From the NCBI GenBank assembly GCA_002104985.1, contig MCGO01000007.1:496001-560000 (forward strand): a stretch of 64,000 bases of DNA, written 5' to 3'. The notes below the pieces were generated by a model. The model was not told the DNA's origin and did not search any database. It worked only from the letters and a program-made list of their open reading frames with translations. How positions within the stretch are numbered: position 1 is the first letter of the stretch; the number at the start of each line of letters is the position of its first letter. Positions 1 through 64,000 of the stretch are shown here, piece after piece. A program made the translations under genes and the position numbers. The stretch is from Rhizoclosmatium globosum. Its lineage: Eukaryota > Chytridiomycota > Chytridiomycetes > Chytridiales > Chytriomycetaceae.

Positions 1-475
1 AAGAAAGTCATACTAAAGTACAAGAGTGCCAAACCAATAGGGATTTGAGGAAGATGTTACTCTCTCCGTTTTGAAGATAGGCAATGATTGCCCCCATCAC
101 AGCCGGTTGAGTCGTTTGGAACACAACATGCACACAGTCGAGGAACACAGCAAACAAGTACGATACACCCAAGAACCGCCAGATGTCTGGGAATAGCCTC
201 GGCTTTTTATCCGCTGGGCTCCCTGCCTTCAAATACTCTTCGACGTTGGCATTGAAGCGATCCAAGATGTGGGCGACAACATTCGCACGGGATCGCTCTG
301 GGATTAGGGGAAGGTCTTCGTATTGGAGGGGCCGCTTTCCGCCGACCCAGACCATCTTGGAGAGCCACGAGATTGTGACAAATGAGATTGGGTCCGTGGC
401 CTCGCCGACAACGACGGGGGCATTGTACTTTTGCAGCTTGTCTTCGGCGGTGGAGGCCTTGTCTTTCACTGCCAT
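1..475 (-). CDS. ABC transporter, ABCC/MRP-type, N-terminal part (runs off the window)
   Basis: The ATG is at 475 and the gene reads toward position 1, so only the first ~150 residues are present. Residues ~28-60 have the ABCC N-terminal pattern, with a 'P-S-F-..-WLSKMVWVGGKRPL' block followed by 'EDLPLIPERSRA'. In MRP/CFTR-type transporters this block precedes the first membrane domain. A hydrophobic stretch starts near residue 100 (WRFLGVSYLFAVFLDCV), as expected for the first helix. Frame is open to a stop at 8-10, but a GT donor lies just before it (about 50 nt in from the edge), so the exon probably ends there and continues outside the window. Substrate cannot be inferred. The family role is ATP-driven export of conjugates or drugs across plasma or vacuolar membranes. 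Confidence 0.8.
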
Positions 476-1332
476 GGCTGGTTTTCAAGCTAGTTTTGGG
501 AAGTGGATTTCAGGCGGTGGCGGCAAAAATTAAGTGATTGTGGAGATGCACAGGAAACCCACGATTTGAAAACTTGATGCCAAAGCAAGTGATTTGAGTT
601 ATTAGATCTTGTTATCTTTATAATGCAATGCCAAATGAAAGTTTTAATTGAGAATTGAGTAGCATTTCGTGGTAAAACGCCCTTCCTGACGTCAGCCCAA
701 TCTAATACCAGAATTAAATGTGGCAAAGTCACATCTATGATTTAAGTACCACGTCAGCAGCATAAAATTTCCAATGATTGACAGATACTAGCATAAATTT
801 AGTTTACCATAAGGACGGAATACAAGGCGTTACAGTTGGCAGCGCGTCTAGGTACGAGCCTGGTTGTATGAAACTGATTGAGATGTCGTCTTTGTGATCA
901 GCTGTTTTATCCAGAGGGACTCGCGTGTACAAGTGTACCCAATTCATGTAAGGTGCTAAAGTAAAAGCGTAGATCCATCCCTTCTATTCTTTAACTTAGC
1001 TGAATTTTATTGAAGTAAAGGACTCGGAACGAAGAAGTTCTGATAAAGGGAAAAATAATTGGGAGAATTTCAAACTCGATATTTCAAACCGGCTATTGTA
1101 GTCAGAATTTATGTAGCTGCTCTGCATTCTTTTCTGTCAGATCGGGATTAAACTTCCGCACCTCTTTTCTGAACTAACCAAGAAGAAAGAGGGTGACAAA
1201 AGAAAGAGGGTTACAAGAATGACATTCTCCTTTGTTTGAGTTGTTTTTGAAAAAACTAAAACCAACCAGCAAGTCATCAGCAAACCAGCAGCAAACACTT
1301 CACCAACCAACAGCAGCCAAGCAATTCCATCG
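476..1332. other. Intergenic region between divergent genes
   Basis: This stretch of about 860 bp separates the start of the ABC transporter (minus strand) from the start of the nucleoporin (plus strand), so it should hold both promoters. I see no conserved coding frame, tRNA or repeat in it. The short reading frames here have no recognisable protein features. Confidence 0.5.
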
Positions 1333-4300
1333 ATGATAGCAACACTCTTGTACACGCTCCTAGTTGCTGTGCTCGTGGGAGGCGGGATCTCTGCCTTCTT
1401 TGCGTTCAAAGAGCAACAGCGAGTCGAGGCAGCGCGGAAGGAAGAGCGCCGCCGCGGGTTCGTTTTTGGTGTTGTTGATTACGTAGCTGACTAAAAGCTG
1501 GCTGGGCTTAGACCGCGACGGCGACTCAACGCGGACCTTCCTCGGCCGCCACAAACAACTCAAACTCAAACATCGACAACTTCACTTGGAACAAACTCTG
1601 TTGAAAACAGTGGACCAGGCGGCTTTCAGAGCCATGCTGTTTACAGGGACTCGTGTGAGTGGTGGTGGTGGTTTGGATGCGAGAGGGACAAGTACTCACT
1701 CACTCTCTCTCATCAGACATTCCACAGTCAGCTTTTAAACAGTCTGCAATCAACCCAACCTTAAACTACGACTCAAATCAGTCCGCTTTCAACTCAAACG
1801 CGCAGTCTTTCTCTTTCACTCAGCACACCAACCAGCCTCAGTTCACTGCCCAACATCAACAGCCTTCGCAATCATTCCACCAAAATAATATCTCACAACC
1901 GCAGCAGTCATTCCGCCAACAGCATCACCAACAGCACCAACAGGAGTTTTTTGTTTCGCAGTCTGACAACTCAGCCATGACTGGACTTTCACAACCAGAA
2001 TTCGATGAAACGCGGTTCGAACAGCAACGCGAATCAAGAATTCGTCCCGCATCGAGAAACCATGACAACGACCCCTTGATGTCGGCTATTCCGGCTTCGG
2101 CTGGAAAAAAGAGATCTCAACTGGATTCACATTCAGATGGAAACACCAGTGGACCCAGCTCTCACGAATCGGTAAGTAACTCTGCTTGTACCTTGTTTCT
2201 TCAATTCATGATTTTGAATTCAACAGGACATTTCGGAACACCTGAAAAAGATTAGAAAGTCTGTTGTTGGACACAGCAACGTTTCTACTCCAGGCTCAGC
2301 CCGTAAAAAGCGTTCGGCTGCGTCATCCACCGACACATCTCCTGCTCCAATCACAGTTCAAATGTCAGGAACTAAACGAAAGTCGCATGCGTCCTCTCAT
2401 TCTGAAGAAGAGAAGCCTGTCCGTCGTTCATCGTCTTCGTACAAATCATATACTTCAAGTGAAGCATTGCCGGAAGAAGAAGGATGGATTACGCCTGAAG
2501 TCTTTGAGCAAAACAAAAAGAGACGGAGACAGAATGAGGCTGGGGATGCTGTTGTGACGAATGGATCTGCATCAGATGAAGACCGAAAAGGAAAGGAGGA
2601 CAGGGTATGTTCTTCTTATTTGTTGTTTCATCTCAAAATAGTCACTAACATCAACCTAAACAAAGAAGGTCCCTACTCATGTCCCTCCAACTCCTCAACG
2701 CTCTGCCTTCTCCACTTCTCGCGGTCGTGTTCGTCTCAGTGGTGCTTCAACTCCTCTCAAAGAAATGCAACGTCTTCACTCTACAAAAGCACCCACCCCA
2801 CTCTTGCGCAAAACTCTCACGGAAGAAGCCGTAAAGACTTTGGTGTCGCAAAAGTTGGAAAGTGCGGAAGGAAAGCCTGCTACTTCCATCGAACAGTCGT
2901 CAACAAGCCTCTTCAATGCGAGCATTGGAAGTGTCGGTGAAGGAACCCCGCTCTTCAAAAAGTCGGTCAAATTTGCGGATCAGGATGGTGGAAGTTTGGA
3001 GGCGGGTCCGTCTCCTTCTGTTGGCCTAAAGTTTGGAAAAGATGAGGACAAAAAGGATAAGACCAATGAAGAAATCAAGTTCCCTTCGTTTGGATCTACG
3101 GATGCAACGAAATCTGCTACTGGTGACTTGTTTTCCAATCTGGGAAAGAGCATCACTTCAACAGACTCTTCTGCTACTGCTACTACTACAGCAGCTCCAG
3201 CCTTATTTGGATCCCTCACGTCCCCAGCGAAGCCAGCAGACTCGGGATTATTCGCAGGCCTTGGATCCAGCAGCCCCTTCCCAGGATTCGGTGACGCTGC
3301 AGGCGCATCTACCCCCATCAACGCATCCAAAGGAAAGTCAAGATCCCCAAGCAGAAAGAGATCTCCTTCACCCACAAAATCGATTGGTTTTTCTGTGCCG
3401 ACCGCGTCGGATGGAAAGATTCAAGAGTTACCTCCAAGTCCCAAAGTCACTGGAAGCGCATCCACTGGTGTTTCTGCGGGAGGCTTTGGTTTCGGTTCTC
3501 TAGGTGCTAGTGCTGCTACTACCGAGAAAGCAGCAGAGAAGCCTGCTTCTGCTAGCGGTGGGTTCAGCTTTGGTGAAAAGCCTGCTGCCACAGCTGTACC
3601 AGCAGCTACTGGTGGATTTAGCTTTGGGTCTTCTGCTCCTGCAGTTACTAGTGGAACCGAAAAGCCTGCCGGATTGTTTGGTGACAAGCCAGTCACGGCT
3701 CCTGCTCCTGCCACATCTTTCAACTTTGGAGCTCCCGCTGCATCAACTCCTGCTGTTGAAAAGCCTGCTGCTTCTACTGGAGGTTTCAATTTTGGAAGTA
3801 CTGCTACTGAGAAGCCAGCTGCTGCTACCGCTGGTGCCTTCAACTTTGGTGCTCCTGCAGCTCCTGTCGCAGATAAGCCAGCTGCTGCAACTGGGGGTTT
3901 CGGTTTCGGTGCTCCGGCTGCTTCTGACAAACCTGCGGCTCCAGCTTCATCCTCTGGCGGATTCTCTTTTGGAAACTCTGCTGCTCCAGCCGCACCGTCA
4001 TTGAGTTTTGGTGACTCGGCCAAAAAGGTTGATACTCCTGCTGCTACGACTGCTCCCTCTGCCGGTGGATTCGGCTTTGGATCTACTACTTCTGCAGCTC
4101 CTGCAACCGGGTTTGGTGCACCTGCTCCAGCTCTCTCAAAAGATGCTGCCCCGGCTTCGACAGCTCCAACTACTTCTGGCTTTTCGTTTGGTACCTCTGG
4201 AAATACTGCGGCATCTGGAACGACTTCTACGCCAGCGGCAGGTGGATTTTTGTTTGGGGCTACTGCGCCTTCCACAGCAGCAGCTGTACCAGCAACACCA

Positions 4301-5557
4301 TTTGGTAGTTCCGCGACGACAAGTGCAGCACCTGCTGCTGCTGCATCTGGAGGATTCTCGTTTGGTTCTTCTGCGCCATCTACTGCACCTGCTACCGGTG
4401 CGGCGTCCACTACTTTCAACTTTGGATCAAGCTCTGCGTCGACTACAACTGCTCCGGCATTTGGGGCTTCCACGACTCCAGCATTTGGTGCCTCTTCAAC
4501 CTCAACCACTCCTGCTTTTGGAACTGCACCGGCTAGCTCAACAAACACAGGATTTGGTTCACAGCAAGCTAGCTCGACACCTGCTTTTGGAACTCAACCA
4601 GCAACAACTAGTGCTGCACCGGCTTTCGGATCTCAGCCATCTGCTGGCGCAGCTCCTGCCTTTGGGTCTCAAGCTTCCACAGGAGGGTTTGGAGGTTTTG
4701 GCGCGGCAACTTCTACTCCTGCAGCCACTGGATTTGGAAGTCAACCAACTGCTTCGACAGGAGGATTTGGATCAGCTGCTACAGCTTCAACCGGCAGCTT
4801 CGCGTTTGGAGCTCAACTTGCATCCACAACATCAAGTGGATTCGGAACTCAATCAGCAGCTTCCACTTCAGGACAGACACCTTCTTTTACATTTGGCGCA
4901 ACGCCAGCAGCTGGTTCGACTTCAACACCTTCGTTTGGCGCAGGTTTCGGACAAAGTCAACCCGCTTCCACTACGCCCGCATTTGGGGCCACACAAAATG
5001 CCCCTGCTGCTGGATTTGGTGGTTTTGGAGCAACTCCTGCGGCTGCGACAAGCGCACCTGCCTTCGGTGCTTCAACTTCGACACCTGGCTTCGGACAACA
5101 AAATCAACAACAGCAATCAGGTGGATTCGGGTTCGGCAACGCGTCTAGTGCTGCACCGGCGTCAACTGGAGGAACGTTCGCATTTGGAGCTGGAGGTGGT
5201 GGAACAGCACCTGCATTTGGAGCAACCCCAGCCCCTGCGTCCACGCCCTTCCAATTCGGTGCGTCAAGTAGTACCCCAGCCGCAGCTGCACCTGCATTCG
5301 GCCAACAACCAGCCTCAGGAACATCCTTCCAATTCGGTGCATCGTCAGCACCAGCTCAACAACCACAGCAAGGAGGATTCGGGTTTGGAAGTCAACAACC
5401 TGCTGCTGCTGCACCGTTCGCGTTTGGTGCGGGAAGTGCACCTTCTGTGCCACAGGGTGGAGGATTGTTTAACATGGGGTCTACGAGTACGGATAATAAG
5501 ATGGTGAGGAAGCTTGCGCAACCGAAGCGAAGGCCTGCACCGGGATCGAAACGATGA
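1333..5557 (+). CDS. FG-repeat nucleoporin with N-terminal membrane anchor (POM121-like layout)
   Basis: Five exons join in frame: 1333-1457, 1512-1654, 1717-2171, 2227-2604 and 2666-5557, giving about 1330 residues. Residues 1-22 are a hydrophobic helix (MIATLLYTLLVAVLVGGG) followed by a basic stretch (KEERRRGPRRR), i.e. a membrane anchor with a basic segment next to it. Residues ~100-360 are Gln/Asn/Ser-rich with several basic clusters that could be nuclear localisation signals. From roughly residue 440 the chain is dominated by GFxFG, FxFG and PAFG repeats separated by Ala/Thr/Ser/Pro, typical of the permeability barrier of the nuclear pore. The tail is strongly basic (KRRPAPGSKR). Anchor + NLS + FG is the POM121 layout, but orthology to POM121 or to yeast Nup1 is not shown. 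The long open frames on the other strand and in the other forward frames are repeat shadows. Confidence 0.85.
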
Positions 5558-5789
5558 ATGGATGTGTGTTGTGTGGAATATTTAATGTGTTTTTTTTTGG
5601 TTAGACTATGTATGCGTGTGTTTGTGGTTTGTTGAATGTGGGTGGGTATTGGTTGGGTTGTGGGATTTGAGGGGGTTGTTTTATTATGCAGAGGAATGAG
5701 GAATAAATATAACGTGAATTATGACGTGATTTGTATGTTATTTCAGCTATTCGCAAAGCAATACACCGCAGGATAATAAATGTCAATGA

Positions 5790-6482
5790 TCAAATCTCCC
5801 CTTCTTCCTTTTCAACAACCTCGTCCACAACCTGTTCTACATCACTCGGATCAAATAAACGATCAATATCATCACATTGCAATCTTCCATGTTTGTTACT
5901 TCCACACCTCACACACACATGTCTTCTTGGACACCGTTTCGCGCGACACCATTTCTTATCCCTCTGAAAAAACAAACAATACCTTCTTGCATCGTGTGTC
6001 AGATCTGGGCATGCATTTAACGCGTGTAAAGGTGAGAAACAGAGCAGGCACGCGTGAGTGAATTCACAGGTTGATGGACTTTTGACGCGACAGGTTGAGT
6101 TTTGGAACATGAAGCAGGGAACAGTTCTTGAGGTGGGCGGAGTTGCGGGAGTGGGTGGAGTGAGGAGAGGAGCGTGCAGAGGAAGGAGTCGTTCATGGAT
6201 TTCTATGTTGCTAGGAATCTGCACATTGGATTCGTGCGGTGTTACAAGAGATTGCATTCGTGCTCGTTGACTAATGAGATTGAATCCGTTTGACTCTTGT
6301 AGATTTGAACGTGCGTGATTTGCGGTGAGAGGTAAAGATGTGACGAAAGTGTGGTTTCTGAGGTGATGTTCAGCCTCTTCCTCCTCACGCAACCGCTTTA
6401 CTTTCTGTGTTAGATCATGGACGCTTTGCTCGAGAAAGACTAGACGCTCAAAGAGCTGTGTGGCGGCGATAGGAATTTCCAT
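5790..6482 (-). CDS. Double CCCH/CCHC zinc-module protein (local family, member 1)
   Basis: Single exon, 230 residues, ATG at 6482. The N-terminus (residues ~8-40) is a short coiled coil containing the family signature R-L-x2-L-E-x2-V. The middle is unstructured and rich in Ser, Pro and Thr. The C-terminal ~90 residues hold two copies of a compact Cys/His module: C-x3-F-x5-C..C-x-F-x-H-x-C-x2-C..H..C, then WC-x4-C-x3-H-x-C-x2-C-x4-HG-x4-C. Each copy looks like a CCCH finger merged with a CCHC knuckle. It has four relatives in this window. Function is unknown; RNA or DNA binding is a guess from the metal-binding pattern. The tail is acidic. Confidence 0.75.
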   Translation of the reverse strand: MEIPIAATQLFERLVFLEQSVHDLTQKVKRLREEEEAEHHLRNHTFVTSLPLTANHARSNLQESNGFNLISQRARMQSLVTPHESNVQIPSNIEIHERLLPLHAPLLTPPTPATPPTSRTVPCFMFQNSTCRVKSPSTCEFTHACLLCFSPLHALNACPDLTHDARRYCLFFQRDKKWCRAKRCPRRHVCVRCGSNKHGRLQCDDIDRLFDPSDVEQVVDEVVEKEEGEI

Positions 6483-6556
6483 GAAACGTGGAAATACTGT
6501 AGAAAAAGCAAATATTTTTTGTAATCTTTGATTCCTTATAGCATCTCATTCATCTC

Positions 6557-7297
6557 TCATTGACGCGATTGTTTGCTTCCCTTCCTACTCTTTCTTGCAC
6601 TTCCAGTCTCTGGCTCAACTCTGATTGTACCTTCATTCACGCCACGACACACCATAGACCCATGTCTATCACTTCCGCACCGCAAACACTTGTGAATTCG
6701 ATCACAATTCAAAACCTTGCACCAATCCGTAATCTTTTGAAAAGAGTAACAATACGTTGTCCGCATTTTCGGCTCTTCAATCCACGTGCAATCTTCAAGG
6801 GAGTGATTATTGGCTGCATTGCTTGTATAACAACGTAAACAGGCGTGTAGGAAAGTACAGTTTTGGGTGTGACAGTTGTTGTGTTGAAACTTGAAGCAGA
6901 TTTCGGTTGGACGCGAGAACCTTTTATGAGGTGACGGTGACTGTGATCTTTGACGTTTCTGAGGAGTGATTGGAGGTAGAGGTGGGGATTTGGTTGGAAG
7001 GGATGCTTTGTGATCCAAGGATTGTGGGAACTCTTTGGAAACCAGCAAAGAAGGATCAGAGTTACCGGATACTTGAGTTGGAGACTGAATAAGAACCCTG
7101 GATGGATGCATTTGAACGCCCAAGTCTTTCTTTGAATCTGGTGGCGCAGAATAGATCAGATCCAGTTCCTCGGCCTTCATTCGCGCAGTCTCGTTCCGAA
7201 GACCAACGACTTTGGCTTCAAGCAAAAGTATACGATGATGGATTTGACTCCATGGCGATTCGGGCGGAGTTGAGGACGGGTTTGCGTGGGAAAGCAT
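6557..7297 (-). CDS. Double CCCH/CCHC zinc-module protein (local family, member 2)
   Basis: Same strand as member 1, lying 74 bp upstream of it. The first ATG is at 7297; the open frame extends upstream only from a TTG, so 7297 is preferred and gives about 246 residues. Order of parts: coiled-coil segment containing R-I-L-L-L-E-x2-V, then a Ser/Pro-rich linker with several SP/TP sites and a basic KRFSRP patch, then two Cys/His modules (CFKFQHNNC..C-x-F-L-H-x-C-x2-C..H-x2-E-x-C, and DWC-x4-C-x3-H-K-C-x2-C-x4-HG). The C-terminus is basic (RKSRKGSKQSRQ). It ends up in tandem with member 1, which suggests local duplication, although outside the modules the two diverge strongly. Confidence 0.72.
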   Translation of the reverse strand: MLSHANPSSTPPESPWSQIHHRILLLEAKVVGLRNETARMKAEELDLIYSAPPDSKKDLGVQMHPSRVLIQSPTQVSGNSDPSLLVSKEFPQSLDHKASLPTKSPPLPPITPQKRQRSQSPSPHKRFSRPTEICFKFQHNNCHTQNCTFLHACLRCYTSNAANNHSLEDCTWIEEPKMRTTYCYSFQKITDWCKVLNCDRIHKCLRCGSDRHGSMVCRGVNEGTIRVEPETGSARKSRKGSKQSRQ

Positions 7298-7402
7298 TTG
7301 GAAACAGTTTTTCAAAATAATCCCAGATTGAGATTGAGAGAATACTTCACGGATATTATTCAAGTTTCTTACACTTCTTGTCTCTGTTGTCCCTTTCAAG
7401 TT

Positions 7403-7945
7403 TCAACGAATCAAGAATGCGGACTCAACCAACGATACACCCTCCAGTCCAGCCCACTTTGCATTAAACTTTTCAATCAATTCTACAGCAGTAGCTCCTT
7501 CTCTTGGATTGTCCCGGGTGGAATGCGCATCTTTCACAACAACAACATCCCTGATCCCAATCTTCACAGCACCCTCCGTGGTTGAATTCACACAATAGTC
7601 CGTCTGAGCACCAACTAAAACAACTCTCTTAACGCCCTTGATCCACTCAACCAACTCTGGATTACTGAATGAATCACCCTCCCACTTCTGAAACACTGGC
7701 TCAGACTCCGCCAATCGACCCAGCTGTGGCTCAATCTCCCAAAGTGGATTGTTCGGCTTATAGGCGCCTTCTGATTCGTTGTGTTGGATGAATGCGATGC
7801 GATGGTTGTGTTTGCGTGCCCACGTCAGCAACTGTAACGTGTTGCTGAGGACTTGTGGGGCGTTGTGGATTGGCGCTCCTTCTTCGACTGTTTCTTTGAA
7901 CATGACTACTTGGAGGTCGATGACGAGGAGGGCTGTGTCGGACAT
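7403..7945 (-). CDS. Isochorismatase-family cysteine hydrolase
   Basis: Single exon, 180 residues, normal family length. The catalytic triad is visible: Asp10 in LLVIDLQ, Lys87 in VFQKWEGDSF, and Cys118 in VGAQTDYCVNSTTEG; the VGAQTDYCV stretch also carries the cis-peptide motif of the fold. Members of this superfamily hydrolyse amides such as nicotinamide or isochorismate; the substrate here cannot be read from sequence, though the size and motif resemble the YcaC/nicotinamidase-like single-domain group. The start codon lies only 3 bp inside the left end of the serine-recombinase element (7949), so whatever promoter and leader it uses now lies within or beyond that insertion. Confidence 0.85.
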   Translation of the reverse strand: MSDTALLVIDLQVVMFKETVEEGAPIHNAPQVLSNTLQLLTWARKHNHRIAFIQHNESEGAYKPNNPLWEIEPQLGRLAESEPVFQKWEGDSFSNPELVEWIKGVKRVVLVGAQTDYCVNSTTEGAVKIGIRDVVVVKDAHSTRDNPREGATAVELIEKFNAKWAGLEGVSLVESAFLIR

Positions 7946-7948
7946 TTG

Positions 7949-7996
7949 TTACAGCTGTTTGCAAAACTAATGAGCCACCCCCAACTTTTGAAGGTG
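7949..7996 (+). repeat. Left terminal inverted repeat, 48 bp
   Basis: Exact reverse complement of 9454-9501. It begins TTACAGCTGTTTGC and ends in ..CTTTTGAAGGTG. A second inverted pair of 15 bp (AAAAGTGATGCAATT) follows one base further in, at 7998-8012. Its partner lies at 9394-9408. Confidence 0.95.
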
Positions 7997-8026
7997 GAAA
8001 AGTGATGCAATTAGATTTTTTGGGAA

Positions 8027-8065
8027 TCGGTGAGGTGAAATCACCGAAAAACGCTCGGTGAGGTG
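8027..8065 (+). repeat. Small direct and inverted repeats next to the left end
   Basis: The 11-mer TCGGTGAGGTG occurs at 8027-8037 and again at 8055-8065. TCACCGA at 8041-8047 is the inverse of the first seven bases, so a 7-bp hairpin is also possible. Clustered short repeats beside a recombinase gene could be binding sites for the protein, but this is inference. Confidence 0.5.
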
Positions 8066-8222
8066 GACGTTCTGGCGCCAATAGAGCCCTACAGAAGCGC
8101 AAAATAATGAGCTAGAAATCAGATTATAATTTAGAAAGATAGTTCGGAGAAAATACGAAGAATCGGACTCAGGACTAAACCTGACCAAACCACTTGTACA
8201 ACTTCAATGCATAAATCCCCGC

Positions 8223-9434
8223 TTATTTACTCGTCTTGATTTTGGTGAATGAATCGATACTCTCGATTTTGGAACGTAGTGAATCAACCGATCGATCCAA
8301 CAGACCCTGAAACTCTTTTCGAAGCACTGATTGCTTAATAAAGCTCTTAATATTGTGCGAGAAGTTGCGAATTTGTTGTGGTCGAGTTTCTATGTTCGTG
8401 ATCAGAACAGCAACGAAACAGCAAAGGAAGAAAGAGATACCTGGTTCCAATGACCGTGTTCGTTTATAAATGTTCTTTTTCACTGCATAATCGTATATGG
8501 CAGCCGGTTTTGGAACAGTTTGTTCAACCAAATAGTGTTCTTGACAAACATCAATAGCCCACAGCGCCTGGTCCATTTCCTCCTGACACGCCACCACTTT
8601 GACAGATGACTTCAATGCTCCGCGACGGTATAGTTCGCTAATATCATGACTTGTGAGTCTTGCGCCCTCAGCATTGTTACCAACAAACTTCCAACCAAAG
8701 GCAGAGACCTTGGAAACAACTTTATCATCCTGCTTACGGCTCAAAGCGCTTGCACGAGATCTTGTTTGCGAAATCTGACGTTCGAACTGAACTGCTACCG
8801 CCTGATTCAGAAATGGTATCCAACGAGCTTGCTGTGGAAATCATGGGTATTTAGGCACGACAATATTAACATCAAAATAATACCGCGATTTCAACGGGAA
8901 TAGATGGTCCAAAGAGCCTGGTCCCATGGTTGATAGCTTCCAAGAAATGCTTTCCTTTACAGACGAGGTCGTCCACCAATACTACAGTATGCAATGCGTT
9001 TCGTGAGAGTCGACACAAAGTATGAACTACTAAGCCATCAACGGAGTCGTCGTTCTCCACAGTTTCGATAGCTTGTTTTAATCCGGTACGGTCTTTGTTG
9101 GTTCCAGAAGCAATGTCACTGAAATTCACGTCATGATATTCAAAGCCAGCTTCCTCCAAACGTTCTTTTATCATTTTAACTTGCTGTGATATGGAGCTTC
9201 CGAGAGAGGTCGGGGCCGTTTGGGCCGACTGGCGCGTGTAAATAACAAAACGCAACTTCTTCGTCGTTTTTGATGGAGGATTGTCAAGCCCGGTCTTGGA
9301 TAAGGAAGCGAAAACTGATTTTATGCCGTGTATCACACACTGCCAAAGCAGCAGGATGTCACGTGCACTAAAAGCCTGCTATCTTTTACACAGAATTGCA
9401 TCACTTTTGCATTGGGAGATGAGGCTTTATTCAT
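8223..9434 (-). CDS. Serine recombinase (resolvase/invertase catalytic domain), spliced
   Basis: Four exons join in frame: 9434-9390, 9339-8884, 8831-8441 and 8389-8223, giving 352 residues; the introns are 50-52 nt with GT..AG ends. Residues ~44-155 are a serine-recombinase catalytic domain: nucleophile Ser53 in YTRQS, SSISQQ at 63-68, DIASGTNKDRTGL at ~90-102, and CRLSRN with Arg125 and Arg128. Next comes a long helix (VAVQFERQISQTRSRAS) like helix E of this family. The ~150-residue C-terminal part is charged, presumably DNA-binding and dimerising, and I cannot assign it. The catalytic domain comes first, as in resolvases, not after a MerR-type domain as in IS607. A short upstream frame starts inside the right repeat (ATG at 9480). 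Introns show it is adapted to a nuclear genome. Confidence 0.85.
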
Positions 9435-9453
9435 CTGTTTTGCATCATAATTG

Positions 9454-9501
9454 CACCTTCAAAAGTTGGGGGTGGCTCATTAGTTTTGCAAACAGCTGTA
9501 A
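9454..9501 (-). repeat. Right terminal inverted repeat, 48 bp
   Basis: Exact reverse complement of 7949-7996. On the minus strand it is upstream of the recombinase ATG (9434), so it should supply the 5' leader of that gene. It contains an ATG (9480) opening an 11-codon upstream frame. Confidence 0.95.
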
Positions 9502-9530
9502 TAAATATTATGGGTGATATTATCACTGAT

Positions 9531-9553
9531 TTCATTCATTCATTCATTCATTC
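9531..9553. repeat. (TTCA)n microsatellite
   Basis: About six tandem copies of TTCA lie just outside the right end of the recombinase element and 26 bp from the stop of the ankyrin gene. Confidence 0.8.
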
Positions 9554-9578
9554 AGCAAGTGCAGCAATAAGGCTAAAC

Positions 9579-11339
9579 TCAAACTCCAAGAAACATAACA
9601 TTCTCCATCTGTGCTGTAATGCGGTCATCGTGCATAAGAAGTCGACCCATCTCCTTATTCCCAAGCTTGTTTGCAATAGCAACTGCTGCAAACCCCTTTT
9701 CAAGCTCACGCACACTCGGGTCCTCCAAAATCAGCTTGAGAACTCTGATATTTCCACTACGAACACAATCCAGCAAAATCTCCGATCCCTTCAATTTGGG
9801 CGAAATGCGAACGTCAGATAATAACTTGCGCGATGTTTCAAAGGATCCTTCCTGAATATACTGGTAGAGCTGATTCATACTCAGTGTATTCGATTTGAAA
9901 CGCGGATTCATAAGAATGACATCCATCATTTTCCAAGAGGAAGCAACCTGAAGTGCGGCGTTGTCGTCACAATTTGGATCAATTCTCGCATCCTTCAAAA
10001 ACAATTCAACGACAGGAAAGTTTTCGGTTTCAATGGCGAACATGAAAGCCGCATGGTCATTTGCGGACGGATCCACGTTCCAGTCGGCCAAAAGTAGCTT
10101 ACAGATTTCGATATTACCAAATCGTGCTGCAAACCCGATTTCCAGGTTTCCATTCGCAGCTGGATCCACTCTTGGGTCCGCAACGAGGACGCGTACAACT
10201 TCAAGAAATCCATTTTGAATCCCTTTAATCAGTGGCAAGTTGCGTCGAGCTGATGGATCCACACTTGGGTCTGTCAGAAGCACTTCACAAATCTCGGCAA
10301 AGCCAGACTGAGCTGCAACACAAATGCACTGGTTTGCGTGATTCGCCGGATCCACGCGACCGTCTTTCAACAACCGCTTCACAATATCAGTATACCCACG
10401 ATTCACGGCCGTGTTCAACGCAGCGTTGGGAGGCGTTACACGAGGGTCTTGCAAAACCAGATCCATCATTTCCAAACGGTTGTAACGAGCCGTCCCGAAA
10501 AGCAGCTCACCAACAACAGGATTCACGCGTGGGTCTGCAAGAAGAAGCTTAAAGATACCATTGTGCCCTTGCACGATCGCCTGATGCAATGCGTCGTTCT
10601 CTTTCGCGGACGGATCCACGCGTGGATCCAACAACCACTTCTCCAATTCCTTTTCCAATCCAAACATCACCAGCGTTTTCAACAGGTTCTCCGTGCTTAA
10701 GCGGGGATCGTTAAGTAGCATCTCCATGATTTCAGAATGCCCAAATGAACACGCCGCATTAAGGGGCAAATTTGCAAACACCGACGGGTCCGTTGCAGAA
10801 TTTTCGAGACACTTGCGAACAATGCCGTCGTTACCAAGCGAGCAAGACCAGCGAAGGAGACGGTCTGAATTCATACTGCTATCGTACTTGAACTCCGTGA
10901 CCAAAGTGTCTACCAAATCCAAAGCCTGAGCTTCAGTAATACACATGCACAAGTTAATAAAATAAGATTCCTTTTGAAGAGCCTTCTCGATGGGGTTTGC
11001 TTGGATGGGGCCAGTGAGCATGTGGTGGAACATTGCGACTTGGATGTTGAAGGGGAAGTGTTTCCACTCGTCTTTGATCTTTTTGTAGCGCGTCCAGTCC
11101 CATACGTCCTTGTTCCCGGACTGCGCGATTTTGGCGGTGAGGAACGCGAGGCTGAAGTTCACGGAGCCATAGACGGATGCGGAGAAGATGTGCTTAGAGG
11201 TCAAGGCGAATTCGAGAATGGATGGGTTGAAGGGGAGCCAGAGCATGATTTCTTGGAGCTCTTCAATTGAGAGGGAGGCCAGAGTAGTGGCGGAGGTGGT
11301 CAAGGGTGGCGAGTTCAAAGGGGATGCGTTGGTTGTCAT
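9579..11339 (-). CDS. Ankyrin-repeat protein with F-box-like N-terminus
   Basis: Single exon, 586 residues, ATG at 11339. Residues ~22-70 (SIEELQEIMLWLPFNPSIL, LTSKHIFSASVYG) resemble a short F-box-like helical segment. From ~150 to ~520 there are about ten ankyrin-type repeats of ~33 residues with the recurring core 'L-L-x-D-P-R-V-D-P-S-A-x-x-N-x-x-L'. The DPRVDPSA loop is far more uniform than in generic ankyrins, which suggests internal duplication. A substrate-adaptor role would fit an F-box + ankyrin combination, but the F-box call is weak. Confidence 0.75.
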   Translation of the reverse strand: MTTNASPLNSPPLTTSATTLASLSIEELQEIMLWLPFNPSILEFALTSKHIFSASVYGSVNFSLAFLTAKIAQSGNKDVWDWTRYKKIKDEWKHFPFNIQVAMFHHMLTGPIQANPIEKALQKESYFINLCMCITEAQALDLVDTLVTEFKYDSSMNSDRLLRWSCSLGNDGIVRKCLENSATDPSVFANLPLNAACSFGHSEIMEMLLNDPRLSTENLLKTLVMFGLEKELEKWLLDPRVDPSAKENDALHQAIVQGHNGIFKLLLADPRVNPVVGELLFGTARYNRLEMMDLVLQDPRVTPPNAALNTAVNRGYTDIVKRLLKDGRVDPANHANQCICVAAQSGFAEICEVLLTDPSVDPSARRNLPLIKGIQNGFLEVVRVLVADPRVDPAANGNLEIGFAARFGNIEICKLLLADWNVDPSANDHAAFMFAIETENFPVVELFLKDARIDPNCDDNAALQVASSWKMMDVILMNPRFKSNTLSMNQLYQYIQEGSFETSRKLLSDVRISPKLKGSEILLDCVRSGNIRVLKLILEDPSVRELEKGFAAVAIANKLGNKEMGRLLMHDDRITAQMENVMFLGV

Positions 11340-11478
11340 TTTTGGTTTGTTTTTTTGGAATCCCCTTCACCAAGGATATCGGGAAAACACTGGAAAAACT
11401 GCTTTGTATTCATCCAAGGTCAAGCAATAATAAAGTACTTATGAATATGCAGCGAAGTTTCATCTCATATACCCCCAC

Positions 11479-12209
11479 TTAAACTACAGTGTGACAATTA
11501 TTCGCGCCATGATGAGGCGAGTCACACTTGATACAAAAATGCTTTTTTGAACACGGACGATTCTTGCACCAACCTCGATTCCTGTTTATTTTGATGAGAT
11601 TTTGAGATTTCAAACTGATTTCTAAATCAACGAAGAAGCTCACCAGAATAAGCAACATACTAACTTCTGTTTGGATGCATGAACACAATCGCAAAGAGAA
11701 TGCGCGTCAGAATCGCACAACATACAAACATGTAACTTTGTATGAGCACGAGAACGATTTGTGCATCTGTTGTCTTGAAAGAGAGTACAGATATCAAAGT
11801 AGGAGTGCGGGTATGGTTTTCCGGCGGAACTTGAACGAGAGGATTCATGAAAGTGAGACGATGGAAGGCGGCGCGAAGGTGGTGGCGAAAAGACGCGATT
11901 GGAAGACGACTGACGAGTGGGAGACATGATAGGGGCATTGGTCGGCGGGGTCTCAACATCATCCTTCTCGGCTGAGGTTGGCGGTACTTTCGAATTCGAA
12001 TTGAGAACATTATCCAGCCACGATTGCGCATCCAGAATCGCAGATTCAGGTTCGGATTTTTGATTTGAGGTTGGCGGAGTTTGAATTGAAGTTGATAGTA
12101 GTACGGAAGGAGGCTTTGAAATACTGTGCAGGTCCCGCGAAACAACAGAAACACGGTCTTCGAGTGATTCGAGGCGCGTCGTCAATTCGGTCCAAAGTGC
12201 TGCGTTCAT
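11479..12209 (-). CDS. Double CCCH/CCHC zinc-module protein (local family, member 3)
   Basis: Two exons: 12209-11644 and 11581-11479, 222 residues. The intron has a GTGAGC donor and an AAACAG acceptor, and splitting a TGG codon after its second base it restores the second module exactly (CCLFWNRGWCKNRPC-x3-H-F-C-x2-C-x4-HHG). The N-terminus has the family coiled-coil signature R-L-x2-L-E-x2-V; the middle is Ser/Pro-rich. In the first module the third Cys of the CCCH finger is missing (C-x6-C-x8-LH), so that half may be degenerate. Member 4 has an intron at the same codon position. Without splicing the frame would stop inside the second module. Confidence 0.75.
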
Positions 12210-12522
12210 ATGGGTTTATTTTGGGATCTTTGTTTTCGTGTTGTTCCAATACCCTTTCCTCTCTCGTTTTCTCGCATAAACATCATCATAAATAAGCAAC
12301 CCAAAAAAGAAACTTGCCACTCTGAATCGCTTAGCTGACTCATCAAAGCTCATCGGAGTTGTCTGACAAATGAGCCGAGGGCGACAACCAGTCTTCAGCA
12401 ACAGATAGCAATTAAAGATGGAGCATTACTGATATCATTTCCCACTTTCTTGGCGTCTGTTTCCAGCGGCAACCCCAAAGTGAAAATTTTCCGTCCATTT
12501 CTTTTGTGAGACACTTTTCAGG
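12210..12522. other. Intergenic region between divergent genes
   Basis: About 310 bp separate zinc-module gene 3 (minus) and tyrosinase (plus). I see no further gene or notable repeat here; it should hold both promoters. Confidence 0.45.
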
Positions 12523-14438
12523 ATGCAAGTTGGACTTGTTCTTGGAGCCGTAATCGCCGTCTTGAGCGCTGTCTCGGTGGATGCCGCTTGTTCAACGATG
12601 CGTATTCGTCGGTGAGAACGAGAGAGTTTGTTGAAGAGAAGCAGCTAACCCTTAATCGCATCACTCACTCACTCACTCACTCAACTCACTTAGAGAATGG
12701 GGACAGCTCAGTGCCGCAGAGAAGGACGGTTACATCACTGCGATCAAGGCGCTTGCTGCCAGACCACTGTCAAACCAGTACACGGATGTAAGGCTGTTGG
12801 TGGCCTGTTGGTGGCGATGGTCGCTGAGTCAATACTCACCAATTACTCCCAATCAAACAGGCAACACAAATGGCCTGGGACGACTTTGGAACAACTCACT
12901 CCGCAAACGCCTGGTGGGCTCATGCAAACGCTGAGTTCTTGGTGAGTGCTCAAACCACTGAAACAGTGGATGATGTGTTATCAACTAAGACGCCACAAAC
13001 ACACAGGTGTATCACAGAGCCATGGTTCACATGATGGAATTGGCATTAGAGTCAGTCAACTGGTTTGGCGGTGTCGTCTACCTTGATGAGAGTTTGCACC
13101 AGGTCGACTGGCCTTCAATGGACTTGTTCTCAGATAGATATTTCGGAGTGATGGGTCAACCTGGCCAATGTTTGACAACCGGACAATTCACAACTCAATT
13201 CAAACTGATTCCAACCGAAAAGTTCCCACTTACTTGTCTCGATCGATGCGGTTCTGGAGTCTTTTGGTCGGCTGATATGCTCAATGCCAACCTTGCAAAT
13301 GCAACAAACTACGAAGCTATTCGATATGACGACACCCTGAACTTGTGAGCGTTTTTATTCCTCTCTTGGATTTCCCTAACTATGTCACCTAACAGCCACG
13401 CAACTGGACATGGTGTGCTGGGAGGATCTTGTTCTATGGGAGATCCATCTTGGTCTCCTAGAGATCCCATCTTCTATTTCCATCACGGTTTCGTTGACGT
13501 AAGTATTGTGAATGTAACTGTTGAATTAACGCTTAAACTTACAGAAACATTACTGGAAGTGGCAGAATCTCTGTCCTTCTTACAAGCGGGATTACGAGGG
13601 ACGACTTAAACCGGCTCCAGGTACTACCGTTGGTCAAGAAGTAAACCCCAACTCTCCGCTCGACTCGTGGTCCCACCTTACCGCTGCAATGGTTTTCGAC
13701 ACGGACAGCGATCCAATGTGCTATACTTACACAAAATCTGGCGGTGATACCGACTACACTGCTCCAAATTGTCCTGATGGCAGCAGACCCAACTACAATC
13801 CATATTACCAAGGCGCGATTCCACCTGTTCGGTTTTCAGATCCACCAGCCTTCACAAAAGCAACTGCAACAGCGACAAACAGCGCAAAAGCTACTGCAAC
13901 TGCTACTGCCGCAAACTGGGTGGTTGACATGTTGACTGGATTCGTCGCTCCTCCTTCAACCCCTCGACGTGATGAGACTTCCCAAGCCCTGGTCATTCGC
14001 GATGATTCAGATTATGATGCAAACAATTCGTACTGCGTTACACCATTACCCGACGGCAGCACTAAAGTGAATGTCACCGCCAACGGCGAAAGCAACATTT
14101 ACAATGTCCCTAAAGGCTGCGAACTGTACAAGGCGTATTTCTCTCACATCTCCATTCTCCCCGTCGGTCACAATGCTTCAGACGGCATGCCAATGGCTAG
14201 TCATTGTCCAACTGCTATGTATCCTGGATGTGATGATTACGTTTGTGAACGGTACCCTGGCTTCCAACCGCCTCAACCAGATGATCCTGGACAGTACCCA
14301 TCTTTCTTGACGGATGCTTATATCAAGGTTGCGCACAACTTGGATGCATGTAACATTCGGGCGAGTGATTGTAGAGTCATGTGGATTGTTGATGAAATCA
14401 ATGCGAAGCATCGAGCAAAGAAGGCTCAGAAGCAGTAA
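12523..14438 (+). CDS. Secreted tyrosinase
   Basis: Six exons: 12523-12611, 12694-12787, 12861-12941, 13007-13344, 13396-13498 and 13545-14438; 532 residues. Residues 1-22 are a signal peptide. The copper A site is His74, His82 and His91 (H-x8-H in AHANAEFLVYHR). The copper B site is His202 and His206 (FHATGHG) with His230/231 in FYFHHGFVD, followed by KHYWKWQ. The tail after ~300 is Cys-containing and less conserved. It oxidises monophenols and o-diphenols to quinones, the entry to melanin or wall cross-linking, outside the cell. The first intron (12612-12693) contains a (TCAC)n run. All exon joins keep frame and conserved motifs cross them. C-terminal processing, common in fungal tyrosinases, cannot be judged. 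Confidence 0.92.
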
Positions 14439-14990
14439 CACCGTTTTATTATTTTTGTTCATGATTTTTTGTTTTTGTTTTTGTGCACGATATATACAAT
14501 AGAATAAAAGTCAAGCTGGTTTGGCTTCTGAATATTGCTTCCATCTCATGAAACACTACGCTGACACTGTGCTCATAGAATCAGTGACAAAAACGTGAAC
14601 TTATTAATTGCATCAATAACTTCAAAAGTTCATTTGCGTGTTTGACATCAATTTGAGAGCGATTTTCTTATAAGCCCAGTGTTTTAGAAGGGATTTGAAC
14701 GCCAACTTTTCTTCAATTAGTAATTTGTTATTTGATTAGTTGTTTGTTCTTGCTTGGCACCCCCTCTAAATAACGACTGATGTACTTAACACGACGGACA
14801 TTGGATGATGACGACGCAAAGTAAGGCACTATCAGTAAATGGGTATTATCATCATATTTAAGATATTTGTGATGATAAGCTTTCTACTAGTGAACTATTT
14901 ATTTATTTCTGTGATGTGCGTAAATCTTAACTGGCAATCTTTCTTGTGAACTTCAAACGTCAGGAATCCACTCGAACAACACATTTGAAG
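14439..14990. other. Intergenic region
   Basis: About 550 bp between tyrosinase and the anoctamin gene, both on the plus strand. It is AT-rich and I see no gene. A GTTCAAATCCC string near 14690 (minus strand) resembles a tRNA B box, but no tRNA folds around it. Confidence 0.45.
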
Positions 14991-17900
14991 ATGGACACTC
15001 ATGTGGAAGATACCCAAGATCTCGACGAAACCCCTATTGTCTCTGAGAACGTATCTACAGAAGCTGTCAACATAGCGGGACAGCCACAACCATCATCCCT
15101 TACCACACAGCCATCACTCCATCCTCGATTTACTTCGTTTTCCGTAACAAGTTCTGCACAATCTGTTGGGAGCGATGTGGATGATTTATCATCAATCGAA
15201 GAGATGAACAGGGCAGCTCCGCCTCCAAGAATATCATACTCCAGAAAACAGTCCATCCTAAAAACAATCGCTGACACATCCGTACCTTCATCACTGTCAA
15301 AACGGATATCTATCGTTTCGAATAACCGAACAACATCCGCGATGATGAAAGCAGTTGCAAACGCAGCAAGCGCCGTCAAAGCTTTCGTAAATGAAGTTCC
15401 TGCTGATCCAGAAACTCACGATGGATGGTGTGGACCCAAATTAGGTGATTCTGTGGTCACAACGCGAACAAAGGGCCGAAGGACTGTTTATTTGTTCAAG
15501 GCTGCCGACGTTACGTTGTTTGACAAAATCGCAAAGTGGAAGAATTCAAAGTGTACTCTTCAAGACGCGTGGGATATTTTCGGTTAGAATTTTTGTGTGG
15601 AGTATAGCCTGTGCTGAAACGTTTTAGGTTCGGGACCATTAATATACGGTCACAACACATCCTCTCCAGATGCAATTATCAAACTTCATTTTGGAGTAGA
15701 TCGATACGATTATATTTTGAAATGCGTTGTCAATCTGTTGGATACAAAAGGCGAAGCACTTCGAAAAAAGTTTGAAACTCGAATGCTGCAAAATGGATTG
15801 ATTGTTGAGCGGGAGCGATCGATAGAGAATCCTGAGGAAGTGTTCATCAAGATTATAACTCCATTCTCCGTGCTGTGTGCAGAGGCTCAACTGATGAAAT
15901 TGAGGTTACCCCTAAAAGTTGATAATGTAAGACACCAATCTCCTTTACTCAATTGACTTATAACTTCAACAACAGCGATTTGAACGTCGACTATCTATGG
16001 CTTCCAATGGCTCCATCATAGTACCAACGCTATTCACAAAGTCAATCGCTTTCATCAAACGGCTATTTATGGTTAATGGCAACGATACGAGATGTCAAAG
16101 TGCAACATTCAAAAGAAAGGATTTGCCAATATTCAAAGGAGGGGATCCGCGAGATACATGTTTCGAGGAGATTCAAACAAAGTTCTTTCGGGATAGCCAT
16201 AGATCACTTTTGGTTTGATTCATACTCGTATATCTCACTAACTAACTTGAAATAAGACTTTGAATCTCATATCAAAGGTTGAAATCTCCGTCTTAATATC
16301 TGGTCAAACGCAAAAGCAGAAGAAAGGTAACCTCAATTACACCATACCGAGTTTAGCTTATTTGAAATTTGACAGGTATTGACTATCTTCTGGGGGAAAA
16401 CATATATACAGCCATGTTTCATCTGCACGAAGACGAAAATGACCAAACTACCCTTCGAGCAAGGTTAAAACGGGATTGGGTCCACAAATACTTTGCAATC
16501 CAGCCTATAGATGATGTAGCAGCTTATTTCGGCGAAACTGTCGGCCTGTATTTTGCGTTCGCGGGATTCTACAACCTGTGGTTGTTGATTTCAACAGGAT
16601 TGGGGATAATCGTTGTTCTATACGGTCTCACTCAAGCGTACACTGTCAAGAATGGGTTCGATTGGTTTGTTCTATTCGATAACGACTTGACGCCGTTCTT
16701 TGGACTATTCATGTCTCTTTGGGCGTTATTGATGCCAGTTGCGTGGGATCGACAAACCAACTTCTTTGCGTGGAGGTGGTCAACTTCAGATTATCAGAAA
16801 GAGGAAATTAAGCGGCCGCAGTATAAAGGCGAAGTGCAAAGGTTTGAAGTTTGAGACCAGTGGTAACACTTAAATTTCGTATCCTAGGCGGAGTCCCATA
16901 ACTGGTAAAATGGAGCTGATATTTCCGCCGAAAAAGCGGCTTCATCGTCAGTTGACTTCCTCGTTCATAATATTACTTTGGATTCTTCTTGTTTCGACAA
17001 GCATAGCCTTGCAAGTATCATTTGGAGCTTACTTGTCTCCAGCTGTCAATAATGATATCGCAATCAACCTTTTCACCTCGCTTCTTGGTATGATATATGC
17101 TCATTCTACTGAAGTGATCTTAACCCTCTCTTCAGGTTTGACGTCAATCATTATAATGAAAATTCCCTTCGAAGGAATCGTGGAAAGGCTGAATGAATGG
17201 GAAAATTAGTATGTGCCAGTCCTGGTGGGTCCTTCAATTAACTAAATTTTTATCACAAGTCGAACAAAATCACAGTTTGATGATGCGCTCATTTTCAAAA
17301 CTTACATCTTCGATTTTGCAAACAGTTACTCACAGGTATACTCTTTGTAACAGTCATGAATCGACTCACACAACTTTTTGTAGCTTATTTACTATGCCTT
17401 TGTCAAGCCTAATCTGACATATCATTATCTCTTTGGAATGCCCCAGCTGAATGAATATTGCACCAAAAGTCAATGTGCAACCAGTGTCACAATCAACTTG
17501 TTCATTATTTTCGTTGGTGGCCAAAGTAAGTCCTAATTTCTAACACGAAATACACATTAACAGCAATTACGAACAGTAATCGAACGATTTCAAGAGTTGG
17601 CTATTCCATGGATCGTAGCTCGCGTCAAACAAATGGTTTCAATAGTCCGCCTAAAATCTCGACGAAGTAAAATGATTCGCGAGAAGAAAGTGGCGCCTAC
17701 ACCTCCGGCAAAGACGTCACAAGACACTGTTATTATTTCGGCTGAAGATTTAGCGAGATCTCCGTCAGTTTGTTCGACTGCCAGCGCAAGCACAGCAGAA
17801 GCGGAAGAACCAAAAAGCCGAATATTGAGCGCATTGCCGAAAATACGAACTCTGCCAACAAGTTCAGCAGCGAATATGCCGGAAATATTCATCCAAGGTT

Positions 17901-18775
17901 TCGATGAGCCTATTAAGAATGATGTGACTGATAGTCTACCGGAATTCAAGAAGTCCAAGACTTCAGTAATGGTGCCTGCAAGTGAAGAAATGGCTCGATC
18001 ACAGAACCAACTTCAAGTGATACCCACAAAGAGTCGCGCTTCATCCGTAATGTCGGACACATCTGCAAAAGACATTTCAAGAAACTCAGTTCCACGACCC
18101 AGTGTTTCCTTCTCGCGAATAGTTTCTGACAAGTCTTTGAACCAGAATTCGACAAAGGGATCTGTCCAAACTTTAGATTTTGACGATGACTTTCTGATTG
18201 ATATATCTGAGGCGAATATGTTACCACAGTATTATCGGGACGACAAGTTGAACGCGTTTGAAGGAATTCGGAACGAATACGCGCAAAAGATTATCCAGTT
18301 TGGGTATATTGCTCTGTTTGCGACTAGTTTCCCACTAGCTCCTCTGTTTGCATTGTTGAACAATATTTACGAGCTTCGGGCAGACGCGTTCAAACTCCTG
18401 TGTGTCTACCAAAGACCTGAACCTTTTTTGGCGCAGGATATAGGTGTATGGGGGATCATTATTCGCGTGATTGCAATGCTGAGTGTAGCGACAAACTCGT
18501 TTCTAGTGTCATTCACGTCTCCAACGTTTGATGAATTTTTCGTGCGTGATTTGAGTTCGGGAGAACAGCTCGCAATTCGCTTGGGTTTTATCATTGTATT
18601 TCATTACTGTGCGTTTGCGTTGACACAGGCGTTTCGGGTGTTGATGCCGAGCACGCCAAATATGGTTGCGAATGCAATGGCGAGGGCGCAGTATTTGGAT
18701 AAAGTGAGAATGGATCAGGATTTGGAGGAAGAGGATGAAATTTTCAACTTGGAGTCGAAGGAATCGCTGTGTTGA
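14991..18775 (+). CDS. Anoctamin/TMEM16 family membrane protein
   Basis: Ten exons: 14991-15582, 15628-15926, 15976-16212, 16257-16326, 16376-16841, 16888-17087, 17136-17208, 17260-17335, 17384-17525 and 17577-18775; about 1117 residues. The start of the 70-nt exon is the least certain. Diagnostic segments appear in family order: GIDYLLGENIYTAMFHLH, then AYFGETVGLYFAFAGFY, FDNDLTPFFGLFMSLWALL, RRSPITGK, ENYRTKSQFDDALIFKTYIF, SYSQLIYYAFVKPN, FVGGQIIERF, and a C-terminal block ending in a hydrophobic helix near VFHYCAFALTQAFRVL. The family comprises Ca2+-regulated lipid scramblases, ion channels, and the fungal ER-plasma membrane tether Ist2. A ~200-residue Ser/Thr-rich insert (17640-18170) separates the membrane segments. 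Which activity it has cannot be decided here. Confidence 0.9.
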
Positions 18776-18830
18776 TACGGTTTTGGAATAGTGGGGTTGT
18801 AGATAGCTAATACAAACACTTTATATGGTT

Positions 18831-20163
18831 TTAATCAAAGACGCTTTCATCGTCTGCCATAGATTGTGCTGATTTCAAGCCCTTCTTCCGTCTCTTGGCT
18901 TCATTTGCAGCCTCTTCGTCTCTTTTTCTCTTCGCATGACTGGAATGGTTGTGAGACAACAATTTTAAGTCAAGGTTGTAATACTCACAGTTTGCTGGTT
19001 TCTAGTACTCTGGGTTCATACATTTCGTCAATTTCGCAGCCACTTCTTTCGCCTTCTGACTGACTACACTCTTTGTATCCTTGGCAAGTTTCTCAAATTC
19101 TTGTTGAGCTTTGATGGCGTCCGCAACTCCTTCGAGTTTTGTATGTAATGCAGCAATAGTTCCCACATCAACCCAATCAATTCTATAGCTAATATACTGG
19201 TTCAATTCGGATTTAAGAAGATCAAGCTCTGTTGAAGCCATAAGGAATGAGCCCAAAGCGATTTGTGAAGGGTAATGTGTGAATTGAAGGTCGGAGGAAA
19301 TTGCTATTTTGGCAAGTTCACAAGCGCGGTTGTAAATCAAGACCAAGTTTTGAATGGCTTGTTTTCGTGGCTCTTGAGATTGATGAATAGAAGCAAAGTA
19401 TGTCTGCATAGTTTTTAGCGATAGTTTGTGGGAATAAGGAGGCTAACTTGAAGATCCAAGAACAATCCATGCAACGGCCATTTAACCTGATGAACCATAA
19501 ACTGGAAACCAATTGTATCCGCAACTACAAGTTCTGTCTCTTTAATCACTTCCTCTGAGGGCCGTTGAGAAGCAGGCACTTTTGCAAGAATATCTTTTAG
19601 TTCGAGATACGAATTTTCAATCTTTGATGCCAAGAAGATGCAGGTCATGAGAATGATTTTCGGGTCGTAGTTGAATATTGCCTGTTTGAGATAGAATCGT
19701 TTGAAGAGAGAGACTGCTGTAGCCTGTTCAACACCATCTTAATGTAAACCAACCAAACGACCAAAAACAACCAAGTACGAACATGCACTGCTTCCGAATC
19801 ATCAAACTTGAACGCGCGAACATAGGCAGCAATTCTAGTTTCGTACACTTTGCAAACGAGAGTTTGGTCCTGGGCTGTCACAAAGGCCTCGCGTGGACAC
19901 CGTTCGAACGACGGATCCTCGGCCTTTTTTGTTTGATTTGATTGTTTTAGTTTAGATGGTTCTCTGAGGGAAAAGCGAGGGAGAAGGACACGCACAAACT
20001 CTTCGTCCATCGCCTTCGCCGCCGAATCAACGTTGGCTGAATGCGTGTCGCTTCGTGCCTGCGACAACGATGCCATGTCCGAAAACATGGGCGGCTTGTT
20101 TTGGAGGTGGAGCGGCTTTGGCTTTGGCGCCGCGGTTGCTCCTGGTGGTGCAGTATCAACCAT
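18831..20163 (-). CDS. CCL1: Cyclin H (TFIIH/CAK subunit)
   Basis: Exons 20163-19779, 19737-19448 and 19403-19009, with a likely last exon 18939-18831; about 392 residues, the usual CCL1 size. The first cyclin fold has AVSLFKRFYLKQAIFNYDPK and IILMTCIFLASKIENSYLEL; the second has TELVVADTIGFQFMVHQ, WPLHGLFLDLQ and IYNRACELAKIA. This pairing is specific for cyclin H, which activates CDK7/Kin28 in TFIIH for promoter escape and CAK activity. The last exon codes for a basic, Glu-rich tail (KRKRDEEAANEAKRRKKG) and is joined through a non-ideal GTACTA donor; if that splice is not used the protein ends at a TAG at 19002. A convergent neighbour, anoctamin, ends 55 bp away. Confidence 0.88.
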
Positions 20164-20212
20164 TTCTGTTTAACGTTACTTTATTTGTTCTGATTCCAAT
20201 TTGAATCTCTTT

Positions 20213-21784
20213 TTAATGTTTTGAATCTTCTTTGTGACCCTTCATGCCAAGGCCTTCTTTGATTTTATCAAAAATACCTCCGACTTTGGGTGCACAACTT
20301 TCATCCTTGGCTTCACCCTTGCTTTCACTCTCTGTTGAAGAAGCAGCATCTTCTGAGGTTGTTGACTCGTTTTTCAGACCAAATGCTTCCATGAAAGCCT
20401 TCCGTTGTGCTTCGGTAATCTCCCGAGGAATTGCAATCTTAATTGTAACGTATTGGTCACCACGTTCAGACCTTCCCGCTTTCACAACACCGCGCTTCTG
20501 CAGCCTTTTTCTTTCTTCCGGTTGTGTGCCCGGTGCAATCTTCAAATCAACATCCCCATCTACAGTAGGAACGCGAATTGTGCCTCCCAAAATCGCCATA
20601 TGTAAAGGAACGGACGCTGAAACAAAGATATCACTTCCGTCACGGTGGAACTTTGGATGAGGTGTAACCTCGAGATGCAAGTACAAGTCTCCTGCGGGAC
20701 CATCTCCTGACATTGGCGCATCACCCTTTCGAGGAACGCGGACTTTCATTCCGTGGTCAACTCCAGCAGGAATGTTTACTGTTGTGGATTTTACGGTCAT
20801 GACGCGACCTTGGCCTTCACAGGGTTTGCATTGAGCGTTTTTGGGAATGTGGACACCAGTTCCTCCACAAGTGCTACACACTGTGCTCATGTGGAATCCT
20901 CCACGAATGAATGTTTGCTATCAAACACAATGTTAGCGATAGCCAATATCAAACTAATACATTCCATACCTGACCAGTACCTCCGCAAGTTCCACAACTA
21001 CTCTTCTTTTGGCCCTTCTTGACTCCACTACCACTGCACTCCTCACAATTCGTCACACTTTGGTAGTTGATAGTCTTTTCGGTACCCTTCACAGCCTCCA
21101 TAAACGTGATACGGGCGCTAACATTCACATCCCGTCCATACTGGCTCTCAGCCCCAAACCCAGACGGTCTACCAGGACCACCTGCTCCAAACTGTCTGAA
21201 AAGTTCTTCAAAGACGTTTCCTTGAGAACCTCCACCAGCACCGAATCCTCCAAAGCCTCCACCAAAACCACCTGGGAATCCTCCTTGGAACCCGCCAGGG
21301 AATCCACCTGCCCTCCTCCGAATCCTTGTGCTGATGGATCTGCGTGGCCGTATGTATCGTACGCGGCTTTCTTCTTGTCATCCGAAAGAATCTATGAACT
21401 TCGTGTTAGTATCCTTGTCTGACACAGCCTTGAATCGCCGCCCTTACATCATAAGCCTGTTGCAGCTCCTGAAACTTATCTTTCGCCCCAGGGTCCTTGT
21501 TTGTATCAGGATGGTACTGCTTCGCTTTGGCGTAGTAAGCCTTCTTGATCTCAGACGATGACGCCGACTTTGACACGCCAAGCAGATCGTAGGGATCCGA
21601 CTTCTTCGCAAACAGAGCAGCTGTAGTATTAGCCACATGGTTAATAAACCCACTTAGTAATGCGGGGTGTGGTATTACTTGACGTGTGGAATTGGAAGCC
21701 AGTCCGTTTCGCTGGAGCAAAGCACGGCTTCAACTTTGCCGCGAATGCAATTCGACTCGACGTTCCAATGCGTCCAATCATCAT
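20213..21784 (-). CDS. MDJ1: Mitochondrial DnaJ co-chaperone (Mdj1/Tid1 type), with apparent frameshift
   Basis: Exons 21784-21679, 21620-21448, 21391-20970 and 20917-20213. The first ~35 residues are Arg/Lys-rich without acids, typical of a mitochondrial presequence. The J domain has HPD in KQYHPDTN. The Gly/Phe-rich region (GGFPGGF repeats) follows, then four CxxCxGxG zinc motifs ([32 protein letters not shown]) and the C-terminal substrate-binding domains. It stimulates mitochondrial Hsp70. In exon 3 the J-domain frame and the Gly/Phe frame do not meet: one base appears to be missing in the G-rich tract around 21308-21320. As written, translation would leave frame there and stop near 21125. 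I see no intron that would repair it. It starts 28 bp from the divergent MTU1 start. Confidence 0.85.
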
Positions 21785-21812
21785 TTTTGAGTAGGAAGTA
21801 GAAAAGGCAGAG
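21785..21812. promoter_or_regulatory. 28-bp spacer between divergent MDJ1 and MTU1 starts
   Basis: The ATG of the mitochondrial DnaJ gene (21784, minus) and the first ATG of the 2-thiouridylase gene (21813, plus) are only 28 bp apart. Promoter elements of each gene must therefore overlap the other's coding or leader sequence, unless MTU1 starts at the second ATG (21894). Both products act in mitochondria, so co-expression is plausible. Confidence 0.5.
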
Positions 21813-23243
21813 ATGAGGTTTCTGTTAGACGCAAAAAAGCAAAATCGACAAAGCGTGTTTCCAAAACCTTCTTCTGAATCTGGATCTTGTAAAATGGGAA
21901 CACGGGTCGTTGTGGGACTTAGTGGTGGCGTGGACTCGTCCGTGTCAGCGCTCTTGCTGCGATCGTGTGCGCAGAAGTTGGTAACTTGCAAGTAGGGCGT
22001 CAGTTGTGTTCTGATGGCTTGTAAACTTGTAGAACTTGGATGTACATGGAGTATTCATGCATAACTGGGATACTGAAGGTCAAATGTGTCCTACGGCCTC
22101 ACGAGACTACCAAGATGCTTTGAAAACTGCATCGCAGCTTGGGATTCCACTATCGACTGTGAACTTGACCAAAGAATACTGGACGCGCGTGTTCGAGCCA
22201 ATGATAGAATCTCTCGAAAATGGAGAGACTCCAAATCCTGATATAGGGTGTAATCGGTGGATCAAGTTTGGTGCATTTGCGGATCTGATGTTGAACAGAA
22301 AGCCGGGAACGGAATACAACCAACTAAGAGCTCGAATAATGGAGGAGATAGAAAAGTGTGCTTTATCGCCAGATCCCTTGCCGTTACCAAAACCTACTTC
22401 AGCGAAATGGAACCCAACACCTTCTATAACAACTCTTATTGGGACAGCAGATTTTATTGTCACGGGCCATTATGCGCGAATCGGATTAGATCCTATTCTC
22501 TCGCGACCTGTTCTTAAGCGCGCTCTCGACCGCAAAAAGGATCAAACATACTTTCTATCCACCATATCCCATACATCTCTTCAGCAAACAATCTTTCCCC
22601 TCGGAAACCTTCAAAAACCGCAAGTCAAACAAATCGCAGCCCGGAACGGACTAGACCACGTATCTAAAAAACGCGAAAGCATGGGAATCTGTTTCATCGA
22701 GCCTGGCGAAAAGTTTGGGGACTTTGTTGGAGGGTATATAGACCATCGGCCTGGAAACTTTGTGACGATGGATGGGGAGGTCGTTGGAAGGCATGATGGT
22801 GTTGCAAGGTTTACTGTGGGTCAAGGGGCGAGGATATCAGGGGCGAAAGGGAAGTGGTTCGTTTCCGGGAAAGATGTGGACACGGGAAATGTGACTGTGG
22901 TACCTGGAAGTACACATCCTGCATTGTATCGAGATTCTATACAGGTCCGGGATTGGGTATGGATAGATGCGCAGGAGCCTACTGAATTATCCACCAACAA
23001 ATCTATGAAAGGAATGCTCAAGATACGACATCAATCAGAACCTGTACCTGTGAAGTTTCGAAGTTCGAAATGCTTGACTACAGAATATTCAGTTTATTTT
23101 GAAGGACCTCAACTGGGTATTGCAAGTGGACAGGTATTTCCTTCCTCTTGAGTGCACAGAAATTATAATACTGACTTTACTGTTAGCATGCAGCTCTTTA
23201 TTCTACAAATGATATATGCCTTGGTGGCGGAAAAATCAAATAA
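21813..23243 (+). CDS. MTU1: Mitochondrial tRNA-specific 2-thiouridylase
   Basis: Three exons: 21813-21980, 22033-23133 and 23187-23243; 441 residues. The PP-loop ATP-binding motif SGGVDSS is at residues ~38-44. The catalytic Cys pair is seen in ETPNPDIGCN and ESMGICFIEPG. The central domain has GHYAR and KKDQTYFLS, and the third exon supplies the conserved ending (ALYSTNDICLGGG). The enzyme adds sulfur to the wobble U34 of mitochondrial tRNAs. The ~27 residues before the core are rich in Lys/Arg/Gln and probably serve as mitochondrial presequence. A shorter form from 21894 would begin just before the PP-loop and lack this targeting signal, so alternative starts are possible. It ends 11 bp from the end of the convergent PAS-protein gene. 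Confidence 0.92.
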
Positions 23244-23254
23244 TAATGATGTCA

Positions 23255-26200
23255 TCAAGTTTCAGCTTTCTCGATATGGATAGTATGCTCTTTAAACTGA
23301 ATCTCCTTCTTTGTTCCATTAAACGAGTCAACCGATGGATTTTCATTCACGCTACCTAGTTGGTTGACTGTGCCCAACTGTGCTACTGGTTGATTTTGTT
23401 TCTCTTTTGTTTTCTTAAGTCCCATTTCGGCTGCCCACGCTTTAAAACTTGGAACCGTTGAAATGATTTCTGGTGGGAGCATATGAACCAACGCACTTGT
23501 TCGTCTCATCTCTTGACTCATGTTTTTCAGCATAAGGCGAATGACGAAGATGTATAGAAGAAGTAGGGCGAATATGTAGCAGCACGTAAAAGTCTAGACG
23601 ACAACATGTTAGAAACACTTTGGAAAATATTGAACCTCACAATCTGGAATATAGAAAATTGAGATGCATTAGATCTCCAACTTTGCCAGTAAAATTGCGA
23701 AGCAGTATTGATATTTGGCGTCAAGTAATTAGTGTTGAGTTTTCGTAGGTTGGTCAAAACCGAATCGGCAGAGTAGACTCCACTACTTATATCATACCCT
23801 ATCTGACCATTCTGTATCATGTTGATATAAAATATACAGTCTTCCAACCACTCCATTCCGCTGTGAATTCCATTATGCAAAACATTGTTCAAGAACGAAG
23901 GACAATCAGTTGGGTCAGTAGTTGTTACAGGACATCCATCATCTAGTTCAATATTTACATAAGGTGTACTATCATCCAGCAGAGCCAATGGAACCGTATT
24001 CATTTGCGGATTGCCATATAGTCTTCCATAACCCATCCATTCCATGGAATCGGCATAGTTATCAAGTAATAATCCACCAGACTCACTCTGCTTGTCTGAG
24101 TATATTGTATGCAAGGCGCCGTTCAGTGTTCCATTGTGCCATCCGACTGTAAACAAAGATCCAAGAAATTGTTCTCTAATACCAAAGACCGTAAGCGTAG
24201 AATAAATAAGCCTTTGGATAGCCCAAAACGATGATGTGGCTGCAGATTGCATGCTTACGACGTATTCATATGATAGAACACCCATAGTTGCAAAGTAGAT
24301 GCATGTAATGATAAATAAAACCATGGAATATGGCCCAATACGGTGATTACTATTGAAAAACTGCACAAAGGCCTTGTAAACTGTAAATTTTGATGACGGA
24401 TTTTCAGAGAGGGATGCCCCATAACCAAGAGTTCCTGCGTCCGTAGCATTCAACGGAATGCCGTCCGATTCATTGGCATATTCGGATCCAATCATGAGGT
24501 TATCGATTGCAAGGCGGTGTCCGTGAAACTCTTTGTCGTCGCTTTCGTCCTCCTCTTCTTGCGCATCAATAAGTCGTTTAAGGTGGGCATCATGGATTCC
24601 TTTGACGACATCCTTCGGAATATCACAAAACATTTTTCTACAACAAGAGGTGAGTTAATGAGTCTTTGTTGCCAAAAGTAAGATATTTAAGACTACTCAC
24701 AAGAATCTGTTGCGATATTTTTCAATGTGGTAGTAAACTGGGAAAATGACAAACATAATGATTATAATACATATTACTGGCGCTAATATAGTGGACGTTA
24801 AGAACGTCCTTGGTTGTACACGAGTATAATCTTGGTAATCATCACGCTGCATCACAGCACTTTGATTCATAATCGACATTATCACTCCTGGACCATTATC
24901 CAGCATAAATTGAATGTTATTCGGAAGGTTAGAATCAGTCATATCATTTTGTGCCACATATTGAGCGGATGAAAGAAACATATTGATGGCCTCAAAATTC
25001 AAAACAGTTGTATTGACTCCATTATCCCTGTTGAGTAATGTCGCCGTTCCAGGGACATCTATAAACTGATCGAGCATCGACGCTATATATAATGTGTTGT
25101 TCAGAATTTGTGACTGGGAATCTTGAAGGCTTTGTGCCATGGTCAAATTATTGTTTTCGATGAATTGAATTCGATGCAAATCCAATGACCTGACAGAGTC
25201 ACTTATTTGCGCAATATACAAGGCTGATTGTAGTCTTGCATTCAGGTTATCAATTTTGTTTCGAATGACTTCATACACAGAAACAAAAAGCATGTCTTCG
25301 TAGATTGCATCGCCAGACAAAATCAGAATACATAGAATATATGCAAACTGAATAAACGTCAGATGCTGGTTAGAGCTATTGTTGCGATCTGAAATGAGAC
25401 GTTTGATGTTCCGCGTACTACTTGCTTTTGAAAATCCAGATTCCGAACGTTGATCTGATTTCTTGTCAACGTCGTTCAATTTCGCAAGTTTCTTCATTGC
25501 GAGACGTTGTGTCCCATTTGCAACAGAACCACGGGATTTGGATATAGAGTATTCAGAGTGGGATATTTCTGATGGTTCTGCAATCGAGGACTTCAAGTCG
25601 TCTTTTGAGTTATGAGCTGAAAATACCATTGGCATAATATCTGCGTTCATGGATTCTAGGGATTGATTTCCACTTCCCGCTCCCTGTGATGGTCTTTGTT
25701 GGAGTTCACTTCCATAGCTTCGGGGTAAGGCAAGAGTTGCACGTTTCTCAACAGTCTTGAAAATCACTCTTGCAATATATACAGATGCTCCGCTCACTTG
25801 GATTTTTTCTCCAGTTACTTTGATGTTTATCGTAGTGTCATCAGTGATTTTCAACTCGGTCTGATATCCTCCGGAAGAAAGCTTCTCAGCAGTTTCAGCA
25901 TTCAAGCCAGGGAACAAATCCCCCACGTAAACTTTGTTGGCGTCTTTAGAGGGCTGGACGTCAAACGTATCTTGAATGTTTTTGGTGCAGTTTTTGATTC
26001 GAAGGTCATCTCCATTGAAAATGATGAATCCAGATGTGGTTGATTCTTTTGTTGGTTTGATGACACCAATGAACGACTGCTTTCCATTTCCGTCGACAAC
26101 ATGTTTGACACACAAAATCAATGGAATTAAGTATCCGTCTTTATGAAGCCCTAGAACTTGACGAGATCGATCGATAACCTATCGACAAAAACGGGTCAAC

Positions 26201-28799
26201 AATCAATATGTAAGAGATGATTTTACCTTGGCAAATCCAGTATCCAAGTACTTATGCAAATACGCATCGTGAGGCTCTGAAAATGGACTCGGAACGATAA
26301 TAGTAATATTTTTTCCAATCGCTTCCCCCTTTTTCCACCCAAAGACTTTGTGTGCCTTGGCATTCATGGTCAAAATCTGCCCAACATTATGACGCTCCCC
26401 AGAAATAGTGAAGACACAGTTATCCTCCGAAAACAGATTCATATTCATTTGTAAGCGCTTTGGGGGAGGTGGTTCGTCGTCCAGACTCATTCCAGAGCCA
26501 CCACCTAAACTGCTACACTGTCCGTCGTCATCGTCATCATAGTCTTCGTCGTTATCGCGTTCTGCTTCTTCCTCGATTTCGTCGGCGTGGTCGAGGAGGT
26601 CTTGTCCGTTCTTTTTGTCGTTCAAGGCGTTGATGAGGAACCGACCGTACATTCTGTATACTGCTGGAGAGTCTGGAGACAATTTCAGGAGAGTTGTAAA
26701 ATGGGTTTGGGCGAGTGAAACGGCAGTCGAGATTGCTGCTCCATGGGACTGTAGCTTGTGGAAGGAAGGATTTCGTTTCATCAGTTCCGACCAAAATTGG
26801 ACACCAGCAATGGTTGCTCGGCGTTCATTTCTAGATTAAAGCGTTTATAAGTTGGGTAAGAGGGAAATTAGAACTCACTGCTTTGCAAGTTTTAGATTCT
26901 GTTCATAGGCAATAAAATCAATCACATCTCCACCTCCAAACCTATCATTCAACAATCTCTGCCTCTTAAAAACCATAAAAGCCTCGTCAAGCTGTGGATT
27001 CATAGTTGCAGCCTTTGCAGTCAATGATAAACATTGCGCGCGGTTCGCCATAAAGTTGAGATGGAATGCGGCCATGAACAAATGCAGCATACAAGACTTG
27101 GGCATGAGTTTCGCAGCGTGAAGATACATCTCGTTGATTTCATCCAGCAAGGCTCGTTCTGCAGCCCTTGCGGCTTCCTCTGCTTTGCGTTCACAGTCAT
27201 TTACGGAAACTCCTGTAGTTGGACTTGCAAGGTCACCCGGAGACCTCCCAAATTGTGTTGCCGCTGCGTTATTCTTGGTAATCTCTTTATAAAAGATCCC
27301 AGCATCCATCAACCTAAATCGAATTTTGAGTTCAAGTGTGAATGGATCTGTAATTGTGTTGACAGCCATTCTTTGGATGATGGTTTTCCGAAAATGGACT
27401 AAGTAATATCCGAGAATAAATGTAAAGGGACAACCAATGAGGTAAATGATTCCAATATCAGAACGGGGGAAGAGGTTCGTGTAGAACAGACAGAGGGATG
27501 CCCAAAAGAAGTTGACCATCATACCAGCCTGTTGAACCCATTTAACACAAAACAATTATATGAATTTGAATGGATTATACCCGAAGTATAGAGTATCTGA
27601 AGTTGTAGAACGGAATAAACCAAATGTACCCAAACGCAAGAATCCCACTGAGCAGTACACACGCTCCCGTCATTATCCAGTTCTGTGCCGAAGTATCAAC
27701 AGCGATATCTGCTACTGTTGGTGTGTTTGTGACCATCCCTGGCGGTGTCGGCATATTTGTATCTGAACTTCTTCGATGAAGCGTAGCTGAGCTGTGCAAA
27801 CTTTCCACCCATGCTGGCAATGCAATAGATAAAATTGTCAATACGCCACGAAATCCTGTGTACAGAATATCGAGACGCGAATGAGGCCGTCCCGTAACAT
27901 CATTTTTGTGGGGATCTGAGTCAAAGAAGGTTGCCTTGACGGCAAGTGCAAGTCTGTTTTACACAAAACAAATCATTAAATCGAGGGGCTTTGGTAAAGA
28001 GGAGACGTTACCCAATAAAGAAGGCCGTGAATACGAGTGTAACAACACTTCGGAATACGTTGTCTCCATTGAAACAAGTCACGTATTTTCCACTTGAATC
28101 TGTACACGACGCCACATTTTCAGCGAAAAAGGCAAGGATGGGGATGAAAAGAACTGTCGCAAACAATCCAAGTGTAATTCGTAGAATTTTGAGCGTCCCT
28201 TTTCAGATAATCAATTTAGGAAGTGAGATCTTGCAGAAAAAAAAGCGAACTCACAAATGAATCGAAAGTTGTTTTGTGAAAACGAGTAACCCACAAAGAG
28301 CGCGTTTACAAGAGTAGCTCCTATAACACTCAACAAAATGAAGAAAATGATTTGGTTCTTTCCAATCTGAAATCAAATTATATAGGTTTTTTCAGTGGGT
28401 ACAATTTCTACAAGTCTGAACGCACCAATCTTTCAGGCGAGAACCAGTTCAGCACAGTTTGGAACCACGATATAGACGATATCCATGGAGATAGAACGAA
28501 CGAGAGAGGGAAGGCCAAGTCTTGCATGTGATCGATGAAGATTTCTGTTGAGAAGTTAGCATCGATCTCACCCGACACAATCAAACAAACCTAGAAAGTG
28601 AGCATATAGATTGTGTTCTGTATGCTGTGAAAAGATATCCGTTATCTTACTGGGCAGATCCTGCTCTGAAAACGGTACCAACCTTGTTTGTGACAAATAG
28701 AATCCCAAACAACCCGTCCGTGAGCTTTGTAAGTATCTCATCGATTCCAAACTCCTTCTTGGCGTCTGCATTGTCTGGGTTGGTGACGTCAAGGACCAT
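23255..28799 (-). CDS. TmcB-like multi-membrane PAS-domain protein
   Basis: Eleven exons, from 28799-28683 through 28624-28591, 28544-28426, 28366-28255, 28198-28012, 27953-27581, 27528-26879, 26830-26227, 26178-24701 and 24637-23641 to 23593-23255; 1669 residues, all phases consistent. The N-terminal third has six or more membrane helices (e.g. IIFFILLSVIGATLVNALFV). A helical TPR-like region follows (KLMPKSCMLHLFMAAFHLN), then an acidic loop, then a PAS domain at ~780-900 (GQILTMNAKAHKVFGW, GEAIGKNITIIVPSP, FIGVIKPTKE). After a Ser-rich linker come further membrane segments enclosing two long outer loops. This architecture is known from TmcB/TmcC-like proteins expanded in ciliates and chytrids. 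A sensor role (redox, ligand or light) is inference; no kinase or cyclase domain is visible. Confidence 0.82.
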
Positions 28800-28910
28800 C
28801 CGACTTCAAAGAATCTTCTGGTGCGAGGTGACTGACAGAAGAATTGTCGTGGAAATCTTTTGAAGTGGAAACAAAATGTATTTAATAGATACACGAATCT
28901 AAATCCATCA

Positions 28911-30039
28911 TCATTCTTTGGAAAATCTGTAAATGGTCTTCTGTGTCCACTTCTGGCCTCTCTTGATGATTACAGTTGAACGGACTTTCTCGTTGGGACT
29001 GTTAATGGCGTCTGGAGGGGCTGACGTCTCGAGACAGAATCCGGCGTGTTGTCCATAAGTTCCTTTCGGATGAGTGGACTTTGTTGGGATGGTTGATTCC
29101 AAAAAGTTTGCCGTGTAGAGCTGGAAGCCGATGGCATCTGTGAGCATTTCCATCTTGATGCCCGATTCAGGAGACTTGACTGTAGCAGCCAAGACGAGTT
29201 CTTGTTTCTTAGAGGTGTCTGCAGTGATGACATCAATGTCCTTGACTACGTAAAAGTGATCGTATCCTTTAAATTCCTGAACTTGAGTAATATCACGGCC
29301 AAATGTCTTTGGTTCAGATGTAAAATCCATGGATGCAAGTTCATCTGGCTTTATGATGGTACCAGTTGGAATTTGAACGGAATTCAGTTCCATGTGACCC
29401 AATGAGTTTGGGAAATGGACAATATGGTCCAAGATGGATGGATTATCGAGACCAGAGAGGTTGAAATAGGAATGGGTGGTGAGGTTGGCGATTGTATCTT
29501 GCATCACCTCATCCCCATTAAGGGAGGCTTCATCAATATGGGCCTCGTAATCAATAATCAAGTCGTTTCCGTTGAGAGTGTATGAAACAGAAGCAATCAA
29601 AGGAAGAGGGAAGCCTTCTTCTCCGTCTGCACTCTTGCATTCGAAGACAACCGAAGACTGAGTCTGTTCGCGCAGGGACCAGACCTTCGAGTCAAAGCCC
29701 TTTGGACCTCCGTGCAACGCGTTAGGGCCGTTGTTGCATACGAGCGAGAACTGATTTCCGGCAAGGGAGAAGGCGCCACCGGCAATACTACGAATGTATT
29801 CAGTATTCTCAAAGTATTAATTAAAACAACAACCAACAAACAACGCACCGATTGCACACGCGTCCAACTGTTCCAAAGTACGGATGCACCGTGCACTCGG
29901 CCTGGTCCGCCGATGAGTCATAACCAAGAACGAGATCGCGGCCGCCAAAGTCGATTCGCTGAATCGTTGCTCCGAGTGGCCTGAGTGTGACTGCGATGCT
30001 TCCTGTTTCGCTGGTGAGTTGGATGTCGGTGGTGCTCAT
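28911..30039 (-). CDS. GALM: Aldose 1-epimerase (galactose mutarotase)
   Basis: Two exons: 30039-29849 and 29787-28911; 355 residues, normal length. Motifs: GATIQRIDFGGRDLVLGYDS at the N-terminus, TVGRVCNRIAGGAF across the splice, NGPNALHGGPKGFD, catalytic His in NLTTHSYFNLSG, Asp in GYDHFYVV, and catalytic Glu in HAGFCLETSAPPDA. The enzyme interconverts alpha and beta anomers of glucose and galactose in the cytosol. Its start is 50 bp from the divergent RAS start. It ends about 112 bp from the start of the PAS-protein gene, on the same strand. Confidence 0.93.
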
Positions 30040-30089
30040 TTCAGAGTTGGTTTGTTTTTGTGATTTCGAAACTTGGATCGAAGACAGAA
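30040..30089. promoter_or_regulatory. 50-bp spacer between divergent GALM and RAS starts
   Basis: Only 50 bp separate the ATG of GALM (30039, minus) from the ATG of RAS (30090, plus). The two genes must share or overlap promoter elements; no motif stands out. Confidence 0.4.
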
Positions 30090-31237
30090 ATGGTGCAGCA
30101 CAGACTAGTTGTTCTTGGCGATGGAGGCGTGGGAAAGACGGGTGAGTCATCGTTGGTTGGTTGGTTGTTACTCTGTTGTTTGTTTGGATGGACTAGCGTA
30201 GGGTGCTGTAGTGGCTGGTTGGGGTTGATTGGGTCGGAGGTGGTGCTTATTGGTTGGACTCATGTACCCCACTATATCTTGCTCTGGTGTATTGTCGATC
30301 TTAAGACTAACTCTGTTCTTTCTGTTAGCCTTGACTATTCAGGTACCTCGTCAATGCCGAATTGATTCAATTTGACTGGCACTAATGCGCTGCTCACTAC
30401 ATCTCCCCTTACTTGCCCTACTTTGCCTTGCCTTAGTTGTGCCACAACCACTTTGTCGAGGTATGTTCCTGATTCATCCCGATATGCCTTCGGAATGCAC
30501 GGATGTACTCTTGAAACAACCGAGGATCTTACCGAACTTCAATCTAAATCTCTTCCAACGCAGACATACGATCCAACTATCGAAGACTCTTACAACAAAC
30601 AAGTCGTTATTGACGATATCCCATGCATCCTTGAAGTCCTCGACACTGCCGGCCAGGTACACAATCTCCACCAATCCCAAACAACCTGAGCGGTTTCAAC
30701 CTCCATGTGAAACGCAATTTTCAATGAATATAACACTTTTGCTTCCAGGAAGAGTACACTGCACTCAGAGACCAATGGATCAGAGACGGAGAAGGTTTCC
30801 TGCTTGTTTACTCAATCACTTCAAGAGAGACTTTTTTCCGTATCGAGCGATTCAAAGAACAGATCCTGCGTGTGAAAGATACAGATGATTCTATTCCCAT
30901 GATCTTGGTTGGAAACAAGAGCGACAGAAGTGGTGAGAGAGAAGTGAGCAAGGAGGAAGGTATCGCCTTGGCTCAAAGGCTGCGATGTGATTTCATTGAA
31001 ACAAGTGCCAAGAACAGAGTGAATGTGGAGAGGTATGTAATTTGTTCGTTGGGGTTATTGTGGTCATGGGGCTTATCCAACTATTTTTTCAACAAATTCA
31101 GGGCCTTCTATAACGTTGTTCGTGCATTGCGTAAGGAACAAGAATTGGAAACTCGTATCAAGACTAGCAAAGCTGCGACAAAGAGACCTGACTCCAACGC
31201 CAAAGGAAAGGATGGCAAGGACTGTGTCATTATGTAG
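30090..31237 (+). CDS. RAS: Ras-family GTPase, CAAX (CVIM)
   Basis: Six exons: 30090-30141, 30329-30342 (14 nt), 30437-30460 (24 nt), 30564-30656, 30749-31032 and 31102-31237; 200 residues. The P-loop is GDGGVGKT, with the 14-nt microexon giving ALTIQ and the 24-nt exon LCHNHFVE; effector loop [24 protein letters not shown] with the catalytic Gln, NKSD, and ETSAK. The C-terminus is basic and ends CVIM, a farnesylation box. It is a membrane-anchored growth or cAMP/MAPK switch. The GTP-binding loop has Asp where canonical Ras has Ala11. It converges on a second Ras gene that has the same exon plan. Confidence 0.94.
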
Positions 31238-31426
31238 AAAACATTCCACTGAGGGATATACATTCGTTTCGTTATATCAAGTAAAATAAATGGTTCAATA
31301 TATGAGTATTCAAATACTGTCTACAAACTTGATATATTGGCATAAATACACGGTAAAATGACGGAAGAAACAAGATAACTACAACGAAACGAAACAGACA
31401 GATTCACTCCTATCTCGTCCAAACAT

Positions 31427-32523
31427 TTACATAATGGCGCATCCGCCCTTCTGCTTTTTGTGAGATCGATGATTCCTCAAAACTCGAACAGACAAGTGAA
31501 AGGCACTAAACACATGCAATTCAGTTAATATCCCACAACCACTCCATCAAAAACAAACACTCACTTTTCCACATTGTACTTTGACTTTGCCGAAGTTTCA
31601 ATAAACGCACATTTTAAGATCTTGGATAGTTCCAGCCCTTCTTGTGTTGAAACTTGTCTCTCCCCAGGCATATCGCATTTGTTTCCCACAAGAACCATGG
31701 GTGTTGCATCGGTTTGTCGTACACGGATCATATGTTCGTGGAATCGTTTCACGCGATTGAAAGATTGGCGCGATGTGATTGAATAGACAAGAAGGAATCC
31801 GTCGCCCATTCGGAGCCATTGGTCTCCCATAGCCTGGTGATTTCCAATTGAGTCATTGATAATAATGTTTTGAGTCAGGTGACGACTCACTGCATACTCC
31901 TCTTGTCCTGCCGTATCCAAGATTTCAAGGATACATGATTCGTTGTCCACGACAACTTGTTTTCGATAAGAGTCTTCGATTGTTGGATCGTAATGCTATT
32001 TGAGATAGAGGGAGAGTTTTAGAACATCTTTGTCACAGTCGAACGACAAAGAGCCACCCCCATATTGATATACCTCAACAAAGTTGTTCAAGCAATACTG
32101 TCGAGAGAAGAAATGATAGTGTGTAGATAACGGTGGGAGGTTAGCCTTGAGACACACAACAAGCCGAAATCAAACGTACTTGGATTGTCAATGCTGATGG
32201 AATGAAAGGGTAGAGGGAAAGAAGCAATTAGTAACTGCATTCAAGAGTTTATGATGAGGGGGACTTTTAAGTTGATTGAATTGGACCCCTGATGTCATCC
32301 AAACATGGCCCTTATGCACTGTATCACATCTTGCTTGGTGGCCGAATCGCCCGTGGACATTGCTGCTGCATCACCATTTGCTATTCAAGGCGGCCCAAGA
32401 CAATCCCACACATCACTCATATGACTCTCTCTCCTCTTGACGGCAATCACACATGGACAGGGCCTCACCAGTCTTTCCAACAGCTCCGTCTCCAAGGACT
32501 ACAATGTGGTATTGAACGGGCAT
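31427..32523 (-). CDS. RAS: Ras-family GTPase, CAAX (CAIM), second copy
   Basis: Six exons: 32523-32469, 32193-32180 (14 nt), 32097-32074 (24 nt), 31995-31891, 31833-31565 and 31505-31427; 181 residues. The P-loop is GDGAVGKT (Ala where Ras has Gly13, as in Rho GTPases), followed by ALTIQ from the microexon, [34 protein letters not shown], and a Lys/His-rich tail ending CAIM. The first four introns fall at the same codon positions and phases as in the neighbouring gene, so the pair probably arose by an old inverted duplication, though sequence identity is now moderate. Which effectors each uses is unknown. Confidence 0.92.
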
Positions 32524-33120
32524 CGGAAAGAACGGAGAGTGTACAACAGCCTTTCGTTGTTTTCTGAACCAGAAAAAATCGTTTGGGAGGTGAGTGAGAG
32601 AGCCATCTCCACCCCTTGAAGTTTCAAATCCGTTTTGAATCTGAATCGGTACTCAAATTCGATGGGTTGATAATATGAATAGATGCACAACGTCGTCGTT
32701 GGAGGAAGGAGTTTTAGAGGACTGTCGCTGACAGCAAAAGAGTAAGCCTCAGTTTGACTTTAAATCTCTAAGTTTTATGAAAACCTTTAAATTCCATTGA
32801 ATTATGACTTCCGTTAAATCTAACAATATATGACATGTTTGCCAACATTCTAATCTGACATTTGACCACCAAGTCGTTTTACTGGCCGAAAGAGAAGGTA
32901 GTTGATATTGACAAGTCATCAATCTGATTCAAGGGACTTAATCAAGAGCTGGTACTTGATTCGCTGTTCTCTATGGTACCTAGCACAAGTATTCATGTAA
33001 TTGTACATATTTGACACATTTATCTAGAACATATTTAAAGACGTAAGAGTTAACAGCAGTAACTGATTTATTATTGAAAATGCAGTTGAGACGGCGAACA
33101 TCCGCTGCCAACAGCAGTTC
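32524..33120. other. Intergenic region between divergent genes
   Basis: About 600 bp between the second Ras gene (minus) and PMT (plus). AT-rich; no gene, tRNA or repeat recognised. It should contain both promoters. Confidence 0.45.
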
Positions 33121-35688
33121 ATGGCTGCCTCTTCTCGCCCCATCGACTCCATCAAAAGGAGGAAGAGTAAGCATAGCTCGTCCCTTTCGCAGCTAATCCA
33201 GTCTTTCCAGTTCCACACAAACACACAACCGTCAATTGGGAAACCCCTCAATCCTTCAATCCTCATGGCCCTTACTTTCATCTCCCTCTTTATCCGCTTG
33301 TTTCGCATATCAAATCCACATGAAGTCGTGTTTGACGAGGTACCTACCCATATCCTTGTTCGCTTGTGAATGTGTCCTCATTTCTTGACAGGTCCACTTT
33401 GGTGGTTTTGCAACCAAGTACTTATCAGGTACCTCATATCAGCCTCCTTGCAACAATATCAAACTCATCTCATTCTCAGGAAAGTTCTTTATGGACGTCC
33501 ATCCGCCTCTTGGGAAGTTGCTCTATGCTTCTGCAGGAGTTCTGTCTGGATCGTACAACCGCACATTCACATTCGAAAAGATTGGAACGGATTACTTGCC
33601 GTCGCATGTGCCGTATGTGTTTATGAGGTTGTTTCCCGCTGTGACAGGGGCATTGATGATCCCAACTGCCTATGGAACATTGAGAAAGTTAGGCACTTCC
33701 ACCATCTCGTCTGTGCTTGTTGCGGGAATGCTGTTGCTAGAGAATGCATTTGTAACGTACGTCTTCTAACTCGTTTATATCACCAAACTCTGACGAATCG
33801 TGAACAGCCAATCCCGACTTATCCTTCTTGATGCATTCCTATTATTCTTTACTTCGCTCACTGTCTATTTCTGGGCTGATTTTCAGAGCTTACAAGAGAA
33901 GCCTTTCTCTGCAGTTTGGTATCGAGCCTTGGCACTTACTGGTGTATCGCTGGGGCTAACTTGTTCCGTCAAATGGGTTGGACTCTTTTTGATTGCAACT
34001 ATTGGACTTCAAACAATTCAAAATCTCTGGACAATTCTTGGAGACTCCAAGCGTGTCTCTCCCAACATCTTCATAAGACATTTTTTCGCTCGAGCCTTCT
34101 GTCTTATCCTTCTCCCCGCGACACTGTATACCATCTTCTTCCAGATCCACTTCCTTGTATTGGGACAGCATGGCGCGGGATCTGGATTTATGAGCCCAGA
34201 ATTCCAGGCGTCACTTAAGGGACGCTCTGTGCCCGACGCGTACCTAAGTGTTGGATATGGAAGTACAATCACGCTCAGACATCACGCTACCAGTGGTGGG
34301 TACTTGCACTCGCACCCACACAACTATCCAGCTGGAAGCAAACAGCAGCAAATCACGTGTTACGGTTTCGCAGATGCAAACAGTAATTTCCTGGTGGAGA
34401 AAGCAGGCGGAGTTTCGTTCAACCCGAAAGAATTTGAAGGGTTAAGGGATGGCCAGATTATTCGGTTGAAACACATTGCAACGAATAAGCATCTACATTC
34501 TCACGATAAGCCACCGCCGTTGAGTAACAAGGACTATCACTTTGAAGTCTCAGGGTATGGAATCTCTTTGGATACAAATGACCATTGGAGAGTTGAAGTT
34601 GTGCCCAAAAAGAAGAAGGGATGGGGAAGTGGAGGGATGGTTCGTGCAATGCATGATGAAATCAAACTTATGCATGTGAACCGACGGTGTTATCTGTTTT
34701 CACACAAGAAGAAGCTTCCGGAATGGGGATTTTCTCAACAGGAAGTTACGTGTGCCAAGAATGGAAACAGGCCTGGTGCTATTTGGAGAATCGAAGGGAA
34801 TACTAATCCACTATGTAAGTTCTTGTATATGTACTTGCCTATTGTGTGATACTTACAAATGCTCATTCAGTACCCACATCTGCTGTGAAGGCGAACTACA
34901 TACCTCTTACATTCTGGCAAAAATTTATCGAACTGCACCAAAAGATGTGGGAAGTCAATTCCGGCTTGACAAAGTCGCATCCTTATGAATCCCGTCCCGG
35001 GGACTGGCCCTTCATGGTTCGTGGAATCAACTTCTGGACTCATAAAGAGAAAGGGAATGGACGACAGATATATTTGATTGGGAATCCTTTTGTGTGGTGG
35101 ATTGCGACATGTAGTGTTGTTGCATGTATGTTCGTTGTACTTGTTGGTGTGGCGTTGGTTAAACGGCGGATATTGCAGTTTACAGATCGTTAGTACTTTG
35201 TTCTTTCAGTTGCCATCAATTGACCTATTTTTGCAGTGCAATTTGTGCGAACTTGGTCTGCCGCTCAGCTCCTTTCATCAGCCTACATCTTTCACTATAT
35301 ACCTTTCTTCTTAATGCACCGCCAGTTATTCCTGCACCACTACTTACCATCCCTCTACTTTTCCATTCTGTCTATTGGAATTTTGTTTGATCTTGTTACT
35401 CTCCGCCTACCTCGCCCCGTCAAGCTCGTACTTGCCTGCACAATCATGGCAATCACTATTCTAATATTCTTAGACTACAGCCCTCTGAGTTATGGTTTCT
35501 TAATGCACAAACGGCATTGTGAGAGACTCAAGTGGAGGAGGGATTGGGATTGGTCGTGCATCAACAGTATTGATGACACGCACGATATTTTGCCGCATCC
35601 GGGGGAAGTTCTACATCACGATGATGGAAAACATGCGATGGTGCAAGTGAGTACTATTTTAAATGGTACAGTTGGGAAGAGTGGATGA
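33121..35688 (+). CDS. Dolichyl-phosphate-mannose protein O-mannosyltransferase (PMT1/PMT2-like)
   Basis: Six exons: 33121-33339, 33392-33428, 33480-33756, 33808-34814, 34871-35188 and 35237-35688; 769 residues, the usual PMT length. The first lumenal loop holds the acidic catalytic motif HEVVFDEVHFGGFA and DVHPPLGKLL. Central MIR repeats are visible (SGGYLHSHPHNYP, NKHLHSHDKPPP, RRCYLFSHKKKLPEWG). The late segment RPGDWPFMVRGINFW..QIYLIGNPFVWW is the PMT signature, followed by C-terminal membrane helices. The enzyme moves mannose from Dol-P-Man to Ser/Thr of secretory proteins in the ER. Subfamily assignment is tentative. The tail after WRRDWDW is unusual and His/Asp-rich (HHDDGKHAMVQ); an unrecognised 3' intron at 35646 could change the last ~14 residues. 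It ends 29 bp from the convergent dolichol kinase gene. Confidence 0.92.
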
Positions 35689-35717
35689 TGTAATTAAACT
35701 AAACTATCGAGATTCTC

Positions 35718-37614
35718 TCAATTGTACATGAACAAATAAGATAGAGAAATACTCATAAAGGGAAGTAATAAGTTATCGTTTTGTTCACTGCAAGAAATGT
35801 AAGGGTTAATGAAAGGCTATAGGTAATTTACAACTGACCTGACAGCTTCGAGTAAGCCTGAATTGGAGAGCACTTTAGTTTAGAACATAGCCATTTGGAT
35901 AGAGCTGACGTACCTGAAATAAGCGCAACTCCAAATTGTTGTAACACTCTCCCTTCACCACCCAAGACAGCCTCTAATAGTACACATGTTCCAAACATAC
36001 TCGCCACAAACGCAATAGTCCCTTCTATTGTTTTGGTACTACTTGGCCACCGATTCTTTCCATATTTGTAACCAACAATCGATGCAGCAGCATCAGCGAT
36101 TCCAAGCGTAATGATTCCATACACGCCATGGAACGTTGCTGAAGCAGTCGTGATCCTATTGATCCATACTGGTAGCGCACATCCAATAAGGAGGTATAAA
36201 TGACTCAGGATAAACACGCCACGATCTTTCTTATCAAGGAACCCTCGCAAGAATCCAGCAACATCTTTTCCGATTGGCCACACATTAAATACGCGAATGT
36301 ATTCCACGAGTATTAGCGCTGATAATGCAACACTGAATGAGAGGTGCATTAAATCGTTCTACAAATGAAACGATGAGACACCATCAATACAATCAAAACG
36401 TACATCAACTAAGTAACCAGGGAGAAACATGGCTACAGCCAGAGCGTGGAAATATTTTCGCTTGAAGTTCAAGTACGTCAATCCTTTTTTGCTTTTATCT
36501 TTGACTTCGTTTTCTGTGATTTCAGCCCCAAAATTCTGCACCGCAAAAAATACACCAATCATCACAATTAAAGCCCAATATACTAAGAGTCCGAGTCGAT
36601 TAATTGGTTTCTCAATAATGAACTGAATCAGCCAGAGGAACGGATCTTCCGTCAAAATCAGAATTGCCCATGGTCGAATAATCACCAGTACAACTGCTGC
36701 TGCGACTGCATAAAACAAAACTGATAATCGAATTGTTTGCGGATTTACTTTGGCTCCTTTGGCGGAAAGTGATGGAATATTGGATAGAATAGGGTATGAA
36801 AGGAATCCAATCAAGATCATTCCGAGAATCAAAGCTTGTGACATGATATGAATAGGAATTCGTGGTATCGATAATATTTGCAGAATGTGTGTAGGACTCA
36901 TCTGAATGTTAACGTTAGATTATCAGCGTTGAAAGCTCAGAGACCCATACCTTCTCTAGAGTCGCAAACAATGCATCCAAAGTAAAAAGAACGAGCATAT
37001 CACTCATAATCATGGCTTCGCCGGAAGTAAAACATCGCTTCAATGTGTGAACGATGTGAACAACAGAAACTGCCGAAAGCAGCGTAGAGACACAAAGAAG
37101 CCCAACAATCAATTCGAAAGAGAGTAGTGACGAGTTGTTTAGGCCTCGTAATTCATACATAGCCCCTCCGAGGACTCCAGCCAGAAGCGGAACAAGCCCC
37201 AATGTCCACACCCCCTTGAACTTGACAGTCAAGAGTACTTTCGGAACTGACATGCATATGTTTATGCATAACAACAGGACAATGTATTGCTTTAAAGATG
37301 GATCGCCCCCCAAGCTTTCAAGTTGAACTAAACAGGCGCTCAGGACGAAAGGAATCAACAGAATGCCCGGCACAATGCCTTGATCTTTCATTCTTTCAAT
37401 GCGATACATGTCTGTTGTTGTGAAGGGTATTCTCTTGACGGGAAGCGGGAGTAATGATATGAGACATCCAGAGGCTAGAGCTACCAACGAATCAGCATGC
37501 CAGACAGTTGAAATGCAATATCGTACCTATTGAAAGGGATTCGTGTCCTTGGTAGTATAGCTTTGTGGCAGCCAGAAACGCCGGAAGAGCTATTATGGAA
37601 GTTTCTCCAACCAT
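35718..37614 (-). CDS. SEC59: Dolichol kinase
   Basis: Six exons: 37614-37527, 37480-36951, 36901-36404, 36358-35914, 35857-35839 (19 nt) and 35787-35718; 549 residues. It has a polytopic membrane profile. The C-terminal domain has the CTP-dependent dolichol kinase signature: FLDKKDRGVFILSHLYLLIGC, GIADAAASIVGYKYGKNRWP, KTIEGTIAF, ending LLEAVSEQNDNLLLP after a 19-nt exon. The protein phosphorylates dolichol in the ER membrane, making the lipid carrier that becomes Dol-P-Man, the sugar donor used by the neighbouring PMT. The start at 37614 (KMVGETS) is the first in-frame ATG after Rab11; an additional upstream exon is possible. Confidence 0.88.
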
Positions 37615-37728
37615 TTTGACAACATCCCATGTGAACTCTGTTGTAGTTCTGATATGAACGGATTCTAAAATGAATAGACTACTCTTTTGTTCAAAACTGG
37701 ACGATAATAAGCAAATAACAATCAAAGG

Positions 37729-38826
<1,098 letters not shown>

Positions 38827-39191
38827 TGCGCGATAGTTCTGGAAGAGTTGTTGTTAGAACCCATTGTCTCTGGCCCACAAACACCGTCAAGTCCTTGCTT
38901 TCTCGCTCCAATTAAACCATCCCGCGCGATCCCTTCGTTGCTGAGAATGTCCCAGACTCCCTAACGATTTCACAGCGCCAAAGTGGGGGCATCCATCAAT
39001 CCCTGCATCGCTCTTGAAGGAGGCCCGGCCCTCATCCAGCCCGTCCAATCAATTCCAAGCCCGGCATTCAGTGTCGTCCGCAGTGGAAGAAGCAGTTTCA
39101 AGGCATCGCAAATAATCCAATTGATGACCCACTCATCAACTCACATTTCGTTTTTCAGAAGAACAGAAAAAAGAGAGTAGAACCACAACAA
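38827..39191. other. Intergenic region between divergent RAB11 and COX17
   Basis: About 365 bp, the likely promoters of both genes. No gene or repeat recognised. Confidence 0.45.
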
Positions 39192-39456
39192 ATGCCTCAG
39201 TCAATCGCAGCTTCGCCATCAGCTCCTTCACCTTCAACTTCGGTAGCTCCAGCGGAACCAGCGTGCAAGCCATGCTGTGCTTGTCCAGATACAAGAAGAG
39301 TCAGGGACGAGTGTGTCATTACTTGTGAGTGCTTGCTCCTGTCAAGATGGCAATAACACTGACAACTTGTGATTAGTTGGAGAGGACTCGGTGCAATGCA
39401 AGGACTTGATTAGTGCTCATCAGCAATGCATGAGAGACATGGGCTTCAAGATCTGA
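39192..39456 (+). CDS. COX17: Copper chaperone Cox17
   Basis: Two exons: 39192-39324 and 39377-39456; 70 residues. The twin CX9C protein has the copper-binding KPCCACPDTRR motif, then RDECV, CKDLISAHQQCM and the conserved ending MRDMGFKI. Cox17 delivers Cu(I) to Sco1 and Cox11 in the mitochondrial intermembrane space for cytochrome c oxidase assembly. It has an Ala/Ser/Pro-rich N-terminal segment of about 26 residues before the copper motif. The gene is too small and split to be seen as one open frame. Confidence 0.95.
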
Positions 39457-39538
39457 ACAGAATGACGATCTCAACTACTTCCTCTTCGACACAGCATCTA
39501 TGTTCATTCTGCACACACATATGAATTGGTTTATTGAT

Positions 39539-40956
39539 TCAAAACCGACTCGAATAATAAACCTGATCCCCGACCTTTGACAATCGTGTGTATTTGAGCA
39601 ATAGCAAGTCGAGCTTCTTTTTGTTCTCAGCCAAGTCTTGGATATATGGCATTATATCTGCGCTTGCCCATTTACGTCGGACTTGGAACAGTTGCTCAAG
39701 TCGGTCTTTGGCGATGGGTGGGAGTTTGGATTTACTGTAACAGCAGAGTTAGGCATTTCAAATCAAGACTTTGTGAATACTCACGGGAAGTACTTGATTT
39801 CTTGGTGCATAGCACTGTTTTCCTCAAGAAGGTACAGTCCCTATCCTGAGATTAGCCAACTGTTTGTGTATGCGATTGGTAACACACACCTGCAAGTATT
39901 CCAGTGATACTTCGAACGCGCTGGGAGTCACTTTCTTCCACTCTTTCATGAAGTTACTTAACGTTGTCTTGTGCTATTACAAATTATTCGAGTAAGCAAG
40001 GGAATTCGAACAAGATTCCGCCTTACTTTCACTTGCATCAGAACCTCTGTCCCAGTCGCACGACAAATCTTTTGAGCAGAGAGTTTATAAATACCAGCTC
40101 CTATTGTAAGAAGATGGCTTCAGGTTAATACACGCAAGCAGAAAGGAATGGTATCGACTCACCAATTTCAACCTCATCCGACATCAAGTGCATACAATGA
40201 AGCACAACAGCCTCAGGAATATCATGCTCCGCCATCATTTGCAACGCATCCTCTTCAGTCAAAGCCGAAATATCCTTCTCATCAATATCACAAGACGCCA
40301 CAAACAGTTGAATAAACTCATTGAGAAATGTGGGACTAATCAATCGGAAAGAACCCTCCAATTCCACAGCCCCCACTGTGTCCAACGCGCTCTTCAGTTC
40401 CATGCGACTCGCTTGGACGATTCCGCCTAGTTCATCCCAAGAATATAATATCGCATCTGAGCCGGCTCCTCCTTGCATACGCTTTTGTTCCTTATGAGGG
40501 CCGTGATACGTCGAAGGTGTGAGGAGTTGGATCAATTGGTCTGTAGCTTTTGGAACGACTCTTTCGAGGTCAATGTAAGAGAACAAGGATGCAGAAACAG
40601 AGTAATTTTCGTTGTCCAAGTCGTTCATCATATCGTCATCCTCTTCGAGCAAGATTGGATGTGCTGTTGTTGCGGTTGAGTGTTGGAGGAGAAGGAGGGT
40701 GTTTGATGTCTGGACTTCTTTGAGTGCGTACGTTGCCGAGTCTGTTGCGGAAAGAGAGTTAGTGGAGGAGTCGTTGGGTGCGTTTCCAGGAACCTGTTGT
40801 AATCACAGCGTCGTCGGCTTCAAGGCCGCGAATCGTGAGAGTGTCGGCCTTGCCATTGTCAATCAGTTGTGCAACTTCGGGAGGCAGTTGGATGAGGCGG
40901 TAGCGGTACTGAGGCTCATTTGGATTGGTATGTGGGTATTGGAGGGTGATGGTCAT
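39539..40956 (-). CDS. DCC1: Sister-chromatid cohesion protein Dcc1
   Basis: Six exons: 40956-40794, 40741-40163, 40100-40027, 39973-39890, 39840-39785 and 39734-39539; 383 residues. Diagnostic segments: RYRLIQLPPEVAQLID, DAVITTDSATYALKEVQTSNTLLLL, VVPKATDQLIQLLTPSTYHGP, and the C-terminal winged-helix end DRLEQLFQVRRKWASADI followed by PYIQDL and LLLLKYTR. With Ctf8 and Ctf18 it forms the alternative clamp loader that binds DNA polymerase epsilon and supports cohesion. The middle has an acidic loop (EEDDDMMNDLDNE). It converges on COX17 82 bp away. Confidence 0.9.
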
Positions 40957-41039
40957 GGTTTGAAGTCAAGTTTCGGACAAATGAATTTACACACTTTATT
41001 GCAGCAAGTTATCAGCATAGTAACATTGAAATAATTAAT

Positions 41040-42462
41040 CTAATCCACCACGTCATTACAGCAATCAAATGACTGATGCCCATACTCTTTGCACTTCACA
41101 CAGAGATGTTGAAACCCACATCGCATCCCACAATGACCCACAGTATTCCTATTTTAACAAAAACATTAGCCTGGCTGTAAAACTAAGATTCTCAACAAAA
41201 TACACCAACCAGTTAATACAGATTTCTTCAGTCCGCTGATTCTGATCTTGACATTCGTTCAAGGGATGTGAACCGTGACATATAACGCAACTGTGACTGA
41301 ATTTACAATGCTCTGAGGAGTTAAGACACTTTCTCGTGTTGAAATAGTGACAGATACGTGGTTTTGATATGCGATTGCGTTTTACTTGTCTTGTATCTGA
41401 TTCTGCAGTCGTGGGAGATTGTGTTCGTTTTTGCAGATTCTTTATGACACAATGGGCGCTTGGTATGGATTGCGATTTCGTGTTGGAGGAGTCTGGTGAG
41501 CGTGTAGAGTTTGTTTGGTTGAGAGTTGGTTTCTTAACACCCTCTTTTCCAGGGGATATAGGCTCGATGGGACTCGTTGCTTTCGAAATAGAGTCAAATT
41601 TTGCTAAATATGTGGATTTCAATGGAGTTGATGGCTCTGGTGGTGATTCAGATACTGATTCAGGTGGACTTGTACATGTGTTTGAAAGACTTGTCGGAGC
41701 AACTGCAAAACGCATCACACGTCGCTTGGTTGCAGAAGAAGCTAAAGCTAAGGTGCTCAGATTGGATGGTAACATGAAATCAGGGCTGTTGGAATCAATT
41801 TGAGTAGTTGATGAAGTAGAGTTGGGTTGCGGCACAGCTTTACACTCCCCAGCCGCTTCCTGCAAGTTGTGAAGCAGGACTTGAATAGGTAAAGAGGAAT
41901 TTGATTGGTATTCCAGATCAGCAACTGGAACAGTTACGTCAGGGATAATAGGGATCGTCATCATCGATGTTGGCTGAGAGTCTACTTGGACTTCAGAGAC
42001 GATACAAGATTGTAATATGGTTGGCTGTTCATTATTTGAAGGTCCAAGCTCAGCAGCAGGCTCAACAGTAGCACTCTTCAAAGCAGCAGAACACTCATTT
42101 GGAACCAATATCGCAGCTGAAGAGCTATCACAGCTTTCGGTATTCTTGGGCATCGGATCTGAATCAGTATTGCGGGGAAGTTCCCCTTCATCAGAGGTTC
42201 CTACTACTTCTGGAGCTTCAGACCAATCCGATTCCTGGCCAGAACTCTCGATCTCGGACTCATATACTAAAAATGGATTCAGAAATAGATCTGGTGGGTC
42301 GCTTGGGGGTTGCTGCTTGACCGCCATTGGTTGTCGCTTCAGTTGCCGAACATCCTCTTTCAATGCAAGAAGGCCGGTCTCGTATTCTAGGACTTTGCAC
42401 TCAAGAAAGACAAGCCGCCGATATATTTCCTGTACAAGGAAGTTATCCACTTCGAGCGGCAT
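41040..42462 (-). CDS. Double CCCH/CCHC zinc-module protein (local family, member 4)
   Basis: Two exons: 42462-41210 and 41148-41040; 453 residues, the longest member. The first true ATG is at 42462 (the frame extends further only from a TTG). N-terminus: IYRRLVFLECKV, the family coiled-coil signature. Then ~300 residues of low-complexity Ser/Thr/Pro/Asn sequence, a basic patch (TRQVKRNRISKPR), and the two modules: C-x3-F-x5-C-x6-C-x-F-x-H-x-C-x2-C, then WNTVGHCGMRCGFQHLCVKC. The intron cuts a TGG codon after two bases, the same place as in member 3. Without splicing the second module would be lost. Confidence 0.75.
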
Positions 42463-42643
42463 ACGTGCGTGTTGGCAGAGGTTATGAGTCAAAATTCTTC
42501 CTTGAAATTTCCCAGAAATTTCCCATTATATTGTTATCATATTGTTTAAGTTGGAAAAAGAAGTGATGACATTTTTGAGTCGTTATCGAGTAGGGTCACA
42601 ACAAGAATCTTCACAAGGAATTAAAATCTAGTTTATTGAAGTT

Positions 42644-44482
42644 CTAACAATAAAGATATACAAACAAAAGAAGAGTAGACAGCGTACTCCTAGTATCACC
42701 ACTCTTCGTTGTTGATACACCATCAACAGCCGGTTTCATAGGAGGAGCGGGGCCTCCAGCAACTTGTGTATTTGAATTCGAAATCGTCGATGAACCCGGT
42801 CCAATAACAACAGGGACATTGATTCCCCCAGAAGTTGCAGCAGGAGGGGCACCTGGTTGATTATTATTCCCATTGTTATTCGCGCCTGGAGCTTGAGTCA
42901 CTGATGGATTGTTTGCAGCAGTAACTGGAGGTGGAGGATTGTTGATGGGTGGTTGTGGAGCAGGCGGAGGAGAAGGAGGAGTTCCCAATGACGGAGCAAT
43001 TCCGTTACCGTTACCGTTGGCAGTCACGGCGAATCCAATTCGATTATTTTGTAGATCATGAAGTGAAAAGAATTTGCGTAAGAAGACTTCGCCAAAGATC
43101 CAAAAGTCCATACCGGCAGTTGCGATGCCTAATTATTGGAGAAAGGGGAATGTAGGTTGAGAATTGAGACAGAATATCAAGTCTGTGAAGTTTACCTAAA
43201 ACGCAGACAACGTTATTTGGAACTGGGACGACATAATCACTGTTTGAAAGCACGAAAGCGGTTCCACCCATCGTAACCGTCACGTCTGGCAATGATCGAC
43301 CCACTGTACAATCCACAGAATAATATGCTCCGAGATTCCGGAAAGCAGACGGGTTTCGCGAAGACAAATAATTGATAACAGTTTGGAATGAGCCGCCATC
43401 GAGAGTGATGAGTGTTGTTGCACTGTCGAAGAAGGTGTATGAACCTCCAGGTGGGGATATTGTTGGGAATCCAGGGATACTGAGAGATCCAGACGAGACG
43501 GCCCAATAATAGTTATAGCTTCCTGGTCCTTCTGATGGAATAATTGGAAGGAATGTGAAACTGCCGTAATATAAGGATGTGTCTACACCGCCGAGGAGCA
43601 GTTTTCCGCCATTTGGGTCTGACGATCCAATGGCAGTGTTTGGATTTATCCATAAGCCAAATACGTTGTTTTGGAGCTTTCCTTGTGATGCTAGGTAATA
43701 CGCAACGGTCTCGTGCTGTTGACCTGGATCATAACATGTTTGAGTGTGACAGAAATTGGGTAATGGCCACGCACCTCCATCCATGCCCCCCTGATAGGTC
43801 AATCCCATAATTCCTTCTGAAGAACCCAACTGATTTCTAATGCTATTGTCAATTGAGGATGCCAAGAGGAACGGCTGAGGGTTGGCAACTGAGTTTGACC
43901 ATTGTAAAACGTCTCTTGCAGGAGTTCCTGTCACTGCACCACTTCCATACGTTACAGATTGTGAGTAAGCAGCGCCATTTGTATACGAGAAAGAAGAAGA
44001 ACGAGAAGTGTCAAACTTTGAAGCCCCGGCACAGCTTGAGCACGCAACTGCAGGAACCCACTAGAAACCACTTTGCACTCAGTAGAAAGAAGCGCCAAAA
44101 GCAACTCGCTCACCAGCACCGACGAGCCCGTGTCAACAAGCACCGTGAATCGCTGGCCACTGATGCTGATTTGCGTGTGAAAGCCGCCGTTGTTGTTGGT
44201 CAGCGAGGCAACATCGCGCCTTGTCCGCCGAACTGGATCAGCCTCCGAATCGTACTTGCGCCGCACATTCGCCGTGTTCGATGCCAGCGACGAAAGAAAC
44301 GCCACGTCGCTTCCAAATGCATTTGACGTCAACGGAAGAACACTTCAACTGGTCAGCCATACAACCACAAACCAATCAATCAACTACAACACTCACAGGA
44401 TCTCTCGTTCCGGAGTACCACTGCCTTGGCCATGGCACAGAGGCAGCACTGCGACGGCCAGTGCAAACAGCTGAAAGACCAT
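42644..44482 (-). CDS. Secreted pepsin-like aspartic protease, probably GPI-anchored
   Basis: Four exons: 44482-44397, 44342-44114, 44060-43196 and 43128-42644; 554 residues. Residues 1-19 are a signal peptide (MVFQLFALAVAVLPLCHGQ); a dibasic-rich propeptide follows (NVRRKYDSEADPVRRTRR). The first active site is VDTGSSVLWVPA; the second is FFDSATTLITLDG, in which Ala replaces the usual Gly (D-S-G-T). The end of the fold (FWIFGEVFLRKFFSLHD, NRIGFA) is present. A Pro/Asn/Gly-rich stalk and a Ser-Thr-hydrophobic C-terminus (STLSTLLLFVYLYC) suggest GPI attachment as in yapsins. Substrate unknown; location cell wall or surface. Confidence 0.88.
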
Positions 44483-44924
44483 CAAATTTTTTGTGAAGTT
44501 GCTCCGAAGTCTGGGGCTTGCACATCTCCATATTCTTGTTTTGTGCAACACTCAATAGAGAAAGTTCTCATTTTTTATCAAATAAAGAGGACATTGGCAT
44601 AAATGTTATGAGAAGAAACCAATACTTAGCCATCATTTACTTCAATCAAAATAATATGTCAAAAATGTGGCTTTAAAATCCAAGCGCTGATCACTCTCCT
44701 CATAAAACGGCAGAAGATTTTTGAATACATCGATTAGCACTATGTTCAGGCTTTGGACTCTTCTGTACTAAGATTCTTTGCTGCAGCGTGAAGAAGTTGG
44801 AAATCAGTGCTGATAGTTCCAGAACAACCTTACCCATATGGTGATGTGATGAGGGGAAGCAAGGATAAGTTCAACGCCCCTTCAAAAGAGTGCACACCAC
44901 AATCACAATTTCAAGCTCCAAAAG
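44483..44924. other. Intergenic region between divergent genes
   Basis: About 440 bp between the aspartic protease (minus) and the unknown gene (plus). No gene or repeat recognised. Confidence 0.45.
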
Positions 44925-45466
44925 ATGCCTGCTGAAGTTGTTGACGCTGCCACTGAAGAAGCCAACCTGAAGTTCCTCAACTCCCTTTCCTTCACCATCC
45001 ATATCAAGATCGAGACATACACGCAGCTGCCTCTTCTCAATCAGTTTGTAGCTCCTGGTATTCAGCCAACCGAGATATCAATCGACCGCGGGCGAGTCGG
45101 ATGGTGGAATAGCGAGATCAGCGATATGGAATATCTGACAGAGGAACAGTGGAACCGCCCTGCTTTGCACAGGAAGGAGTTTGTACTCAAGAACGCTCTT
45201 GATGAGGATCACAACGATGAGTCAAAGACTTTTACTGCACCGAACGGAAACTTTTTTACAGTCCGTGATATGGTTGATATCGTTGAGGCCTTTGAGAGGG
45301 AGTTTCGAGTAAAGTCAGATTGGTTTGGTGGAGTGGACGCTCACCATATCTTCTATGTAAGTCCGCAGTCCGCCGCATTAAAAGACGATTAATTAATTGA
45401 ATGTATTTATAGGAAGGGTTCTTTCAGTATGAGGATGGATCGTTTGGAATCAGTTGGGGGTCTTGA
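44925..45466 (+). CDS. Unknown small acidic protein
   Basis: Two exons: 44925-45356 and 45413-45466; 161 residues. The splice (GTAAGT..TTATAG) keeps frame and ends HHIFYEGFFQYEDGSFGISW. No signal peptide or membrane segment. The sequence is rich in Glu/Asp and aromatic residues, with motifs such as RGRVGWWNSEISDMEYL and DWFGGVDAHH. I do not recognise a family. The coding call rests on splice signals, length and non-repetitive composition. Confidence 0.6.
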
Positions 45467-45567
45467 ATGTTGAACACAAGCGCTTACACATAACAATGCT
45501 CAATAAACTTCGAATCCAAAACATTTATGCGCGTTATACTTATGCGAAATTAATCCCTCATCGTATG

Positions 45568-46131
45568 TCAAACAGAAACCAGACACTTCTCAGCCCCATG
45601 CTCCTCAGAATCACACCTCAAACACTTGTGTTCCTTGTCACACGACTTTCGATGACACAAGAATTTCCCACGTTGCCATAACAAGCAGTAGTCGTGTCTC
45701 CATTGACACGCCTTGAACTTTATGCAGTCCTGAAGGGGATGGAATCCGAAATTCCCGCAGAGAAGACACGTGTGCATGAAACTGCATGAGTCGTTGGACC
45801 ATTTGCATTTGCTTTCCTGAAAGAGGAGACACGCGTGGGAAGGGGCTGATTTATCGGGCCCTTGAACAATGTGGACGAGAGCACGTTTGGCTTTTGGTGT
45901 TTCATAAGCATCTTGTTTCAAAAGCGGTTGTGGAGGGTTCATCTGATTCTGTGGTCCGTTGGAAATGATGGCCGTTTCAATTGGTTTCTGTGGCGTGCGA
46001 AGGGCTTCACGCAACTGCTTGCGGAGCTTCAACTCATCCACTTCCTTTTCAAGTGCTTGAACAGTGAATTCCAAGAACGAGAGCCGGTAGTAGGCTTCCA
46101 TCCAGTCGGGTGGAGTAACATCTGGGTCCAT
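45568..46131 (-). CDS. Double CCCH/CCHC zinc-module protein (local family, member 5)
   Basis: Single exon. The ATG at 46131 gives 187 residues beginning MDPDVTPPDWME; an in-frame ATG at 46176 would add 15. The coiled-coil signature is YRLSFLEFTVQALEKEVDEL. A short linker precedes two modules: C-x3-F-x5-C-x7-C-x-F-M-H-x-C-x2-C..HPLQDC, then C-x3-WQRGKFLC-x4-C-x3-HKCLRC-x4-HG-x4-C. It is the most compact member and has no intron. Function unknown. Confidence 0.75.
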   Translation of the reverse strand: MDPDVTPPDWMEAYYRLSFLEFTVQALEKEVDELKLRKQLREALRTPQKPIETAIISNGPQNQMNPPQPLLKQDAYETPKAKRALVHIVQGPDKSAPSHACLLFQESKCKWSNDSCSFMHTCLLCGNFGFHPLQDCIKFKACQWRHDYCLLWQRGKFLCHRKSCDKEHKCLRCDSEEHGAEKCLVSV

Positions 46132-46188
46132 TTTTGAAAAAAGGGATTTCAACGAACACAAAACAACGCGTTTCATTCATTAATTATT

Positions 46189-48973
46189 TCATTCGATTCC
46201 ACTTCCTCGAGCAGAGCTTAACCTTAATGGTGTAAAGCCTAACCTTGAGAAACCACGCCTCCGATCCTTTGAAGGTGTTGTCGGCCCAACATCGTCTTCC
46301 ACTCGTTCTGGAACTACCCTAAACGTCGGAGTTTGCGGTCTTCCCAAGCTAGGCGACATTGACCGCCCAAAATCTTCTCCAAACGGCTGTGTGAAACTCC
46401 GTCGAGGCGTATTCAACGTATCTCCTCGTCGCGGAGAATTCGTATCAACAATTTTGAATCGTTCATGCAGTAGCTCTCCTTGTCCCGACACGGTAGATTT
46501 CTCATTCCCTGTATTCAACAAAAGACTGATTCCTTCGATCCATGCCCGTTGGTCTTGCCATGTTAAAGGAATCAAGACAATGCTGCGTTGTCGAGAAATT
46601 ATTTCAATGGCATGAGAGTCGTTGGGTGGATAGTTTTTGTGGGACTCGGGAGGATCAGTCCACTTGATTTGTTTGATGTACGCTTTGAAACAGTTTTCAG
46701 TTGTAGTTTAATAAATTAATGATCCCTCACCAGTCTTTGTAATGCCTTTGTTATTTCCGCTCGGAGGCGTCTGTGTCCAGTTAAGAAGTCGCGAATACGG
46801 GTTGACCCAAAAGAAGCGAAGCTGCGGCTTCTTTCCATGTCGATTGAATTTACGGAAATACGTTCCAATCATTGTTGTTGTAAGTGCCTCGATCGCTGTT
46901 CCGTCGTATTCCACATATTCTTGTGTTTGGTGATCAAAACTGACTTCAGAGCGTTGGCGTTGAAGTCTTCCTCCAGGTCCGAGAATCAGTTCTGGTGATC
47001 GAGCACGTGTTTTTGGGTTGAGTGGCCATGCAGTTGGACTTGGAATCCCATTCGCGCGAGATGCTTTAGGAGCCAAAGAATGGTTGAAAATATTCTCAAC
47101 ATCAGTGTCAGCAATCGAAAATGCACCTGTACATTTAATATAAGAAAGATTTGATAAATAATGAGAGCATACCAGCACCACTTCGAATTGATACACCGTC
47201 AACACTTGAAACGTCATCTTCAAAAGAAGATTCTGGACCGAGCGAAGTAACCTGCTCCGACAATTCATTTAAAATGCTCTTTGTGTCCGAAAAGAGACGA
47301 GGAGCTTCTTCTGTCTGACAAGAGAAGTCGGCCATAACTTTTGTTGTTGTATTTGAAGATGGCTTCTGCAGCACTTCTAATTCCTCATGAATGTTGTCGG
47401 AAACTGATAGTGCTTCCGCTGCAGGTGCAACTTCTGTTTGCACTTCTTGAGCCAATTCGGCAAGAAGACTTTTGTGTCCTTCCAGATTTTCATCCAACCT
47501 TTCAAGTTTAAGTGCATGACTCATTGATTCAGAACAAGCTAGCTGGTCATGCAAAGATTGGTCCACAAAAAAGGAAGGATCAAACATTTGCGAATCAACA
47601 CGGTCAAACGAAGATATATCGCATCCTAATTTCAGAGATTCGATGGTTTCGTTTGCTTCTCTGAGAAGTCTGTCGAGCTCCTGAGTATTTTGAAGAAGCG
47701 TTGCATTTTGGGAACGAAGGTCTTCGTTTTGGGAATGAGCGGCCGATAGAGCTTTGGATAGGGATGACACAAACAAGTCATTTTGGGTGTTTTGAGTACT
47801 TGCTGCGGGTGACAGAGAATGTATGGTTTCTGTCAACAGGGACTGTACTTTCAGTTCTGATTCAAGTGTCTTTGAACGCAGAGAGAGATTACTGTGAGAT
47901 GAGGCCGCAGAAGCCCCTGTTTTGTATTCGAAATGGTGTTGTTCGGATTTCGTCAATTCTTCAATCTGTCTTTCCAAATCTGCTTTCTCTCGTTTGAGTG
48001 ACGCAATTTCTCGTCGTTTCCGGCTTGACTCGGATTCCATTGTAAAGATCAAGGTTTGTTTCTCCTTCTGCCAACCAGATTCGGACACTCGCATGGAGTC
48101 AATATGTTCTTTCATTTGAGAAATATCGCGCTCATACGATTTAATTTTTTGCTGATATCTTTGAATTTCTTTGAGGAGCTCTTCATTTGTTTCTTTGAGC
48201 TGTTGGTCGAGGAGTTCCAGATCCCAGATCTTTTCGTTCAGTTTGCCTGAATATCACGAAATTAGTACAGACCTAATAATTCAGCTTAGAGCCTACGTTC
48301 ACTCGCTGCTAATTTCTCGTTTTGGCTTCTAAGAATGGTGCATTCACGTTCGAATACCTGTGCGTGGTCCGACCATTTCGCGCGCTGGGCCTCCGAAGCA
48401 TTGAGTTTGAGTTGCAGGGACCGCAGCTGAAGAACCAACGCGTTTTCGATCTGTGTAGCCAGATGAGGGTCAATTTTGTGTTCTGGAGGGGGCAGCGGGG
48501 TCATTGGAGTAGCGGGTGATAGGCATTGATTGAGGGACAGTCCTGAGTGATGCTGCTTTGGCGTTGAGATTGAAGGAAAGGGCGATGCGAGTGGATTTGG
48601 ACTGAGCAGTTTCAAATGTTGTTTTTGAGTCGATGGATTCGAAGTTGAAGTTGTCGATGAAGACAACGACGAAGACGAAGGAAGCGGAATCTTTGACTTT
48701 GGCGTCGCAGCGCAGGAAAGCGACTCTTCGGACGAACTTGGCCGGAGTCCTTCGAGTTCTCGGACGCGCGTGTTCAACTGCGCAACTTGGTGGAGAAGGT
48801 CCTGGCCAATCGTGGCGGCGAGCTCAACATCCTGCGTGTTTTTAATTGAATTGAATTGATTTGATTTGAATAAATCAGTAGTGATATCTAGGACATAGTA
48901 GGGACTCTAGCACCTTCTCTTTGGCTCGAAGTTGGTCCTCAAGCTGTTGGATGTGCGTTGAAGGTGAAGTCAT
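46189..48973 (-). CDS. NUM1: Num1/Mcp5-like cortical anchor with PH domain
   Basis: Five exons: 48973-48914, 48831-48297, 48246-47173, 47126-46731 and 46682-46189; 852 residues. Residues ~1-60 carry a coiled coil and the DVELAATIGQDLLHQV motif typical of this family. Extended coiled coil runs from ~150 to ~480. The PH domain (~620-770) starts ALTTTMIGTYFRKFNR and has LRFFWVNPYSRLLNW, a pattern specific for the Num1/ApsA/Mcp5 PH domain, which binds PI(4,5)P2. In other fungi the protein anchors dynein and mitochondria to the cell cortex. The tail has Ser/Thr-Pro sites. It has only one coiled-coil module and no long repeats, unlike yeast Num1. Confidence 0.85.
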
Positions 48974-49063
48974 CAACAAATTAAGTGAAGTTAAATTATA
49001 GAAATCAAAGGAAAGAATGTGAACAAGAAATATCCACCTTTATTTATTACATTTTTGACAAAA

Positions 49064-50242
49064 TTAATGTACATTCTCGGGTTCTTTCAGGCAGAATGTT
49101 GTTGATATCGGACCATTAGCTTCCCAGCTACGAAATAAGAAATTTAAGTGAGCCTGCATACTTACATACAGCTGATCAGGGACATAATGCCCCCAGTGAA
49201 TACCGTCATGCGTTGGTTGGTACCTTCCGGTCAGTGTTGCGGATAACCAATGAATCCGCTTAATCAAAGGATACGAAACCAGGACATCGTTCACTATTGC
49301 TGCCAACTCAATTATTTGATGATTGCTCATATGTTTGTGCGTGTTGGAATGATATGTTTTCAACTCCTCAATGGCTGTGATGCCATTCACAACGACCACT
49401 AAACCTTTGTGGACTAGTTCGTTCATATAATAACTTGCTTCCAGCATTTCTTTTCGGTACCGTACTGGAGTGTAATCCTGTTCCAAAAAGTACCAAAGTC
49501 CAGGATCGTGTGCAATCAGATCAGGGAGAATCGGTGTATTTTCAGGCTCCAGTAGTCTCTTGAGTTCTCTTGATACGGTTGCTGGGTTCTTGATCAGCTT
49601 CCATGACGCACAGAAGGTGTTGTTCTCCTCTAGAAACTTTGTAGTCGCAATGCTGGGAGCATCTCCCGCTTCATCGCCATGGTAGGAAGTCGTGCACGTA
49701 TTAATGTCGAGTATATTGGAGCAACACATGAACACCGTAGGGTATTGCGGATGCTTGATTGGTCCATTGAGTCGTCCAAGTGCCCAGTAGTACAATGGGT
49801 TTCGTAGCATGGAGTCTCCGTAGAAGGCAATCCAGACTTGTTTCTTTCGAATAGTAGCATTGTGAATGCGATTGATCTGGTCTTCGACAGAGTATTGATG
49901 GAAGGAGCAGTTGCCAACGTTTAACGAGGTCACATCGGAAACGTTTTCGAAGGTGAAGGTTGCAAAGTCGCATGGGCGGCAGCTTGAATCAGTACCGGTC
50001 CAAACAGACGACCAGAACGTCTGAAGGCGTGATTGCGGAGTCTTTACAACCGAGATTCCAGCTTGAATGGAAAGAAACAGAAGTGCTGTCGCTCCCGTTA
50101 CGGCAAAGAAGTACCTGAGTCGCGTCGTTTCGGTCATTATCATGCAATATCGACAAAATGTCCTCAGCAAATTGAGGCAATACAACTTCACGTGATCTGC
50201 CGCTGGCTGCCGCTCCTTATTTGTATCAAATGAAACTATCAT
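49064..50242 (-). CDS. Type II membrane protein with SGNH/PC-esterase-like domain
   Basis: Single exon, 392 residues from the ATG at 50242; an in-frame ATG at residue 34 or 36 would also leave the anchor intact. Residues ~44-62 form a signal anchor (FFAVTGATALLFLSIQAG). The lumenal part has a GDS block (FYGDSMLRN, residues ~140-148) and near the C-terminus THDGIHWGHYVPD, which together resemble blocks I and V of the SGNH/PC-esterase group that includes TBL and CAS1-type acyltransferases. It may add or remove acetyl groups on glycans in the Golgi; this is inference. Confidence 0.65.
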   Translation of the reverse strand: MIVSFDTNKERQPAADHVKLYCLNLLRTFCRYCMIMTETTRLRYFFAVTGATALLFLSIQAGISVVKTPQSRLQTFWSSVWTGTDSSCRPCDFATFTFENVSDVTSLNVGNCSFHQYSVEDQINRIHNATIRKKQVWIAFYGDSMLRNPLYYWALGRLNGPIKHPQYPTVFMCCSNILDINTCTTSYHGDEAGDAPSIATTKFLEENNTFCASWKLIKNPATVSRELKRLLEPENTPILPDLIAHDPGLWYFLEQDYTPVRYRKEMLEASYYMNELVHKGLVVVVNGITAIEELKTYHSNTHKHMSNHQIIELAAIVNDVLVSYPLIKRIHWLSATLTGRYQPTHDGIHWGHYVPDQLYVSMQAHLNFLFRSWEANGPISTTFCLKEPENVH

Positions 50243-51386
50243 AAGTATTCATTCTTGGTTTAGTGCATCACTATCCTTTCAACAGCTTATTTACTTTCTC
50301 TACCGTGTGGTTCTTGTCTCTATCTCGACTGTCGCTGTTGATGTAACGGCAGGTTTTGCGTCCCGATCTCCAAATTAATGATGTGCATCTCCGTTTCTGC
50401 GCAGTGAAGAGGAATTGGAAGGTATTAAGTATTCCCTATTCTTTATAAATAGCAGATCTTGAAGTAAAGTACCACTTCCGTTGCACTGTCTCTGGCACTA
50501 TCCACCAAAATATACTAAAACCGGATCTCCATCATCCCAGTCGTTTAATAACTGAAGTCTTAGAGTACTTTCTGCTTTCTTGTATGTACTGAAACGAAAC
50601 AACAAGCATGGAATGAAATGCTGAAAGTATGGAATGGTTACGATCCTTTCTAATTCTGAAGTATTCGTCTGCCAATAAATTGCGTTCTTTGCATTCATGC
50701 CCGAGAAAATGGAAAGTGGTCCACTTCTTCAGACACTAAAACTCTCCCAAACACTGTTGGAACCTATGCTTATCCCTGCTTATTCACATCCTTATTTGTG
50801 CATTGTACCCTCATTACTACAACCATATATTTCCTTCTTTCTTCACCAATCACACTTGCACATTCCCACAAAACTTCGATTGTCGAGAACCAAGACCAAA
50901 GGATTGGATGTGGAAACTTGATGTTGATCTCCACTGCTGAAAAAACGCACGACATAATCTCAAAGCTCAATGGATTGGCTGCAATCGTTAAACTTCGAAA
51001 TTTATGTTTATTATTCTCTTTTTATATGTGTGTAATAAAAAGAGAATAAACCCGAAGGTTAACGGCAATTGCTAGTGGAAACATTTTTTTATATGTAATA
51101 AGCAAGAACACCCTGCTTTGATATCAACGTACCCGTAACTAGTTCTCTTCTGAACAACTTTTCCCCAATTCTCTGCTGATGTCGTTGTCATACCTAGTTT
51201 GCAGGACGTTATCTTTCTTGTTTTTTTGTATATCCTAGTCATTTTCAAAAAAGGGATCCAATTATGAAGGTAAAATAGAAAACCATAATTTTGGATGTTG
51301 AAGGAAAGAAAGCGGCACTGTTTGTGTTCATTGGAATGTTACTTTCTCTTCCACCTTTTTTTTCTTTTTCCCAACCAACACCAGAA
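50243..51386. other. Intergenic region with a perfect hairpin
   Basis: About 1.1 kb, AT-rich, with no convincing gene. Contains the 15-bp-arm inverted repeat at 51011-51049. It should include the promoters of the SGNH gene and BUD23. Confidence 0.45.
51011..51049. repeat. Perfect inverted repeat, 15-bp arms
   Basis: TTATTCTCTTTTTAT at 51011-51025 is the exact reverse complement of 51035-51049, with a 9-base loop. It is isolated in intergenic DNA, about 770 bp upstream of the SGNH gene start and 340 bp before BUD23. Confidence 0.8.
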
Positions 51387-52343
51387 ATGAGTTCACTTTC
51401 CCGTCCAGAACACATCGCGCCTCCGGAAATCTTCTATAATGATATCGAAGCTAGTAAATATACCGACAAGTTAGTTAATTGTTGAAGCGTTTATGTTGCT
51501 TGTCCTAAGCCATGTGAAACTAGCTCTCGTATCACAGCCATCCAGTATGAAATGACTCAACGAGCGCTCGAACTGATGTGTCTTCCTGATGAACCTCAAC
51601 TTCTTCTCGATATTGGTTGTGGCTCTGGTCTCTCGGGTGAATGTCTCGATGAGGCAGGGCATCACTGGGTCGGCCTCGACATTTCCCCCTCTATGCTTGC
51701 TGTTGCCAATGACCGAGAAGTCGAGGGCGATTTGTTTCTTCAGGATATTGGACAGGGAATGGGTTATCGGCCGGGATCTTTTGACGGCGCCATGTCGATT
51801 TCAGTGATTCAATGGCTATGCAATGCAGACAAGTCGAGTCATGTCCCCAAGAAACGGCTGTTGCGGTTTTTTGGAACCTTGTATAATGCATTGGCGAGAG
51901 GGAGTCGTGCTGTCTTCCAATTTTATCCCGAAGGCCCAGAGCAGGTGGAAATGATTATGGGCGCTGCAATGCGATCTGGATTCACTGGTGGTTTGGTCGT
52001 AGATTATCCAAACTCGACCAAGGCCAAAAAGTACTTTTTGTGTCTGTTTGCAGGATATGCGGGAGATCAAAAGAATAGCCCTCAAGTACCGAAAGGGCTG
52101 GATTCTGAGGGTGAGCCAGCGAAAGTCGATTATGCTGCTAGACGGTAAGTCTTTTCTTGCATAGCAACTAAGGGCTAAGTATATTCAAGGCAACGGGAAG
52201 ACCGACGAAAGAAGGGAAAGATGGCTGCCACAAAGGGCAAGGACTGGGTACTTCACAAGAAAGAACTCAACCGTATGCGAGGAAAAGCCAAAGTTCCGGT
52301 GGATACAAAATATACTGCAAGAAAGAGAAAGTTTCGATTCTAA
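51387..52343 (+). CDS. BUD23: 18S rRNA (guanine-N7) methyltransferase Bud23
   Basis: Three exons: 51387-51469, 51524-52144 and 52190-52343; 285 residues. Starts [19 protein letters not shown], as in Bud23. The SAM-binding motif I is [14 protein letters not shown]; the acidic motif II is VGLDIS. The [10 protein letters not shown] and RAVFQFYPE segments and the C-terminal basic tail ([19 protein letters not shown]) are specific to this enzyme, which methylates G1575 of 18S rRNA with partner Trm112 during 40S maturation. Length matches the family. It ends 21 bp from the convergent PIH1-protein gene. Confidence 0.94.
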
Positions 52344-52364
52344 ACAGTGGTTTATTCCTGGCCA

Positions 52365-53466
52365 TCATTTTGGAATTTTGATCTTAAGAGTCTCACTTGA
52401 CTTAATAAACTTTGCCTCGCAGTCATGAATTGACTTCAGATTCAAAGCGGGTATCGAGATGTTGTGCTTCGAGGTTGAAACTTTAATGATACCTTCCTTC
52501 AGGTTGATGTCGATTTCCGACTGAGATTTCTGTGAAAAATTGTAAGTAGTTATGCAATGGTGAAGAGAAATATAAGTACCGCATTGGGGAGTATACAATA
52601 GAAGATTTGATGCGTGGCTGATTCTTTTTGACTCCAACTTGCCTCTGAATTTACAACTTGAATGATAGGCGGTTGACTTGAAGCAGAGTGTGACTTTAAA
52701 TTCACGGCAGGTTGAGACGGTAGCTTCAGCGAAGAGAGTCCAGATTCCTCAGCACTTTCTGCAACGACTTTCACATCATTCTTCTTTGCAATGTCTGCAT
52801 CCGATAAAGGCTTTCCATTCTCCCAACCAAACGGCCCCTTGTATTCATTTTCATAGATTTTGTTCGCTGTAAAATATAGAGTAAATCGTGTGAACGAATG
52901 TCACTAACTTACTTCTCTTTGACAGTTTCACTCCATGGGTCTCATCGATACAGTCAATTACGAGATTAATGATATCAGATTTAAAAAATGAGTCTTTGTT
53001 GCACTTATCAAGGACAGCAGGATTGATAAGTGCATCGACAACTTTGGATTTCTTGTCTGCGCCAAAGAGATAAGTCAGGCACAAATCAGAGCGATCGTTA
53101 CCTTCTCCCGTTCTAATTTCAGATAAGCATACTGGAATATTTAAGGGATCATGAGCTGGTGGAGCCTCAAGTTTATCTGTCACAGCAATATTGATATGGT
53201 ATACTTTTGAGATGTCAGAGTTGAGCTCTTTGGTTTCCAAACGGAAGCCAGGTTTTATATGAGATTCTTCTGGCGTGTTGGCGCTCTCTGTGACTGACTT
53301 TATGTACTCGCGATATGCCTTTGAAGTGTCCACACTTTAGTGGCCTGTCAAACTTAAGTCACAAAGAAACCTGAGGGTCAGTGGCCACCAGCTCATCCAG
53401 CTGCTTCCATATTTTGGATCCCTTTTGCATAAGTTCTTCGGGTGTGAATTGCTCAAGGGGGTTCAT
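52365..53466 (-). CDS. PIH1-domain protein (PIH1D2-like)
   Basis: Four exons: 53466-53371, 53318-52913, 52866-52580 and 52529-52365; 317 residues. The start KIWKQLDELVATDPQ/AYREYI spans the first splice and resembles the PIH1D2 N-terminus. The PIH1 domain has KPGFRLETKELNSD, VYHINIAV, DPLNIPVCLSEIR and INLVIDCIDETHGVKLSK. The C-terminal third is a CS-like beta region (EIDINLKEGIIKV.. ETLKIKIPK). PIH1 proteins work with R2TP/Hsp90; PIH1D2-type members are linked to axonemal dynein assembly. The first splice uses the AAAG acceptor at 53319; a nearer AG would lose frame. Confidence 0.8.
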
Positions 53467-53558
53467 TCTGAGTTGAATTTTGTTTTCCAAACAAACACGA
53501 GGTTGTATTATTCTCAGAAACAAAGAATCCGATATAGAAGTAAAAGAGCCTCAACAGT

Positions 53559-55244
<1,686 letters not shown>

Positions 55245-55435
55245 TTTGGTGAGGTTTTTTGGAGGTGTGAGTCACAACGAAAACCAATCACTTTCGTTTC
55301 AGAGACACTTATGACGCGCTTACTGACTCAAACATTCAAGGTAGGTGATCTATATGGATTATGATTCCGTATTTATTAGGAACGAACAATAAAAAGCGCA
55401 ACTGAACCCGACGGAAAGGGCCCTCTAAAATTCCA

Positions 55436-57763
55436 CTAAAATTCCACCTTTTCTCCATTCACATACACACTAGCAATGTTGAAAACACTTGGATCCTTCT
55501 CGTCAAATCCGTCCAAAATAACAAAGTCTGCATCAGTTCCGGGCATCAAAGTTCCCTTTCTGTGCTCCAATCCAATACATTTGGCAGCGTGCAATGTGGC
55601 GGCGTTGATAGCTTGAGCCAATGTGCATCCGGTGAAGCGAACAAGGTTTTTGATACATGTTGGCATTGTCACGACACTGTTCAAAACATCATTTTAGACA
55701 ACGATTACAGCAAATTATCGTGAACTTCTCTTACCTTCCTGCAATTGTTTCAGTTCCATCAATTACGACCTCGACTTCACTCTTTCGGCGGACTGTCATT
55801 GTTCCCAAAGTAAAGATTTCACCATCAACTCCAGCAGCACTGATTGCATCTGTTACGAGCACACATCCTTCTGGGTGAGCAACGTAGGCGATTCTTACAC
55901 TGGATGGGTCGGCGCTGAGAGGGAATGTAAGAATTATGGGTTTCGGCAAATAACTGATGACGTACTGAACACCATCCGTGATAATTCCATAAAATGGCTT
56001 GTCAACGGGGCAGTTTTGCAAGGAAGATCCAATGAGTCCAACTGGTCCCGGGTCTCGGTGATGGAACTGAAACACAACTGTCAGACACATCTGATAAAGG
56101 CCGAAGTATGTTAAAGCTAAAACTTACTGGTTCCATGGCGTTGAATAAGTGTGTAATCATAGATGCCTATATTATCAAACCATATTTGTAAGCAAAAAGA
56201 TAAGCCAGATGGACATGACAGGGACATACCCCGGCAGCAACGGCAGCTTCAGCGTCCTTGTAGTTGGACTTTGTGTGTCCCAAACTCACGACAATCTTAC
56301 TTCTCTGCTTCAATTCTTTAATACAGGCATGCAGACCTTCCAGTTCTGGAGCGACTGTGATGATGGCAATCGCACTGTCTGGCTCTTCGAGAGTGGGACC
56401 GTAACAGTCAATAAAGTCAGCGTAACCGTTTGGAGCAGATCGAAGAACATCCACATCATGGGCGCCCTTCTTTTGTGATGACAAGAATGGACCTTCAATG
56501 TGGGCACCTGAGTGTATAGCCACAGTATGAGAACAGGACAGCCCCACCAAGATTCAAACTAACCGAGAACTTCAGCATGACCAGATTTCTTTCCCTTTCG
56601 TGCGGCAATCTTTGGCAATACCTGGAAAGGACAAGATAAGGAGGTGTTATCAAGGTTATCGAACCCAAAACTTACACCGTGGTAAACTTCAGCTGGTGAT
56701 GAAACGAGAGTTGGACAGAAGGATGTAACACCGTATTTGAGCAAACCCTTTGAGACCACCTCGAGTGATGTTTCGATATTTGGAATATCGGCAAAGTCAT
56801 ATCCAAAGAATCCTAGCAAACAAGGGCATAAGATTGCATAAGATTCTTTGTGAATACATGATTCGATAGAATCTGCTTCTGCTTATGGTATTCGAGGGTC
56901 CATTTAAGAATATCTGATAAGCCACTTTCACGAACGCTATCCACACCATACAAACATCCAATCACAGATTCATATCTCCACAGTATGAACGAATCTCAAG
57001 ATTTTGAGGGATGCAGGTACATAGGCAAGCCAGATAGATTGATAATGTGGGAAGTGATAAGAAACGAACGAATCCTCACCGTTGATTTGAAGGTCCAAGA
57101 AACCAGGAGCAATAAGAGTCTTCTTTCCTTTGAAATCAATCACTTCATCAGGTCCGTGCTCAGCTCCATAGAACAATGCGGCAGGATCCACAATCTTTCC
57201 GCCACGGACCCACAAGGTCTCATCCTTGATGATTTTGCCGTTACGCAGGACATCACAGTGAGTAAACTTGATAATCTTTTGATATGGCTCTGGAATGTCA
57301 GTTTCCATGGCAGTCGGGGAGGAGGCACGGTCATGCTTCATCATCTCGAGAGTTATTTCAAATGAGTCTGGGTGCTGAATAGGACGAGCCTTGTTTGAGA
57401 AGATGTGGTCTGACAAGAGATGTGGTCTGTGAGGATATTTAGATTAAGACAGGGGGCAGTGAATGGGAGAGATAAGGAGGGGGGAAAGCAGGACCAATCA
57501 CACACACAAACACACCTTGAAGGCAGGACAGGCAGCACAGCATTAAGCCTGTGCTGTGTCAGAAAGCCGTAAGAAGGCTTCGTCGTTTTAAAGTCGGCAT
57601 TCGCAGAAACGAGGACCGAGTCGCGCTTGATTGCGTGGAAGAACTCGCGCATCTTCGAGGCCTCCGCCGATTTGTTCTGACCAATTGGCGTGCGAGGCTT
57701 CTTGGCGATGCCTGAACCAGTGGCCAAGTTGAGTTGGGAGTTGTTGGCCTGCGACGAGTCCAT
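55436..57763 (-). CDS. nagA: N-acetylglucosamine-6-phosphate deacetylase
   Basis: Nine exons: 57763-57516, 57426-57080, 56812-56676, 56621-56564, 56507-56230, 56166-56128, 56066-55966, 55914-55735 and 55676-55436; 542 residues. Core motifs: PGFLDLQINGFFGYDF, GAHIEGPFLS (metal Glu), GHTKSNY and ITHLFNAMEP (metal His), DGVHADP, LVTDAISAAG, and the C-terminal strand DADFVILDG. It hydrolyses GlcNAc-6-P to GlcN-6-P and acetate, with product passed to NagB. The ~110 residues before the core (Lys/Ser/Asn-rich, first exon 57763-57516) have no counterpart in the ~400-residue bacterial enzymes. One intron (57079-56813) is about 270 nt, five times the local norm. It is divergent from nagB, 176 bp away. 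Confidence 0.9.
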
Positions 57764-57939
57764 TTGGGGTTTCTTAGGTGGTTGGTTGGTTGTTGGTTTC
57801 TTTTTCGATTTCAGAGAAGGGACAGCCAGAAAGCGAAAGTGTCAACGATAACGGAAAAACAGTCACGTGACTCATCTGAAACCAGTAGAAAGCGAAAGCG
57901 TCCTAATCTTGCTTTTTCTTGTCCCCGAATCCTATCACT
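57764..57939. promoter_or_regulatory. Bidirectional region between nagA and nagB starts
   Basis: The 176-bp gap between the nagA ATG (57763, minus) and nagB ATG (57940, plus) must hold promoters for both genes of the same pathway. I see no clear repeat or known operator. Confidence 0.5.
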
Positions 57940-59232
57940 ATGAGACTTATCATCAAGGACAAGTACGACGGTGAGCACTCCCTCGCCCTACTCTAGAATG
58001 CAATGATCTTCGCCTGAGGAATGCATTCTCTCAATCCGTCTCTCGCATCCAACTGGACACTGAACTTACTTTGATGCAGACGTCTGCCAATACACGGCCG
58101 AGTACGTCTTGGCCAGAATCAACGAATTCAACCCTACCGCTGAGCGTCCTTTCGTTCTTGGTCTCCCAACTGGTTCCTCCCCAATTGGAGTCTACAAGAA
58201 GCTCGTGCAGTTCCACCGTGAGGGTATGCTCTCTTTCAAGCACGTCATCACCTTCAACATGGTGAGTCATACCTCTCTCTCTCTCTTCTCTTAAAACGTG
58301 TGGGACTCGGGGCCTGGAAGTGTTTCGGGATTGATAAGGACTCCACCTTTAAACCTAGATAAGGCACATCTGAAACTGACTTCATCTCTTCCCTCCATCT
58401 AGGACGAGTACGTTCACCTCCCCCGTGACCACCCTGAGTCCTACCACTCTTTCATGTGGGAGAACCTCTTCAAGCACGTTGACATCCAACCACAAAACGT
58501 CAACATCTTGGACGGAAACGCCAAGGACTTGGAAAAGGAGTGTACCGAATACGAGGCCAAGATTGCCGCTGTCGGTGGAATTGAGCTCTTCTTGGGAGGT
58601 GTGTATTGTAGATCTCATTTTGACATATGGCCAAGCACAACCTCCTTCGCGTTTCAGAATTTAACTACCTACATCCCTCGCCCTCCTCATTCTTATGTTC
58701 GCTTACTAAACTACGATAAACACAAAGGTATTGGACCAGACGGACACATTGCCTTCAACGAGCCAGGATCGTCCCTCTCATCCCGTACCCGTATCAAGAC
58801 TTTGGCCTACGAAACCATCATTGCCAACTCCCGATTCTTTGGAGGAGATGTCAACAAGGTACCAAAGCTTGCTCTCACTGTCGGAGTCGGGTACGTCGAA
58901 TTTAAACGTTTTGTACCAAAACTGACTAACTCTGTGACTCACAATTCAGAACGGTCATGGATGCCCGTGAAGTTCTCGTCATCATTTCTGGTGCTGGAAA
59001 GGCCTTGGCTCTTTCAAAGTGTATCGAGGACGGTGTGAACCACATGTGGACTGTCTCTGCCATTCAGCTCCACCCACGTGGTATGATTGTCTGTGACGAG
59101 GACGCTACCCTTGAGTTGCATGTCAAGACTGTCAAGTACTTCAAGTCTATTGAGAAGGTCCACAGCTTGTTGACAACTGAGGGAAGCAAGGTTGGTCTTG
59201 ACGGAAAAGTGCGTTACAGTGAAGCCCAATAG
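57940..59232 (+). CDS. nagB: Glucosamine-6-phosphate deaminase/isomerase
   Basis: Five exons: 57940-57970, 58080-58261, 58403-58598, 58728-58890 and 58950-59232; 284 residues. Motifs: [19 protein letters not shown] (phosphate loop), [20 protein letters not shown] (catalytic Asp at MDEY), [17 protein letters not shown] (active-site lid), and [19 protein letters not shown]. It converts GlcN-6-P to fructose-6-P and ammonia, linking amino-sugar use to glycolysis. Size and motifs match the eukaryotic GNPDA group. Codons look highly biased toward C-ending codons (e.g. AAC, GTC), unlike nearby genes, which suggests strong expression. Confidence 0.95.
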
Positions 59233-59298
59233 ATAGTACTTTGCTTAGAACTCTCTGTTGTCAAATAAACATTTCTCATTTCTCTGTACAAGCCACCT

Positions 59299-60036
59299 CT
59301 AAAATAGGCGACACCATGTCGTTTCTTGTTCATCGTCTATCCTCTCCCTTTCTTCCTCCCAAATGATGATCCTCCGTCCTTTGACTTTGTCGTACAATTC
59401 CCCAAAATAAGCACTGTTTGCATCTTTGCTCCCTCCAATCCCCAAGTCTCGATAGGTGAGAATAAATTCAGTTCGAGTCCTCTTCGTTGGCCGTTTTGTT
59501 TTGGAGCCATACAGTTCCTGATTCAAAAACAGTATCGCGAATAGAACATTAACCAAGCAATCTTCAGATTTAAATTGATTCATGGCTGCGGGATTACATT
59601 CCAGGTATCTTTCAGCAAACGCCTCCAAGAGCTTATCAATCTTGCTGGCTTCTCCGGGAAACATCAGATGGTGCTCCGCAAGCTCGCATAAAGCTTCAAA
59701 GACGTCTTTACTTTCAAGATTAATCAGGGACATGAAATATTGGCGGACTTGTTTGATTTCGTCACTTGGGTCCGTTAGATAGATTCCTTTGGATGTTCGT
59801 TTCAATCCAGGTGTTGAATGTAAGAAAAATGCGATGGAGTACAGAGTCAGATGTTCGTCAGGGATTGTCGTTGGCGAAGGTGGCGTAAGCTGTGGTATCA
59901 GCCCATGTTCCATCCAGAACTTGATGGCATTACGCGGCGATCGGTCATAATAGCTTTGGAGATTGTTAGGATCAGGGGAGTTGAAAAGTGTTAGGCCTTC
60001 GAGAAATAGGTCAGGTTGACCTTGAATGTCGTTCAT
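59299..60036 (-). CDS. Small Sec7-domain protein (Arf GEF-like)
   Basis: Single exon, 245 residues, ATG at 60036 (a TTG precedes it). Nearly the whole protein is one Sec7 domain: NAIKFWMEHGLI, SIAFFLHSTPGLKRTSKGIYL, LMFPGEASKIDKLLEAFAERY and CLVNVLFAILFLNQELYG. The catalytic glutamate of the Sec7 'glutamic finger' is Glu129 (FPGE). Most eukaryotic Sec7 GEFs are much larger, with DCB/HUS or PH domains, so a domain-only form is unusual. The C-terminal ~60 residues are basic. It likely catalyses GDP release from Arf; the target is unknown. Confidence 0.72.
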   Translation of the reverse strand: MNDIQGQPDLFLEGLTLFNSPDPNNLQSYYDRSPRNAIKFWMEHGLIPQLTPPSPTTIPDEHLTLYSIAFFLHSTPGLKRTSKGIYLTDPSDEIKQVRQYFMSLINLESKDVFEALCELAEHHLMFPGEASKIDKLLEAFAERYLECNPAAMNQFKSEDCLVNVLFAILFLNQELYGSKTKRPTKRTRTEFILTYRDLGIGGSKDANSAYFGELYDKVKGRRIIIWEEERERIDDEQETTWCRLF

Positions 60037-60480
60037 CAAATGTTTTCACTTCTTATGCAGACTATTAAATCTAGTAATTATCTTATTCAGACTGGATGAG
60101 CACAAAGTACAGTGTTTTAGAGTTTCGCGCGTCCGTTATTGGTCCTCCCACCTGAGCTTATTACTTTTCTGTAATTCAGAGAAAAGAAGGACAATGCACT
60201 ACCGTTATCGGCGAAATATTCCCCATATTTATCCGGTGCACGTTGATATTGTCGGACGGAACGGATCGGCTATGATCCGAGCCTGAGCACTCAACCAATG
60301 AATCAATAGTTTCACCGAAGATCGTATGATGTGAATTAATTCATCAGTTGACAAAGGAACTGCGCAGGTCTTTCCAGCGCCTTGTTGAAATCCACCCAGG
60401 AATCCACCCACGAGCCAAGCGCAACGAAAAAAAACTTGCTCTTCTTCGCAACAGCATTTACTCAATTCAACTGAATTTGG
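60037..60480. other. Intergenic region between divergent genes
   Basis: About 440 bp between the Sec7 gene (minus) and transhydrogenase (plus). No gene, RNA or repeat recognised. Confidence 0.45.
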
Positions 60481-63400
60481 ATGGCTACGTATTCGGTCCG
60501 TTTTCGGGTTGCTCTAACCCGTTCATTCGGATTCCGTCTTGCCTCGACAGTCTCCAACCCTCCGGCAGGTGTGTTGCAGCTTCGTAATGCTTCTCCCAGG
60601 TGACAACCTATTATAGCAGGCACAGCGTATGGATCTCTCGTCGTCGGAGCGCCAAAGGAATCATTCCTGAATGAAAACAGAGTGGCGCTCACTCCAGCAA
60701 ACACAAAGCTTCTCCTCAAGAAAGGGTTCTCAAAGGTTCTTGTGCAGGAAGGAGCCGGTCTTGCCGCTCAATTCACAGACCAGATGTACAAAGGTGCGTG
60801 ATATTCGTTGCTCAAGAATACAGTGCTTGGCTCAATTACTTTCCCCAGACGCGGGAGCCACCCTCGTTCCATCTACTTCTGACCTTCTGCGCGAATCGGA
60901 TATTGTTCTCAAAGTACGCCCACCATCTGTCCAGGAGGCTGCGCAGGTTAAAGAGACGGCGACTGTTATTTCGTTTCTTTATGGTATGTTTTCAAGCATG
61001 CGGCAAGTCCAACCAAACTATTAATGCTTTGATTAACACAGCTGCGAGAAATCAAGATGTGGTTGATGCGTTGAAGGCCAGAAAAGCAACCGCCCTTGGA
61101 ATGGAAATGATTCCGTAAGTTGCTATTACGAGTTCTGATGTATTAAACATATTATAATCAGTCGCATTTCGCGCGCTCAAGTGTTTGATGCTCTCTCGTC
61201 CATGGCAAATATTGCTGGTTATAAGGCTGTTCTTGAAGCCTCGAACCAGTTCGGGTCTTTCTTGACTGGTCAAATCACTGCTGCTGGTAAAATCCCTCCC
61301 GGAAAGGTTCTCGTCATTGGTGCTGGAGTTGCTGGTCTCTCTGCTGTTGTCACTGCTCGTCGTCTTGGTGCAATTGTACGTGCATTCGATACTCGTTCCG
61401 CTGCACGCGAACAAGTAGAATCTCTCGGCGCTGAGTTCTTGGAAGTCACGGGTATTCAAGAAAGTGGAGATGGCGGTGGTGGATACGCTAAAGAGATGTC
61501 GAAAGAATTCATTGAGGCAGAGTACAAGCTTTTTCTTGCGCAGTGCAAGGAAGTCGATATCGTGATTACCACAGTACGTATTTGGTTTTCATGAAACGTT
61601 AATGAGCTCATATTTGCGCTCAGGCATTGATCCCTGGAAAACCAGCGCCGAAACTCATCAAGGAATACATGGTTGCAGCAATGAAACAAGGATCTGTCAT
61701 CGTTGATTTGGCGGCTGAAATGGGTGGAAACTGTGATCTCACCAAACCTGGCGAAGTCTTCATCTCCCCAAATGGTGTCAAGATTGTTGGATACACAGAC
61801 TTGCCATCTCGCTTGCCAACCCAATCTTCGAACCTTTACTCAAATAACATTACCAAGTTCCTGCTCTCTCTTGGAAAAGATTCGCACTTCCATATTGATA
61901 TGGGGGACGAAGTAACCCGTGGTGCCATTTTACTCAACCAAGGTACTTTGGTTCCACCAGCTCCTCGGCCAGCCGCTCCGCCTGCCCCAACGACTTCAGC
62001 TACATCTGATAAAAAGAAAGATGAAGAAGTTAAGGCCCTGACACCATTTGAACAAAAGTCTCAGGAAGTAGCTGCAATTACTGGTGCATCTACTGCATTG
62101 ATGATTCTTGGAAAAGTAACTGGTGGTGCTTTTATGGCGGGAATGACAACATTCACTCTTGCTGGATTGATTGGATACCGCGTTGTTTGGGGCGTGACAC
62201 CTGCACTACACTCCCCTCTTATGTCGGTCACAAACGCAATTTCTGGTATAGTTGGAGTTGGAGGAATGTTCTATATGGGTGGTGGTCTTGTTCCATACAC
62301 GTTCTCTCAGCTTTTGGCTGCATTGTCGGTTTTATTGGCAAACATCAATGTGTTTGGAGGCTTCGTGATTTCTCAACGTATGCTTGACATGTTCAAGAGA
62401 GAAGGAGATCCTCCAGAATACTCTTACTTGTACTTGGCGCCTGCTGCCGTGTTTGGATTTGGCTTCTTGTCAAACTTGGGTGCTGCTGACGTAAGTGGAT
62501 TGGTTCAGGCTGGTTATCTTGCTTCGACGCTACTCTGCATGGCTTCATTGACAGGTCTTGCGTCTCAAGCCACAGCTAGAGCCGGCAATGCGATGGGAAT
62601 TCTTGGTGTTGGGTCTGGTATTGCTGCTGCTCTACTTTCAGTTGGATTTTCACCTTGGGTTCTTGCTCAGTTTACCATCCTTACTGGTGTAGGAGCTGCT
62701 GTTGGTATTTACTTTGGTCGGAAAGTGACTCCCGTTCAACTTCCTGAAACTGTTGCATTGTTGCACTCTGTTGTAGGTTTAGCTGCTGTCTTCACTTCCA
62801 TTGCTGCATTTGTTGCCCATCCTGTGGGTGCAGCCTTACCTAAAGTTATTGCTTATCTTGGAACTTTTATTGGTGGAATTACTTTTACCGGATCCCTTGT
62901 TGCATATGGAAAGCTGGCAGGAACAATGAGTAGCAAACCACTCGCTCTCCCAAACAAAAACTTGATTAATATGGACTTGTGACTGCGAATGCGGCCTTAA
63001 TGGTTCCATTTTTGACAACTACTTCTTGGGTTGCTATTCCCATTCTCTGCTTGCTTGGAAACGTAGCACTCTCATTTGTCAAAGGATATCATCTGACAGC
63101 TTCAATTGGTGGAGCTGATATGCCTGTTGTTATCACTGTCTTGAATTCTTACTCTGGTTGGGCACTTTGTGCTGAAGGCTTCCTGCTCGGAAATGATTTG
63201 CTTTCTGCTGTTGGATCATTAATTGGTGTATCTGGTGCAATCCTCAGTTACATTATGTGCAAAGCAATGAATCGATCTATTTGGTCTGTAATTTTTGGTG
63301 GTTCCTGGAATACAGCCGCTCCTGTTCTTGGAGAAGCTACTACAGCAAAGACAGGACCTGTCATTGAAACATCTGTTGAGAATATTGTAGAAGATTTGGC

Positions 63401-64000
63401 TAATGCTGAGACTGTGATTATTGTACCAGGATATGGACTTGCTGTGGCTAAAGCACAATATGCAATTGCAGATACAGTCAAGATGCTCCACGCAAATGGA
63501 GTAAAAGTCAGATTTGGAATCCACCCAGTTGCAGGAAGAATGCCTGGTCAACTTAATGTGCTGCTTGCTGAAGCTGGTGTTCCGTATGATGTTGTTCTTG
63601 AGATGGAAGAAATCAATGAGGACTTTGGTGAAACTGACATTACTCTTGTGATTGGAGCAAATGACACAGTAAACCCATTGGCTTTGGAACCTGGAAGTAT
63701 TATTGCTGGGATGCCTGTTTTGCATGTTTGGAAGAGTAAACAGGTGTTTGTCATGAAACGCTCCATGGCAAGTGGATACGCAGATGTTCCAAACCCCCTG
63801 TTCTTCAACACTAATACATCTATGTTGTTTGGTGATGCTTTGAAGAGTTGTACTGGCATTCGTGATGCTCTTGCTGTGAGACTTGGAAAAAGTGAAGACT
63901 ATACAATGTTCAATAAACTGAGATGTCTTTCCTACACAAAAAGACCTTTTTTCTTCCTCTTTTATGTTATGAGAGTCATATTCACTTCTGTGACCTCCAC
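60481..64000 (+). CDS. NNT: Mitochondrial NAD(P) transhydrogenase, with apparent frameshift; 3' end not reached
   Basis: Exons 60481-60568, 60617-60793, 60849-60983, 61042-61114, 61162-61573 and 61624 onward. Residues 1-29 are a mitochondrial presequence. Domain I (NAD-binding) has [29 protein letters not shown] and the [17 protein letters not shown] block. The membrane domain and the NADP-binding domain III ([55 protein letters not shown]) follow in the animal order. The frame ends in TGA at 62980, but the next conserved segment ([12 protein letters not shown]) begins in another frame at 62979; one base seems to be missing. No GT-AG intron repairs it. Past [12 protein letters not shown] no stop is met before the window ends, which is longer than the family norm. 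The enzyme makes NADPH from NADH using the proton gradient. Confidence 0.88.

Follow-up and report, generated by a model that had tools for sequence, protein, structure and literature searches.

The 1553-bp unit bounded by 48-bp inverted repeats in the window, a 64,000-nucleotide stretch of the Rhizoclosmatium globosum genome (contig MCGO01000007.1, positions 496,001 to 560,000), is a chimera in which 1.31 kb from the right end of a larger, two-gene transposon of 6.4 kb, carrying a 5'-truncated serine recombinase gene, lies between the two ends of a MITE. The chimera very probably arose by nesting and deletion, or by the capture of filler DNA, from a parent element that was moved by a transposase and whose recombinase acted separately, on multimers or circles. 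Taken by itself, the window element is ordinary debris of one transposon in another. The parent is the better find: a transposon of eukaryotes in which a transposase-like gene is paired with a serine recombinase would bring the bacterial combination of transposase and resolvase into nuclear genomes.

A repeat search confirmed the perfect 48-bp inverted repeats at 7949-7996 (plus strand) and 9454-9501 (minus strand), and no perfect inverted pair in the window with a spacing of up to 5 kb is longer; the two that follow in length are of 16 bp. With mismatches allowed, the inverted pair measured 67 nt at 93% identity, and the perfect repeat ends at 48 bp owing to an 11-bp deletion in the right arm relative to the other MITE copies. 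The left MITE end comprises 65 bp (7949-8013, plus strand) identical to several other copies, and its outermost bases are a T and the duplicated target TA (7950-7951). It is followed by the right terminus of the parent transposon (8014-8079, minus strand; GATTTTTT... when read on the plus strand), an end also present in C151 (two copies), C135 and C17 and with no other matches in the genome. The recombinase gene, on the minus strand, consists of the last exon with the native stop codon (8223-8389), a 51-bp intron (8390-8440), the middle exon for the long helix and C-terminal region (8441-8831), a 52-bp intron (8832-8883) and the 5'-truncated catalytic exon (8884-9321), with the catalytic serine codon at 9226-9228. 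The junction of the transposon fragment with the MITE lies at 9322-9326, where the exact base is ambiguous by 1-2 bp, and the right arm of the MITE (9327-9501, plus strand), which has the 11-bp deletion, ends in the right perfect repeat with the TA target duplication at 9499-9500. The window copy is thus composed of MITE positions 1-65, foreign DNA and the equivalent of positions 477-662 of the C114 copy, MITE positions 66-476 being absent, and the left junction falls exactly on the terminus of the parent transposon.

All open reading frames of at least 120 amino acids inside 7949-9501 are recombinase exons. The minus strand matched the Resolvase domain (PF00239), with an E-value of 5.2e-14 when the genome was searched and of 2e-15 when the spliced window protein was used, and the motifs IYTRQS, SSISQQ, DIASGT..R and CRLSRN are all present, the last three of which had already been recognized as catalytic motifs. 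The original prediction of an intact gene of four exons and 352 residues, with the catalytic serine at residue 53, was not confirmed. Homology to the other copies spans three exons (9321-8884, 8831-8441 and 8389-8223; 331 codons), and the first residue of the window copy corresponds to residue 37 of the C151 model, whose start exon and about 36 residues are missing here. There is no in-frame ATG between the upstream stop codon (9379-9381) and the catalytic serine, and the first methionine of the frame lies 18 residues past that serine. A start exon spliced in from MITE sequence, which the four-exon model needs, would be compatible with the sequence, and no support for it was found. The rest of the frame, both introns and the stop codon are preserved.

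Window positions 8016-9326 are 93% identical to C151, in two places, and the recombinase body in C135 and C17 is about 69% identical; MITE ends are absent from all of these copies. The dN/dS ratio was 0.18 for the window compared with C151 (34 synonymous and 23 non-synonymous changes in 331 codons) and 0.20 for the C151 and C135 recombinases. With C135 as a distant outgroup, the synonymous and non-synonymous changes were distributed as 14 and 12 on the window branch and 8 and 6 on the C151 branch, with 12 and 5 unassigned. These branch-wise counts suggest that most of the divergence arose under constraint, either before the truncation or with little time elapsed since.

When the left 64 bp of the unit were used as a query against the genome (56.9 Mb, 420 contigs), at least 21 matches were obtained. 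A two-end scan with the 48-bp end, in which 9 mismatches were allowed, covered 14 loci and detected both ends in five (C378, C375, C114, C62 and C343), one end in six and neither in three. Two of the six one-ended loci belong to one element in C90; its second end is degenerate, and it represents a sixth two-ended copy. The six copies are 557-679 bp long (the C90 boundary was chosen by hand), too short to contain the recombinase; the five best read TTACAG...CTGTAA, and the ends are near-identical from copy to copy. The genome search for the 48-bp end, proposed as a check on the element, thus returned MITE copies without the recombinase, and among the genome matches no other place had both the ends and the recombinase. 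Similarly, neither a second copy of the whole 1553-bp chimera nor a donor site was present among the genome matches.

An empty site was found on a second contig. The left flank in the window matches contig C375 with 95% identity over 949 bp, and this contig, taken from its sequence to be the other haplotype, lacks the element at the TTAA of GGACATTTG-TTAA-TAAATTATGG (the site reads TTAA-TAAATT). The C375 flanks are 98.0% (203 bp) and 96.8% (865 bp) identical to those in the window, and the filled site differs from the empty one by a 2-bp TA duplication within TTAA. The ends, the TA duplication and the empty site together fit a TA-inserting MITE, and on sequence grounds the ends of the unit are those of a Tc1/mariner-like MITE. 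No autonomous partner of this MITE was found. The candidate examined, in C334 (L068), was rejected because its two MITE-like stretches, 6 kb apart, are not paired ends; one is a MITE-like relative (5846-6211) and the other a separate palindromic repeat (about 207-865). The L068 gene appeared Fanzor-like by eye, but there was no Fanzor match in Pfam (one piece) or in the PDB comparison (joined pieces).

The right terminus of the parent transposon (GATTTTTTTGGGAATCGG... on the strand opposite the genes) has five genome matches, each located 3' of the recombinase gene. In C151, two 6470-bp units that are 100% identical lie head to tail (C151:15086-28029) with CAAA between them, and the pair, flanked by AGCAAAAT, has a single 8-bp target duplication in common. 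In C268, a related repeat has the C151 target site once and unfilled (AGCAAATT), with 81/84 aligned bases identical in a match that reaches only 18 bp past the duplicated 8 bp. A 6436-bp copy in C135 is flanked by GGAATTGG; no empty site was obtained for it, its left flank having no second genome match. The C17 copy, flanked by GAATTTTT, is internally deleted: its left end is reduced to 8 bp (GGGAGTAG), and 1.95 kb remain at the right end. The 8-bp target duplications at these three insertions (the C151 pair, C135 and C17) support transposase-driven insertion of the parent and speak against insertion by a serine recombinase. The left end has three genome matches (C151:15086, C151:21560 and C135:71516). 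Together with the five occurrences of the right end, these do not point to a large family of MITEs descended from the parent. The parent has no long terminal inverted repeats; GGTGAGGTG begins 17 bp from each end of the C135 copy and is degenerate in C151. A 14-bp inverted repeat around GAGAGATGG repeats was also seen by eye at the left end (GGAAAAATCTGTTT...AAACAGATTTTTCC), and it hardly differs between copies whose first genes are about 67% identical. For the C151 pair, a multimer intermediate or a product of the recombinase is conceivable, the alternatives being homologous recombination or an assembly error.

The preferred sequence of events is that the larger transposon would have landed in a MITE, which would account for a left junction placed exactly on the parental end, and that a deletion would then have taken the rest of the parent together with the middle of the MITE, or that an equivalent filler would have been captured. 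If anything, the MITE ends would mobilise the chimera, with the recombinase piece as cargo. The match of the left junction to the parental terminus speaks for nesting at one stage or another, while the empty site fits the arrival of a ready-made chimera as well as nesting in place. A variant that overlaps this explanation, and differs in the order of events only, is that the chimera was made elsewhere and arrived as a Pack-type unit by means of a TA-specific transposase acting in trans. We give this variant slightly less than an even chance: one clean TA insertion accounts for the difference between the two contigs, cut-and-paste movement leaves a single copy, as observed, and the MITE ends have hardly diverged between copies, but the genome matches include no second copy or donor site and a left junction exactly on the parental end is better explained by nesting and deletion than by random filler capture.

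The main idea of the original prediction, an autonomous transposon whose long terminal inverted repeats are the substrate of the serine recombinase, is highly improbable. The repeats and catalytic motifs are really present and the remaining exons keep the coding frame and splice sites; however, the gene is truncated and lacks a start, its ends are shared with MITEs too short for the gene, no other genome match has both, and the recombinase copies elsewhere have quite different ends. Moreover, the TA duplication fits a DDE/D transposase and argues against a serine recombinase acting on the repeats; insertion by IS607-type serine recombinases, in the available text of PMC6188088, generates no target duplication. 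Instead of a new eukaryotic transposon defined by its 48-bp repeats, the recombinase is a fragment of a larger element with different ends and its own transposase-like gene. The second suggestion made originally, a Tc1-like nonautonomous unit that captured a recombinase, came close to the arrangement found, TA-inserting MITE ends around foreign recombinase DNA, and the suggestion of something new among eukaryotic transposons may still hold for the parent element, though not for the window unit.

A splice model of the parent, scored on conservation between C151 and C135, gave a first gene of about 1000 amino acids followed by the recombinase on the same strand, and no conserved third gene was seen between or outside the two models. 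In C151 and C135 a small first exon encodes the start of the recombinase model, MK(V/A)K(N/S)K, and the C135 model is identical to a public R. globosum protein, P0001 (BCR33DRAFT_219198). The first gene corresponds to the 1051-residue P0003 (BCR33DRAFT_730087) of the same species, which keeps two stretches removed by the splice model, and a partial protein of R. hyalinum, P0002, is 94% identical over 76% of the C135 first-gene model. Comparison of P0003 with Pfam, NCBIfam and PDB sequences gave nothing but DUF6729 below the cut-off (E 1.9e-4) and no match to a DDE profile. A Tn3-type DDE transposase was likewise absent from the Pfam matches, with E-value limits of 1 and 10, and the large protein had no match to the KDZ profile, a model of which is presumably contained in Pfam. 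An AlphaFold model of P0003 with P0002 had a pLDDT of 30 and was unusable. By eye, P0003 has D/D/E motifs (D395, D463 and E618) and, close to its C-terminus, a CxxC motif resembling a zinc knuckle. Its position and size, the 8-bp duplications and these motifs are the grounds on which the large protein is regarded as a putative DDE transposase. The recombinase start codon is preceded, at a distance of about 190 bp, by a conserved dyad (TGACGGTGAGAGAACCGTCA in C135), which is a candidate res site only.

The genome has 10 Resolvase places, five of which adjoin transposase-like genes (C151 twice, C135, C143 and C105); the others are the window fragment, the deleted C17 copy and relics in C118, C279 and C46, the C118 and C279 contigs being 98% identical over 9.8 kb. 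The genes in C143 and C105 constitute a second family, in which the recombinase is about 30% identical to that of the first over some 118 residues and is again downstream of a transposase-like gene on the same strand. A protein of Rhizoclosmatium sp. JEL0117 (P0004) agrees with the C143 recombinase model at 261/264 aligned residues. Profile comparison of the transposase-like models of the two families was not significant (E 0.04, probability 1.3%), so their kinship is suggested by the gene order and the motifs seen by eye. The left end and target duplication of the C143 and C105 elements were not found in the stretch examined. The C46 relic (L067 4539-5450) has stop codons, is about 31% identical to the family and lies between stretches that, by eye, resemble one host gene. 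DUF6729 was matched at no fewer than eight loci elsewhere (at least those in C157, C400, C68, C79, C301, C409, C41 and C92), four of them with near-equal score and extent, and these eight are perhaps further transposons of the parent's kind without a serine recombinase.

Searches for related recombinases detected them in Rhizoclosmatium and Obelidium (P0005 and P0006 of O. mucronatum), all falling into one group, and the nearest non-chytrid sequences are mostly bacterial large serine recombinases. The PDB sequence matches at E<=0.01 were exclusively to large serine recombinases, as were the best Foldseek matches of the recombinase model; this group includes the TP901-1 integrase, TnpX and the serine integrases. 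Unlike them, the chytrid protein is compact (310-381 residues), has its own conserved C-terminal motif and fungal introns, and gave no match to PF07508 or the zinc ribbon PF13408. Some integrase structure alignments reached model residues 302-367 with an rmsd of 6.5 or worse, and VIA-align aligned no chain to residues 1-51 of P0001, which says nothing on the fold there. No N-terminal MerR-type or HTH DNA-binding domain was matched, the Resolvase match starting at residue 30-31 in P0005 and P0006, and the IS607 profile was among the weak NCBIfam matches. In viral contigs there was a single weak match, L073, with 26% identity across residues 125-229 of the query.

MITEs of the Tc1/mariner type and Pack-type transposons are short, insert at TA, have inverted ends and capture gene fragments. 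The window chimera is like them in its length, its insertion at TTAA, its inverted ends, the existence of gene-free copies and its captured fragment, but differs in that the cargo is a piece of another transposon's recombinase gene. Members of the Tn3 family combine a transposase with a serine resolvase and have terminal inverted repeats of about 38 bp and a 5-bp duplication. The parent shares with them a large, putative transposase gene and a serine recombinase gene on one strand, but has spliced eukaryotic genes, 8-bp duplications, no long inverted ends and a recombinase that is nearer the large serine recombinases.

In eukaryotes, IS607-like serine recombinases are described in Fanzor2 elements in the available part of PMC3627910, and the part of PMC2715888 at hand reports six such genes in Saccharomyces kluyveri, with an N-terminal DNA-binding domain and a dN/dS near 0.2. 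IS607 and Fanzor are also covered in the accessible portion of PMC10711439, and the serine recombinases in that of PMC6431247 belong to bacterial elements. Like the Fanzor2 and yeast genes, the parent recombinase resides in a eukaryotic nuclear genome, and like the yeast genes it has a dN/dS near 0.2; in contrast to IS607 elements, the parent has target duplications, and neither an N-terminal HTH domain nor a TnpB/Fanzor gene was seen in it. The fungal KDZ/Zisupton transposons, in the available text of PMC12730594, produce 8-bp duplications and have TET/JBP accessory genes by the transposase; "recombinase" and "resolvase" each occur 0 times in that text. The parent has the same duplication length and an accessory gene beside the transposase-like gene, but this gene encodes a serine recombinase rather than TET/JBP. 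No description of a eukaryotic transposon with both a transposase and a serine recombinase was found in open-licence PMC titles and abstract openings, and "chytrid" and "serine recombinase" did not occur together in the open-licence PMC literature.

The large DDE-like transposase would cut and join the parent, giving the 8-bp duplications, and the serine recombinase would work apart from it, in a site-specific way, on multimers of the element or on circles that have been excised. By analogy with the Tn3 resolvase, it would resolve or integrate multimers, or build head-to-tail arrays like that in C151, a role to which the gene pairing, the constraint, the occurrence of the C151 pair in one target site with a 4-bp joint and the conserved dyad all point. 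A reversal of these parts, with integration carried out by the recombinase and the large protein merely assisting, is improbable. The location of the recombinase gene at one end of the parent and its similarity to large serine recombinases, which include integrases and transposon recombinases, would agree with such a role, but the 8-bp duplications at three sites are against it. Rather less improbable, though still doubtful, is that the recombinase merely travels as a passenger and contributes nothing to the life cycle of the element: the eight or more DUF6729 matches are on contigs that have none of the 10 Resolvase places, so that related genes without a recombinase probably exist. Against a passenger are the same gene order in two very divergent families, the constraint on the protein and the conserved dyad block upstream of its gene.

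We tentatively propose a class of transposons in the Chytriomycetaceae with a Tn3-like logic, in which a DDE-type transposase inserts the element with 8-bp duplications and a fungal-only, spliced serine recombinase, acting at an internal site, resolves dimers or integrates circles into resident copies to form head-to-tail arrays. The question raised is whether multimers or circles arise in the life of these elements and have to be resolved at specific sites. The parent could also provide a compact serine recombinase already adapted to the eukaryotic nucleus.

The chimeric element starts 3 bp upstream of the start codon of an isochorismatase-family gene (7403-7945, minus strand), an open 180-aa frame that matches PF00857 with an E-value of 2.8e-27; contig C375 lacks the element. 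Judging by its placement in the sequence, the insertion may displace the promoter or 5' UTR of this gene. A long ankyrin-repeat protein gene (9579-11339, minus strand) also adjoins the insertion.
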